Made by a program: the position numbers and the translations under genes. The notes below the pieces were generated by a model. The model was not told the DNA's origin. It saw only the letters and a program-made list of their open reading frames with translations, and did no database searches. From Gautieria morchelliformis (lineage: Eukaryota > Basidiomycota > Agaricomycetes > Gomphales > Gomphaceae), in the NCBI GenBank assembly GCA_015179125.1, contig WHVA01000085.1:186001-250000 (forward strand): a DNA stretch of 64,000 bases. Reading direction: 5' to 3'. Positions 1 to 64,000 of this stretch are shown here, piece after piece. Position 1 is the stretch's first letter. Every line of letters begins with the position of its first letter.

Positions 1-1839
1 CCCAGTATTGTCATGTGGCTTCGGGGCTGACTTGTGCAGCAGAGCCCTAGCCAGAGACCAGAAGGTGGGCGGAGGGATATTCCCTACAACGAGAACATCA
101 ACGTCACTGTCCTGGGTGTCGACTCCAAGTCCAAAGCTCCCAACAGGTACAAACTCGAACCTGACCACAGAGCTGGAGGCAGTCGCTGCAAGCTGGGAGT
201 CATTGACACCGACGGCAGAGCGACTCGGAACTTTGAGTGATAAGACGGCCTGAAGGGTGGATGTAACACAGTTCCTTTCGTCTCGTTGGCTTGTGGTGGG
301 GTATCCATTATGGTGACGTACAGTCTTATCGAGTTCTTGGTCTGAAATGGTCGCATGAAATCTGGTGACACCATGGGAGTCACCGTGCACAGCTTCCATC
401 GCTGGCTTATCTTTCGGATCTACGCCCAAAGAGAATGACGCCGTCAGACCATAATGGTCACTGGCCTCGCCTCCCAGCCCGAATTTCTCAATGACGAGCA
501 TGTTAATCCCCGCGTCGTGCCGCACCCATATCCTATCATACCGCTGTGGTGAGCGGTTATTTTTAACAGTTTCTGCAGCCAAAACATTGGAGTTAGGATC
601 GTAGGTCGCGCCCCCGTATTCACTTCCGTGAAGGGTTAGCCAGACGTCAATGAAATTGTCCATAATCAACGGGGGGATCGGTTCGGATGTGGGGACGTTG
701 AAATCACCCATTATGATCCATGGAGATGAAAGATGATGTTGCTTAAGAAATTGAAGGAGTACCTTGAGCTCATCCAATTTGGCACGAAGCTGAGAAGCCT
801 CTAGACCAGCCGCTAGATGGACAGCTGAAATAATGAAGGGATCAGCATCACGACGAGGAACGTGAAGAATCGCCGCGGGTTTGTGCTTGTGCAACTGAAT
901 GTATTCCCATGTAAAACCAAACCCTTCCTGTGAGAGACAAACAATGTTGCGTTCGTTTGGGAGGACACTGTTAGGATCGTGTGTACACCAGGGCCAACGC
1001 GCTCGTATGCCAGGGTCAGCTGCGAGAAGTCGAAGAGACTCGTCCGTCACTTCTTGAAGGCAGACAAGATCAGGAACGGGCTGCAAGGCAAGAAGGGTGG
1101 AGAGTAGCGCATTGAGACGTGGTCCTGTGGGAATTCTGGCGTCGTGAAGTACATTATATGTTGCAAGTGTGAATGTTTTCGCCTGCGACGGTGCTGGGAG
1201 GCATGGCATCCATTTCTTAGGTCCAAAACGGTAAGTATCCGGGACCAGGGCCGCTACGGTTGATTCGCGATGGGGTAAATCATCTGGAGAAAGAAGGATC
1301 TCCTCGCAGATATCCATTCGGCCCTCTGCATTTGATTTGCGGAGGATGACCACACTGTATACATCCCACTCGACGACCTGTTCGAGAAGCAATTCCCCCT
1401 TTCTCCGGAGAAATGCGGAAGAGCGATCCCGACTCTGGGTTTGGCCAAGAGTAAGATGGGGAACGAAAGGACGCCCAGAATAACCGACTGCTGAACTAAC
1501 AACGTCCCAGAGGCGATGCACATTGCTGGCTTGTGAAGGCCCAAGGAATACTGTGTCGTAATAGCGCTGCTCGAAGTTGCCCACTTTGTCCAGCTTGAAA
1601 GAGAAAGGCTGGATGTTTGCTTTTGCTAGAGCTTCGCGTATGAGAGAGCATGCTGTGGGAAGCGCAGGAGGCTCGACGAAAGGATATACAAATGTGAGGT
1701 GGGATGTCCAGCGAGGGAAAGACTTGTCATTTGCCGAGCGAAGAGGATTTATGAGTGCTTGGATATGGGCAGGAGGCAAGATCACTAGGGCGGTGGACCA
1801 AGAGCTAAGACGTGGTACTGGTGGTGTGCTGGACGCCAT
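1..1839 (-). CDS. 2H phosphoesterase - EEP nuclease - nucleotidyltransferase fusion (3' end beyond window)
   Basis: One frame stays open for 613 codons from the ATG at 1839 to the left edge, with no intron, so the C-terminus is missing. Domains in order: a 2H phosphoesterase (2'-5' RNA ligase-like) with both His motifs, HLTF near residue 47 and HLTLG near 128; an endonuclease/exonuclease/phosphatase domain with LATYNV (225), LQEV (261), MGDFNV (377), RYDRIW (433) and SDH (460); then the start of a poly(A)-polymerase-type nucleotidyltransferase with GSFGLGVDTQDSDVDVL, the G-S plus DxD signature, near residue 570. Known members of these families act on RNA ends and cyclic phosphates, so an RNA end-processing role is an inference. 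The EEP domain could instead be closer to Tdp2-like phosphodiesterases. The domain calls are strong; the substrate is unknown. Confidence 0.85.
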   Translation of the reverse strand, partial: MASSTPPVPRLSSWSTALVILPPAHIQALINPLRSANDKSFPRWTSHLTFVYPFVEPPALPTACSLIREALAKANIQPFSFKLDKVGNFEQRYYDTVFLGPSQASNVHRLWDVVSSAVGYSGRPFVPHLTLGQTQSRDRSSAFLRRKGELLLEQVVEWDVYSVVILRKSNAEGRMDICEEILLSPDDLPHRESTVAALVPDTYRFGPKKWMPCLPAPSQAKTFTLATYNVLHDARIPTGPRLNALLSTLLALQPVPDLVCLQEVTDESLRLLAADPGIRARWPWCTHDPNSVLPNERNIVCLSQEGFGFTWEYIQLHKHKPAAILHVPRRDADPFIISAVHLAAGLEASQLRAKLDELKVLLQFLKQHHLSSPWIIMGDFNVPTSEPIPPLIMDNFIDVWLTLHGSEYGGATYDPNSNVLAAETVKNNRSPQRYDRIWVRHDAGINMLVIEKFGLGGEASDHYGLTASFSLGVDPKDKPAMEAVHGDSHGVTRFHATISDQELDKTVRHHNGYPTTSQRDERNCVTSTLQAVLSLKVPSRSAVGVNDSQLAATASSSVVRFEFVPVGSFGLGVDTQDSDVDVLVVGNIPPPTFWSLARALLHKSAPKPHDNTG

Positions 1840-2065
1840 GGATCGATTGTAAAGTAAAATTTTCTGGATTGTCCCTCGTGGTAAGAAAACAGTATTATAG
1901 TGTTCGCAAGTGACTCAAACCAAGCGTGCAGCATCGCAAATCTGCCGGGTGACTCTAATTAGCACAGTTGACATCAACGTCTGACACCGCCAACCGCTCG
2001 GTTGCCGATTCCAGCATTACGCGTCCTAGACACGCGTCGAACGTACAAACCGCGTTTTAACCACC

Positions 2066-3035
2066 ATGGCCAGCGCAGACGGCGGTGCTTACAGGCGAGC
2101 CTACAAAATATCTCCATAGTTCTCTTTCTCATCCCTCGAACAGCTATTCTCTCACTGTCTTTTCACCTTCAGGCAAGCTCGTACAGATCGAACATGCCCT
2201 CGCTGCCGTATCGCAAGGAACAACAAGCCTTGGTATCAAAGGTGAGCCTGCTATCTAAACAAAAATCAGGACCACACTCATTCTATTTAAGCCACCAATG
2301 GGATTGTGATTGCCACGGAGAAGAAATCCTCATCCATCCTCATTGATCCTTCCATGCTCGACAAGGTATCAGTCGTGTGCCCAAACATTGGTCTTGTCTA
2401 CTCCGGGATGGGTCCCGACTTTCGTGTTCTAGTCAACAAAGCACGGAAGAGCGCACAGGCGTACTGGAAAGTACATGGAGAATACCCACCGACTCGAGTG
2501 CTCACACAGGAGATTGCGACCGTCATGCAGCAGGCGACTCAATCAGGGTTAGTCCCTCCCACCACGCATGAAAGATCATCTAATAGTGATACCTTAGAGG
2601 TGTACGACCGTATGGCGTGTCGTTACTCGTGGCAGGTTGGGATGCAAATCGTGGACCGAGTTTGTACCAAGTTGACCCCTCTGGATCATTCTGGGCCTGG
2701 AAAGCCAGCGCAATAGGAAAGAACATGGTCAACGCTAAAACTTTCCTCGAGAAGCGGTTGGCCTCTAACGCATATATGAATGTTCTGCCATCTCATCATC
2801 CCACAGATATAACGATGATATTTCACTTGAAGATGCCATCCACACCGCACTTCTTACCCTCAAGGAAGGCTTCGAAGGTCAAATGACAGAGAAAACGATC
2901 GAGATTGGCGTCGTCACGGTTCCCGAACTAAATGAGTTTGGCGAACAGGAGAAGGAGGGTGGAGAAACAGGGCGCCCGAGACCCACGTTTAGGAAACTGA
3001 CCGAGGAAGAAGTTAAAGACTATTTGGCACTATAG
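2066..3035 (+). CDS. PRE8: 20S proteasome subunit alpha-2
   Basis: Five exons (2066-2094, 2144-2241, 2292-2547, 2598-2756, 2807-3035) encode 256 residues, close to the usual 234-250. The protein shows the proteasome alpha signature ([19 protein letters not shown]), then [40 protein letters not shown] and [19 protein letters not shown], all typical of alpha-2 (PSMA2/Pre8). It forms part of the outer ring of the 20S core particle in nucleus and cytosol. The first intron only gives the conserved N-terminus if its donor is GC (AG|gcgagc). A short acidic stretch rich in E and G near the C-terminus ([15 protein letters not shown]) resembles the extra C-terminal segment of the yeast protein. The gene is convergent with the peroxiredoxin gene. 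Confidence 0.95.
2095..2143 (+). other. GC-AG intron in the proteasome alpha-2 gene
   Basis: This 49-base intron starts gcgagc after exon bases ACAG and ends cgaacag. A GT donor in the vicinity (GGCG|gtgctt) puts the next exon out of frame, whereas the GC donor yields the conserved [11 protein letters not shown]. Confidence 0.75.
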
Positions 3036-3358
3036 GCAGACATCAATCTGGTTGAAATCCTCATGATGCGACGTGTGGTTTGTGTGGTTTGAGCTGCGTT
3101 CCTGGACCCCGTGTTTTGACACACACTCCCGGTGTCCAATAACGTTTGAATGAGCACGGGCGACAGACGATCTGGGGCGCTTTACATACTCGTAGAATTG
3201 GTTCAATGCCAATACTGTAATTGGCTGCAGCACACTCATATGCCCTATCTGATGGCGGCAGATGGTATCACGGTCATGGCATGGCCGAACACTGACTCGT
3301 CATTACGGAAAGATGATAACTTGTTACAAGTGTGCTCTGAGCGTCCAGCAACGTACAT
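3036..3358. other. Gap between convergent genes
   Basis: These 323 bases separate the 3' ends of the proteasome alpha-2 and peroxiredoxin genes. The segment should hold both 3' untranslated regions. I see no supported gene, RNA or repeat in it. Confidence 0.6.
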
Positions 3359-4276
3359 TCACTCCACCTTCAAGGGCGTCGTTCTCAGGTAGGGCTACCC
3401 AGAGTTAATAGATCTATAGGGCGAGCAGGTAACAGGGCTCGTACCTTGTGAATAGTGAAGTCAGGGAACAGGGTCTTCGCCTGCTCATTAGTCACGGACG
3501 GGTGGACGATCACATCGTCGCCCTTTTTCCAGTTGACGGGAGTTGTGATGCGATGTTTGTCTCCCAGTTGAAGGGAGTCTATTACTCGGATGATTTCATC
3601 CTGTGCCGCGTATTCTTAGTACCTTTGAACACTCGGTGGTAAACCAAGCAACCCACAAAGTTACGACCAGTGGAGGCAGGGTAGGATATCATGAGACGGA
3701 TGACCTTTTTCGGATCTATGACGAAGACAGTGCGGACCTACTGAAGATCAGCGAAATGCGACAAATATTACAAATAGGCTCACAGTGAAGGGTAACCCCT
3801 TCGCGTCACGGTTGGTAGCATCTTGATAGTCCAACATGTCATACAAGGTCGAGATAGTACGGTCAGGATCTGCGATCTGCCCTCGACCGTGTAAGTTTAA
3901 AGCTAGTGATTAATTGCTGGACTCACAATCGGAAACTGGACGTCTGTGGGACCGATCTTGCCACCGTAATCGTTGATGTCTTTTACCCATGCGTGGTGGT
4001 CCTCGAGTCCGTTCGCAGAGATACCAATAACTTTAACATCGCGCTTCGCGAAGTCCTCAGCGCGACGAGCGACTTCGCCAAGCTCAGTGGTGCAGACAGG
4101 CGTGAAGTCGCCGGGGTGAGAGAAGAGGACAGCCTGCCAACGATTCTAGTCAAGCAACAATGTTGAATGAAAATAGAACTGACCCAGGAACTGCCAACCC
4201 AGTCGTGGAACTTGATAGCACCAGCAGTAGTCTGTGCGTCAAAATCAGGCGCGGTAGAACCAAGTCTGAGAGGCAT
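3359..4276 (-). CDS. 1-Cys peroxiredoxin (Prx6 type)
   Basis: The gene starts MPLRLGSTAPDFDAQTTAG and contains the peroxidatic cysteine motif DFTPVCTTE (Cys45), which is diagnostic for the Prx6/1-Cys class that reduces H2O2 and lipid hydroperoxides. Later exons encode VADPDRTISTLYDML, FVIDPKKVIRL, SYPASTGRNFVEVLR and TPVNWKKGDD, the usual Prx6 order. The last exon ends YLRTTPLKVE before the stop. Several introns of 45-60 bases interrupt the gene; the first begins gtcagt after GSSW. Full length is about 225 residues, normal for the family. No mitochondrial leader is obvious, so a cytosolic location is likely. It lies tail-to-tail with the proteasome gene and head-to-tail with SSU72. Confidence 0.92.
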
Positions 4277-4448
4277 GGCTTCTGGTAAGAACTCAATCAG
4301 CCTGGGTGAGAGGTAAAGAATTTATAGGTGAAAATAGGTGACATCTTATATGGCGAGCCTCTTGCGCCATCGGTACTTCAGTTTCCCACGCTGCCCGATT
4401 GATGCTTCGGCACCGCGGGCACCACGGTCATCAAATTATGCAAGATTC

Positions 4449-5466
4449 CTAATAGTAAGCGACAGCGTGCAGTAAGTTATGTGGATGATTCTCTTGTTGA
4501 AGTTCAAGTATCTTATCCATCTCATCGTCAATGTCCTCCGAAGACTCAATCTGAAGCGGTCGGTTTAGTGTGGACCCGAGCTCTTTCAATATTTTACTCA
4601 CGGCCGCCGCTAGCTCCACCATCGCTCGCCCTGCAATCAACGCCTCCTCGTGGTTATCCTTGATCTCCACGTTGATAATGTGAACCGGTCGATTAAACTC
4701 GCCGTTTCGTGTCAGCAGATCTACATTGATAGGTAGCTGTCAGCTGGTGGGCATCCACGAGAGCTCTCAGGTATCACCGTCACAAACCGCATCGAAACAT
4801 CGTTCCTCGCAAGTAATAACAACGTCGGCAATACTTTGACTATCTTGCCATCGTTCTGGAGCAGTCTTAATATGTCGGTTTCGATCCAGCATTGGTAGCA
4901 ACCCATTAGCTGTATATCTTGACAAACGAAATGAGCATAACCCTGTCTCTGCAGTATAATGACTAACAGGCGCGGGTCCTTGTTATTCAAATCCTCGTAC
5001 ATTTGTTGGTATGGTGTACCGAATGCGTATATGTTCGGTTTATCGATGGAGGGGCCTGGCAATCGGACGGCCGAGCCCGTCCCGTATGATATTACTCTGT
5101 GCCCAGCTTTTCTGTAGCAACCGAGGTGAGACGAAACATTCGCAGCGAGATGCAGACTGTGCGACTCTCACGCAAGTACATTATGGCCTTCCATTGAACG
5201 GTTCTGGAAGGAATGGCGATTTGTCTCTACAGTTTAACATACAACACACGAGCACAAACCTGATTATTGGCACAGACAACGCAAAAGAGGGGTTTCCCTT
5301 TTACCCTGGTCGAACTATTTGACGAAGTCGTATTTTGAAATGACGATGAAGGATCGGCGGGCGTAGCAGATCCTGAAGGGATGCCTGGAACGGGTGAGTT
5401 CGAATGTGCAAGCCGAGGATCAGCACGATTTGCAAGGCGAGGGTCGCGTGCTCTACGAGGATCCAT
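4449..5466 (-). CDS. SSU72: RNA polymerase II CTD phosphatase Ssu72
   Basis: Exons encode FCVVCANNQ joined to [10 protein letters not shown], giving the C-x5-R phosphatase signature with Cys65; then [31 protein letters not shown], a segment ending CFDAVCDD that supplies the catalytic aspartate, and a C-terminal helix ending LLHAVAYY. Ssu72 removes Ser5 and Ser7 phosphates from the polymerase II CTD and acts in the cleavage/polyadenylation factor. The first roughly 57 residues are an extra basic and Ser/Pro/Thr-rich tail ([17 protein letters not shown]) not found in the short yeast and animal proteins; this tail is common in fungal gene models. At least three short introns are present. The start at 5466 is the first in-frame ATG. 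Confidence 0.94.
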
Positions 5467-5835
5467 ATATCACTATCCAAAAAGCAAGTGAGAATCAGCG
5501 AGGCGCCCTTGCAAGATAAACATCAGTCCTGGGGATGGAGAAAACCTCAAAAGTATCTAGAACATTTCGCAGTCGTCTTCCCGACCCGTCGATGAATTAT
5601 GCAAAGGGGTCGGTACAGATTCCACTCTGAATCATCTTCGGCACGATAAAGAGGAAACACTGTTCACCTTAGGTTGCTGCCAAACCACGTCTTTAAGTAT
5701 CAAGCATGGTACTTAGTGCGGACGGATGTATTTCAAAGTCAGCTCCGACCGTGCATTTGCTCTCGAGTTACATATTTGACTGGACGCTCAGAGTCTCAAC
5801 GAGATGGAAATAGTCGACGAATTATTCTCTTGCTA
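5467..5835. other. Gap between divergent SSU72 and F-box genes
   Basis: This 369-base stretch separates the start of SSU72 (minus) from the F-box start (plus). The F-box frame stays open upstream to an ATG at 5674, but that segment has no conserved sequence and probably is 5' leader. A shared promoter is likely; no clear TATA element was found. Confidence 0.45.
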
Positions 5836-6626
5836 ATGCCGGCTTCGATATCCGATTTGAGCGATGGAGAGGTGGAAGCTGCACATAAAGAAATCGGATT
5901 TCATCAGAGAGAAATCGCTTCGCTCGATGCAAAGGTTGCTTCCCTATTGGGAACAGTCGATTCCCTTCTCAAGCTGAAAGTGGATCATCAGTATCAACTT
6001 CGACTATATGAGGGGATGTTGTCTCTCGCCAGGCGACTTCCGCCTGAGTTATTGGGCCATATTTTCGAGCATTGTGCTTATCTCTACCCGTCAGCACCGC
6101 TTGTGCTCTCACAAGTTTGCGCCTCATGGAGAGCAGCCGCGCATAGCCCACCGCGTATATGGACCTTACTATTTATTGATTGTGCTCGCTCTCGTTCGGT
6201 CTCGAGAGCAGCCCATTGGATATCCATGTCCGGCAGCCATATTCCACTGCATATCGTGCTATTTCCACACGAAATGTCACTATGTGCCGTGATGCGTATT
6301 CTGCTGCCACATGCCCCCCGCTGGAAAACCTTTAGTATTGACGCCGTGCGCCCCTACCACGTTTGTGAAGTTTTGGAGATGATCCAGGCTCAGGAATGTG
6401 CGCCTTCGGAGCTGAATGTCCTCAATTTCACGGTGCGCGAGGAATTGGATCAAATTCTTGACATGCGGGCGACCTTCACCGACAAACGATGTCCTCGACT
6501 TCAAACAATTCGCCTGCAGAGCGAATCACTGTCTTTGGTTTGCTTGCCAAACCATATCGTATCCTTATCATTGGTCATTCCAATCCACTGGCTGCCAACG
6601 GAGATATATTTACAAGTCATCCAACT
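5836..6626 (+). pseudogene. F-box protein gene, 5' part (interrupted by insertion)
   Basis: The frame starts MPASISDLSDGEVEAAH, has a short heptad-like coiled coil (ASLDAKVASLLGTVDSLL), then an F-box, LARRLPPELLGHIFEHC and LVLSQVCASWRAAAHSPPRIW, the arrangement seen in the large basidiomycete F-box families that recruit targets to SCF ubiquitin ligases. The frame runs to 6626 and is then cut by foreign DNA at VIQL. The host sequence resumes at 9467 in the same reading phase if the 3-base ACT present on both sides is counted once. I see no other damage in this half, so the insertion looks recent. An alternative in-frame start lies at 5674. Confidence 0.75.
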
Positions 6627-6701
6627 ACACGAAGGACACCGGAAGCCTTCTTCACGAGACCTGCAGACTGAGGGCATCGAGCCGCTGTGCCAGGTCAGAC
6701 G
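6627..6701. repeat. 75-base inverted repeat, arm 1
   Basis: Exact reverse complement of 7037-7111. It begins at the left edge of the insertion, directly after host sequence, so it may be a remnant of a terminal or hairpin structure of the donor. Confidence 0.9.
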
Positions 6702-6977
6702 TGGTGTCGGATGTCTTCTGCACAACGGGAGCCGGCGTGGTTTCGGAGACATCCATGAACGTCGCGAGTCCCATAATGAGCTTCATCGGAAAAATGCTGG
6801 ATTGCAAGGAAGACCTCCTGACGTTCATGTGGGTTTTGGGGACGGCCCTTCTGGATCCCGTCGTCCGTTCCAAGGGTGTGCTCCTTTACGGACCCGGCGG
6901 CACAGGGAAGTCCACGCTCATTAAGCTGGTTCGTCAATGCTTGGGGGAATGCACAACGGTCGTCTCTTCAAATGCCT

Positions 6978-7037
6978 TGGAAGGCTCTCGTCCCCTTAGC
7001 GACCACGTGAAGATTGCAGCGTGCTCGAACCGAATCC
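6978..7037 (+). repeat. 60-base direct repeat, copy 1
   Basis: Matches 7901-7960 with one difference. The two copies bracket the segment that holds the left inverted arm, as expected for a duplication made when that segment was placed. Confidence 0.85.
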
Positions 7038-7111
7038 GTCTGACCTGGCACAGCGGCTCGATGCCCTCAGTCTGCAGGTCTCGTGAAGAAGGCTTCCGGT
7101 GTCCTTCGTGT
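7037..7111. repeat. 75-base inverted repeat, arm 2
   Basis: Exact reverse complement of 6627-6701. It is followed by an A- and purine-rich leader that precedes the partial copy of the unknown gene. Confidence 0.9.
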
Positions 7112-7142
7112 ACATTAGCGTCTGTGCGTTGTCCTCTTAAAA

Positions 7143-7900
7143 AAGAAAAACGAAAGGGAGGAAGAGAGGGAGAGAGGGACGCAAGGGTACGCGACGGGCT
7201 GTCGCATGAGGGCACCTTCTCTCTTAGCATGTCAAACAGAGCCGTTTTCAAATCCAAGACTGCCGCCTATGACTCCGACTTGGTGTACAACACCTTGACC
7301 AGCGGAAACTTCCTGAAGTTCGAGTTCACGCCCTTGGACAAGAGTAAGTGCAAGCAAAAATACTACGAGTCCCAGGACGCAATATACCTGACGCGTCCGG
7401 TTGCTATATCCAGCATGAAGGATTCAGAGGAGCATGACAACGACACAACATACTACCCGACGAAGAGCATCCTCGTGGACGACTGCTACATTATGCGGAG
7501 AGACGTCGCGGGGTGCACAGACTTTGACGAGCGGAAGATTCCCGTTGGGTTGCCCGCCAAGGTTTTAGACAACCTGATCGACGACATAAAGTCCTCCGTT
7601 GCAGACACGGACACGGTAACGGCAAAGACCTCGTCGTTCGATGACCCCATTGAGCTAGGCTGGGTCCTCGCCAAATGCTACCCGACGGGCGACAGGTTTC
7701 CCGTGAAGATCACCGTCGGCACAAAGACCACAGACTTCGATCTGCAGGGTGCCTTCGAAAGGAACCCCGGCATAAAGAGTTTCCTGTGTGCCCTTCAGAT
7801 CAAGGTGGACCTGAAGTCCGCTGTCGCCATGGAAGGCTCTGGGAAGAGAACCTGCGATGCTGCACGTCTAACGGACTGGGAGATAGAGTTTGTCGTTGAT
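7143..7900 (+). repeat. 758-base inverted repeat, left arm
   Basis: Reverse complement of 8709-9466 with about one visible substitution. It carries the purine-rich leader and most of the unknown gene. Near-identity points to a recent duplication or ongoing gene conversion. Confidence 0.92.
7230..7900 (+). pseudogene. Unknown virus-associated gene, partial copy
   Basis: This copy begins MSNRAVFKSK and is the plus-strand partner of the complete minus-strand gene at 8586-9380. It covers most of that gene and stops at the inner end of the inverted arm. See the complete copy for a description. Confidence 0.6.
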
Positions 7901-7960
7901 TGGAAGGCTCTCGTCCCCTTAGCAACCACGTGAAGATTGCAGCGTGCTCGAACCGAATCC
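7901..7960 (+). repeat. 60-base direct repeat, copy 2
   Basis: Matches 6978-7037 with one difference; it lies within helicase-like sequence and starts directly at the inner end of the left 758-base arm. Confidence 0.85.
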
Positions 7961-8585
7961 TTCTGTGTCCCGAGGCCAACATCGCAGCGGACTTCAACAT
8001 CGCGAACTTCAAGGCGTTGTGTGGCCTGGACATCGTGGCAAGCGAGTACATCCCCATGATAAGCGTGTGCTCCCTGATCCTGGCATGCAATTACCTCCCG
8101 GACCCGAAGAAGCACGCGGAGTGGTACACAACAGCCTTCAGCCGCCGTGCCATCGTGATACCCATGTACTTCAGGGTTGCTGAGCACGTTTCCGCGTTTA
8201 GCAGCGTCATGCTAGAAGACCCGGACAAGATGACTTTCGTAACACAGTGCATCCTCGTGGCGAACAAGTACAACCAGGCGCCGATCTGCACGCGAACGCT
8301 CCTCCTCACGATCATGGGGGAGCTCTTTGCCAAGGTCGCGGACAAGCTCATGTACAACGAGGATGCGAGCAAGGACACCTGCTTAAAGGCATGCGGCTAC
8401 ATCGCCGGTGTCATGGGCATATCCGTGAAGGACTTGGGAGGCCTCGCTCATGCCGTTTCCTCGCAAAGAGTCATGACGTACATGGAGGATGTGCTCGTGA
8501 TCAAGGGCTTGGAGTTTCGCGGGTGATCTTCGCCTCTTTTTAAAAACGAGCAGGAAGGGAAAGCACGATGCAGGAGACGCGCGGC

Positions 8586-9380
8586 CTAAAGCGAGAGCAG
8601 AGACATGTCTGACTGGATGTGAGCGAGGGCATCCTTGTTCTTAGCAGACCCGTATTTGGAGACCCGCCCGCCACACACGGTCTTTGATGCCTTGACTACA
8701 GCGACCTGATCAACGACAAACTCTATCTCCCAGTCCGTTAGACGTGCAGCATCGCAGGTTCTCTTCCCAGAGCCTTCCATGGCGACAGCGGACTTCAGGT
8801 CCACCTTGATCTGAAGGGCACACAGGAAACTCTTTATGCCGGGGTTCCTTTCGAAGGCGCCCTGCAGATCGAAGTCTGTGGTCTTTGTGCCGACGGTGAT
8901 CTTCACGGGAAACCTGTCGCCCGTCGGGTAGCATTTGGCGAGGACCCAGCCTAGCTCAATGGGGTCATCGAACGACGAGGTCTTTGCCGTTACCGTGTCC
9001 GTGTCTGCAACGGAGGACTTTATGTCGTCGATCAGGTTGTCTAAAACCTTGGCGGGCAACCCAACGGGAATCTTCCGCTCGTCAAAGTCTGTGCACCCCG
9101 CGACGTCTCTCCGCATAATGTAGCAGTCGTCCACGAGGATGCTCTTCGTCGGGTAGTATGTTGTGTCGTTGTCATGCTCCTCTGAATCCTTCATGCTGGA
9201 TATAGCAACCGGACGCGTCAGGTATATTGCGTCCTGGGACTCGTAGTATTTTTGCTTGCACTTACTCTTGTCCAAGGGCGTGAACTCGAACTTCAGGAAG
9301 TTTCCGCTGGTCAAGGTGTTGTACACCAAGTCGGAGTCATAGGCGGCAGTCTTGGATTTGAAAACGGCTCTGTTTGACAT
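8586..9380 (-). CDS. Unknown virus-associated protein, 264 residues
   Basis: An intronless 264-residue frame begins MSNRAVFKSKTAAYDSD and ends DMSLLSL. I do not recognise it. It is mixed alpha/beta in character, acidic in the middle (SSMKDSEEHDNDTT), with several cysteines and no signal peptide or membrane segment. It is convergent with the helicase segment, ending 60 bases from it, which suggests both came from the same donor genome. An A/G-rich leader of about 90 bases precedes the start and could be a viral promoter region; that is inference. A structural or DNA-binding role is possible but nothing in the sequence settles it. Confidence 0.6.
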   Translation of the reverse strand: MSNRAVFKSKTAAYDSDLVYNTLTSGNFLKFEFTPLDKSKCKQKYYESQDAIYLTRPVAISSMKDSEEHDNDTTYYPTKSILVDDCYIMRRDVAGCTDFDERKIPVGLPAKVLDNLIDDIKSSVADTDTVTAKTSSFDDPIELGWVLAKCYPTGDRFPVKITVGTKTTDFDLQGAFERNPGIKSFLCALQIKVDLKSAVAMEGSGKRTCDAARLTDWEIEFVVDQVAVVKASKTVCGGRVSKYGSAKNKDALAHIQSDMSLLSL

Positions 9381-9466
9381 GCTAAGAGAGAAGGTGCCCT
9401 CATGCGACAGCCCGTCGCGTACCCTTGCGTCCCTCTCTCCCTCTCTTCCTCCCTTTCGTTTTTCTT
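8709..9466 (-). repeat. 758-base inverted repeat, right arm
   Basis: Reverse complement of 7143-7900. Its outer end is the right border of the insertion, directly next to the ACT that resumes the host gene. Confidence 0.92.
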
Positions 9467-10283
9467 ACTCCGCGGTCTTTTAGAGCTCTGTACCTTTACC
9501 TTGGAGTTCCCTGACGATAGCTTCCCCCGAGGACATCGATCATCTGCTGGAGATGCCATGCTGGTCATGCCTGAGCTTCAAGCAGTTACATTGACTGGGC
9601 ATCACCTTCTTTTTGATATTCTGTCCCATCTAACCCTCCCTTCCCTCCGCCATTTTCGTCTCCGAGAAACCGGCAAATCGTCACAGACTCCGACTATAGG
9701 GAACTGCTTCCTTGAAATGATAGCACGTTCTTTGCCTCCCGTTGAAACTCTCGAATTGCACGGCATCGATGTGACTGACAGTGATTTTATTCGCTGTTTT
9801 ATGTATCTACCTACGTTGGTGGAACTACTTCTGCACGACTCCGAAATCTCTAACGAGGTGTTCCGCCAACTCATCTCCCCATCTCTCGGCGACGATACCT
9901 CCAACTCATTGTTCTGTCCCCAGCTCAAACGTCTAGACTTACGATGGTGCTCGCAGCTCTCCGGCAAAGTCCTGGTTGAACTGGTCGAAAGACGTCTGAC
10001 ATCATCCCAAACACATTCCATATCCGAGGTGGTTGTCATCAATTGCTCGTTCGTTCGTGAAGATGACGTTTTGGCTCTTGCGGCTATGACCCACTGTAGA
10101 CTAAAAAATCGCAACGAGGATTTCTGTTGTGAGCGTGTATATTACCGTATGGCGTCACCATATAACAACATCTTAGATCATCGTGGCTGCTGCACGAACA
10201 GTCGTTACAGACATCGTTTCATGCTCCGTCACGGGGGAGATGTGCGACAAGAGCTCAAGGGAGGATGCAGACTAGAGTCATGA
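9467..10283 (+). pseudogene. F-box protein gene, 3' part with leucine-rich repeats
   Basis: Host sequence resumes as LLELCTFTLEFPDDSFP and continues with leucine-rich repeat-like units: MPELQAVTLTGHHLL, LPSLRHFRLRETG, LPPVETLELHGIDVTD, LPTLVELLLHDSEIS, CPQLKRLDLRWCSQLSG. These would form the substrate-recognition part of the F-box protein whose first half is at 5836-6626. The frame ends at 10283 after RLES. The two halves together would be about 535 residues, typical for this family. Because the insertion lies between them, the locus should not encode the full protein here; another nucleus of a dikaryon could carry the uninterrupted allele. Confidence 0.75.
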
Positions 10284-10635
10284 ATGTTATAAACTCGATG
10301 GCGATAGGACTCGCCAATCTCTCACAATTCGCTTCAAGTTGCAAAGCGACTGCGATTCTAAGCGCAATTGCTTCAGTGCAGCTTTGAATTATACAATATG
10401 ATTGCGGCTTCACTAGAGATTTCGTTTGGTAAGCACTACGGGCACAATTAATCAGTAGGTAAGCTAGGCGAAAAAAAAAACAGCGATTCAGAGAAGCTAG
10501 AGATATACTGAAAACTGAGAAAACTGAGTCAAGGCAAGCGACGGTTGCAACAAAAGAACATCGAAAGGAACAGGGCATCCTCAAACGTCCTGGTATACAA
10601 GGAACAATCTGGATAGTCCCGGGGAGAAGCTTGTG
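10284..10635. other. Gap between convergent genes
   Basis: 352 bases between the F-box 3' end and the end of the phosphopantetheinyl transferase gene. It includes a short A-run near 10471. No gene or RNA could be supported. Confidence 0.5.
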
Positions 10636-11711
10636 TTATGGCGTGACTGATTTAGAGTCAGTACGCGGTGGAGACGTCAGACTTCCCAGCACAGTATCTG
10701 TCGTGATGAAATGCACCCAATTAGCCATTTCCTTCTCGTCCTCCTCCCAGATAAACCGGGTCTCATCCCAACCCCGATACACGGCGGTGGAGCACTGATA
10801 TGTCTCCTCAATGAGAAGCCCTTTGCGGACAACCCCGAGATTTGCTTTAAAGAGGCGAAATTCCCACCCTCCCAGTGACCTGCCGTCCACTTTGATAGTC
10901 TCCTCTGGTATGTTACAATCTATACGGCTAAAGTCGAACCCAGGGGGCTGACCAAGGGCTTTTATGTATGCTGTCTTGATTGTGAGGAGAATGCAGAGTC
11001 GACGCAGGATGACATCGTCATTTAATCTACGATCCAGCAGCGACTCTTCAGTTTTAGTCAACTGTGTATATTATATCAACAAGTCGTTTGCCAACAACTG
11101 TTCGCCGTACCTTATGCGTAAAGGCCTCTATAAACTTGCGAGCCGGTACCCCACGTGGTAACGCTAATTGCATAACATCTATGCCAATGTTCACCACTTG
11201 AGATTTGCGACCATGCGCATACGCCATCGCGACTAGAGATTCGGCCCATCCAGTGCTGTAACCAAGCACCTTGTTTGCATCGGGTGAATCCTTGTATAAA
11301 GTAAGTACCTTAGTTCCTAGGCAGCTTCACAGACTCACAATGTAGTCTTTACCTGATCTGGTAACACTATAGTGCCACTGAGAAGGGGGAAGGTCACAAT
11401 GCCGATTCCTCATCACAAGTGCCGGAAGAAGTCTGGCCATGACGTATCCTACACATTGTTGAGGAAATACGAGGAAACCCACTGTCAGACTTACTCACGA
11501 AAAGCTTCACTGCGATCCGTAAGACGGTTCGCCTTTTCTTGTGAGTCAGGATCAATATACCTAGTGCATAACGCGCATTCCTGAGTGGCATGTCATCGAA
11601 AACAAGATTTCCACGGTAGTGTAAATGCGAGCTAACCTCTCTATGGACTTGTCGGTTCAAAGTGACAATCCATACGGTAAGGGGCGGTTCTCGAGGACGA
11701 GTCTGCTCCAT
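10636..11711 (-). CDS. 4'-phosphopantetheinyl transferase (Sfp/Lys5 type)
   Basis: Starting MEQTRPREPPLTVWIVTLNR, the exons carry, in order, a region near QWHYSVTRSGKDY, then GWAESLVAMAYA, the Mg-binding motif VVNIGIDVMQL, and IKTAYIKALGQPPGFDFSRI, which matches the K-E/T-A-Y-x-K-A-x-G block of the Sfp superfamily. Such enzymes move 4'-phosphopantetheine from CoA onto a serine of carrier proteins: alpha-aminoadipate reductase in lysine synthesis, fatty acid and polyketide synthases and non-ribosomal peptide synthetases. In this block the usual Glu of the KEAYxK motif is Thr (KTAY), an unusual change worth noting. At least four exons. The gene is divergent from the Fe-S scaffold gene with about 190 bases between starts, suggesting a shared promoter. 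Confidence 0.78.
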
Positions 11712-11898
11712 AAGTGGCTGCCAGGTTCAACAAACAATCCACACGTCTGGCATGAATGAGAAGAACAGGCCAGAACGCAAACACTAGTTAAATAAGCTGA
11801 AGCAACGAGGTCTTTTCTAACTCCGCTCAGCGGCTCACGGCACCTGATCCAACGTGCAGCGCCGCTCCGGAGTTTGCCCTTCCCAAACCCTCACCACC

Positions 11899-12620
11899 AT
11901 GTTCCGTTCAATCCTCTCAAAAACTTTGCTGCCTGCTGCAACTCGTACTAGCAGGACGCCTACCCTTACAAGGGCTTACCACGAAAAAGTTATTTCGCAT
12001 TACGAGCAGCCTCGTAACGTCAGTTCCAAGATGGCTGAGTCATCTTTTTTATCTGATATGACCCTTTCTAGGTGGGCTCGCTACCAAAGGGTGATATTGA
12101 CGTCGGAACTGGCCTTGTTGGTGCCCCAGCGTACATCCTTTTCTTCGACACCACCTTGCATAAGCCTGAACAGATTATCCCTGACAGATGCGGCGATGTT
12201 ATGAAGCTGCAAATCCGAGTCGACGAGGACGGTATCATATCTGATGTCAAATTCAAAACGTTCGGTTGTGGCAGCGCAATCGCATCCAGTTCCTACATGA
12301 CTGAACGCGTCAAAGGCTTGTCGCTTGATGAAGCAGGCAAGATAAGGAACACTGAGATAGCGAAAGAATTGTCTCTGCCACCTGTCAAACTACATTGTTC
12401 TAGTGTGTACATTTTCACCATCGGATCGAGCGGTGCTTACTCTTAATATCGTCAAATAGTGTTGGCCGAGGATGCTATCCGCTCTGCTATCCGTGATTAT
12501 CGCTCAAAGCGTAACACGATGGCAGACCCGAAGAAAGCTGCTGGTTTCATTGATGTCTCTCAAAGCACCGTCACTGGAGAGACTGTGGCTACGGCACATC
12601 CGGGCGGACAACCTACGTAA
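11899..12620 (+). CDS. ISU1: Mitochondrial iron-sulfur cluster scaffold Isu1
   Basis: Begins [20 protein letters not shown], an Arg/Ser-rich mitochondrial leader, followed by [16 protein letters not shown]. Later exons give [20 protein letters not shown], then [34 protein letters not shown], the chaperone-binding motif LPPVK, and [16 protein letters not shown]. The three cysteines that hold the cluster are therefore all present. The product is the U-type scaffold on which Nfs1 and frataxin build 2Fe-2S clusters in the matrix. Introns start after QPRN (gtcagt), after VGAPA and within LHCS|M, and each is 50-60 bases long. The C-terminus, [17 protein letters not shown], is longer than in yeast. 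Confidence 0.95.
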
Positions 12621-12813
12621 TAAACAACCTATGCACGCTGTTCTCTTTTCTTTTCACTTTGCCCAAAGTCACATTTGTTTGTTGTCATCCTTATGCACTG
12701 CACTTCTACTTTTTGTATTAGTATAAATCCCAATTTTCAGCGGTATAGAGATAACGCATCTATAGGAAAACGTCTTATACAAAGGTACAAATGAATTACA
12801 TCCACCATAATCT

Positions 12814-14897
12814 TTACTTCGGATTTCCTCCCTTCTCCCCAACAAAGGAGAATGTACCAGCTGCAGCAAACCACCGTTCGTTGGCTTCTTTGACTCTCTG
12901 AGATGCGGCCGCGGAGTTGGTAATCTCAAAGCCTGGAGTATTTCAGGCGAGGCTGTCAAAACTACATATAGACAACACACCTTGTACTGGCGTAACGGTC
13001 AAAGAGGTTGCTGTCCCGGACGTCTGTGTCCCAGATTGGTGTGCTGCACGAGTAAGAGCAGCAGTGCGAAGTTTGTTTGCTTTTGACATTTTCGCTATAA
13101 ACGTGATGTAAGCGCACTAGAAGCAATCCTGGAATGCTTCTGCCATAACTTACCACGACTCTTCGCATCGCCAGCACCAGCTCTAACCTTCCCAGTACCG
13201 ACACCGATCATGCCCATTCCTTTTGTCTGATCGAAAGCCCCGACTTCCTCCTCGGCTTCGCCAAATACCATCCTGTTTTGTAATTTTCGTAGCTCGGTCT
13301 GCGCATAAGCCTCCTTCGCCTTTCGCGCCCTAAATTCACTCAAGATATATTACCTGAAGTAATGCTATTAAAGACCAACCGTTTACCGCCTCGACGTTTC
13401 TTTGGACCATCGTCTGGGATTGGAAGAGCTTTGGTGACTTTCGCCGGTGGAGGAGCAGCTAGCCGGTCCAGATGTTTGTCAATTTTGTCTCGCAGTTCCT
13501 GACCATAGCTGCCTGTCGTACAAGATTTAAATATGACGATGACCTCATGGTTATTTGTCAACCTACCATCTCTTCTCCGCCGCTCAGAGTCCATTCGGGC
13601 TGCAAGAACGCATTTCGCGCCGACAGTGCGTTGTCCTTTCAATCTGTATTCTTGTGGAGAAGATTGTATGACTTCCGACTGGAAGATAAACCCGGTGTGA
13701 CGGTTCTGAGTGGCTGTCGAAAATCCCGCAGCAATTTTCTTCTGAGCACCTAAAAGCTGTGGACTATTTAATATGACAACATCAGATCAGGTAATAAATA
13801 CGAACATGAACATTGCACGCAGGCATCTTTGCCAATGCAATTAATCCTCCTGCCACCCCCAGCAATTTTGCCGCTGTAGTGGGTCCAACAATGGCGGATA
13901 GGTTCGGCGCGAGAACATTCATGCGGGAGCTCACGTAAGAAAATATCTGGCAATGTGGTCACTCGCTGGCCACTGGTACATTACCAGGACTATTACCTTC
14001 TTACGAGCATCCTCGAGACGATCGGCCAGATCACATGCGTCTGAGACCACCTTCCAAGCAGCCGGTGTTAGTGGCTGGCCTGGAGTTGTTGTAGCTGTCA
14101 CCAAGACACTCATTACGATGGCCGGGGGAAGCGCCCCGGATAGGTTGACTTTGGTAGGATCCTGAATTAGAATCAATGCTAAGCGGAATAGAGTAAGGAT
14201 ATATTATTGGCGAACCTCTGCATTTCCTAGTGTTCGTACGGCACGAATGTACATGGCAGCATCTGTGACAAGCTGCTCCAGCTCAGGGAACTTTGGGGCG
14301 TAGTGATCTCGGATGAACTATGGTTTGAACAATACGCATATTAATACCTCAATCAACTGATTCGAGGACACGACTTTGCCTTGTGAACCACAAGAATCTC
14401 ATTGTCGATGTCTACAGAAAGATTGTTCGCTTGCACAATCAACTGATATTCTGGGTTTGAGTGCGTCGGCTGCGCCATGTCTTCCGGGGTGCTGGGGTTA
14501 GCTATGTACTTTTCAATTTCCTGTCAAGCTGACATTAGTTGAGTCGATGTAGTGCTGGAGGTATGCTACATGCCTTGAGTGTGTCATTCATGCGTCGGCT
14601 ACCGTCCAGTTTGGCGACTTTACCAACATCTTCTACGTTGCCTAGTTCCATGCGTTGGACATCTTCCTTGTCAAGCTCGTCTGCGGGCTTGACGCCCCCT
14701 TCTAGGACCATCCCGCCTTGAGCATTCATTTCCTCTTCAGCCTCGGCTTCGCCACCGTCAGACATTTCAGCATCGGACGACGCCTTCCGCTTCAGCGAGC
14801 TAGGTCCAGATGCAGCCTCGTCATGGTGGTAATCCCCTCCTTCCTCGTCTGAAAGTCCCTCGAGGTCAGCAAGGAGCTCGTCAGCTAGACCACTCAT
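12814..14897 (-). CDS. PRP31: U4/U6 snRNP splicing factor Prp31
   Basis: Starts [21 protein letters not shown] with an acidic N-terminus, followed by the Nop domain: [41 protein letters not shown], then [25 protein letters not shown], the stretch that contacts the 15.5K-U4 RNP, and [15 protein letters not shown]. The C-terminal Prp31 domain follows with [17 protein letters not shown] and an Arg/Lys/Ala-rich segment. The protein holds U4/U6 and U5 together in the tri-snRNP. About nine exons are split by short introns. It ends EKGGNPK. The start is 102 bases from the divergent uracil phosphoribosyltransferase gene, so the two probably share a promoter. An upstream in-frame ATG at 14924 would add nine residues. 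Confidence 0.93.
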
Positions 14898-14999
14898 GGT
14901 CAAAGTTTGGTGCCGCGGAAACAAACCGAAAACAGCTCCGGCGGTTCAATAATTTACTGGTGCAATTCACTTCTGCTTTGCTTCAAGTGCCCTTAAGAA

Positions 15000-15996
15000 A
15001 TGGTTGACAATTCCCCATTCTCTTTGGATGGGGTGCATGTCCTTTCGCACCCTTTGGTTAGGGCCAAGCTCTCTGTCCTGCGGCAAGCCTCTACTTCATC
15101 GAAAGTGTTTCGCGAGGTATGCCAAAAAATTGTACTTTCACAGTTTACCATGCCAGGCTTATACTTATGTGTGGGTGATGAGGGGATCCATGATATTAGC
15201 TTTATCTTAGGCGTGGAAGCTTCCCGTGACATTAAGGAAACTATTTTTCAAGGAGTGAGTGATATGGCAATCATACCTCAACCTCATTGTTTATGTCCCT
15301 TAGACCACACCTGTAGGAGCTACATTTACAGGGACTGAAATCGCGCCCAGCATAGGGCTTACACCGATATTGCGTGCTGGACTTGGCATGACAGATGCTA
15401 TGCTTAGCTTGTTTCCCTCCGCCCGTACCTACCATATTGGACTTTTCAGGGAGAGGGTCAGTTTACAACCCGTAGAATGTATTTATTATTTTGCTCACCC
15501 TTGCTACTTTGTCTAACTGACATGTTTGAATTTCTTCCTCTGTAGATTATTCGAAACTCCCCCGAGACCCCACTGTCGAATTATGTTTCCTCCTTGACCC
15601 GCTTGTTGCAACCGGTGGAACTGCGTGCGCTGCAATTAACATGATACAGGATTGGGGTATACCAGGTGAGAAAATTCTTGATCTCATTTGTGCAATCCGC
15701 ATCCTACATGAACACCAGTACGAAGTATCAAATTTCTCGTTGTACTCGCTTCTGAAACAGGACTGCAACGCATTCATGCAGAATTTCCTGAGCTTGAGGT
15801 ACTTTACATGTTGTGGTGTCGCTTTTGTCAATTAAACTGATCGTTCATGCAGATTTGGGTAGCCGGTGTGGATGACAATCTCACAAATGAGGGTCTCATT
15901 TGGCCAGGTTTGGGGGATACGGTGTGTAGCGCTGAATGTTTAAATCAGATACTCTTTGACACTCGTTTGTAGGGTGATCGCTTGTTCCACACATAG
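15000..15996 (+). CDS. FUR1: Uracil phosphoribosyltransferase
   Basis: Exons encode [57 protein letters not shown] with [34 protein letters not shown], the PRPP-binding loop [30 protein letters not shown], and the C-terminal [19 protein letters not shown] plus GLGDTGDRLFHT. This is the full order for the enzyme that turns uracil and PRPP into UMP in pyrimidine salvage, the step that also makes fungi sensitive to 5-fluorouracil. Six introns of 45-90 bases interrupt the gene; the third begins inside codon Tyr of VEYY. The predicted length is about 220 residues. It converges on RRP8 with only 99 bases between stops. Confidence 0.93.
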
Positions 15997-16095
15997 CCTT
16001 TGTATCTGGTACATAGATGTATATTCCATTGTCATAGAATATTATGTTCGAATGTGCATGTACTGATGGAGGAGAAACATCGGTGCTTCGTCATT

Positions 16096-17537
16096 TTATC
16101 TGCGCTTATATTCACATGGCTGCAGCACTTCATGCCTTGCTTGCAGATCATTCCAATGCTTGATGCTCAGTGGAGGGCGAGGGATCTTCTGGAAGTCCAA
16201 GAGAGTGAAGTGGGTATTCGAGTCGTCCTACGTAAATTGTGGTGATGTATATCTACATTTTCCTTTCGAAGGACTCTTACCTTTGCTTTTACTTTGAAAC
16301 CAATGTCGGTTATGACAGCAACGAATTCGTTTACATCTGTAAATCGACTGGTGACTTCGGCGATCTTGAGTTCTCCCCTATGGAAAAAAAGTCAGGCAAT
16401 AATGTGGGCGATTGCTGTCAATTCACCCCAATCTTAGAACACGCCACGCTTCTCGTATACAGCGTATCCAGTCTAGGCTCATGAGACTGAGTGCACAGAC
16501 GCAGACGTCAACCACCTGTGCTGGATTGTCATCTAGTGAGTCCTCAGTGCCCGGTAATGGAATTCTCTCGCACACATTCGCCTCAAGGACGTATGTATCT
16601 GATATGAGGTCGAATGATAAAACGCAAAACCCTTTAGGGACGAGTGTTCGAGCGAGGGCAGCGTCCCCGCAGCCTAAATCAGCGATTACTGTCCCTCGCG
16701 GATAAGAAGACAACAGGGATATGTAATGATTGACTGGATTACTTGGCCAGTTGCGGACTTGTTGTCGGAACCCTATATGGTACTGTGAGAATCAAAGGAC
16801 ATTAGTTCTGCACGGAACACTTTTTACCAACTAATGTACCTCCTCATAAAGTTTTGGATCCTCTCGCATCAGCCTACGTCCATCGGCGCTTCCAGTCGTG
16901 TATAAAATTTCATTTATCCATCTGAAAATTTTGTCTTAGAAGCGAAAAAATAAAATAAGATTCTAAAATTTTGACTGCACCTAAACCGTGCACCATCCAA
17001 GGTATCCTTCATGCTGACTTGCAAGGAGGTCAAGCCATTGGATGACTGTATCAACCGGTCCGGTTTTTTATTGTGACTAGGTGAGGCCGATGCATCGTCA
17101 ATGGCATGTGCTAGGCGACTGGCAGTCGGCATCCGGGAACCTTTCATCTTCACGCGTTTTGGAGGTGGGTTTACGGTATCGGATGGTTCCTTCACCAGCG
17201 ACTCCACCATGCCTTTGCCTTTTTTACTTTGTGTCTTTGCCTTGACTCGCGATTTCGTCTCTCGCGGTATTGTCTTGTGGTGGTCAGACGTTCCAATAGA
17301 ACGAACCTGAAGATCTCCAGTTCGCTGTCCATTTCTTCTCTCTTTCTTCTGTTCGTTTCGAGACCCAAGGGCCCTCTTTTCCACCTTCCGCATCAGCTTC
17401 TCAACATTCGCCTGCGCTGATTGAACCTTGCCCGCGTCGTTCGCAGGTCTTTTACGCTTTTTGGAGGGCTGCGATAGAGAGCCAGCGATTCCGGTTTGGT
17501 GGGGAACTTCCCACCCTTTAACCTCAAAGAGAGACAT
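16096..17537 (-). CDS. RRP8: 25S rRNA adenine-N1 methyltransferase Rrp8
   Basis: The first exon encodes about 190 residues rich in Lys, Arg and Ser (MSLFEVKGWEVPHQTGIAGS, then several basic patches), typical of the nucleolar N-terminus of Rrp8. The following exons give WINEILYTTGS, YHIGFRQQVRNWPSNPVNHY, the SAM-binding motif VIADLGCGDAALA, FDLISDTYVLEANVCERIPL, DVCVCALSLMSLDWIRCIREA, WRVLRLGGELKIAEVTSRF and a C-terminus with HFTLLDFQKI. The family methylates N1 of a single adenosine in the large-subunit rRNA. Three or more introns are present. The start at 17537 lies 99 bases from the divergent MET10 start. Confidence 0.92.
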
Positions 17538-17636
17538 GTTGGACTACCCAGGCGCTGGCAGCGAGTAGTTAGAAGTTCGTCAGACGTTACAGAAATTGAA
17601 AACTGGGAAGTACTCCCAGCACGTGACGGGTGACGA

Positions 17637-20600
17637 ATGATGTCCGAGTCTACAAATAAGAAATTGCGCCATAGGTATGCAAAGTACCCGCAAACCTTGA
17701 CCGTGAACGTACTCTCTGACGGCGCAATGGCTTTATCAAACTTCAAAGTCACTAGTTCAAAAACTAAACTTGCTGCAGATTTGCTAGTGAGTTTCCATAG
17801 CCAGTCACATAGTTCCGATGTCGCTGCTTCCTCAGTCATAGAATGGCTTGCCTCACGTTTGAGCTCCACCGTTTTTTCCTATGACCTTGCAGAGGATTCA
17901 GGATTCGGTGCGTTGACCAGGGAATGGGCCGCAACGGACCCCAAAGCGGCCAAACTCGTGTCCCTTCAGACCCGCACCGGGGCAGGTTTGACCTTGGCTG
18001 GGAGATTATCTGAGGGAACGAGCAAAGACGCACACACTGGAATGGCGTTGACCGCCTACACGACCCCTGACGGCCTCGCGCAAATGGCCCCAGCTTTAGC
18101 TCTACTCACCCAACCAACAGCCTCTAGTCGACTTGTGATACAAATGGCAAGCGTGACCTCTGTAGGGCCCGATCTCATACTTTCTCCAACATTGGCCCCA
18201 GCTTTTTCTGCCCTTTTCTCTCTCCCGGTCTCATTTGCTGTGTTTTTATCATCGACTCCGCAAGAGGCCGTAGAGCTTGCGTCTCTGGCATACTACCTTC
18301 CTCAAAACCATGTCGTGCATGTATTCGATCATTACAGTTCAGCACGTGAGACTACACATATTGTGCGCCCTTCGCAGACGTTCCGCCCTGGCATGTCTGT
18401 CCATGACGCATTTTTGGATCTCGGGTATGGCTTCTTTGATTATGCTGGCGACAACGAGGCACACACCGTCGTCGTACTGCTCAATGGGCCTCTTGCGACT
18501 GCTGCCAAAACATTAGCTTCTCAAATAGCTGGTTTTGGTGTATTGGTTGTCCGCGTCCTTCGCCCGTGGAGCGAGGAGGCGTTTCGGATGGCTCTGCCTT
18601 CAACAGTAAAAACCGTGCATGTAATGGATGATGTGCCTTCGGAAGCCACACAGGGTGGTTTGTTTGTGGACGTTTTTGCTTCCCTTTTTGATCCAAGCTC
18701 GCCAAGCTCGCCCACCATCCAAACACATCGGAACACTCCCCAGAGGACCCACCAGTACCTGTCATCCGCCACTAGATTCTCGTCCTTCTTCTTCAGCCTT
18801 CTCCCCCCAAACTCACCAGTATCTCCCATCGTTCCTACCGTCCCAACGTCGAAGAAAATATTATTCTTCTCCACAGTCAACACTAGTACTGCCGATCTTC
18901 CCTTATACATCACACGCACGTTTCTCTCTCACCGTGCCATCAAGACACGTCATCTGCGTGACAGCGACGCGTTTTCCAAGCCTGGGGGCATAATGGCTGA
19001 TCGTGTGCTGCTATCTGCCAAGTCCGACCTTGACGATCATATGCCAGTGCAGTTCTTGCTTCCTTTAGACCCTTCCACCCCGGAGGGAACAGAGGGTGCT
19101 GCAGACTTTGTTGGCGTCCTCGATCAAACGCTTCTTAAATCGCATTCCATTCTGAAATATGCGCGACGTGGAGCGCCAGTGTTGATATCCACCACCTGGA
19201 GCCCTGATGAGTTTCTGGCAAACACGCCGCGAAGGACGTTGGCACTTATTCGGGAGCAGGACCTCCGTATCTACATATTCGATCCTACAGGAATTGCATC
19301 CGAACTGCCACTTAACGTGGACAGCTCTACAAGGAACATTGCGGAGATCGTTTTCGGGTATCTGATGTTTATGAGACTTTACGTCGGCAGCGCGGGTGGT
19401 GATGGCAGGGCGGCTTTGGAACAACTCGCGCGTTCATCACTGGGTAGTGCAATTGCGGGCATTGATATAAGCATTGTTTGCTCCAAAGCCTGGGATGCCC
19501 TCCAGTCTGTGACAATTCCCGTGACATGGTCGAAGGACGATAATCTTGATGATCCCGAAGTCAAGGCTGTGTCGCTGGAAGAATTTGAATTCAATACTGT
19601 GGAACTTGAGGACAGCGCTCTAGCTCCAGGAACTGACATGCCAAGGGTTAGCGCTTGGCACGATGCGGCTAAGCACATTATTTTCCGCGAGGCATTCTCT
19701 CCGCCATGCTCAGCACAAGAAGAGGCATATCCGCAGGATCCAGCTCTTCGACCCGACCTTCCTGAGCGCACATTCCTGGTGACTACATCGGCTAACCGGC
19801 GTCTTACACCCAAGGAATACGATCGAAATGTATTTCATCTTGAATTTGACACAAAGGGCACAGGTCTTAAATACGCGATCGGTGAAGCGCTCGGCGTACA
19901 TGGGTGGAATGACTCTGGCGATGTTTTGGAGTTCTGCGGGTGGTATGGTGTAGACCCTGAACAGCTTATTACCATCCCAGCCCCAGGCAGAGGCAATGGC
20001 AAGGAGAAACTTGTGCACACGAGGACAGTTTTCCAAGCATTACAGCAGCAGGTTGACATATTTGGCCGTCCGCCTAAGTCGTTCTATGGAGCGCTTTCCA
20101 CGTATGCACAACTACGCACCGAGCAGATGGCGTTGCATTTCATCTCATCTGCTGAAGGCTCTTCGACGTTCAAGCAACTGGCGGAGAAAAACACGGTGAC
20201 GTTTGCAGACGTGCTGAAGATGTACAGTTCTGCCAGACCTTCGATCGCCGAACTGTGTGGACTTGTAGGAGACATTAGTCCGAGACATTACAGTATTGCC
20301 AGTTCTCAAGCTGCTGTTGGTGATCGCGTAGATCTGCTGGTTGTCACCGTCGATTGGGTAACGCCGAGCGGTGAGCGAGAGTGTATTATTGTTGTGTTTT
20401 TCTGACAAAGATGTACGCAGGTTTGCCCAGGTATGGACAGTGCACGCGCTATCTCGCTGACTTGAAAGTCGGTCAGCAGGTGACTGTGTCCATCAAACCA
20501 AGCGTTATGAAGGTGCGAACACGATAGCTTGTTCCTCTTCGCTAACATTCTAACATGCGATGTAGTTGCCTCCCAACCCTATGCAGCCTATCATCATGGC

Positions 20601-21144
20601 AGGGCTTGGAACAGGGTGAGCGGCTTTCAGTTTATCTAGGCCCAGCCGTCTAACTGCGACGTAGTGCTGCTCCCTTCCGAGCGTTCATGCAATACCGTGC
20701 CTGGCTCGCGGAGCAGAATGTACCCGTCGGACCCCTCCTTTACTACTTCGGATCTCGGCACCGCTCACAAGAGTACCTTTACGGCGAGGAAATCGAAGCA
20801 TTCATAGAGGATAAGGTGATCACACACAGTGGGCTCGCCTTCTCCCGTGATGGCAAGAAGAAGGTCTACATCCAGCACAAGATGAAAGAAGATGCGGAGA
20901 TGCTGGTGCGGCATTTGAGCGCTGAGGACGGCGTATTCTATCTCTGCGGACCGACGTGGCCAGTTCCGGACGTGTACGAAGCCCTCGTTGGTGCGCTGGT
21001 TCAGTACGTAGGGAAGACGGTGGAGGAAGCGGCTGAGTATCTCGAAGGTTTAAAGGAGGAGGAACGCTACGTCTTAGAGGTGAGTTCTCTGCATACTAGC
21101 TGGGGTCAACTGCCACCACTAATTCAACAATGTAGGTTTATTAA
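17637..21144 (+). CDS. MET10: Assimilatory sulfite reductase, flavoprotein alpha subunit
   Basis: Five exons (17637-20370, 20421-20512, 20566-20615, 20665-21079, 21136-21144) encode about 1,099 residues. The N-terminal third resembles the pyruvate:ferredoxin oxidoreductase-like region of fungal Met10 (TVFSYDLAEDSGFGALTREWA and GMSVHDAFLDLGYGFFDYAG). Then comes a FAD-binding ferredoxin reductase module, with the flavin motif PRHYSIASS near residue 885, and an NADPH-binding module with MAGLGTGAAPFRAF and FYLCGPTWPVPDVYEAL. The last exon holds only three codons, finishing the conserved VLEVY end. The subunit passes electrons from NADPH to the haemoprotein subunit (Met5), which reduces sulfite to sulfide. 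As in yeast Met10, no flavodoxin-type FMN domain is seen. A second ATG follows at once (MM). Confidence 0.93.
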
Positions 21145-21227
21145 GCATATCAAGATTATGAGATTTATCTAGAACAGGCTTAAGGATACGCTTTGTCGTT
21201 TGAATCATACCTATGCAATGCATTTTA

Positions 21228-23700
21228 TTACTGTTCGTTCCTGTTCCCACCCATATCAACGCTTGAAGTTGGCCCCCTGTTCGACGCAATACATAGCCAT
21301 ATCCAATACAGGGCCAGTATTAGCAGAAGTAACCCGACAAGGCCTACAATAACGCCAATAACAATCTTGTCTGTAGTCGGGAGAGATCTCCCGGGCACGC
21401 ACTGGAATGCGGCGTCGCACGGCAGTCCACTGGGCTTGCGCTGTGCGTACGCGCCTGGTTGTACTGATGTGTAGAATGGATCGTCGGGATTCGTGAGTAC
21501 ACTATATGCCGCGATTGACAACATTGGCGCGACATAGTCCAGCGAGATCTGCTCGCATGACAGAAAGGAATAAAACCATATTTATTTCGTTCATTCTCAG
21601 TGCATATATATAGTGTCCACTTACGCACCTCCGTTTCAGGCCAGTCGCTTCGGATATCGTAAAAGTTGTCGTTGCGATCAGGACCGCCTACCACGCCGCC
21701 GTACAGAACGTATGCTTCCTGCGCGGGTATCGTGTCGATGGCGCCGATATCGTTCCCACCGCTCGCGAGTGCCGAATGGGGGTTTGATGGTGAGTTCTGA
21801 GGCGAGGAAAGTTGTGAGCGTGCACGCAGGGTTTCTCATATGTCTGCTTACGGGGTTGGAGCCAACGACATAGGGCGCTGGAAAGGCAGGCACCCGTTCA
21901 CATAAGGGGAATAGGATGCAAGAAATGTCACTCGCCTGACATGGGGTTCTTACCTAGCGCATAATCCACCTGGCGCTGCGCAAAGTTCTAAAAAGCACAA
22001 AGCATCAGCTCACACAATACGGTATAGAAGGTCCGGCACGTCCCACGCACTCGATATGCAGTCGCCTTGTCGGGACTGGACGCCATGGGCGCGTAGCGTG
22101 CCATGAGCATTGCGACATTGAGCGCAGGATTAAGACTTGCTGAGTCTGAGTCACCGCCATACCATAGGAGTCCGCCTAGGACCCCCAACTGATATCAGCG
22201 ACAATCCCAAGCTAAGGAATCGAAGGGTAAGCAAAGACCTCACCTTCTGTTAATACCCCACGTCCTTTTCCACTAATGATCCGATCAAAGTATCGTTCCG
22301 CCTCGACAGTCCATGAAGAACTATTGTGACCCGTGGCGAAGTCGGGACGCACGAGTGCGGCCTGCGCGAAAAGTACCGGGAGTGCCGGGGTTTTGTCGTC
22401 CCAATTGAACACACCATCTTGGCCGCTGAGCGCGTACTGTGTCCAGAAGGACTGTGCCTGGCTAAACAGCCTCGCAGGAGTTAAATCGGCGACTGTGAGG
22501 TTAGTGACAGAGGTATTGGCAAGAGCGGTCGAAGTGTTGGTGAGAGCCAGTAAAAGAGCTGCGATGGCGAGGTCGTCGCCATATGAAGTGGACGGGTACG
22601 TTTCTGCGACTTGGGGCACGGAGGTTTGGTATGTACGTTGGCCACCAGAGGCGTTGACAGCGAAGTCGTAGAGTTGGGCGGCGTGGGTGAGAAGGATTTG
22701 GGCATACGAGGTGTTGGTGAGGGATGCCGGGGTTGAGGTGGGGGCTATGTGGGTTTGGGAGTACAGGAGGGAACAAGAGGAGAAGGCTGCTGAGGCTTGT
22801 GCTGCAGCATCAGTTCCGGGGCTGGAGCTATGGTGAGACACTGAGTAGGAGGATTGACGTGACGTACCTGATGTCATTTATTTGGAATGAGGGACGAGGT
22901 CCTGGTATGTTTTGATCTCCACCCCAGTAACTTGTATCCGTCCTAGCTGCACATACCCTCGATTGAGCTTCCAAGAGAGGATTAGATAAAACGCACAGTC
23001 GGCTACTTGTACGAAAAGAGTGCGAGGATGGGGATGTGCCTGAGATGGAATATCAATGTGTTCATGGGGAGGTGCTTATATACCGTGACGTGCGCACATT
23101 AATGAGCCAGTCCATACCCCAGCGGATAGTAGAGTCCAGGTATGCGGTCTGGTTAGCATTGTCGTAGCCTGAGTGGATTAAGGTGGCCAATTCTGATTTG
23201 AATGTGAAAATCAGGGTCTTACCAGCACCAAAATCCATTGCACCCCAGCAAATGGACATAAGGGTGGAGGACTAGCAATCGGGCAGAGGTGAGCACCGCA
23301 CTGTCTCGTGAAGATAGAGTGGGACGCACCAGCGGGAATGTGCATTTGACATAGTCTAAAATTCATTAGCACAGCGTTGTAGCTAAACAGAATAGGCACC
23401 TCCTGCGTCAAAATAACCCCCTGAGAGGTCGACACCTGCATCCTGGCCATCAGTCAGAACGCTATCGTTTCTCCATGGAACACGGTTGGTAGAGGGGAGC
23501 CTTCCACTCCGCTGTGCGTCATAGAAGTAGAGAACATTTCCAAGTAATGTAGACCACTGGGCGTTAGGTTTTGTAGATGAGGAGGAAATAGCACCAGACG
23601 AAGCGTTTGGTGGCATATATGGTGTGGAGGGTAAAGGAATCTGGGCATGTACATGTATTATGGCATGAGCGAGCGCGGAAAGAGTTATGGGGAGATACAT
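21228..23700 (-). CDS. GH9 endo-beta-1,4-glucanase with C-terminal membrane anchor
   Basis: Begins with a signal peptide ([19 protein letters not shown]), then the GH9 catalytic domain: [116 protein letters not shown] with the catalytic-site His, and [12 protein letters not shown], which supplies the general acid Glu. The C-terminus has a hydrophobic helix ([20 protein letters not shown]) and a short cytoplasmic tail, so the enzyme is probably a type I plasma membrane or cell-wall-facing cellulase, as known in other basidiomycetes. More than ten exons. One intron (21878-21935) uses a GC donor. An alternative start at 23715 adds five residues. It converges on MET10 with 83 bases between stops. 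Confidence 0.9.
21878..21935 (-). other. GC-AG intron in the GH9 gene
   Basis: This 58-base intron starts gcgagt after TCAG and ends ttccag. It preserves the conserved [14 protein letters not shown] join. A GT donor 18 bases earlier would keep frame but delete the conserved GKNPMS. Confidence 0.7.
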
Positions 23701-24041
23701 GGTGGTGAACGGCAAGCCGCAACGAGGTGAGTAGCCGCAGTGACGTCACCCCACCACGCCCACCACGACGCGTCGTGTCATGTGACCGGGCGCGTTAGTA
23801 TGTGAAATTGATAAATCTGTGACTCTACTTAATTAGTGGGCGCGAGATGCAGAAAAAGGTGAGTCGGTGGCAGTATACGCGTATTACCCTTGAAAAAAAA
23901 AAAACCTGTGAGCAAACCGACGAGCCAATTCTTGACTAATCATTGTATTACGTAAGGGACTTGTGATTAACATCAACTCGGCGCACCCAGTTGCTGCCCG
24001 GCCCGCACCTCGTTGTTACCAGACCCACATCGAAAACCGCA
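23701..24041. other. Divergent promoter region between GH9 and VPS60
   Basis: 341 bases separating two divergent starts. It has an A-run (near 23892) and a TGACGTCA palindrome (23740-23747), which matches a CRE/ATF-type site. No gene was found. Confidence 0.45.
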
Positions 24042-24962
24042 ATGAACAGAATATTTGGCACGACCACCCGGAAGCCCAAGCCGAACCTCACAGACGCGAT
24101 CTCATCGGTGAGCTGGGCCTGAACCTTCTGTAGCTGCTAACCATTCCTATAGACAGATGCACGTGTACAGTCGATTGAAGTCAAGATTAGGAAGCTGGAT
24201 TCCGAGTTGGGGCGGTATAAAGACCAGCTAGCCAAGATGCGCAGTGGGCCTGGCAAGGCGAGCTTTTCGCGCCCCTATGGGAGGCGGCAGGTGGCTGACT
24301 TGCGGGCGCGCAACGTAGAATGCCGTGCAAGAGCGTGCGATGCGTGTGTTGAAGCAGAAGCGCATGTATGAGTCGCAGATGGCGCAGCTTAGCCAGCAGT
24401 CATTCAACATGGAGTCCGCGTCGCTCGCCACTGACAACCTGCGGAATACGATGGCGACTATGGAAGCTATGAAGATAGCGAACAAGGAAATGAAGAAGCA
24501 GTATGGCAAGATTGATATTGACAAGATAGAGGTGCCGTGTTTCATTACTGTTTGCCATGGAAATTGACGCTTGAGCGGTACCTGCGCGTAGAGTATACAT
24601 TATGACATGGAGGACCTCCTCGAGCAGGCAAATGAGATCCAGGAGTCTTTGGGACGGTCATACAACGTGCCGGACGAGATCGACGAAGCGGATCTAGAAG
24701 CAGGTATGCAGCACAAGGGCATGCACATGACCATTGTTAAGCGTCTCTGTCAGAGCTGGATGCGTTACAACTCGAAGAGGAGGAGGAGGGCACCTCATAT
24801 CTAGCGGACATCAATAAGGTTCCAGACTTTGTAGATGAGGCTCCAGTGGAAGAAGTAGGTTGGACTTGATGCACCATTATGTGACTTGCTGATTTGTGTT
24901 TATAGGCGACTCTCGACCAACCAGAGGCGGTGAAGACGGCGGCTGCCTACTCCGGCTCGTAA
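24042..24962 (+). CDS. VPS60: ESCRT-III-associated protein Vps60 (CHMP5)
   Basis: Exons encode MNRIFGTTTRKPKPNLTDAI, RVQSIEVKIRKLDSELGRY, a join SGPGK|NAVQERAMRVLKQKRMYE, SFNMESASLATDNLRNTMAT, DLLEQANEIQESLGRSYNV, DEADLEAELDALQLEEEEEG and a tail ending TAAAYSGS. This matches the basic helical core and acidic C-terminal region of the Snf7 family, Vps60/CHMP5 branch. The protein works with Vta1 to regulate the Vps4 ATPase in multivesicular body sorting on endosomes. Length is about 220 residues. Introns lie after the ISS codons, inside KMRSGPGK|N (GC donor), after DKIE, after LEA and after PVEE. The start at 24042 is the only one that gives the conserved MNRIFG. Confidence 0.94.
24258..24318 (+). 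other. GC-AG intron in VPS60
   Basis: 61 bases, starting gcgagc after GGCAAG and ending acgtag. Splicing gives the family-typical K|NAVQERAMRVLKQKR with no insertion; no GT donor nearby does so. Confidence 0.75.
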
Positions 24963-25198
24963 TACGGACTTTGATTGTATCTGTCCCCGCATTTATACGA
25001 CACGACGTGGCCCTGTCGCATACATACACTTTTGTTGATCAGCCTCGATACTCTTACGCATGTACTAGTACGCCGTATAAGAATGGAAGAAAGAAGCAGG
25101 CATATCAAAGACAAGAAAGGCATAACAACGACATGAACACTACACTGTCCACGGATTCCTCTGCCAATTGATATGTCCCCCATCATAAGCATCTTTTT

Positions 25199-26086
25199 TT
25201 AGCCGCTCCACGTCGGACCAAGACCGAGAGTGTCCGCGTCTTCCTCTTCTTCCTCCCAAGACGCACTGTTTACCAATTCATCGCATGCCTCTGGATCTCC
25301 CCAGCTAGGACTGGGACATGCACCGAGACCCGAAAACGGAGTGTCGGTGTCCGAACCAGCCTGGTTCACCCTGAACGTGTCGGCAAAAGGGTCCTCCGGG
25401 CTCGGCCACCCATTGATGACGGCGAACTCCGGGTCAGGAACGGTAAGCCGATTCCCAAACGCCGCGTCCTGGGGGGTGGGAACGGTGTTAAGATGCGAAG
25501 GTGCAGCTGGAGGCGGCGTGATAACTATGCGTGGAATGCTGCTCTCCGGAACTCGAATGGGAATGGCGACGGCGTTGGTTCCCGGGTGCGGGGCGACGAG
25601 CTGCCCCACAACCGAGAGGAGTACCTGGCAAAATACGAAGCGTGCGACTTGGGCGGTACTTGTCTTGGCTACGCACGCGACCTCCGGCGAGCCGGGGGGT
25701 GCGTACATCGTCTCGAGGGGGATGTCCTTGCACGCGATAAGGCCTTGGAATGCGTGCGCGTCCTCCGCGAGCACTGCGGGCAGGATGTGCGCGCAAAACG
25801 CCGGGACAGTACATAGACCCGAGCGCGTGGGGGAACTGAGCACTCGGAAGACGGAGACAAGTGAACTCGAGGGGAGGGCAACGCGTACCCCGCCTTCAGC
25901 GAGGGTAATCTGCGAACAGGGGTGAGTGCAGCACGGGGTCTCAGAGGTGACCCACTACGCCACGCGCTCCCATTGCGCCAGGTCCTGCGTAGTTCTCGAT
26001 ACAGGAAGCTAGGAACATGCTCTGGACGACATGTGGTGAGTTCTGGCCCGAAGGCCTCGCGAAGTCGCGACAGGTGCTACTGACCA
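25199..26086 (-). CDS. Unrecognised protein, start not found
   Basis: Two exons read in phase: 25959-26086 and 25199-25909, joined over a 49-base intron (gtagtg to ttcgcag). The product includes DFARPSGQNSPHVVQSMFLA, ENYAGPGAMGARG|ITLAEGG, a moderately hydrophobic middle (ARFVFCQVLLSVVGQLVAP) and a Pro/Asp-rich, then acidic, C-terminus (WEEEEEDADTLGLGPTWSG). I do not recognise a family. The acceptor at 26086 implies at least one more upstream exon, but I could not place a convincing start. It is transcribed towards VPS60, and the stop is close to the 3' end of that gene. The stable frame of about 279 codons argues for a real gene. Confidence 0.4.
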
Positions 26087-27551
26087 CTACAGGGCGAGAG
26101 GAAAGGAAAGTCTAGTTCAATAGGTATGGTAGTAGTTAGTGCGGTGCCATCGACCGTACAAGTGGTGAGGCGGGGGGAGGGGAGACTGGCGTAGCAACGT
26201 TACGGGGGTCTTTTATGGTAAACGAGAAGGGTGGTTATGCATGAGCGCTCAAGAACACCCCCATTATCTAATCACGAGTGGGGCCACTATTCTAGCCCTT
26301 TCAGGTTCAGGGGCTCCATTATTCTATTATTATTGCGGCCACAGCCTCATTTGAGGAGGAAGCTGTACTAGTACTCATATTATATGAGACGTACTGATAG
26401 AAGTAGAATTCAAGCCGCAGCAAGCTTCCAGCAGGGAGCTCAGCCAAGTCGTCGTCTGCCTCAATCCAGCATGTCGACGCAGGGAGCATCAAAGCAGAAT
26501 TTGAGGGTACGTCTCCTTTTCTGTTGGCAGTGTCGCGGTCACGTGGGCTATCCTCAACCGGGCTCGCTAGATCCCTACCCGATTCGTCGTCAGAGTCGCA
26601 TTCCAGCGCTGGAACGTCCGAAGCTGGAGAAGCGGAAGATGGGGGCCTCATAGTCGCCTGGGGCGCAGGATTATGCACTAGAGGAAGGACATGGTGCCTG
26701 AGCTATAATCAGGCGATTCCCATAGTCATGGTCTTGACATTGCTAGTCCAAGCGACGGCACGATACGCGTTTGGAAGCAGGGGTTGGGATATGAGAATGT
26801 GTGGAGCCAGGAAGGCATACGGAGAAGGTATAAAACCACGACAGTAGCCTGCTTGGAGGCGCAGGATTGACTATGGGACGCCAAAAGCTGGATCGACCCA
26901 ATCTGGACGGCCAGTCACGGCTAGTATGTATAAGCTCCTGGAGTGTGCTGAAGCGACCCTGCATTCGACTGGCAAACTTGCGAAGAATAGGAATTGCAGG
27001 CACTGGTCTTCTTTTGCATGTGCAGGGTATTAAAAGCTGTGCACAGTGTGAGAAGCAGTGGCCAACTTGAACTCACTGCAGATGCCATCTCTGCGACGTC
27101 CAGGTCTGGAGTGACATCGCTAAAAACTTTGCGAGCTTCGGAGTCTTCATCGGGGGGTAATATGGGTTGGAGTGAGATGCGGTAGTCTGGGTGGAGGCGA
27201 GGAGAGGGAAGGAACTCGTGAGATAACCGGGCGCCAGTCAATGCAACGAGGCAGAAAATAGGACGGAGAAGAGGGCGGCCATAGCGGGGAGAGTGCAGGG
27301 GCAGTTAAGGCGCGGAGAGCAGAGGCAGTGTCACGGTCCCATAATTACTCACACTGCTTTACGGTGGCGGCGCTTTGCGCGCAGGTATATTATCAAGAGC
27401 AAATAATGACTTACCTGATTAGGCTCAGTAAGGACATCCAAGCGCATAGACCAGTCTCCCAGTTGCACGCAAGTGCTCTACGCTGTGTACTTCACATATT
27501 CGCCTTTGATGTGTTACATTAATACTTCCCTCGAAAGTACATTGCCATCAT
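26087..27551. other. Poorly resolved segment, possible decayed gene
   Basis: About 1.46 kb with only short minus-strand open stretches. One near 27241 has a hydrophobic start (FCLVALTGARLSHEFLP) but no ATG in phase: the nearest upstream ATG, with signal-like MAALFSVLF, is in another frame. Others (26743-27003; 26319-26678, the latter Ser/Asp-rich) read on without clear families. A decayed or strongly mis-called secreted-protein gene on the minus strand is possible. I cannot support a gene model. Confidence 0.3.
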
Positions 27552-29216
27552 CTACGAATACTCCTTCTGAATAAACTTTGCAATCGTCTGCAACTGAATA
27601 TTTGATGTCCCCTCGTATATCGCTCCCTGCACCCAAACGTCCATCAAAACCGTCTCCCAATGTAAAACCAGCACTCACGATCTTGGAATCGCGCCAATAT
27701 TTCTCGATCCCGGATTCCCGCGTGAACCCAACACCGCCTGCCCATTCGATCGCCGCACCGGAGACCTTCTGCGCGATCACGGAAGAATAATACTTTGCCA
27801 TCGCCGCCTCCTTTGTAAAGCTCTTCCCCTCCTCTTTCCTGCAACAATAATTACGGTGAGCCCAAGTGTGATGGACTGAGTCGAGATCAGAGGGACGCAC
27901 CGTCTAGCAGCATTATACGTGAGTAACCGCGCCGCCTCGATCTGAACCGCCGCTTCTGCCTGCTGGAACTGCATCCCCTGAAACTCGCCTACAGGCCTGC
28001 CGAACTGCTTGCGCTGGAACGTATAGGGCACAGCCTTGTCAAAGGCACCCTGTGCGAGACCAATCATCTGCCCTGCAATGCCTATGCGCCCCTCATTCAG
28101 GATTTCGATAGCGAGCTACTTGTGGGATGCCGTCAGACAATATACAAGGTCTCGTGGCCAGAAGCACCTTGTAACCTGTGCCCTCGCCCCCGATGACGTT
28201 CTCGAGCGGTACCTTGACGTCGTCAAATGCGAGGGTACACGTCGAGGACGCTCGAATGCCTAGTTTCTGTTCTTTCTTCGCGATCTTGACGCCCATGTCT
28301 TTCTCTACAATAAAACACGTGATGCCTTTGTACCCTTTTGAAGGGTCGACCTGAATGTACAATGAGCAATGCTCACTCGTGAAGAACTTGCGGGCGTACG
28401 GTGGCGAAGACCAGGAAAATTTCTGCTTCATACGAGTTGGTGATCCACATCTTTGAGCCGTTCAGCAGCCAATGATCAGCCTTCTTCTCAGCGCGAGTCT
28501 GTAGCGCGAATGCATCGGAACCGGAGGAACTTTCGGACAGACAGAATGAGCCCAGCTGTATATACTGTAAGGAACATAGATCAGTGAAGTAGTACGCGAA
28601 GGCCCACTTTTGACTCGGAGAGCTGTGGGAGAAACTTTTTCTGTTGTTCAGGAGAGCTGTACTTTCGGAAAATGGTATTGACAAGGGTATTATGGACGTC
28701 GCAAAGAACAGAAACGGAGGGGTCGACTTTTGCAAGCTCTTCGATGACGATTACCGCAGCGGTGAAGGAGGATTCAGCGCCACCCAAGTCCGCACTCGTT
28801 TCGACACCCATTAGCTGGCCATGGAGGTGAGATAGTTAGGTATAGAAATACTAGAAACGCACCCCTTGGTCGAATAACCCCTTTATTATCTCGGGGGCCA
28901 TCGCTTCGTTCTCGTCCATATCGCGAACCTTGGGAGCCACTACGTCAACCGCAAAGCGTCTGACTGGCAAAGCCGTGAGCGAGACGGTTTGGGGTACTGG
29001 GAACAATAGCACCTGCATCCCTAAGCATCTCTTCTTCCTCTGTAAATGTGTCTAGTGATGTTAGCTGGGAAGCAGCCAGTCGGGTAGATGAGAAGGCCCT
29101 GAAAGGATATTGAAACCCATGACCAAGAACATAGATGTGCCGACGAACCTGACTGGTGGGGTCGCACGGAGGGATCTGAGACACGAGCGGGCCAGTCTGC
29201 CAGTCGAACGGTACAT
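27552..29216 (-). CDS. Mitochondrial short/branched-chain acyl-CoA dehydrogenase
   Basis: The start [19 protein letters not shown] is a typical matrix-targeting leader and is followed by [12 protein letters not shown]. Exons then give [126 protein letters not shown] and [20 protein letters not shown], ending with [18 protein letters not shown], which carries the catalytic Glu. The FAD enzyme oxidises short branched acyl-CoA esters in valine/isoleucine breakdown or short-chain beta-oxidation. About eight introns. The product is about 420 residues, the normal size. The class (SBCAD versus SCAD) rests on overall motif similarity and would need a tree. Confidence 0.9.
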
Positions 29217-29451
29217 AGTGGTGTGTCTGGGCCGGAGCAGAAGTGATGGTGTTACCTAACACTCCGCCGCCTTGCGTCCGGATTCCTGGTTTTCTGTTCC
29301 GTGGACAGGCGGGAGCGCTCAACGGAAACATCACATTCGCGACTCTGTCAACATTTTGGATAAACTCAGCGACGGTGAACGAGTTTTCAAATGGATTGGT
29401 ATAAACGCAAAAGCCTGGTCACATGCGGGAGGGCTATGAAAAGGACGAGTA

Positions 29452-31931
29452 CTACAATACCCACGCGGCCACGCCACCACAGACACTGCAACTAGGGGTC
29501 GAAGGGGCCATCCGGCGTGGGGTTGGTGAGGCCGGGGCCGGCGCCGACGATGACACTACCGTTCGTGGCAGGGGGGTTGGTGGTAGGTGCGTTGTTGGCG
29601 GGGGGTCGGTGGTCGGTGCGTTGTTGGCGGGGGGGTCGGTGGTCGGTGCGTTGTTGGCGGGGGGGTCGGTGGTCGGTGCGTTGTTGGCGGGGGAGTCGGC
29701 GGTAGGAGCGGTGTTGGCGGGGGAGTCGGTGGTAGGTGCGTTGTTGGCGGGGGGGTTGGTGGTAGGTGCGTTGTTGGCGGGGGGGTCGGTGGTCGGTGCG
29801 TTGTTGGCGGGGGAGTCGGCGGTAGGAGCGGTGTTGGCGGGGGAGTCGGTGGTAGGTGCGTTGTTGGCGGGGGTGTCAGTGGTAGGGGCGTTAGTGAAAG
29901 GGGCGTTGGTGGCGGGTGCGCTGATCCTTCGGCTCCCGCTAGAGTTACCCAATCCGATCAAACCGCCGTTGCTGTTGCGTCCACCATTGAGGATACGGTT
30001 GCCGGTCAGGAGACCGCGGTTGTTTACAGGACCGTCGGGCGCGAAAGCGTTGGCGTCTCCGCCGCCGCCGCCGCCGCCAGAGTTACCCAATCCGATCAAA
30101 CCGCCGTTGCTGTTGCGTCCACCATTGAGGATACGGTTGCCGGTCAGGAGACCGCGGTTGTTGACGGGACCGTCGGGCGCGAAAGCGTTGGCGTCTCCGC
30201 CGCCGCCGCCGCCGCCAGAGTTACCCAATCCGATCAAACCGCCGTTGCTGTTGCGTCCACCATTGAGGATACGGTTGCCGGTCAGGAGACCGCGGTTGTT
30301 GACTGGACCGTCGGGCGCGAAAGCGTTGGCGTCTCCGCCGCCGCCGCCGCCGCCAGAGTTACCCAATCCGATCAAACCGCCGTTGCTGTTGCGTCCACCA
30401 TTGAGGATACGGTTGCCGGTCAAAAGACCGCGGTTGTTGACGGGACCGTCGGGCGCGAAAACGTTGTCGTCTCCGCCGCCGCCGCCACCGCCAGAGTTAC
30501 CCAATCCGATCAAACCGCCGTTGCTGTTGCGTCCACCATTGAGGATACGGTTGCCGGTCAGGAGACCGCGGTTGTTGACGGGACCGTCGGGCGCGAAAGC
30601 GTTGGCGTCTCCGCCGCCGCCGCCGCCGCCAGAGTTACCCAATCCGATCAAACCGCCGTTGCTGTTGCGTCCACCATTGAGGATACGGTTGCCGGTCAGG
30701 AGACCGCGGTTGTTTACAGGACCGTCGGGCACGAAAGCGTTGGCGTCTCCGCCGCCGCCGCCACCGCCAGAGTTACCCAATCCGATCAAACCGCCGTTGC
30801 TGTTGCGTCCACCATTGAGGATACGGTTGCCGGTCAGGAGACCGCGGTTGTTGACGGGACCGTCGGGCGCGAAAGCGTTGGTGTCTGCGCCGTCGCCGCC
30901 GCCGGAGTTACCAATTCCTATCAAACCGCCGTTGCTGTTGCGTCCACCATTGAGGATATTGTTGCCGTCCAGGAGACCGTTGTTATTTGTGACACTGCGG
31001 AGTCCCGGAATGATGCCAAGACCTCCCAAAAGGCCGCCATTACCACTCTGCTGTCCACCGCTCTGCTGTCCACCGCTCTGCTGTCCACCGCTCTGCTCGC
31101 CGGTAGAACTCTGGGCATTGAACCCGCCCTCGTTGAACCCACCTCGCTGTCCGCTGAAGCTCTGATACATGTTGTCATCCGGGTAGTGGTCCTCTTGGGC
31201 GATGTTCTCGCCGTAGGTCTGGCCGTATCCATCACCAAAGTCACGCGGTGAGAGATGCGAGGTGTGGTTGAACTGGCCGCGGTGGTGCCCTCCGCGGAAC
31301 TCGCCCTGACGCTGCCCGCGGAACTCACCCTGACGCTGCCCGCGGAATTCGCCCTGACGCTGCCCGCGGAACTCACCCTGACGCTGCCCGGGGAACTCGT
31401 CCTGACGCTGCCCGGGGAACTCCCCCTGACGCTGCCCGGGGAACTCGCCCTGACGCTGCCCGGGGAACTCGTCCTGACGCTCCCCGCGGAACTCGCCCTG
31501 GTCCTCCCCGCGAAACTCGTCCTGACGCTCACCGCGGAACTCGCCCTGGTCCTCCCCGCGGAACCCGTCTTGGCGCCCCCCGCGGAACTCGCCCTCACCG
31601 AACTCGTCCTGACGCTGCCTGGGTGCGAGCTGTCCGCTCGGGCTGAGTATGCTCACGCCGCGGTTGCCACCTTGTGCGAACTGCGCTCCGTCAAAGAAGC
31701 GGCCACGAGCGCAGTCGTTCGTCTGCAGAAATCGTCAGCATATAATAACAGCGTGCTCGCCGACAACGGCAACGTACGCCGTCGATGCAGGCATTGGGCC
31801 CCTGCAGAGGAATAGTGAGCAGACATGCGAGCTCGACGGACAGAACGACGTACAGGATCCTGAGGAGTCGGTGCGCCGAACGCGACGTCGAGCAGTGCAA
31901 GAGCGTAAAGGGACACAGCAAAGGAACGCAT
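29452..31931 (-). CDS. Secreted Gly/Asn-rich repetitive protein
   Basis: Three exons. The first encodes a signal peptide (MRSFAVSLYALALLDVAFGA) and PTPQDP; the second, GPNACIDG; the third starts TNDCARGRFFDGAQFAQGGN and then is almost entirely repeats. Its order is: about fourteen 8-residue units (EFRGQRQG and EFPGQRQD variants), four QQSGG units, seven 46-residue Gly/Asn units (LLTGNRILNGGRNSNGGLIG, then LGNSGGGGGGGDANAFAPDG), and about ten 10-residue Pro/Ala/Thr units (PANNAPTTDS). Such composition suggests an extracellular matrix, wall or adhesive-type protein; function unknown. Near the end the last Pro/Ala/Thr unit has six instead of seven C in a row (near 29600). With seven, the frame would end at 29492 (VIVGAGPGLTNPTPDGPFDP); as given it ends at 29452 after AAWVL. 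Confidence 0.7.
29582..29900. repeat. 30-base minisatellite (about 10 copies)
   Basis: G-rich 30-base units (ggtgcgttgttggcgggggg core) encode PANNAPTTDS-type decapeptides on the minus strand. Units differ by a few bases. Repeats of this kind change in copy number easily. Confidence 0.9.
29941..30906. repeat. 138-base minisatellite, seven copies
   Basis: Seven tandem units begin at 29941, 30079, 30217, 30355, 30493, 30631 and 30769, each starting agagttacccaatccgat and ending in a (gcc)n run. They are nearly identical; an eighth unit, more diverged, follows at 30907. Each encodes a 46-residue Gly/Asn block. Confidence 0.95.
31287..31610. repeat. 24-base minisatellite (EFRGQRQG units)
   Basis: Tandem 24-base units (ctgacgctgcccgcggaact core) encode about fourteen octapeptides rich in Glu, Phe, Arg, Gly and Gln on the minus strand. 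Confidence 0.88.
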
Positions 31932-32860
31932 GCGGACGGAGTATATGTCAAATGAAGGTAGCGTTCCTTGCGTAAGGATGAGGGGAGGGGGGGGGGAGAG
32001 AATGGAGAAATTCGAGGACGAGCGAGCTCCCTTTTATACATTTTGGCCGGCGGAACTCGAACTCCAGCTATGGTAATAATCACGGGGAAACGGGAGGGCG
32101 GCGCGCTATTTTTAGCCGCCGCGTGAAATTGCCTTATGCGTCGATGCCCGCTCTTGCTCCTGCAGAGATAATAATTTCCACGAACAGCAACAAGACATAC
32201 CGTTCCTGATCATGACCAGTCTGGAAGGAGACAGACCGGTAAAGCGGATATAGACGTGCCCACAGTCCTCGGCTGTAGCTGCCAGCATCTATCCTCCTCG
32301 TTTGGGTTTTTGCCGAGACATATCTGTGGACTTAGACAACCACCAGCATATCCAAGGGAGAAGGCAATACAAGAATGGGGACATACGTTCCGGGTGGGAC
32401 ATGCTCGATTCTATTCTCCGCCGTGTGTCCACCGCGAGAAGCCTTCTTGCATTTGGATCCAACGTAGAGCATAAGAGTTTGCCAACGATGTCCACTTATC
32501 CGCGCACGAACTACTGGCGCACCTTCCGCTTCCTTTGCGCTCGGTTTCCCCTGCAGCCTCTTTGTATACAGTAGCAGAACCCCTGGTTAATGACTGCCCA
32601 GCGTGAGGTGTGATACGAGCAAATGAGCGCCGTTCACCGAAGGCCGCGGTCATACCAAATTCGTCCTGAACAGTTGTGTAGTCCAGACAAGTCGATACAC
32701 GACCACAGCGCCAAAGCGACGCCGCCGACGGTCAATCCGTCACAGATCTATTGTCACATTCGGGCCACCATCTTTCAATTCCGCATTTCCTATAGAGCTC
32801 GCCGTCCTCCTCGTCATCCCCAACATCCCCTCGCGTTCCTCTCGCTGGTCCTGCTCTGCT
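31932..32860. other. Intergenic region between divergent genes
   Basis: 929 bases between the repetitive secreted protein gene (minus) and BST1 (plus). Apart from the TATA box there is a G-run near 31986. Short open frames in it have no recognisable product. Confidence 0.5.
32031..32038 (-). promoter_or_regulatory. TATA box of the repetitive secreted protein gene
   Basis: TATAAAAG on the minus strand, about 100 bases upstream of the ATG at 31931. Clear TATA boxes are uncommon in this window, so the gene may be strongly or conditionally expressed. Confidence 0.5.
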
Positions 32861-35800
32861 ATGGCTAGGGGACCCCTTCCCAGTCTCCTTTTGGCTGCAG
32901 CAACAGTTACCCTCCTCGCAACCTTCTACACCTCCACCACCCAGTCCCCACACCTCCTCTCCCCCCAAGGATGCCGCATGTCCTGGATGTCTCCCTCGTA
33001 CATCCTACAACCAAATTTCAACTCCTCGTGGACAAGGTTCGCACGACGCTATAGCCTCTGGTTATACCGCGAAGAAGGCTGGGAGTCTCCCGAGCAGGCA
33101 AGATATGTGCTTTTGCCATCCGTGTATACTTACGCGAGTAGCATAGCTTTCAGGTATACCCGTTCTCTTCATCCCCGGAAACGCTGGCTCCTCCCGTCAA
33201 GTTCGTTCCATCGCTTCATCAGCCTCCCACCAATACTATCAAGATCCATACAAGCCCCACCCCGAATTCCTCTCTTCCGGTCTGAAGCCGCTGGATTTCT
33301 TCGCAGGTCCGCTTGAGCTCCGCCCATCTCGCCCGCTTACTCATTGATCTCATCGCCGCACAGTTGATTTCAACGAGGACTTCTCTGCACTCCATGGCCC
33401 CACCCTCCTCTCCGAGCGCGCATATACATCCTCCGCTATCAAGTACATCCTATCCCTATACCCACCCCACACGCAGATCATCCTCTTGGGGCACTCCATG
33501 GGCGGTATCGTCGCCCTCTCTCTCCTCCCATCCCCCGACATCTCCGCGATCATCACAATGTCCACCCCGCACTCTCTCCCCCCTGCACGGCTCGACAAAC
33601 GTATAGAGGACATATACGCTGACAGCCGCAGCGCACTGTATGACGCATCCACCCCTGTGCTCGCCATATGCGGCGGTGCGACCGACCTGATGATTCCGTC
33701 GGAGACGTGCGCGATGGCGCAAGACGGGCTGGGAGTGGGATGGAGGAAGACGGTGTTTACGACGTGCATGGAAGGGGCATGGACGGGTGTGGGGCATCGT
33801 GAGATGGTGTGGTGTCACCAGGTGCGGTGGCGCGTTGCACGTGCTGCGATGGAGCTGGGTAGCGCACCGACTGACGCGGAGAAAAGTGCGGTTCTGGACC
33901 GCTGGTTCCGCGATACGGTGAACCACGAGTACTTAGCACATAGTGGTCTGCTGCCCACGAATAACCCCTCCGTGACGCATATATCCGCTAACCACCGTCT
34001 TGTTTTACGACACGTCCCGCGGCAGTCTGAGATGTACCTTCTCCCGCTTGTTCCAGGCGGCGCCAGACGTAACTTCATCCTATATGTCTCCCATGGAGCG
34101 GTCGACACACTCTCGCCATACCATGCCCCCCAGCTCCACGTCTCCGTGCACAGATGCCGCTCCTCTACAGAGAATTGCCGTCCGCTCCAGCCACGCAGCC
34201 TCAAGCTCGTGCCTAACCCCTCCTTTGGAGCAGGATTCCCCGTCGCCGGCGAAGGCGTCGACGAATCCGAGGGCGTCGTTCGCTTCGAGGCCGTGCTGGA
34301 TTCCCAGGCTAACGAGGCGAGCAACGTGGAGGAATGGGTTGGCGTGGCGGTAAAGGGCGAAGGGGACCGAGGGTGCTGGGTTGTTGCCGGGATTGAGTAC
34401 GAGCGTGTTATTCGGTCGGACGTAGGCATGTTTGGTGAGCTGATTGTATATGGTGACCTTCGGACGCTGATTCCAGTATAGCGCCGGTATGGGGTGTAGT
34501 CAGCATTCCTGTTGACCCTGGAGCACTCACAGCAACGTTATCCATGCCTAATATTCTTTCTAGCTCATTGGTCGTATACCGCGTTGAGGCGCCCAAAATT
34601 ATAGGCGCGTGTGCAGGTGCGTTTTCTGCTATCTACGGCATCTCATACCTACTTACAAACCCCAGACGCCCTATTACCCCCACTCATCCTCCACTGGACC
34701 AGTTCCGCCGAATCTCACTTCCACCCCACCGACGGCCTTCGCCCCATCCTCATCCACACCCACTCCTCTGGGCCCTTCATTGCCTACCCGCCGGCTGCCC
34801 GACGCGCCCTCAACCTCAGCATATACTCCTCGGGCGAATGCGGTGTCTCGCGGGTGAGTATTACCCTCGACTGGTGGAGCACCCTCGGTGCATGGGGGCT
34901 ACGATACTGGACGACGGTGTGCGCGTGGGCCGTGGGCGTCATTGGCATCGTGATAGCGCACGCATGGCATACATGGGAGAAGGGAGGTTCGACGCTGTGG
35001 TGCAGTGTATGTGTGGACGGCGGGCAGCCGTGCTGATTTGGTGCATTTTTTCTGCTTCTGTAGATGCATTCCCGGACGTCGCGGAGTCGCTTGCGCGGTA
35101 CGTTACGCAGACTATGGCGCCCCTCGCGGGGGTGTTGCTCCTCGCATCGTGTGTCCCGCTCGACGCAGGGTACCTTCTTGGGAACGCGGGCGAAGTCGCG
35201 CTCGCGCCTCTCGCGCCACTTGTGCTATTCGTAGCAAGCGGTTGTGTCGTGCTCTCTTGGGGTATCCTACGTTGCGTCATGTGGGGAATGCTTAACGCCG
35301 CCTCAGTATTCGGCCGGTGAGTATACCCTCTCCATGCGTTGGTGTAACTAACGATTTACAGCCCCACGGCCGAACCCCGCGCATGGCGCCGGAGTCTATT
35401 ATCCCTCGGCGTTATCATGCTACTCGTTAGCACCATCGTCCCCTCCCAAGTCGCCTTTCTCGTGTGCTTCCTTATCCACCTCTTCACTTGTGCGACGCAC
35501 CCGCCACCTGCCCCCGCCTTGTCTCCAGAGGCAGACGCCCAGGCGCAGAAGGCACACGTGTTGTTGCTGCTGTTCTGGCTGCTGCCTTTAGTAGCGCCGG
35601 TGCTCGCAGTGTGGGTGCGCACGCTTGCGACAGCGGGGCTGACGACGCCGTTTGATGGCGACCACGACGTGTTTGCTGTTGCTAGTTTTCTGTTCTTCGT
35701 CGATTTTGCGTCGAGCTTCGTGGCGCCATTATTCGACAGAGCGTCGTCTAGGTGACTATCTCTGCCGCATTCGGTGTCAAGATATCTATCTCCTGACGTG

Positions 35801-35981
35801 ATTGACACGACGCGAATGTTGTAGCCTACAGAGACGCCTCACGTCCGCAGTGCTGTATGCCCTAGGAGGTATACCCTTTATCTTTGGGGGTCGGTACACG
35901 TACCGCGTATACACGACGAGCAACGTGGCCCTTAGCTTCCTCGTGCTAACGCGGATTGGGACGCGGCTGTGGAGGTTATAG
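32861..35981 (+). CDS. BST1: GPI inositol-deacylase
   Basis: Starts [20 protein letters not shown], an N-terminal membrane segment, followed by [27 protein letters not shown], then [39 protein letters not shown] and the lipase elbow [14 protein letters not shown] holding the nucleophilic Ser, as in Bst1/PGAP1. Further on come [11 protein letters not shown] and a long luminal region, and after about 34,850 at least six hydrophobic helices ([45 protein letters not shown] and others). The ER enzyme removes the acyl chain from inositol of new GPI anchors so that they can leave for the Golgi. About seven exons; the first intron (33098-33146) appears to use a GC donor. It ends RIGTRLWRL. Confidence 0.92.
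33098..33146 (+). other. Probable GC-AG intron in BST1
   Basis: 49 bases beginning gcaaga after GAGCAG and ending gcatag. It gives [18 protein letters not shown] in frame. The competing GT donors would make introns of only 41 or 26 bases, so the GC donor is preferred but not certain. Confidence 0.55.
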
Positions 35982-36269
35982 CTGCCCAGACACGTTTGAT
36001 AGGCGTGGCGTTGGCGTCAATATTACTGTATCTCAGTTCCATGCATCAGTAGTACAGGGTCACGGCGCCAGTGACAACTTGATCCACGCACGTCAAGTAC
36101 GGGCGCCGTTGGTCCGGAAAATTGTCGTGCCCTTTTCCATTGCCTACCTTCTTCGCCTTACCCTCTTTGTAGACTACTTATCTCTAATAGAGACCGCCTT
36201 CTCACTGCACAGTATTACATCGCTCCTTCACTCCGACACGGAAAGAGCCTCGTCCCCACGCAGTTGAAC

Positions 36270-36983
36270 ATGCACGTCGTTTTGTTCGTTAAAATTGCCC
36301 TCCTAGCGCTCGCCACATCATCGTGGGCCATCCAGATCACGCAGCCCGCGCTGGGCGACACCTGGACCAGTGGGGCCTCCAACACCATCTCCTGGACCGT
36401 GGTGAGCACAGACCCGACCACGTTTGCGCTGGCACTGGTAAGTTTGAGCGTTTTCTTCCCGTCCGTCTCGCCTCTGACACCCTTGCAGGTGCAGTCAGGC
36501 GTATTCAAGCAGATTCTCGTCGATAGCGTCGACGGCACGAAGGGAGCATATCCGTCTCGACGAATCTCCCCACAGGTTCCACATTCCAGGTCAACGCCAT
36601 CAGGTCGTCCCAGCCTCAGGACGTGAACTCGATCCTCGCCCAGTCTGCCCAATTCAACATCACGCAGGGTGGCAGCAGTTCAGGTGCATCGAGCACGAGC
36701 GCATCCTCGGGTTCTCTTACTGCAAGCTCCGCCACCGGGTCCGGTGCGAGCTCTGCGGCAGCCTCTGCCACCACCGCTGGAAGCTCGGGTTCACTCGGGT
36801 AAGCTGCTGAAATTCCTTCTCGCTTCTGACGATGAACCCCTTCGCAGCACCGATATTCCCAACGCCTCAAGCACGTCCCCAAACCCTACTGTCACTCACA
36901 GCAACGCCGTCGCCGCAATGTCCGCCCCAAGTCACAGCGGTCTCATGGGGCTCCTAGGTCTATTTGGCCTTGCCCTCATCTAG
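36270..36983 (+). CDS. GPI-anchored Ser/Thr-rich protein with Kre9/Knh1-like domain
   Basis: A signal peptide (MHVVLFVKIALLALATSSWA) is followed by IQITQPALGDTWTSGASNTI and SWTVVSTDPTTFALAL, the N-terminal pattern of the fungal Kre9/Knh1-like domain (yeast cell wall synthesis family). After two short introns comes STGSTFQVN-type sequence, NSILAQSAQFNIT, a low-complexity Ser/Ala/Gly/Thr tract likely to be O-mannosylated, and a C-terminal hydrophobic GPI signal (SGLMGLLGLFGLALI). About 200 residues. The product is probably attached to the plasma membrane or wall. The neighbour BST1 processes GPI anchors, but such anchored proteins are numerous, so the proximity may be chance. Confidence 0.75.
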
Positions 36984-38006
36984 GTCGATAAATGATACGG
37001 TACCCTAGTGGTACGCTCATACAGCCTTTTTTTTTTGGGTCGGTGTACGTTGCACGTAACAACTAGATGGTCATGATGATCCTGGACCTCGGACTTGCTA
37101 CCCCATGGACTATAATATTGTGGATACGTACACTTTGAACTGTTATTAATGTAGACTTGTCCGCTTTGAGAAAATGAGCCTTCCAAATTAGGATTTTGCG
37201 AGCTAAGCGTCACTTTCTCCCCCTTGCTGCCCCAACCGACATTTGAGTCCTCATGTGCGAATGACCTCAGTCAGATCACTCGTCGCCCACACTCAGGTGC
37301 GCGAGCCAGACTGGTATTCGACTTCCAGAGTAAGTAATCCATTGTGCCATAACTCGTGGTCTCGGTACCCGCCACATCATGCAACGGCTGATCGCTGTCT
37401 CACCACCGTTGTTGAAACGTTGTCTTTTAGCTAAGACATAGGCCAGAAAGCTGATCCTTCTCTCCCCGGCTTCAATTCCTCCAACCCCCCAGACTCCTAC
37501 CCGTCTGCCCCTGTGTACTAAATAAAATAAAATAAAATAAATCCCTACCTGCAGCTAAGCGGTCCTAATATCGAATAAGAACCCCACCCAAAACTTGCTA
37601 CACCCAAATAAATTCAGATAATGACAATCGAAATGCTGCAATACTTTAATGCAATTCCGACACTGCATTGCTCAGCCCTGCATGATACATAATGCACGCT
37701 TGCTAACCTGCCAAAGATTGCCTTCCCTACAATTGAACCGTCCTTCAAAGAAACCGTCCGTCGAGACAAAATAAAGCTCAAACCTATAGGGCGGACTGAA
37801 GGAGTGTGTGTATCAAACTATTGACGGCGTAAAGTAACCACAAAATACAAGTGATTTGGATTGGAATTTGGAACAACGTGGAAGCCGAAGAGAGTCCAAA
37901 CGAGGCCGTGCAGATGTCTGACATATATGTATCAATCTACCAAACAAAAGCCATTAGAGGAACCCGGGCAGCAGACACACCTGATTTTGCTCACCATGAG
38001 TTGCCG
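36984..38006. other. Intergenic region, no gene seen
   Basis: About 1.02 kb that holds an AAATA microsatellite (around 37519-37541) and otherwise short, unconserved open frames. It should contain the 3' ends of both convergent neighbours. Confidence 0.5.
37519..37541. repeat. (AAATA)n microsatellite
   Basis: Four to five uninterrupted 5-base units in A/T-rich intergenic DNA. Confidence 0.85.
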
Positions 38007-38525
38007 TCATGCTGGAAACATAAACCCGAGAACATTCTCAAACACATATCCACCTGAGATCCTGGCAGCATTGTCAAGCTCCGGAAGAGACATAGTATAG
38101 AAATGATCCGAGATTTTCCCATTGTATAGTCGGAAAAGGTGCAGTGCGCCGCCCGACTGACTAGAGCATATAAACCCAACCGTGCCTTCATTGACATACC
38201 CCAAAGACGCAGCTGCGACATCGCGCTCCCCCGCGTCCGTGGTGTAGAAATGGTCGGATGCACCGGGGCTGAACAGGCGGAAGAGGGGAACCGTGCCAAC
38301 TTCCTGCGTAGGGAAGATGCGGCCGGTCGTGCCCTCAGCAATATAGCCTAGTTGAGTGACCGCCCTTTGCATCTCAGCCGCATCTGTAGTGTAGAAGTGG
38401 TCCGAGCTTTTTGGGCTGTATGCACGCAGGAGGGGGACCGTAGCGGAAGAGTCGCGGGATGTAGCCTGTAAAATATAATGAGAAAGCGTGATGCAGTAAC
38501 GAGGACAACATACTTCGATAGTCAT
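38007..38525 (-). CDS. DUF5648-like repeat protein
   Basis: A tiny first exon (MTIE) is joined over a 47-base intron to ATSRDSSATVPLLRAYSPKS. Three repeats follow, each with SDHFYTT/M: YSPKSSDHFYTTDAAEMQRA, FSPGASDHFYTTDAGERDVA and YNGKISDHFYTMSLPELDNA. Between them are GY-x-EG-x-x-G-x-I/F turns (LGYIAEGTTGRIF, LGYVNEGTVGFI). This is the DUF5648 pattern, found in secreted or cytosolic proteins of bacteria and fungi and thought to form a beta-propeller-like or lectin-like fold. Length is about 157 residues. No signal peptide is visible in this model. Function unknown. Confidence 0.75.
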   Translation of the reverse strand: MTIEVCCPRYCITLSHYILQATSRDSSATVPLLRAYSPKSSDHFYTTDAAEMQRAVTQLGYIAEGTTGRIFPTQEVGTVPLFRLFSPGASDHFYTTDAGERDVAAASLGYVNEGTVGFICSSQSGGALHLFRLYNGKISDHFYTMSLPELDNAARISGGYVFENVLGFMFPA

Positions 38526-39320
38526 GGTTTTCAGAATCTTCGGGTGGAAAAGCCTAAGTTCTGGGTGCGACACCGAGAGTTGCAGGTCCTTTATATAGAT
38601 AGTGTAAAGGTTCATACATGCACAGGGCCGCAGCAGACTCCTAGCCCACGCTCCAAAGAGTCCGCCTTCAGAGCAATGCCGTCACGCCATCCTGTCTCTG
38701 TGGGGCGTAGCATCGAAGAATCGAGATGCCGAGGCTCACTGGAAGCCAAGGCCGGCATCTAGCCTCAGGGGCATGGAGTATTCAAACCGCTTTAGTCGCC
38801 AGGCAGGAAACAAAGCTTCAGCTACAGCGTACAGGGCATGGCGAGCGATTCATTACATTCAACTGATGCCTCCCCCAGACCTCAAGTTGATATGAAAGTG
38901 CTCAAACCGTCGTTGAAACGTTGAACATGGGCACGTCCAGACTCCAGAGTGCTACTTAGCCCACGTCTAGAATGCAGCCCGTGATAAGTCGAGCAAAGCT
39001 GAAGCAAGGGGGGCAAATGCGGCGGATGAGGGTGCAGCACTGATCCAGGCGCAGTAGTACAAGAGCTGGACAATAATGCTAGAGATGAACGCCTATAGCT
39101 AAGCCATCCACAGATGTATTGCGGGTCAAACCCAACGCAATACAGTAAAACCACAGCGATGCAACGGCCAGGCATAAGTTCGAGGCAGGTAACAGTCAAG
39201 GTTAGAGGTCAAGGGGCTCCGTACTATCACAGGGTGGAGCCGTCACCTCAGGTTCGGGACCCAAATTGGCAAATATGTCGTCAATAGTACTGACGCTCTT
39301 GGGTCGGCTCGTCCGTCCAC
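38526..39320. other. Promoter region between divergent genes
   Basis: 795 bases between the DUF5648-like gene (minus) and the STE20-like kinase gene (plus). No gene, tRNA or repeat was found beyond the TATA box. Confidence 0.5.
38589..38596 (-). promoter_or_regulatory. TATA box of the DUF5648-like gene
   Basis: TATATAAA on the minus strand about 65 bases upstream of the ATG at 38525, a normal spacing. Confidence 0.5.
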
Positions 39321-42286
39321 ATGTCCTCTGTGCGATCCATACCTGTCCAGTCCCAACTTCCGGTCACTCAGGTACAATATCTCTTTTCTCCCTCACCTTT
39401 CCTTCATGTCCTCACCAAATTTCTTGTCAAGCTCTATCGGAAACTAGAGGTTGTTGGGAAAGGAGCATATGGTTCAGTGCATCGTGGTATCCACATACCC
39501 ACAGGCGACGTGGTCGCCCTCAAAATCATCAACCTCGACACACCCGATGATGACGTAGAAGATATACAGCGCGAGGTGGCCCTATTGAGTCAACTTCGAG
39601 GCCCTGGAACGAACAACATCACAAAGTACTATGGCTGCTACCTCGATGGGCCTCGTGTCTGGATAGTCATGGACTTTGCCAGCGGTGGCAGTGTCCGCAC
39701 ACTTATGAAATCGACTAGAGCCAATGTCATCGAGGAACGATATTCTGTCATCATAGTCCGTGAACTCCTCATTGCACTTGCGTACCTCCACAAGTCGGGC
39801 GTCATACACCGCGACATCAAAGCTGCCAACGTCCTTGTCACCGACCAGGGACGCGTTCTTCTCTGTGATTTCGGCGTATCCGCCCTCCTACCAACCACTC
39901 AGTCCAAGCGGACCACTTTTGTTGGCACGCCGTATTGGATGGCTCCTGAAGTCATCACATCCGGCTCACTTTACGATGCGAAAGCAGACGTTTGGAGTCT
40001 TGGAATCACCCTCTATGAGATGGCAACTGGATCTCCGCCGCACTCTAATCAAGTGGAGATGCGCGTGCTTGCGCTCATTCCCAGCACCAAACCACCCAGG
40101 CTGACAGAAACCGAAGGAAGTAAAGACATGCGAGAATTCTTAGCCGCCTGTCTCAAGGAGCTTCCTGGAGAAGTAAGTACTCATCCGTGTATCCTTGCGA
40201 TGGATCCTTATCCAAGTATCAGCGTGCGACCGCAGAAGAGCTTACCAAGGCCAAGTGGATCAAAAGCGCTACAAAGGCATCCGTTTCTATCCTAAAAGAA
40301 CTCCTTATTCAATACGATGCCTGGTCGCGCGCTGGTGGCGTCCGCAAGAGCTTATTGGATGACGGCTCTATGGAGGATGACGACAGGTGCGAATGGTTGA
40401 CTTCCACGTTCAACGCGCCTGACACGTCACGCCTAGCACGCGAACTGGAGTCCGCGAAAGCACCTGGGAGTTCGACACTGTTCGCGCTCGATCATCGTCT
40501 TTTGATCTTGCATTACTGGCGTCCGACTCTGACGACCCACGCACGAGTTCCTCACAGGCGCCTGGCCGGGATGATATGTCGCCGCCGCGCGTCCCGCCCC
40601 GTTCGTTGCGCATGCTCTTTGAAGATGCCGACAATCCTAATGCTGGCATGGACCTTTTCCGCATTCAACCCCAATCCCGCAACACTACTCCCGCCCCATC
40701 TACCTCTCGTCACCAGTCTCCTGTTGATCCACCCCGCGAAGGTGATAAGACTATCAAACGTCAGCCGTCACAGGCTCCATCGACCGAGGTGCCCCAATCC
40801 CCTCCCCTCCCCCTCTCATCTCCTCCTTCCCCGTCCCCGTCGCCTTCCCCGTCGCCATCATCCCGCATCTCCGAGCCATCCACGGCACGCCAGCCTACCT
40901 TCGCTTTTCCTCCCCTCCAATCTCCACCCGCGGCGACTCCCCGTGCTAGGTCGAGACATGGCAAGCGCACACCTTTGTCTTCGTCTGAGGATGAAGGGTC
41001 TGAACAGCATCAACGATCTGTGCGCACCCCGACGTACCGTGAAGTACGGAACAGCCGCGGTTTACCCGATATCTCCATCCCCCCCTACCCACGTATGAGG
41101 CAGCCCACAAGCGAGGCGTCACCACTCCGTTCACCCTCCCCAGCGTTAGCACCTTTTCCGACCGCTAGCGGTGTCCGGAGCGACTCCATAGCCTCAGGAT
41201 CATCATCGTCTACTATCCGCCGCATACGTAAAGTAGCAGTAGCATCACCGGTCAACTTCCAGTTCCCACCAACATCGCGTGTGCGGGGCGGGTCACATTC
41301 TGCGACGGCGACGGCACCTTCCTCTTTACAAGTTAGTTCATCTCCCGTGGAAGCTGAATTCGACGACGCTCCACCGTCACCGTCACCTTCCTCACCGTCG
41401 CATCAAACTACACACTCGCTAGATAACCCGGGTGCTATGCGCCGTGCGCCTTTAGGACTTTCGGCCTCACCGACGCCTTATCCGCCATTCGCACGTGCAC
41501 ACAGCGCAACACCCGCAAGCGGGCCCTATGTGGGTGGCTCTGGTACAGCACTATCAAGGGGCCCATCGCTCAATCGCCAAGGTTCGGTGGCTGTGATGGA
41601 GACGGTGCCTGCCCCACCGACTGTTGCACCGTTGAGGCTGGCACCGCGGAGGGACAGGAGTGGCAGCGCCAGTGCCGGTGCTAGTGGGTATCGGAGCGAG
41701 GGAGAGGCGGGGGGGCTGAAGGTGCCGCCTGTCGCACTGAGGGATGTTTTGAAAGTGAGTCCGGTTTACTTTTGGTTGTTATCTTCCCATGAGTCGATCG
41801 TGTTTGTGCGTGTAGATGAGTCCGCTACCGATGGATTTGGGTGGCGGGGGTGGCGACTTGCTTCCTCCTTCCCCGTCTGTGGTCTCTCCCATCCAGCGAC
41901 CCTTTGCACATCACCCACACAATACCAGCACGGGCAACTCCAACCCAGTGGAACATACGCATCCACACCAACATTCTAACCCGCACCCAAATGCGCCGCC
42001 CATTCCCTCACTCGGCGACACTGCCTCTCACCCGCAGCCGCATGTAGACCCAGCGCTGAAGCCGCCGGCGATACGCCCGCTGGACTTTATGGCGTTTGTC
42101 GCGTCATCTGCGGAGACGCACGTGGAGCTCGCGCGGACTGTGGACGAGCTGTCCCGCTGGTTGGCGGTGGTCGAGGGCGGGCTGGCGGGTGTGTTAGAGA
42201 AGGTAGCTGCGGGCGTGGAGGAGAGGAATGGCATCATTCAGGAAGAGCGGGAGGGGGATGAGCGGGAGAGGGCGTCGGAAGGGTAG
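39321..42286 (+). CDS. STE20-family protein kinase, GCK-III type (Nak1/Kic1-like)
   Basis: Exon 1 (39321-39371) encodes MSSVRSIPVQSQLPVTQ; exon 2 opens with the kinase domain, LYRKLEVVGKGAYGSVHRG (Gly loop), VVALKII (catalytic Lys), HRDIKAANVLV (catalytic loop), CDFGVSA and FVGTPYWMAPEVI, the GTPYWMAPE signature of STE20 kinases. Later exons carry a GCK-type linker (RATAEELTKAKWIKS, STWEFDTVRA) and a long Ser/Pro-rich tail, then a C-terminal segment with IRPLDFMAFVASSAETHVEL and a coiled helix. Family members act in the RAM/MOR network controlling polarity and cell separation upstream of NDR kinases. The subfamily call is inference from the domain and tail; about 900 residues. The sequence between 40,388 and 40,435 is taken as an intron. 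Confidence 0.85.
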
Positions 42287-42739
42287 CAGGAATGTAAAGC
42301 TTCAACCCCCAATCTGCGCCTATTTCACATAGCACCTGGGGATAGGAAGTAAAATTTGATCAGACCATCATCTTCTTTTCAAGCAGTATACCTTACTTCT
42401 GCCAGTATATATACAGTATCCAAACCTATCTCAGCGGTCATTGTCAGTACCACAGATGCATTTGGATTTAACTAAGCTTGGAGGGTGATTGGACATGTCT
42501 CTGGAGCCTGTCACGGTCCAAGGCAGACAATATTATATTCACCTCAAAGAGGGTATACACTGTTTCACCATATAACACACCGAGGTGCTGACTTATTCCT
42601 TGTTACCCAGTTACTAGGCCATATAAGATTTCGGAAGCGAGTCCCACCAAGCTATTAGTAAGTTTTCAGCCAGACGGTGTCGGATTTGATTCTGGCTGAT
42701 TGGTCTGGCAGTTGCACCATCTATAGCTAGGGGTCTCCC
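42287..42739. other. Intergenic region
   Basis: 453 bases between the kinase stop and the QPRT start, A/T-rich; it should hold the kinase 3' end and the QPRT promoter. No other feature was found. Confidence 0.5.
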
Positions 42740-43902
42740 ATGACGGAGTACGCACATCTCCTTCCCAACAGCTGGAAAAATGCGGTGAATGCGTGGCTGG
42801 CTGAGGATGCACCGTCTTTTGATTGGGGAGGATATGTCGTGGGTGAGGCTCCTCGTGAAGCGTTCTTGCTCGGCAAAGGCAAACAGACAGCCGTGCTTGC
42901 CGGTGTGCCTTTCGTTGACGAGATATTCGCACAGCTTGATTGCCAGTGCGTTTCAATTAAGGTCTTTGTTCACCTGATCACCGAGATGCTTTTATCTTCT
43001 GTTATAAAGAGTCGAATGGCACATGAAAGAGGGTGACACTTTCCAGCCCGTCAAGCATGTCGCTACTGTCAGGGGCAAGGCTAGACTGCTACTCCTTGGG
43101 GAGAGGGTCGCGCTGAACTTGCTGGCGAGGTGTAGTGGAATAGCGACCAGGTCAGTGGAATGGAGAGTTCCACTGGCACCAGTTCATTGTCCTTTGTCTA
43201 GATCGAGGCAGTTCAAGGATGCGGCTCAAGGCTATGGTTTCAAAGGTTTAATTGCGGGAACACGTAAAACCACCCCAGGTATGTATCTTCACAATTTTGG
43301 CCCATCTACAGCTCCATCTGATCTTCACTGTTCTCAAGGATTTCGACTGGTTGAAAAATACGGTATGCTTGTAGGAGGGATCGACAGTCACCGCTACGAC
43401 CTTTCAAGCATGATAATGCTGAAGGATAACCATATTTGGTCCTCGGGTGCGTCTTCTCGGTTGTTTAGCGGGTTCTGGGCCAATCATTGGCCTCACCCAG
43501 GCTCGATAACGACTGCTATCAAGCAAGCGCGTGAAGTGGGTGGTTTCAGCCTGCTCCTTGACGTTGAAGTCACCTCTGAGGTCGAAGCTGACGAGGCCAT
43601 CGATGCTGGAGCTGACGTCATTATGCTGGATAATATGGAAGGCGATGTCCTAGTTAGTACGGCAGCCCGGTTGAAAGAACGTTGGAACGGGAAGCGAAAG
43701 TTCCTGATCGAGACCAGTGGGGGAATCGAAGAGAAAAATCTCAAAGACAGAGCTATTAACGGTATGTTGTTTATGCTCATCGGACATTCCAAGACCCTAC
43801 ATGTATGCAGAGGTCGACATATTAAGCACCAGCGCAGTTCACCAGAGCGTGCAGCATATCGACTTCAGCCTCAAGGTTCAAATCCCAAAGAAGAACGGGT
43901 AA
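42740..43902 (+). CDS. BNA6: Quinolinate phosphoribosyltransferase (nicotinate-nucleotide pyrophosphorylase)
   Basis: Begins [20 protein letters not shown], then [19 protein letters not shown] and [20 protein letters not shown]. These are followed by the active-site series of this family: [59 protein letters not shown] with [28 protein letters not shown] and LIETSGGI. The enzyme joins quinolinate and PRPP to nicotinate mononucleotide, releasing CO2, the entry of the kynurenine pathway into NAD. Introns interrupt the gene at about six places. The C-terminus reads [13 protein letters not shown]. It is convergent with the ACMSD-like gene, with only 24 bases between stops. Confidence 0.94.
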
Positions 43903-43926
43903 CTGTTTCTACATTTACATTGTGCA

Positions 43927-45311
43927 CTACGTACTCCCAAGTCCCAGTAAAGTTATTGCGTTGTTTCCACAGACACCATCTTTCTGTGCCTGGTTCCAAG
44001 AAGCTATGCTGTCGATTGCATCCAAATTTTCGACAACGCTCATCCATTTATCCGTGCTCGATAGCGGAGGGAAGAATGGGTGGTCAGTCCCAAACATAAT
44101 CCTTTCGCTTCCGATTTGTTTTGCTCCCTGGAACCTTTGGGCCCTTTCCACTATTTTGCTCACAAATTCGAGTTCTTCTGGCCCGTATGCTACAGCATCA
44201 TACCATAACTTCCCAAGACTGTCCCAGCAGCCAACTGGATTAGTCTTCTCATAAGGATCAGTTTAATTAGCTCACTAATAACGGGCATCGTGTTTGAGCC
44301 TGGAGGCGACCACGGGGTCGTGATGTATACATGAGGCCAATCTGGAGGAGAGTTGAGGCAGAGTGGCGCCAGAATGTGCTATGAGTAGGCGGAGTGACGG
44401 ATGCCGATCCAACACCCCAGAAAGGATGAGACGCGTAGTAGCCTTGTGGAAAACGATTGATCTCTGAGAAGAATACCCGACGAAGAAAGACTGACAGTTG
44501 TGGTTTCAAATGGGAATCCCAGAGCCAGGGGAAGCACATGGCCATTATCCTTATTTCCCCACGCGGCGTCAACACCGTAATGCGGGTGGAGAAACACAAC
44601 CAGTTGCTCTTTAGCCAGGGCCTCCCAGACAGGTTCTAGATCATCGTCATCTAGCCCTTTACCGATACCTTTTGTTCCCATGATCACCCCTCGTAAATGG
44701 GGCAATGACGCGACCTGCGAGATTGATTGCAGGATGGAAGAGATAGGAACTGAAGGAACGAGAGGAAGGACTCCAAACGCGTACAAGCGCCTAATGCTTC
44801 CTATAGAAAGCTGTATGGTCGGCGAGCCAGAACAGTATGATTCCAGATCAATGTTCAAAAGTCCAGCCATTTCAGTGGCCCCCGGGGGATCCAAAAAATC
44901 CAGCCATGGGTTGGCAGGGCTGTTGGAAGCACTGCAGATTACTGGAACCATACATCAAAGACACCACCGTACCTTACCACAGATATGCCAATGCTGTGCG
45001 TATCCATGAACTTGAGCTTCTCGTTTCTATCCCAGTACTATATCGGCATCATACGTAATTATTAGAGACCGCACCTAGAGAACATCGAAAGTACGTGCTA
45101 CGCCTGAGTACGTGCTACGCCTGAGTACCTGAGGACCAACGGGCCTACCGCCACTGGGTTCGTCTGGCAAGATGTGCAACCTGGAATCTTCTTTCTCTGA
45201 AGCACCTGTGCGACTAGAGATTCGTGGAACCTGTGTTCTGGACCGGAGGAAGGAAACGTATCTAGGCAGATACACATGAGTGTGTATGTCGACAAGCAGC
45301 CGTGTACTCAT
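43927..45311 (-). CDS. Amidohydrolase-2 family decarboxylase, ACMSD-like
   Basis: Starts [18 protein letters not shown] with the metal-binding HxH (His10, His12) near the N-terminus. Later exons give [11 protein letters not shown]-type sequence, [20 protein letters not shown] with [21 protein letters not shown], the third metal-site motif [37 protein letters not shown] and [13 protein letters not shown] with the Asp. This is the order seen in aminocarboxymuconate-semialdehyde decarboxylase (ACMSD) and related resorcylate or 5-carboxyvanillate decarboxylases. The class is solid; ACMSD itself is favoured because its substrate is the precursor of quinolinate and QPRT lies next door. One intron holds two and a half copies of an 18-base tandem repeat (agtacgtgctacgcctg core). 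Confidence 0.72.
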
Positions 45312-45428
45312 GTTCAGCTACGCAGCTGAATACATTAGCCTGAGCTGACGAAGCGATAATCGGTGGCTTAACATACATGCCTGGATGGAGGACCAGTTCA
45401 AGAGTTAAGGTACTGATGGTTCGAAACG

Positions 45429-45646
45429 TCAACTTGCAACTCCGCCGTGCGCCACTATCACTACTAGTTGGGGTACGAAAACATGCCACTGAAGAACCCT
45501 AGCATGTTGATGAGTAGGGTATAGCAGCTTACAATAACCGTGTTAGGTTTCTCAAAAAATTTTGACGTCAAGGTCAACTTGAAGGAGAGATATGGACCTT
45601 TCGTATCCGGGAAGTTTATCTTCAACGCCGGCCCTGACGTGCGCAT
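45429..45646 (-). CDS. Possible small unrecognised gene or fragment
   Basis: Two exons read in phase: MRTSGPALKINFPDTKGPYL, SFKLTLTSKFFEKPNTVI and, after a typical intron (gtaagc to cttcag), WHVFVPQLVVIVAHGGVAS. The product would be only about 57 residues. The frame looks coding (a clear intron and hydrophobic C-terminus), but I recognise no family. It lies between the starts of the ACMSD-like and aldehyde dehydrogenase genes; it could be a remnant of a larger gene or chance. Confidence 0.25.
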
Positions 45647-45682
45647 GTAAGATGTCTACAGTCTTCTCAAAACTATACCCTC

Positions 45683-47977
45683 GTGACATTGATATATATA
45701 AGAATTCCTGTGATTAACCCTGCTAACGGCCAACGGGTGGCTGATGTAACGAGTGCTTCACCTGTTGAAGTGGAACAAGCGGTTTCCCAAGCACATGAGG
45801 TGTTCGAGGAGGGTATATGGTCTAGATCATCGGTGCAGCATAGATCCTCAATACTTTCGAAACTTGCGAGGTCCCTGGAGTCTCGAGTCGACGAACTAGC
45901 TACCCTGGAGTCACTACAGACAGGTTTCCTGGTTTTTATTCTATCAGAGTCATTCTCATGCAATCCACAGGGAGAACTATTCGCGAGATGAAGACGCAGC
46001 TTGGAAGACTCCCTGAATGGTGGGCATTGTCCCCATACCTGTATGATGTTAAGTCCAGACTAACCTTATTTTTCATCTAGGCTGTGAGACAGTCTCATAT
46101 TTCGGTGGCTCGAAGGCATCTTTGACTTCTGATTAGAGACTATTACGGAGCGCTTGTCAGGACTCATCAAGCCTTCGTAGCACCTACCCAAGGTCAATTG
46201 TTGAACTATGTAACGCGGATACCGCTTGGTCAGTTTTTAGTGCTGTCGGTAATTCCAGCGTGATCCAAACATTTCCAGGTGTTGTTGCCCAGATCACAGT
46301 AAACAGTGATTCCTTATAACGCACGGGGGACTCTGACCAGTTACTGCAGCCGTTCAATCATCCATTGCTCATTGCCGTCAAAAAGATCGCACCTGCACTA
46401 GCTATGGGGAATAGTGTCATCGTCAAGCCATCTGAGGTGACCCAGAGTTATCATTAGACGCCTCACACGCCTCACCTCTTTCGTGCATCATTAGCTGGCC
46501 CCGCTCTCCGTTCTCGAATTTGCTGAAATGTCCATGAATTCCGGAGGTATGAAATATCTCCTTGACATCACTAGACAGTTTTAGCCTAGACCTTCGCAGT
46601 TCCTTCGCGTGTATTGCAGGTTATTACTGGCACGGGAGCGAGCACGGGCATGCATATAGTTTCTGATCCGCGCATCAAGAAGGTAGACATAACAGTAAGT
46701 CGTTTCACTGATATATCAGGTGAATGCTTACGGGGACTCAGGCAGGTACCAAGACGGGTCGTAAGATTGGAAGTGTTGTCGGTTCCAATTTGGGCTACTA
46801 TACAGCTGAGCTCGGAGGAAAAGTATAACCTCAAGCCTTTAAGGGACCGGTGACTGATCGTTTCTCAGGCCCCAATTGTCGTATTCGACGACGCCAACCT
46901 TCAAAGTGCAATCAACGGCACGTAGGTATCAACCCACATAAGCTCAGCTCTTTGAATAATCTCGTTCCCAGTGCATTTGCCGCCTTCGTGGCTTCAGGTC
47001 AAACATGCGTTTCAGGAACTCGTTTAATCATCCAAGAAGAAATATATGACGCTTTCATGTCTGGATTCTTGAAAAAGGTGCAGGGTATTACGTCAAGAAT
47101 CGGCAACCGTGTGTTTAACCGCCTCCCGAGTCATCTGTTCACACCCAACGATACACATTCATTTAGCAATGAACCCGCTCTCAGCGATGGGCAGTGTCAT
47201 ATCTCCTGATGCACTCGCGCGGATATCTTCCGTCGTGTCAAGTCGATCTTCAGGGCACGTGCTGGCCGGGGGCGAGCCTATGGCGGGACGATCACCATTG
47301 GACAACTATGACTTGTCTCAAGGGAATTTCTATCCACCGACTGTGATCGCGGACGTGAGTACTGAAGGTGATCTTTGGCAAGAAGAAATCTTCGGCCCCG
47401 TTGTCGTTGTGAAACGGTTCAAGGTCAGGGATTTGTAAGTGCATTGGGGTTTAACTGCTCATATTCTAGTATACTTTAGACTGATAAAGAAGGAATATGT
47501 CTCGCCAACACGAGCAAGTACGGTAAGAATTAATTGGTATATCTGTGAAAGCCAATTGACTGTCAGTATTAGCACTAGGGGCAGGTATATGGACAACAGA
47601 TCTATCCAGGGCACACCGAGTGGCGGCTGCAATCGAAGCCGGTGTAGTCTGGATTAATTGTCACCATCGTAATGATCCCAGCTCTCCATGGTATGTATAA
47701 TGTTATTATTGGTTCACTGCCTTCTGCTGCTTCTAATTTGATGACACAGGGGAGGAATGAAGGAAAGCGGGATTGGCAGGGAAAATGGGATCGAAGCCCT
47801 TGAACATTGTGAGTTCCAGCATCGTCGCTTCTAAAGGATCCTTAGATTATTCCACTGTCTATGACTTCAGATTCACAGAGCAAGTCAGTAATCGTCAATT
47901 GTGCAACTGCGGACGAAATCTGCGAGAAGGAAGATTGGTTTGCCGAAGGATCCCAAGGCAATACCAGATATGGATAA
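45683..47977 (+). CDS. Aldehyde dehydrogenase (start and one exon unresolved)
   Basis: Exons give [80 protein letters not shown], the NAD-site region [28 protein letters not shown], the catalytic Glu in [16 protein letters not shown], the catalytic Cys in [35 protein letters not shown] with IFGPVVVV, and a C-terminus with [14 protein letters not shown]-like sequence and [14 protein letters not shown]. Both catalytic residues are present. The 5' end is unclear: no ATG in phase was found directly upstream (45683 is GTG). The join near 46010-46135 is also unresolved. Being next to the ACMSD-like gene, it could be a 2-aminomuconate semialdehyde dehydrogenase; other aldehydes are equally possible. 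Confidence 0.78.
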
Positions 47978-48027
47978 TGCGAGAATGTTACAACCCATGT
48001 AAGACATCAAAATGTGAGAAGTTTGTT

Positions 48028-49731
48028 CTAGGTGTACGTGACAGCAAGTCTTCGTAAAAGTTGCGAATTAGTAAGTACCCAAAGCAACAGGAGGCACTCA
48101 CCGGCCTACAATATACTCCTCAGTAGTAATTGGTGCATACTTGGGGTGATGGGAATTACAGTTAGGGAGGCAACTGATGCGAGCCCCAGCATTCGGATTG
48201 CAAAAGAAAGCGATAGACCTCCGCATAGGTGTAAAATCGTGGTTGGTAGCGGTTTGCGGTGCAACAACCCGATGGAGTGTGCTTCGTAGGACATCGTTTG
48301 ACCAGCGTGCCAGAAGATCACCTACATTCACAACGATGGTGCCTTCCTAAGGGGGAGGAGGGGGGGGTGGTGGAGGGGGTGAATTGAAGACATCAATAGA
48401 GCTTGCGGAAGACCCACGATTGGAGTGGCAGGATGGAAATGCTTCGTATGTGGATTCTGGACTTCCAGACCTCCCACCTGAGAGATGAGAGAGGTAAGGA
48501 CGTATTAGCCAAGTCAGATGATATTACACACTGTATCTTGGAAAACAAAAGTTATGGTGCCATAATCTAACGATGCGTTTGGTGAGTTTTTTCGGGCTCA
48601 TTGCTATGCAAACGATTACCGTCACTTGCCCGAATGAGCCCCGGCCCGTGCTTGACCTTCTTGTTTCAGAACCGAGCTCTTGATTGGGGGATATGATAAA
48701 AGCCTGACGGATGGACGAGTCAAGCGTAGTCTAGCATCCCAAGAATGATCGCACTACCTGAGGTTGTGATACTGTTCATTTATTTGATTCTCAAAGAATC
48801 TCTCTCCAATACCTAGACCTAATGCCACCGAACTCATGACCGACGTGTGAAGTTCGTGGCATGTCTGAGCTGCGATTCAGAAACTGGTTTCCAATAGCCA
48901 GGCAATTTCCTACCTGGAATAAAGCTTTCGCTGTGTCCTTGAAACCAGGTGCATCAGATTCCTGAGGCCACTTATTCTTCCACGTCACGTCCCAATCACG
49001 ACCAATTTCCATGGATTCCTTGGAGTCCGGAGCTTTCGCCCGCATTGCTGCGATCTCTTCTGCTAGGCAGGTCAAACGAACGTGCATCTGTTTTAAAATA
49101 ATATAGATGAATCTGTTTACCATTGATAGATGACTGCGTGACGCGCTCTCGGCCGGTGTGGACGTAGCCTCGGTTGCTTCGAGGATCTACTTAAGAACGG
49201 TTCACCCGAGAAGGTCAGGGAACTCAGCGGACGCCCACCATCCCAAGCCAATTTATTCTGATATGCGCTGTTAATATGAAACCCGTGGGCCTTATACACA
49301 TGACCGAACTCACCTTTACATCCAATGGCAATTGGAAGAATTGTGCACTCTATGATCCCAATGAAGACATCCCTCCGCTGATATAAATATACGGTGCAAT
49401 CACCTTCTGAAATGCATCCTTCACGATCGTGGCTGACACGCCATGATTTTTGAGATACACAAATCCGACCTAGAGACTTCAGTCGCCAGAAATAAGAAGC
49501 CAATGATCTGGCAAATGATACCTCTTGAAATGCACCAACAATTTCCTTGGCCGTGCGTTCCTTTTCAGCAGGGGACTTGCCATGGCGAAAGCTGCCGAAA
49601 TCGACGATTGGTATGTGGAAAGTGGAATCGCTGCGTACTTGGTCCGCAAGCGTAACGAGGCCACGAGCCCGGCGGACGGTGGCATGACGGTGTTGACCGT
49701 GAACTATACGGGCCATACTGCGACGGAGCAT
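48028..49731 (-). CDS. 2-oxoglutarate/Fe(II)-dependent dioxygenase, isopenicillin N synthase-like
   Basis: Starts MLRRSMARIVHGQHRHATV. The first exon includes FHIPIVDFGSFRHGKSPAEK, the N-terminal DIOX_N start. Later exons give VGFVYLKNHGVSATIVKDAF, RSNRGYVHTGRERVTQSS, TCHELHTSVMSSVALGLGIG, AHS|DYGTITFVFQDTVGGL with the HxD iron ligands, EGTIVVNVGDLLARWSND, VLRSTLHRVVAP (second His) and RRSIAFFCNPN, and the end is GRLAVTYT. The iron triad and the RxS 2OG site are present, so it should be active. Substrate unknown; relatives act on small molecules, amino acids and secondary metabolites. An intron at 48567-48629 uses a GC donor. It is convergent with the aldehyde dehydrogenase gene with 50 bases between stops. 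Confidence 0.86.
48567..48629 (-). other. GC-AG intron in the 2OG dioxygenase gene
   Basis: 63 bases beginning gcaagt after TTCGG and ending cgttag. It creates the conserved AHS|DYGT iron-ligand motif; no GT donor nearby does so. Confidence 0.78.
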
Positions 49732-50345
49732 GTCGAGATAGTTCTCAAAGGAGCCTACAACTAAATCCCGTGGCGGCGCGGCGCTAGTGCAGGAGCCACT
49801 GGCAGTCCCAATCAGTGTCCAATCTCATTAGGACTGCAAGTTCACCAGCAAGTACTGTGCATTTGTAATATTTTATCTTGTACAAGGCCTCTCTTTTAAC
49901 AGTATGGATTTGTTCCGTGTCGCTTTTGCCAACGGTTTTCTGGTAGACTCTCATTTTAAATGATCGCAACTTCGAACAAAAATAACACAGAGCAGAGGCT
50001 TAATTAAATATTGTAAGATTATGATGAGAAAACATGATATTACAAGCAATATTGTACAAGTAGATACTAATCACCGCGTTTAGGCCCTTTCTTGCTGCAA
50101 TTTGGCGAGCTCCGTCAAGCTCCGACTGAAGCACCTCAATCGACCTCGCCGTAAATTTCATTAGGCTGCTATTAACGGACTGTCCATATATTCACATGTA
50201 TATCCCTCAACCAACCTCGCCATAATTTTCGGTATGTTGCTAGTAACAGACTGTCCATATATTTACATGTATATCCATCTACCTGCCCTGTCCACATACA
50301 GCAAATAGATCCCCCTAATAGATCTCTGAAGAGATACATTCAGGT
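49732..50345. other. Intergenic, A/T-rich, with tandem repeat
   Basis: About 0.6 kb before the retroelement block. It contains two copies of a roughly 71-base repeat (around 50140-50290) sharing gactgtccatatatt and catgtatatcc. No gene was found. Confidence 0.5.
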
Positions 50346-50369
50346 CTGGCAAAGCACCTTTCTGTCATG

Positions 50370-50600
50370 ACACGTTTATTTCTCATACTCAGATGCTCTG
50401 TTCTCCCATTTCCCACTCCACCTCCGTGTTCGTTCCGATCGCCATTGCCGTGTTCGGCAACCGATTCTCGCTGTTCGTGCCAATTATTATAGCCACGCCG
50501 TCAACGCACGATCGATGTGTTTGGGCTGACTTGGCAGTCATCGCTGGGCCTATTACCTCCTTTGCTCAACCCTCTTTCGATGGTGTTCTGATAATCGGAT
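50370..50600 (+). repeat. Partial LTR of the plus-strand gypsy element (fossil)
   Basis: A segment beginning tgtcatgac resembles the start of the two LTR copies that follow but is incomplete. Confidence 0.5.
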
Positions 50601-50601
50601 T

Positions 50602-51219
50602 ATCATGACTTGTGTATTTCCTGCACCTTGTTACCCCCATTTCCCCTTTCGCCACTCCTCCTCCGTGTTTGCTCGGCTTTGCCCTCCACCTCGACCACTC
50701 CTCCCCTCCATCATCTCCGTTCGCCCTTCCTCGCATTTTGCCGAACAGCCATTCGCTGCTCGCATCATTCGCCAGCAGGCACACCATCAAATCACGATCG
50801 ACATCCCTACCCGGCATGATGGCTCATCAGTAGCTCCATCAGCTTCTCGATCCAACCCCCTTTTGGTGTTCATATGAGCAGGGTGCGTTCGCGGGGTGTC
50901 CTACCCGTAGGTCATGTGGGATCAACCCAGTAGATGAAGAACCTGTGCAGGGCGGTGTATATGCGGGCCCCAAGACATGATTTTGTACATAGGTGCCTTC
51001 GCCACCTTCACTCTCCGCCGTTTCATGTTCTCCCTCTTCTCTCACTCTATTGTATGTTTACTTCATCTATGTTGTATCATGACTGCGCACCCCTATCCAA
51101 CCCTGACTCGTGACGGCCTCTTTCCTATTCGCTGATACCTTACGAGCATTCGATATAAGTAGTTTGCATTCGCATGTATATTCCCCAGTTCAATTACCAT
51201 ACGTCATCCATCTTGTGCA
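50602..51219 (+). repeat. LTR copy 1, Ty3/gypsy fossil
   Basis: About 618 bases similar to the copy at 51224-51839 but clearly diverged, with a shared 3' part (around 51070-51215) nearly unchanged. Tandem LTRs suggest recombination between elements. Boundaries are approximate. Confidence 0.6.
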
Positions 51220-51223
51220 AACT

Positions 51224-51839
51224 GTCATGACCGGTTTATTTCTCCTACCGCGCTACCTCTATGTTCCCCCTCGTCACTCCCTAGCATCTTCGCCAGAGTT
51301 CGCCGCACCTACCGACCACTTCCCCTCTACGCCCACTCTACCCGCTGTTCGCCCCATTCTCCGAACCGCTATTTGCTGCTCGCGCATTTCGTCAGCAGGC
51401 ACGCCATCGAATATGATCGATACCATTCACCTGGAATGATGGTTCATCATTAACCCCATCATCTTCTTAAATCCAACCCCATTGGGTGTTCATATGGCCA
51501 AAGTGTGATCGCAGGACGTCTCTTCCATAGGCCGTGTGGGATCAACCCAGTAAACGAAGAGCCCGTGCAGGGTAGCATGTATGCGGGTCCCAAGACATAG
51601 TTTTGTCCATAAGTGCCTTCGCTCCCTTTATTCTCCGTTGTTTCATGTTCGCATTCTCCCCTCAATCTATTGTATGTTTATTCCATCTACCTAGTATCAT
51701 GACTGCGCACCCCTATCCAACCCTGACTCGTGATGGCCTCTTTCCTATTCGCTGATACCTTACGAGCATTCGATATAAGTAGTTTACATTCGCATGTATA
51801 TTCCCCAGTTCAATTATCATACGTCGTTCATCTTGTGCA
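51224..51839 (+). repeat. LTR copy 2, Ty3/gypsy fossil
   Basis: About 616 bases starting tgtcatgac and ending cttgtgca, giving the usual TG...CA ends. It lies directly after copy 1 and before the internal sequence of the plus-strand element. Confidence 0.6.
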
Positions 51840-52838
51840 GCTTTGACCTCGCCGTGGTCATCATCCTAAGCCTTCTCTTGGAGATTTCTATCTTCGACCA
51901 GCAGAGGACTTAGGCATCACTGGTGAGTTCTCATACTTCATCTTTGTTACCTTAGCCGTCGAACCATTTTCTGTGCTGTTGGCAAAGGGCTCCGAAGGAG
52001 CACCTTTGCCAGCGAAGGGATTGTCGAGACTTAGACAGCCCTTCCGTGAGACCTTGCACGTTACATCGTCAAGAGTCACGGGCTATTTCGCCACGACTGT
52101 AGATAGGGCGAGCCCCGTTTAGGCAAACCCTCTTACCTTGTGAACATTCATTGGTTCACCTATTCGCCGAACGGCATACTTATTCACACAAGTTATTCGG
52201 GCATTCGCTGTGTTCACTAATACACGATATTAACGCCTGAAAACCAATCTTGACAGTATAATTGAACTAACAAACTACAGTCAAAGCATTCATTTTATCC
52301 ATCACCTTTTTTTACATGCCACTTCTATTCGCGGGACAGCCTCCCCATTTCAACGGTCGCCTCTCCCCACACCTAACATTCGCTAGATTCCTGCCCCACT
52401 TGTCAGGCCTGCCCTATTCCCCTTCGTGGGACAACGTCTTCTTCATCACCCCTCTCCACAGATTCCTGCCTCGCCTGGCGGGCCTGAGCCTCGTCTATTC
52501 GCGGGATAGCCTTACCCCTTCATGGGTCGCCCTCCCCGTATCAATCCTTTGCACAGCTTTCTGCCCTACTTGGCGGACCTGGATCATCTCTCCCATTAGA
52601 CTCTGACCCACTTTCCGCAACTCTTGCCGATGACCATCCTACACCTCCGAATGCCAGCCCTATTGACTCTGTACCACCAGCGTGTTTATTCGCCTCTATT
52701 AGCTCTCATTCCGATTCGTCCTTCATCATCCATGTACACCTTCCCGGTCTCTCTAACTCAATCCCTACTCTCATTGACTCTGGTGCCACTTCCAATTTCA
52801 TTGATAGCTCCTTTTCCTCTCGCCCTGGTTTCGTATGT

Positions 52839-53531
52839 TGTTACGTATCGAGATTTCCACTAAGTCGGAACTGGAAAGGACAGCGGCTTCAACTTATAGG
52901 TTGCGCCCCCAATGAACTATCGTCCTAGGTATTTCGGAAATGAGCCGGAAGTCGGAAAGTACTGGACCAGCTGTTTGGTCGGAACTTGAGTCGGAACTGA
53001 GGCGGAAGGCGGAAGACGGAAGGCTGAGAGAGAGACTGAGATCTTGCTAGACTCGCTGTGCTAAGAACAGGAGATGGAGCGAAGGAAATCAGGTATCGAA
53101 GGTGATTATCTGATTGCAGAATAACAGACATACATGAGGGGTTTTTATACAAAACGCAGAGCAACAAGTAATGGTGTTGTACTAAGCAAATTCCGGAGGA
53201 AGCGGAAGTCGAGTACAATGTGTGGGAACTAACTAATTGGGAACAATGGGACTACAAGGGGGGTTCAGGGTAAGGTAGAACAATGGCAAAGAACAAGGGG
53301 TCGGGAAAAACATATCTGACAACGAACTACAAGGGTGACCGTATATATGGTTTTGATGGATGGCGAGGTGGGTCCGGTGGGTCCGAGTAATAGAGTCGAA
53401 AGAACAAGGGAAATGTACAAGGGGCGGAATGTCGGAAATGTCGGAGGGGCGGAACGTGTGGCGGAACTATTGGAGAGGCGGAATGTATGGCGGAACTGAG
53501 GGTCGGAAATCGGAAATGAACGGTCGTAACA
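52839..53531 (-). repeat. LTR of the minus-strand chromovirus, left copy (fossil)
   Basis: 693 bases with TGTTAC...GTAACA ends, apparently identical to 60777-61469. It is flanked on both sides by TATGT (52834-52838 and 53532-53536), a 5-base target duplication. Confidence 0.9.
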
Positions 53532-54979
53532 TATGTACATCACTCCGTTCGCCGATCGCTCTCTCCCTATTCGACGGAAAGCCAGCCACTGCTGGTTTCA
53601 TTCACGAATACCTAGATACTAGTCTCACCTTCAGCGACTCCTCTTCGCAGGACGTTTCGCTACTTGTCACAAAGTTACACCCTTCGGCTGCAATCGTTCT
53701 TGGGCTTCCGTGGCTTCGCTCTACGAAACGCACCATCAATTGGGGCTCTCTCTCAATTACCTTTCCTTCCAGCACCGGTTTCATGCTCCCACGTATGACA
53801 GTCGCCATGGCCTGTATGATGATTTCCCCGCTGGCTATCTTCAACAGTATCCCCAAACTCCACACTGCATCGATGACATCGCCACTGCCAGTTCCTGGTT
53901 CACACCCGTCCCCGCCATCCTTGGGTTACATCCTGAACACGGCGATTGGACCACTCTCCTATGTCCTGGTCCTTTCACCGGACATCACTTCTTCGCCCAC
54001 TCCGATTCCGAATCTTTCTGGTTACGAACAGACGTTCGACGTGGATGGCGAACCCTTGCTTCTCTCAACCAAGCCGATCAAGGATCGCTCCTCTGAGTCC
54101 TCTATATCACTTCCTAACAATCTCATTCGTCCATTTTCAGTCACGAAAAACCGATTATAGAAACCGAACCTATCCGACCAAAAACAGAGCCCGTTCCGCG
54201 TCATTCTCGTCCCTGTACACCATGTACAGAATTACTGATCGATGACCACCTCCCATTCCATTCTTCACCTCCTGATCCACCTCCGACGAGGAGGGTAACG
54301 CCACATATAAGCCTAATCAGCGCAGCCGCCTTTGAACTAATCATGAAACTTGGCGAAGAAGAAACCTTCATGTTAAACATGCACCCTTCCATCCCTGAGC
54401 CGAGTTCGCTTTGCGCTGTAGGCAACACACCAGCCCCGACCACACTCCTCCACGAAAACCCTTTACCGAAGGACGAGTTGGAAATGTTCAGGGCTGTGGT
54501 ACCAGAGGAGTACCACGACTTCGTCGATATCTTCTCGCGTGCTAAAGCCAAAGACCTGCCCCCACATCGCCCTTATGACCACACCATTGAAATCGAGAAT
54601 GATGGCACACCACCTCACGGCCCAATATACCCACTCTTGAACAGCGAGTTAGAGGCTCTCCGCGAATATCTCGAAGAAATGCTTGGCAAGGGATTTATCC
54701 ACTCCTCCCAATCACCCGGTGGCGCCCCTGTTGTCTTTGCGAAAAAGAAGGATGGCACACTGCGAATGTGTGTGGACTATCAAGGGCTAAATCGTATCAC
54801 GCGAAAGAACAAGTACCTTATCCCACTGATTCCAAGCCTTATTGACCAACTCAAAAGTGCAAACGTCTATACCAAATTCGACCTTCGCGCCGGGTCAATA
54901 ATGTTCGGATCGCCTCTGGCTAAGAGTAGAAGACAGCCTTCCGAACTCAATATGGGTCCTTCGAATATCTCATCATGCT
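53532..54979 (+). repeat. Duplicated block of the older element, copy A (fossil)
   Basis: Nearly identical to 61470-62919 and, together with the LTR before it, part of a 2.14-kb direct duplication (52,839-54,979 versus 60,777-62,919). It contains protease-end and reverse-transcriptase-start sequence of the older element. Confidence 0.9.
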
Positions 54980-55612
54980 TTGCGTGTGGATGGGTGTGCC
55001 GCTAGGGTGGAGCGGAAACGGCGCAGGGTTGAGACCGAGGGCCTGAAACCCCCAAGTCAAAACCGGGACCAAGCGGGAAGAAGGCGGAGGGTTTCCGGTG
55101 ACCGGAACATCGGAGACAGCGGTGCTGAATCGCTTCAGCATGGCATCTCCGTTGTTAGACATCGCGGAGTCGCTGAGGGGATCCGGAAAACCCAACGCGG
55201 ATCCGGAAGCTGCTGACGGATATGGCGGTGGTTCAGGAACAGCAGTTGCTGTCGTTCCAGAACCAGATGACCGTCATGTCGGCGGTCCTGGAGCAGTTCA
55301 AGCGCGAGTACCGGTGGCGGAACGAGATGGTCCGGGAAAGGATGGAACCACGGGTGCAGGAGGAGACTGAGGCGGAAACGAGGAACGGTTAGACACGGAG
55401 TTGGTGGTCGTTGAGGTAGGAGGGTCGGAAAAGGACCCGAAGCGGAAAGGAGGTCGAGGCGGAGACCATGAGGAGGAGTAGGGTGTCGAGGTGACTTGTA
55501 GTATTTTCTTGAAGTGTCGGAAATTAGCATATCGGATAAAATCGGATTTTCTTTTGAATTATGACTTGAGAAATGTAAGCGAGCCGTGGTGTCGGAATGA
55601 GGTCGGAATTGA
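54980..55612. other. 3' non-coding part of the minus-strand element (fossil)
   Basis: About 630 bases between the duplication junction and the end of pol. It is rich in cggaa motifs like the rest of this element. A small plus-strand frame (55,222-55,392), Gln/Glu-rich and helical in character, lies antisense to the element; I cannot say whether it is meaningful. Confidence 0.45.
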
Positions 55613-58600
55613 CTAGGGCGCGGAAATGGGGCCAGGCTTGTCAGGATATGACTTGTGGAAGTCAGAGACGAGGTCAGAGGCGTGGTCAAGTTCCGTGGCG
55701 GAAATCCACGAGGTCTCTTCGTCGGTGTTTTCATAGCCTGCCCACTTGACTAGGTACTGGAGTTGGCAGCGGTATCGTCTGTCGAGCTTGGAGTTGAGAA
55801 TTTCCGAAATCTCATATTCCGGTTCTCCGTCGATGACGACTGGCGGAGGCGGAGGTTGTTCTCGATTCGGAATTGTATTCGGAACTGCTGGCTCAAGCAT
55901 AGAGACATGGAATACCGGATGTACTGCGCGCATATTGTCAGGAAGTCTGAGGGTGAAAGAACGACTGCCGGCCTTAGCGATGATCTCGTAAGGACCGAGG
56001 TATTTCTCAGAGAGCTTCTTCGAGGGGCGAGTGGTGCGGAAGTTTTCCGCTTTGACAAAGGCTTTGTCGCCTATCTCGAATGCCGGTTGCGGAAGGCGTT
56101 TCCGATCGGCGGAAGTTTGGTATCTCTTCTGGGCAGCGGTAATGTTCTCTCGGAGGTGCTGGTGAAGGTCGTCAAGTTCCACAACGAAATCTCGGGCTCT
56201 TGCAGAGGCGAGGTCGCGTTCAGGGTGGATGGCGAGATTCGGGTGGTAGCCCTTGTTGGCATAAAAGGGTGAGATTCCGGTGGTAGCGGAAGGCGCGTTG
56301 TTGTAGGCAAATTCCGCGAGCGGAAGAAGGTCGGACCAATTGCTATGTTGGTAGTTGCAATAGACGCGGAGATACTGCTCAAGGGTCTGATTAGTACGTT
56401 CCGTTTGTCCGTCTCCTTCGGGGTGATAACCGGAAGTGAAGTGGAGCTTCATGTCGAGAGCCTTGCCGAGTGTGCGGAAAAAGGAGGACACGAATTCGGA
56501 TCCACGGTCGGAAGTGACATGGGAAGGGATTCCGTGCTTGGAAAAGACGTGGAGCACAAAGAGCTGTGCGAGCTGGGCGGAAGTTATGGTGTCGTAGGTC
56601 GGAATAAAGATGGACTGCTTTGTGAGGCGGTCAACGATCACTAGAATGGTATCATAGCCAGATGACTTAGGAAGTTTCTCAATGAAATCCATGGATATCG
56701 AATTCCACGGTTGTTCCGGGATCGGAAGTTGTTCAGGAGGCCGTAGGGTTTGTGACGTTGAGGCTTGGCTCGCATACAGGTGGTGCATGACTTGCAGTAG
56801 TCTTGGACCATCGTGCGGAGGAGAGGCCAAGTATAGGTACGTCGGATTATGTCGAGGGTCTTGTTCTGGCCTTGGTGTCCTGAGAGCGGATGATCGTGGC
56901 TTTGCTGGAGCACGCGAAGTCGTAGATCGTTGGTATCCGGAACGTAAATCCGGGACTTGTACCGGAGAAATCCGTCGGAATCGAGGGACCATCCAGGACT
57001 GGTGGGGTCATCGAGGTGGGCTGCGGAGGTGGGGTCGGAACTGAGTGCGGATCGGATGTCGGAATGGAGAGACTCGGTGTCCATAATGATTGAGGCGCGG
57101 AGTAGCGGAAATTGCAATGCTGTGGCACGCAGGGACGATGCCAGTTGCTCAGTAGAGAATACTGGGCGGAAATTGTGCGGATTAACGCTGGCATAGTCGC
57201 TACTTCCCTCTTTTGGGTAGACGTCCCAACGTCTAGTGAGCGCGTCGGGTTTTGCTCCGAGCTTTCCGGGGCGGAAACGGATCACCATGTTGAACTGTGA
57301 GAGATATTCAGACCAGCGGACTTGACGGCGAGTCAAAATCTTAGTGGTTGCAAAATACTCAAGGTTCTTATGATCCGTTACAACGTCGATCGGATAAGTT
57401 GGACCTTCGAGGTAATGTCTCCAGATTTTGAAGGCTTCGAAAATCGCAAGTAGTTCCTTATCGTGGACGTCGTAGTTGAGTTCCGGGGCGGAAAAGGTGC
57501 GGGAATGAAAGGCGATCGGATGAATTTCTCCGTCGTCGGGTGAAATGATGGAAAGAATGGCGGCTAGCGCGTAGTCAGAAGCGTCGGTTTCGAGTACAAG
57601 TTGGGCATCAGGAATCCAGAAACCGAGTATGGGAGCCGTGGTGAAGGCCGATTTGAGCGCTTCAAATGCGGAACGGCATTCCGGTGTGAAATTCCATGGG
57701 GCACCCTTCCTGGTGAGACGCGTGAGCGGAACAGTAATGTCGGAAAAATTATAAATGAAACGCCGGTAAAAGTTGGCGAAGCCAAGGAAAGACTGCACAT
57801 CCTTAACACGTCGGGGTTCCGGCCATTCTTGAATTGCCTTGACCTTGTCCTCTGCCATGGTAAGACCTGTTGGAGAGAGGATGTAGCCGAGGTATTCGAC
57901 CGTGTCGCGATGCCATTCGCATTTCTCTGCTTTTGCGTAGAGATGGTGTTTGCGTAGGCGGCGGAGTACTTCGCGGACATGTTCCCGATGTTTTTCCGGT
58001 GTGTCGGAATAGATGAGGATGTCGTCAATGTAGACTAGAACGCATACGTCGAGGAGGTCGGAAAATACGTCGTTCATGAATCGCTGAAAAGCGGCGGGAG
58101 CATTGGTTAGACCAAAAGGCATGACAGTCCACTCAAAGGCACCGTAGCGGGTGCGGAAGGTGGTTTTCCACTCGTCACCTTCCCGGATGCGGACAAGGTG
58201 ATAAGCGTGCCGGAGGTCAATTTTGGTGTAGATCTTCGCCCTGCGGGGAGTGTCGAGTAAATCGGAAATGCGCGGAAGCGGATATTTGTCCTTTTTAGTG
58301 AGGGCATTGAGTCCGCGGAAATCGACGCAGAGGCGGAGAGATCCATCCTTCTTTTTGACGAAGAGGACCGGAGCGCCGTGCGGAGACAGCGAAGGGCGGA
58401 TAAAGCCCATGTTGAGATGTTCATCGACGAACTCTCGGAGAGTCAGGAGTTCACTTTGCGAAAGGGAGTAGATCGGTCCAAGGGGCGGAGATGCTCCTTC
58501 TTCCAATTCTATCTTCAAGTCGTAAGGTCGATGTTCAGCAGGTTTGTCGGCTTTGGCCTTATTGAACACGTCCGGGAAGTCACGATATTCTTCCGGAACT

Positions 58601-59160
58601 GAGCTCATGTCGACCGGGGCGGAAGTCGAGGCGGAACGAGCCTTGACTGAAGCCGAATCGGAGAGGTGAAGCTGGAAAACGGTCGTATCTTCTTGCCGTT
58701 GCAATACGCGGAAAGCGGTGGTGGAAACGAGCGCAATTCGAGGAGCTTCGAGGGACGGAGGTGCTAAAGCGGGACCGGAGTGCGGAACTGAATCCACAAG
58801 CGGAGTTGCAGAAGAGGCCTGAGCCATCTTTGCAGAAGACGTCGGAAATGACGGAAGTTGATCCGGGGTACGGAACTGTATTTGACCCAATGCCCAGTTA
58901 ATCGACGGATTATATCGGGTGAGCCAATTGTGTCCTAGTACAACGGAACAACTAGCATCTAGCGGAGTAACGTAAAACGTAACTTCATGGTTGTCCCCAG
59001 TAGCGAAACGGATAGACAGATCCACAACTTGGGAAATTCCCGTGTTGGAAGACCCGTCGAAAAGGCGGAGCGGAATAGTCGGAATGTTGCGGGTCGGAAG
59101 TTTATGTTTCAAAACAAAGTCGGAATCGAGGAAACAATGAGTCGAACCGGAGTCGACCAA
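55613..59160 (-). mobile_element. pol region of the chromovirus (fossil)
   Basis: Domains in order from the right: aspartic protease (MVDSGSTHCFLDS), reverse transcriptase (VYIDDILIYSDTPE, near 58,035), RNase H (LETDASDYALAAILS), an integrase zinc-binding region (HDHPLSGHQGQ, near 56,860), the integrase core, and a chromodomain near 55,650-55,800 (YRCQLQYLVKWAGYENTDEE). The chromodomain places it in the chromovirus branch, whose members often target heterochromatin. It is treated as a fossil; it is not intact as read here. Confidence 0.85.
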
Positions 59161-59315
59161 TGCTGTAAACGGGGGTGCGGAAATTGTGTCGGAAGTGAGC
59201 GGAACAGAGAGAGAGTCGGAGGACGAAAGAGCGGATGCGTTGAGTTTAACCTCGTTTGTCGCACGAATGGGGTCAACACAGCCCTCAGCTCGTGCGGAGG
59301 CCGGAGGACTGCTGA

Positions 59316-60743
59316 CTATTTTTTTGAATCCGCAGCGGGAACCGCTTCGGATTTCTCTTCCGTCTTTGCTGCGCGGCCCTTGGCCTTAGCAGCGGAGGCG
59401 GAAGCGCGAGTGCAGTCGCGAGCGACGTGACCTCCTTTGCCGCAGAAGAGGCAAAGGTTGTTGTCCATGCGACGCTGGCGTTCTACAGGGGTTAGTTTTC
59501 CGTCTTTCCCAAGTTTGTCGGAAAGATCCGGGGTGCTCTTCCGGGCGTTGGTGTTAGAACCAGAGGCCTGGTTGTTCCGAGGGGTGTTGTTGTTGTTCCG
59601 GTTGCCAGAGTTGGATCCGGAACTGTTGTTGTTGTTGTTTCCGGAGTTGGTGTTTCCGGAATTGGTCTTCTTCTTGTCTTTATCAGACTTCTTGTCGGAA
59701 GACTTGTCGTTCTTGCTCTGGGTGGAAGTTTCGCGAGCGATCTCGGAATGTCTTTCCCAGTAGCGTGAATCGATGGATTGGGCGAGGTTGCGGAGGTCGG
59801 TAAGGGTGGCGGGTTTTCCGACGCGGGCAATTTCATCCTTGATGCGGGATGGCAAGCCCATGTAAAACTGGCGTCGGAGTGCGGCTTCTCCCCATTGGAC
59901 TCGAGGAGCGAGCTGCTGAAACGTGACGATATATTTAGCTATCTTATGAGTGTCTTTCATGCGAAGCTTATCGAGTTCGTTTTCCGCATCGGCTTCCATA
60001 TCAAATGGTCCGAAGTTGCTGCGGAGTTCGGAAATGAAATTGGGGTAATCGTCGGCCCAGTTGACGAGAGCGAACGGATCCATGAGGGCGGGTTCGAAAT
60101 AGTCGAGCGCCGTGCCTCGGAGATAGGAAAGGGCATAATTGACCTTTCGTTCGTCGTCGGGAAAGGCGTCGGGACGATCACGGAAATTGAGTTGAAGCTG
60201 AACCAGAAATGGCTGGAGCTTCTTGGGGTCGGAACCGTCGAACTGATCTGGTTCGCGGACTTTTGTCTTGGGGCGTGGTGGTGCTTGGGCCGGGCGCTGG
60301 AGTTGTCCGGCTAGCATGGCGATGGCTTGTGCAAGATCCGGAACTGGCGCGGGCGGAACTGGGTTGGCGGGAATCTGAGGTGGAATTGGAGGTGGAGGAC
60401 CGCCGGGAGGACCGCCTGGGGGACCGCCGGGTGGGCCGCCATGAGGGCCGCCTGGAGGGCCGCCTGGAGGTGGTCCTGGTGGAGGTGGTGGTGGTGGAGC
60501 TGGGCGTCGGAATGACGCTGCTGTTTGTTCGCCGCTGCTACTCGTCGAATTCCCGTCATAGTCGGGATTGTCGTCGGGAACTTCTTCGAAACGTTGCGGA
60601 AAAGCATCGGAAAGCTCATCGTTGGCACGAGAGCTGCTGGAGGGTTCCGCGTGCCTTGGTGCTGCGGATCTAAGACTGCCAAAATAAGAGAGAGCTTCGA
60701 CAGCTCCTGCTCGAGCTGAAGTAGCTGTGGTACGAGGAGGCAT
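59316..60743 (-). mobile_element. gag region of the chromovirus (fossil)
   Basis: A 475-residue open frame: a Pro/Gly-rich N-terminal part (PPPPPPPGPPPGGPPGG), a capsid-like region (YALSYLRGTALDYFEPAL), an Asn/Ser/Gly tract and one zinc knuckle, LCLFCGKGGHVARDC. The start lies 34 bases from the right LTR. Confidence 0.85.
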
Positions 60744-60776
60744 AGTGATAGTTATCGGGTGGGAATCAGATAATAC

Positions 60777-61469
60777 TGTTACGTATCGAGATTTCCACTA
60801 AGTCGGAACTGGAAAGGACAGCGGCTTCAACTTATAGGTTGCGCCCCCAATGAACTATCGTCCTAGGTATTTCGGAAATGAGCCGGAAGTCGGAAAGTAC
60901 TGGACCAGCTGTTTGGTCGGAACTTGAGTCGGAACTGAGGCGGAAGGCGGAAGACGGAAGGCTGAGAGAGAGACTGAGATCTTGCTAGACTCGCTGTGCT
61001 AAGAACAGGAGATGGAGCGAAGGAAATCAGGTATCGAAGGTGATTATCTGATTGCAGAATAACAGACATACATGAGGGGTTTTTATACAAAACGCAGAGC
61101 AACAAGTAATGGTGTTGTACTAAGCAAATTCCGGAGGAAGCGGAAGTCGAGTACAATGTGTGGGAACTAACTAATTGGGAACAATGGGACTACAAGGGGG
61201 GTTCAGGGTAAGGTAGAACAATGGCAAAGAACAAGGGGTCGGGAAAAACATATCTGACAACGAACTACAAGGGTGACCGTATATATGGTTTTGATGGATG
61301 GCGAGGTGGGTCCGGTGGGTCCGAGTAATAGAGTCGAAAGAACAAGGGAAATGTACAAGGGGCGGAATGTCGGAAATGTCGGAGGGGCGGAACGTGTGGC
61401 GGAACTATTGGAGAGGCGGAATGTATGGCGGAACTGAGGGTCGGAAATCGGAAATGAACGGTCGTAACA
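60777..61469 (-). repeat. LTR of the minus-strand chromovirus, right copy (fossil)
   Basis: 693 bases matching the left copy. The right flank is again TATGT. Because gag starts just to its left, this is the 5' LTR of the minus-strand element. Confidence 0.9.
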
Positions 61470-62919
61470 TATGTACATCACTCCGTTCGCCGATCGCTCT
61501 CTCCCTATTCGACGGAAAGCCAGCCACTGCTGGTTTCATTCACGAATACCTAGATACTAGTCTCACCTTCAGCGACTCCTCTTCGCAGGACGTTTCGCTA
61601 CTTGTCACAAAGTTACACCCTTCGGCTGCAATCGTTCTTGGGCTTCCGTGGCTTCGCTCTACGAAACGCACCATCAATTGGGGCTCTCTCTCAATTACCT
61701 TTCCTTCCAGCACCGGTTTCATGCTCCCACGTATGACAGTCGCCATGGCCTGTATGATGATTTCCCCGCTGGCTATCTTCAACAGTATCCCCAAACTCCA
61801 CACTGCATCGATGACATCGCCACTGCCAGTTCCTGGTTCACACCCGTCCCCGCCATCCTTGGGTTACATCCTGAACACGGCGATTGGACCACTCTCCTAT
61901 GTCCTGGTCCTTTCACCGGACATCACTTCTTCGCCCACTCCGATTCCGAATCTTTCTGGTTACGAACAGACGTTCGACGTGGATGGCGAACCCTTGCTTC
62001 TCTCAACCAAGCCGATCAAGGATCGCTCCTCTGAGTCCTCTATATCACTTCCTAACAATCTCATTCGTCCATTTTCAGTCACGAAAAAACCGATTATAGA
62101 AACCGAACCTATCCGACCAAAAACAGAGCCCGTTCCGCGTCATTCTCGTCCCTGTACACCATGTACAGAATTACTGATCGATGACCACCTCCCATTCCAT
62201 TCTTCACCTCCTGATCCACCTCCGACGAGGAGGGTAACGCCACATATAAGCCTAATCAGCGCAGCCGCCTTTGAACTAATCATGAAACTTGGCGAAGAAG
62301 AAACCTTCATGTTAAACATGCACCCTTCCATCCCTGAGCCGAGTTCGCTTTGCGCTGTAGGCAACACACCAGCCCCGACCACACTCCTCCACGAAAACCC
62401 TTTACCGAAGGACGAGTTGGAAATGTTCAGGGCTGTGGTACCAGAGGAGTACCACGACTTCGTCGATATCTTCTCGCGTGCTAAAGCCAAAGACCTGCCC
62501 CCACATCGCCCTTATGACCACACCATTGAAATCGAGAATGATGGCACACCACCTCACGGCCCAATATACCCACTCTTGAACAGCGAGTTAGAGGCTCTCC
62601 GCGAATATCTCGAAGAAATGCTTGGCAAGGGATTTATCCACTCCTCCCAATCACCCGGTGGCGCCCCTGTTGTCTTTGCGAAAAAGAAGGATGGCACACT
62701 GCGAATGTGTGTGGACTATCAAGGGCTAAATCGTATCACGCGAAAGAACAAGTACCTTATCCCACTGATTCCAAGCCTTATTGACCAACTCAAAAGTGCA
62801 AACGTCTATACCAAATTCGACCTTCGCGCCGGGTTCAATAATGTTCGGATCGCCTCTGGCTAAGAGTAGAAGACAGCCTTCCGAACTCAATATGGGTCCT
62901 TCGAATATCTCATCATGCT
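61470..62919 (+). repeat. Duplicated block of the older element, copy B (fossil)
   Basis: The second copy of the block at 53532-54979; here it continues into the remaining reverse transcriptase and RNase H sequence. Confidence 0.9.
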
Positions 62920-64000
62920 GTTTGGATTAATGAATGCTCCGGCGACGTTCCAACACTTCATGAATGACATCTTCCAAGACATGGCTGACGTCTTCGTTGT
63001 AGTCTACCTTGACGACATCCTCATCTTCTCCAAGAATAGGGAAGACCACTTAGAGCATGTCCGAATGGTCCTTGCCCGTCTTCGAAAACACAACCTCTTC
63101 ATAAAGTCAGAGAAGTGCCTCTTCCATTCGAACTGGGTTGAGTTTCTCGGATTTATCATCTCTCCTGCTGAGGTCTCTATGGACATCGAAAAGACAGCTG
63201 CAATCACAAAGTGGCCTGTGCCGACGAACATTCGCGAAGTCCAATCGTTCCTGGGCTTTGCGAACTTCTACAGAAGATTCATCATTTCGTTCTCAGACAT
63301 TGTCCTGCCACTCACTCGCCTGACCAGGAAGGATACTCCATTCGCCTGGGACGCGAAGCAACAGGAGGCTTTCGAAGCACTCAAGGCTGCGTTCTCACAG
63401 GCCCCAGTCCTCATCCACTTCGACCCGAATAACCCGATCGTCATCGAAACGGAAGCCTCCGACTACGCCATCGCCGCCATCATCTCTCAGATCACCCCCT
63501 CCGATGGTGATATCCACCCGATCGCCTTTTATTCGCGAGGAATGGCACCTGCCGAAATGAACTACGAGATCTATGACAAGGAGCTGCTCGCCATCTTTTG
63601 TGCCTTCAAGCAATGGCAAAACTACCTCGAAGGGGCATCCCACGTCATCCTCGTCCTCTCCGACCACAAAAACCTTGAGTACTTCGCAACTACAAAACAG
63701 CTGACCCGATGACAGGTCCGTTGGTCCGAACACCTGTCAGGGTTCAACTATATCATTCGCTACCGGGCTGGGCGACTTGGCACAAAGCCTGATGCATTGA
63801 CCTGTCGGGGCGACGTGTACCCAAAAGGGGGGGATGGTGCTTACGCATTGGCAAATCCCCATAACTTCCAGTCGATGTTTAAGACCGGGCAACTCATTCG
63901 CGCCATCATCCTTGACTCTGCATCACTGTTAACATCCATCCAACAGGGCCAGTTGACCGATCCCTTGTCCTCAGCCCAGATTACTCGTCTTCAGTCTCAA

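Follow-up and report, generated by a model that had tools for sequence, protein, structure and literature searches.

Stem-loop pieces of a probable DNA virus interrupting an F-box gene, with related fragments elsewhere in the same fungal genome

The window, that is, the whole stretch of 64,000 nucleotides analysed here, carries ordinary genes, including PGAP1, a protein kinase and quinolinate phosphoribosyltransferase, along with retroelements recognizable by reverse transcriptase and integrase zinc-binding domains. A 2143-nt direct repeat (52839-54979 and 60777-62919), 99.9% identical and about 8 kb apart, has reverse transcriptase ORFs between and beside its copies and resembles either a young LTR retroelement or the outcome of a recent duplication; a tandem array lies at 29560-30988 within long overlapping ORFs, its units measuring about 138 and 60 nt. 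An F-box-like gene in the same window is split by a foreign block with the following features.

5836..6626, plus strand: 5' half of the F-box-like gene (Pfam F-box-like, 8.4e-08), joining the 3' half in frame
6624..6626, no strand: ACT at the left border, seen in the sequence, with a second ACT at 9467-9469
6627..6757, plus strand: segment a, the 3' portion of a virus gene encoded on the minus strand (C198 homologue L013:8175-8306, 86%)
6758..7042, plus strand: segment b, Walker-A part of an SF3 helicase (GPGGTGKST), 90% to L013:4943-5227
7037..7147, minus strand: segment c, inverted copy of the 3' region of segment a, forming a 76-nt perfect stem with 6626-6701
7143..7900, plus strand: segment d, first of the two large-stem arms, matching 8709-9466 in inverted orientation with 1 mismatch in 758
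7900..8526, plus strand: segment e1, C-terminal part of an SF3 helicase (LILACNYLPD, AFSRRAIVIP), by sequence comparison
8538..8545, no strand: TTTTAAAA, a terminator-like signal between convergent virus genes, enriched in virus DNA
8589..9380, minus strand: intact 264-aa virus gene (C608 homologue 86-87% at the amino acid level, dN/dS 0.16-0.18)
8709..9466, minus strand: second arm of the large stem, its outer end at the host border
9467..10283, plus strand: 3' half of the F-box gene, joining the 5' half in frame

The preliminary description had placed a foreign block at 6627-9466 within the F-box gene, and its limits, motifs and inverted arms were all confirmed. The host halves are undecayed and in the same phase, as had been stated: with the block taken out they form a single 535-aa frame. 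Interruption of the F-box gene is the one effect of the block that can be read from the sequence, and no mobility function was recognized within 6627-9466. The ACT triplets at the two borders are indeed present and represent either the proposed 3-base duplication or a chance match. The F-box 5' half has no second DNA-level copy in the assembly that could serve as an allelic empty site. Paralogues of the F-box gene at four loci of the same genome (L043, L044, L045 and L046) were compared by protein alignment. With L044 (C153), one alignment covers residues 68-440 (25% identity, E 2e-20) and crosses the junction at 263/264, whereas the alignment with L045 falls into two parts; for L043 and L046, matches are significant in the 5' half only.

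Comparison with relatives elsewhere in the genome resolves the block into a mosaic of five virus segments, a to e, whose joins show overlaps of about 0-6 bases. Segment e spans 7900-9466 and comprises the helicase C-terminal part followed by the convergent, intact 264-aa gene. The large arms are almost identical, as previously noted, and a repeat search of the window extends them to 773 nt at 99%. A second inverted pair, absent from the first reading, joins 6626-6701 and 7037-7112 (76 nt, 100%), and a helicase piece is present twice as a direct repeat (6977-7042 and 7900-7965; 66 nt, 97%). Because the block is a mosaic of joined segments, the window helicase is broken rather than a single gene: its Walker-A half and C-terminal half lie in different ORFs, and both match overlapping stretches of the helicase at another locus, C198. 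Segment b matched AAA profiles and the phage primase phrog_1156 (2.3e-09). Segment e1, 90% identical to L013:5162-5599 and 88% to L012:4388-4713 with dN/dS of 0.11-0.14, had on its own no match in Pfam or NCBIfam. The gene that had been called unrecognized is the 264-aa gene, which likewise lacks a match in Pfam, PHROG or NCBIfam; the predicted structure of its protein has a pLDDT of 35. BLASTP shows no relation between the two virus proteins with lengths near 260 aa.

Searching the assembly (122 Mb, 1113 contigs) at the DNA and protein levels revealed related DNA at no fewer than 12 loci, the window included, a count that is a lower bound as only the best-scoring candidates were evaluated by the search. 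Besides the window, these are C948:31-36 kb, C198:137-154 kb, C608, C270, C1048, C149, C371, C349, C342, C47 and C1103. The two C198 pieces, which have 330 identical nt in common, in inverted order, were counted as one locus, probably split by host repeats. Weaker matches at C152, C162 and C160, a match to C524 at 30% identity, and short matches (72-85 nt) at C486, C693 and C207, possibly a host repeat, were left out of the count. Among the ten better-related loci, DNA identity is roughly 80-99% where they overlap; it is 70-75% for C342, an older virus locus torn apart by insertions, and C47 and C1103 match at the protein level only, with about 26-39% identity. Where compared, the loci begin and end at different positions of the virus. 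Since diverged copies exist at other loci of the genome, the block is more than a chance assemblage, and related pieces at no fewer than these 12 loci suggest that a DNA virus has infected the fungus repeatedly in the past. Long insertions with helicase ORFs extend over about 19 kb in C342:42-80 kb (L027-L029, L020), some of whose ORFs we take to be Helitron-like.

The most informative genes come from C198. One 231-aa piece of its DNA polymerase fits the family B profile PF00136 at 8.8e-18, compared with 0.25 for the organellar/viral PF03175; the gene is interrupted by a many-copy host repeat (about 490 nt at L013 6970-7466, 99% to many copies). The C198 helicase ORF matches PHROG primase phrog_1156 (2.2e-10) and TIGR01613 (1.5e-10; 40.5 bits, the curated cut-off being 108.7), and the similarity to the D5/P4-type profile PF19263 also scores under its curated cut-off. 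These profile matches identify a D5-type helicase domain; a primase domain was not seen. The ORF is a fusion, the first part of which is followed by other sequence at C1048, at C371 and in the second C198 piece. Twelve matches to it were found in the same genome. The helicase part is matched in the window, C198 and C270 and, distantly, in C47 and C1103, which also carry other virus-like pieces; the remaining matches are limited to the fused first 93 residues. A host gene family was considered as the source of the helicase, and within the assembly the helicase-part matches occurred only at loci with virus-like pieces.

A C608 ORF has a TFIIS-like zinc ribbon (4.8e-04, just under the curated cut-off) and motifs, noted by eye, that are presumably those of a KxDG-type, capping-type nucleotidyltransferase. 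Zinc-ribbon cysteines can be aligned between this ORF and its C1103 relative, and when both are combined into a profile, RNA-polymerase zinc-ribbon subunits are matched weakly (best E 0.017). A 332-aa virus gene (L016 5999-6997, L014 7789-8787) has a RING-like zinc finger pattern with a weak Pfam score of 0.029; we had also taken motifs seen by eye in a gene of L014/L016 for those of a uracil-DNA-glycosylase, a reading we do not claim, as PDB and family searches gave it no support. In C47, a 585-aa ORF (L051 1216-2970) without Pfam support contains GSTVNAVLDG...PNDLDIV, which we assume to be a nucleotidyltransferase-like motif, and adjoins a distant possible relative, at 20% identity, of a C198 virus gene.

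No integrase appeared among the Pfam matches of 25 virus-region ORFs scanned, and no capsid or packaging gene was recognized, the sole capsid search, for the double jelly-roll major capsid protein (PF04451), being one without a positive control: it gave no match in this genome, and control genomes were likewise without a match. Viral contigs scanned with the 484-aa C198 ORF, a PolB piece, the RING-like alignment and a helicase piece yielded no relative, within a reach of close relatives; a short PolB piece matched 12 loci there at 37-47%, which we read as a generic polymerase motif. Bacterial and archaeal genomes scanned with the 484-aa C198 ORF gave no match.

Comparison of the loci with one another indicates how they diverged. 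In all 22 between-locus comparisons, covering eight genes, dN/dS lies at 0.05-0.32, a set from which rows shorter than 60 aa or wholly identical were dropped and three within-locus rows (0.21-0.84) left out, and in which not all comparisons are independent, some using both arms of one locus, four contain 1-2 stops, one (the RING-like gene against C342) has dS saturated, and the value of 0.32 rests on two changes. These ratios imply that the strains diverged under purifying selection before capture, and hence that divergence took place in a replicating virus, followed by several captures. In 30,285 nt of virus DNA the octamer TTTTAAAA is present 15 times, where 0.14 would be expected, compared with once in 117,915 nt of host DNA. 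By ORF positions, the 15 copies represent five distinct intergenic places, each of which follows stop codons. Four of the five lie between convergent genes and one between tandem genes; such a placement suggests that TTTTAAAA acts as a transcription terminator of virus genes.

Eight of the 12 counted loci contain inverted duplications, with arms of 194-1349 nt that are at least 98% identical and spacers of 3 to 2279 nt. Outside the window, the arms measure 984 nt with 3 mismatches in C198, 556 with 2 in C608, 194 with 3 in C270 and 323 with 4 in C349, and are free of mismatches in C948:31 kb (1349 nt), C149 (656 nt) and C371 (510 nt). No such arms were found in C1048, C342 (analysed as separate pieces), C47 and C1103. 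The same self-comparison applied to 129,207 nt of host DNA, from the window and the locus flanks, revealed no inverted pair that reaches 100 nt at 95%, and only weaker inverted pairs of 64-93% are present there. In one set of virus stretches compared, direct repeats were limited to the window's 66-nt pair and one of 112 nt in C342 that flanks an apparent inserted retroelement. Because random ligation should yield direct and inverted repeats equally, fold-back copying or head-to-head joining is favoured for the eight loci. C1103 does not fit their bias: it has seven direct and four inverted repeats of 40-116 nt, so that inversion is not universal. In C1103:236001-243000 (L052), these form a fine patchwork in both directions around capping-like, polymerase-like and helicase-like pieces, and the locus is far more fragmented than the others.

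Two loci can be compared with empty copies of their host sites. In C149, the 4214-bp insert separates bases 466|467, which adjoin each other in the empty copy L021, and no host base is lost or duplicated; the comparison with L022 gives the same result, and against a third copy, L023, 13 nt are unaligned. At C608, about 320 bp of host DNA are inverted beside the insert relative to the copy L024, with 2-3 nt lost per end, and the copy L025 has the same order as L024. Both sites therefore indicate break repair by end joining, not the action of an integrase, and from them we infer that the window block, too, was captured at a chromosome break. The C198 virus DNA contains copies of host repeats, which places it in the chromosome.

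Taken together, the block most probably records the recent capture of broken DNA from a replicating dsDNA virus during break repair inside the F-box gene, a reading in which we have high confidence. The ends of the virus DNA would fold back and be copied, giving stem-loop fragments, or, alternatively, two molecules from one infection may have joined head to head; end joining would then seal these pieces, with other fragments, into the chromosome break. Fold-back copying before capture is our preferred explanation of the inverted duplications. As in an endogenous viral element, host DNA, in the form of the F-box halves, flanks the block on both sides, with PolB and helicase profiles in linked relatives, and replication of the source outside the chromosome is indicated indirectly by the between-locus dN/dS. 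A young insertion into the F-box gene, a virus-like origin and a little-described source, all suggested in the preliminary description, are thus supported; the block itself is read as scrambled debris of a larger DNA virus rather than as a self-inserted element.

D5-type helicases occur in Polinton-like viruses, virophages and transposons, and this, together with the ACT repeated at the window borders, would suit a self-inserting element of one of these kinds. Protein-primed family B polymerases are, however, a Polinton feature, and the C198 polymerase fits PF00136 rather than PF03175; an integrase, terminal repeats and a constant target duplication characterize Polintons, Polinton-like viruses and virophages, and such a combination was not found in the scanned ORFs, at C149, which lacks a target duplication, at C608, with its inverted host stretch, or in the window, where 3 nt or chance is involved. 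The differing start and stop positions of the loci speak against self-insertion as well, and we regard it, including the suggested Polinton-like or virophage identity, as extremely unlikely. The least probable of the alternatives is an assembly artefact, either chimeric reads formed by fold-back or virus contamination wrongly joined to host sequence: inverted duplications are a known type of read artefact, but 129 kb of host DNA contain no comparable pair, virus DNA joins the host at clean empty sites of host repeats, and host repeat copies sit inside the C198 virus DNA.

Nuclear fragments of a cytoplasmic linear plasmid of the yeast VLE type would probably look alike after break-repair capture. 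VLEs carry a virus-like capping enzyme, and their captured fragments (NUPAVs) are known (PMC4431711). The same source gives more than 75% A/T for three yeast VLEs, against 45.5% in the 30,285 nt considered here, and the polymerase again fits PF00136, not PF03175, which makes this origin very unlikely. A further proposal is compatible with capture and concerns what the pieces might do: kept as heritable antiviral RNA memory, they would be transcribed into hairpins that are diced and guide virus silencing. The frequency of stem-loops among the loci, with mismatch-free arms in three of the eight, and the siRNAs described for inverted-repeat plant pararetroviruses in a review (PMC10377300) would agree with it; against it, four of the 12 loci lack such arms, fold-back synthesis accounts for the shape without selection, and identical arms may reflect youth alone. 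We consider RNA memory unlikely, and see a similarly small chance that an undescribed DNA-virus lineage repeatedly infects the fungus with hairpin samples of its genome kept as inherited RNAi templates.

Returning to capture during break repair, if the host is a basidiomycete, the 12 or more loci would preserve a record of this kind of virus from mushrooms, with polymerase, helicase and transcription-type genes and strain diversity, and they provide sequence for finding the living virus. The stem-loop shape makes testable both the capture route, by fold-back copying and end joining, and the role of hairpin fragments as fungal RNA memory, which, if true, would be a fungal DNA-virus counterpart to the inherited RNA immunity that has been suggested for plant pararetroviruses. 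Among the literature matches listed (open-licence, no preprints), none reports DNA-virus elements in a mushroom, and a text search for 'Mycodnoviridae' gave no match.

Several known systems share parts of this picture. The helicase resembles D5/P4-type SF3 primase-helicases (TIGR01613, phrog_1156, PF19263) in profile similarity, below the cut-offs for TIGR01613 and PF19263, but here only the helicase part is present and the window copy is split in two. Yeast NUPAVs, as described in PMC4431711, are likewise repeated nuclear captures of extrachromosomal virus-like DNA, although their source is A/T-rich cytoplasmic linear plasmids. The rearranged endogenous caulimovirids of plants are also scrambled, inverted virus fragments for which PMC10377300 mentions integration by break repair; unlike the source proposed here, they are pararetroviruses, and siRNA is reported for them there, whereas an RNA role here is hypothetical. 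The virus appears to have nucleocytovirus-like replication genes, a family B polymerase, which is found in Nucleocytoviricota and is not unique to that phylum, and a D5/P4-type helicase, short of proof of membership. In fungi, a 1.5-Mb endogenous nucleocytovirus region is described from Rhizophagus irregularis (PMC10640383), and polymerase fossils from basal fungi (Gong et al. 2020, as cited by PMC10640383). As far as that source describes them, such regions share with our loci DNA-virus genes, a family B polymerase, a fungal-type chromosome and an inferred recent infection; our loci differ in being numerous and scrambled, each roughly 0.5-10 kb long and most of them stem-loops, in a host taken for a basidiomycete, and are not assignable to Asfarviridae or any family.
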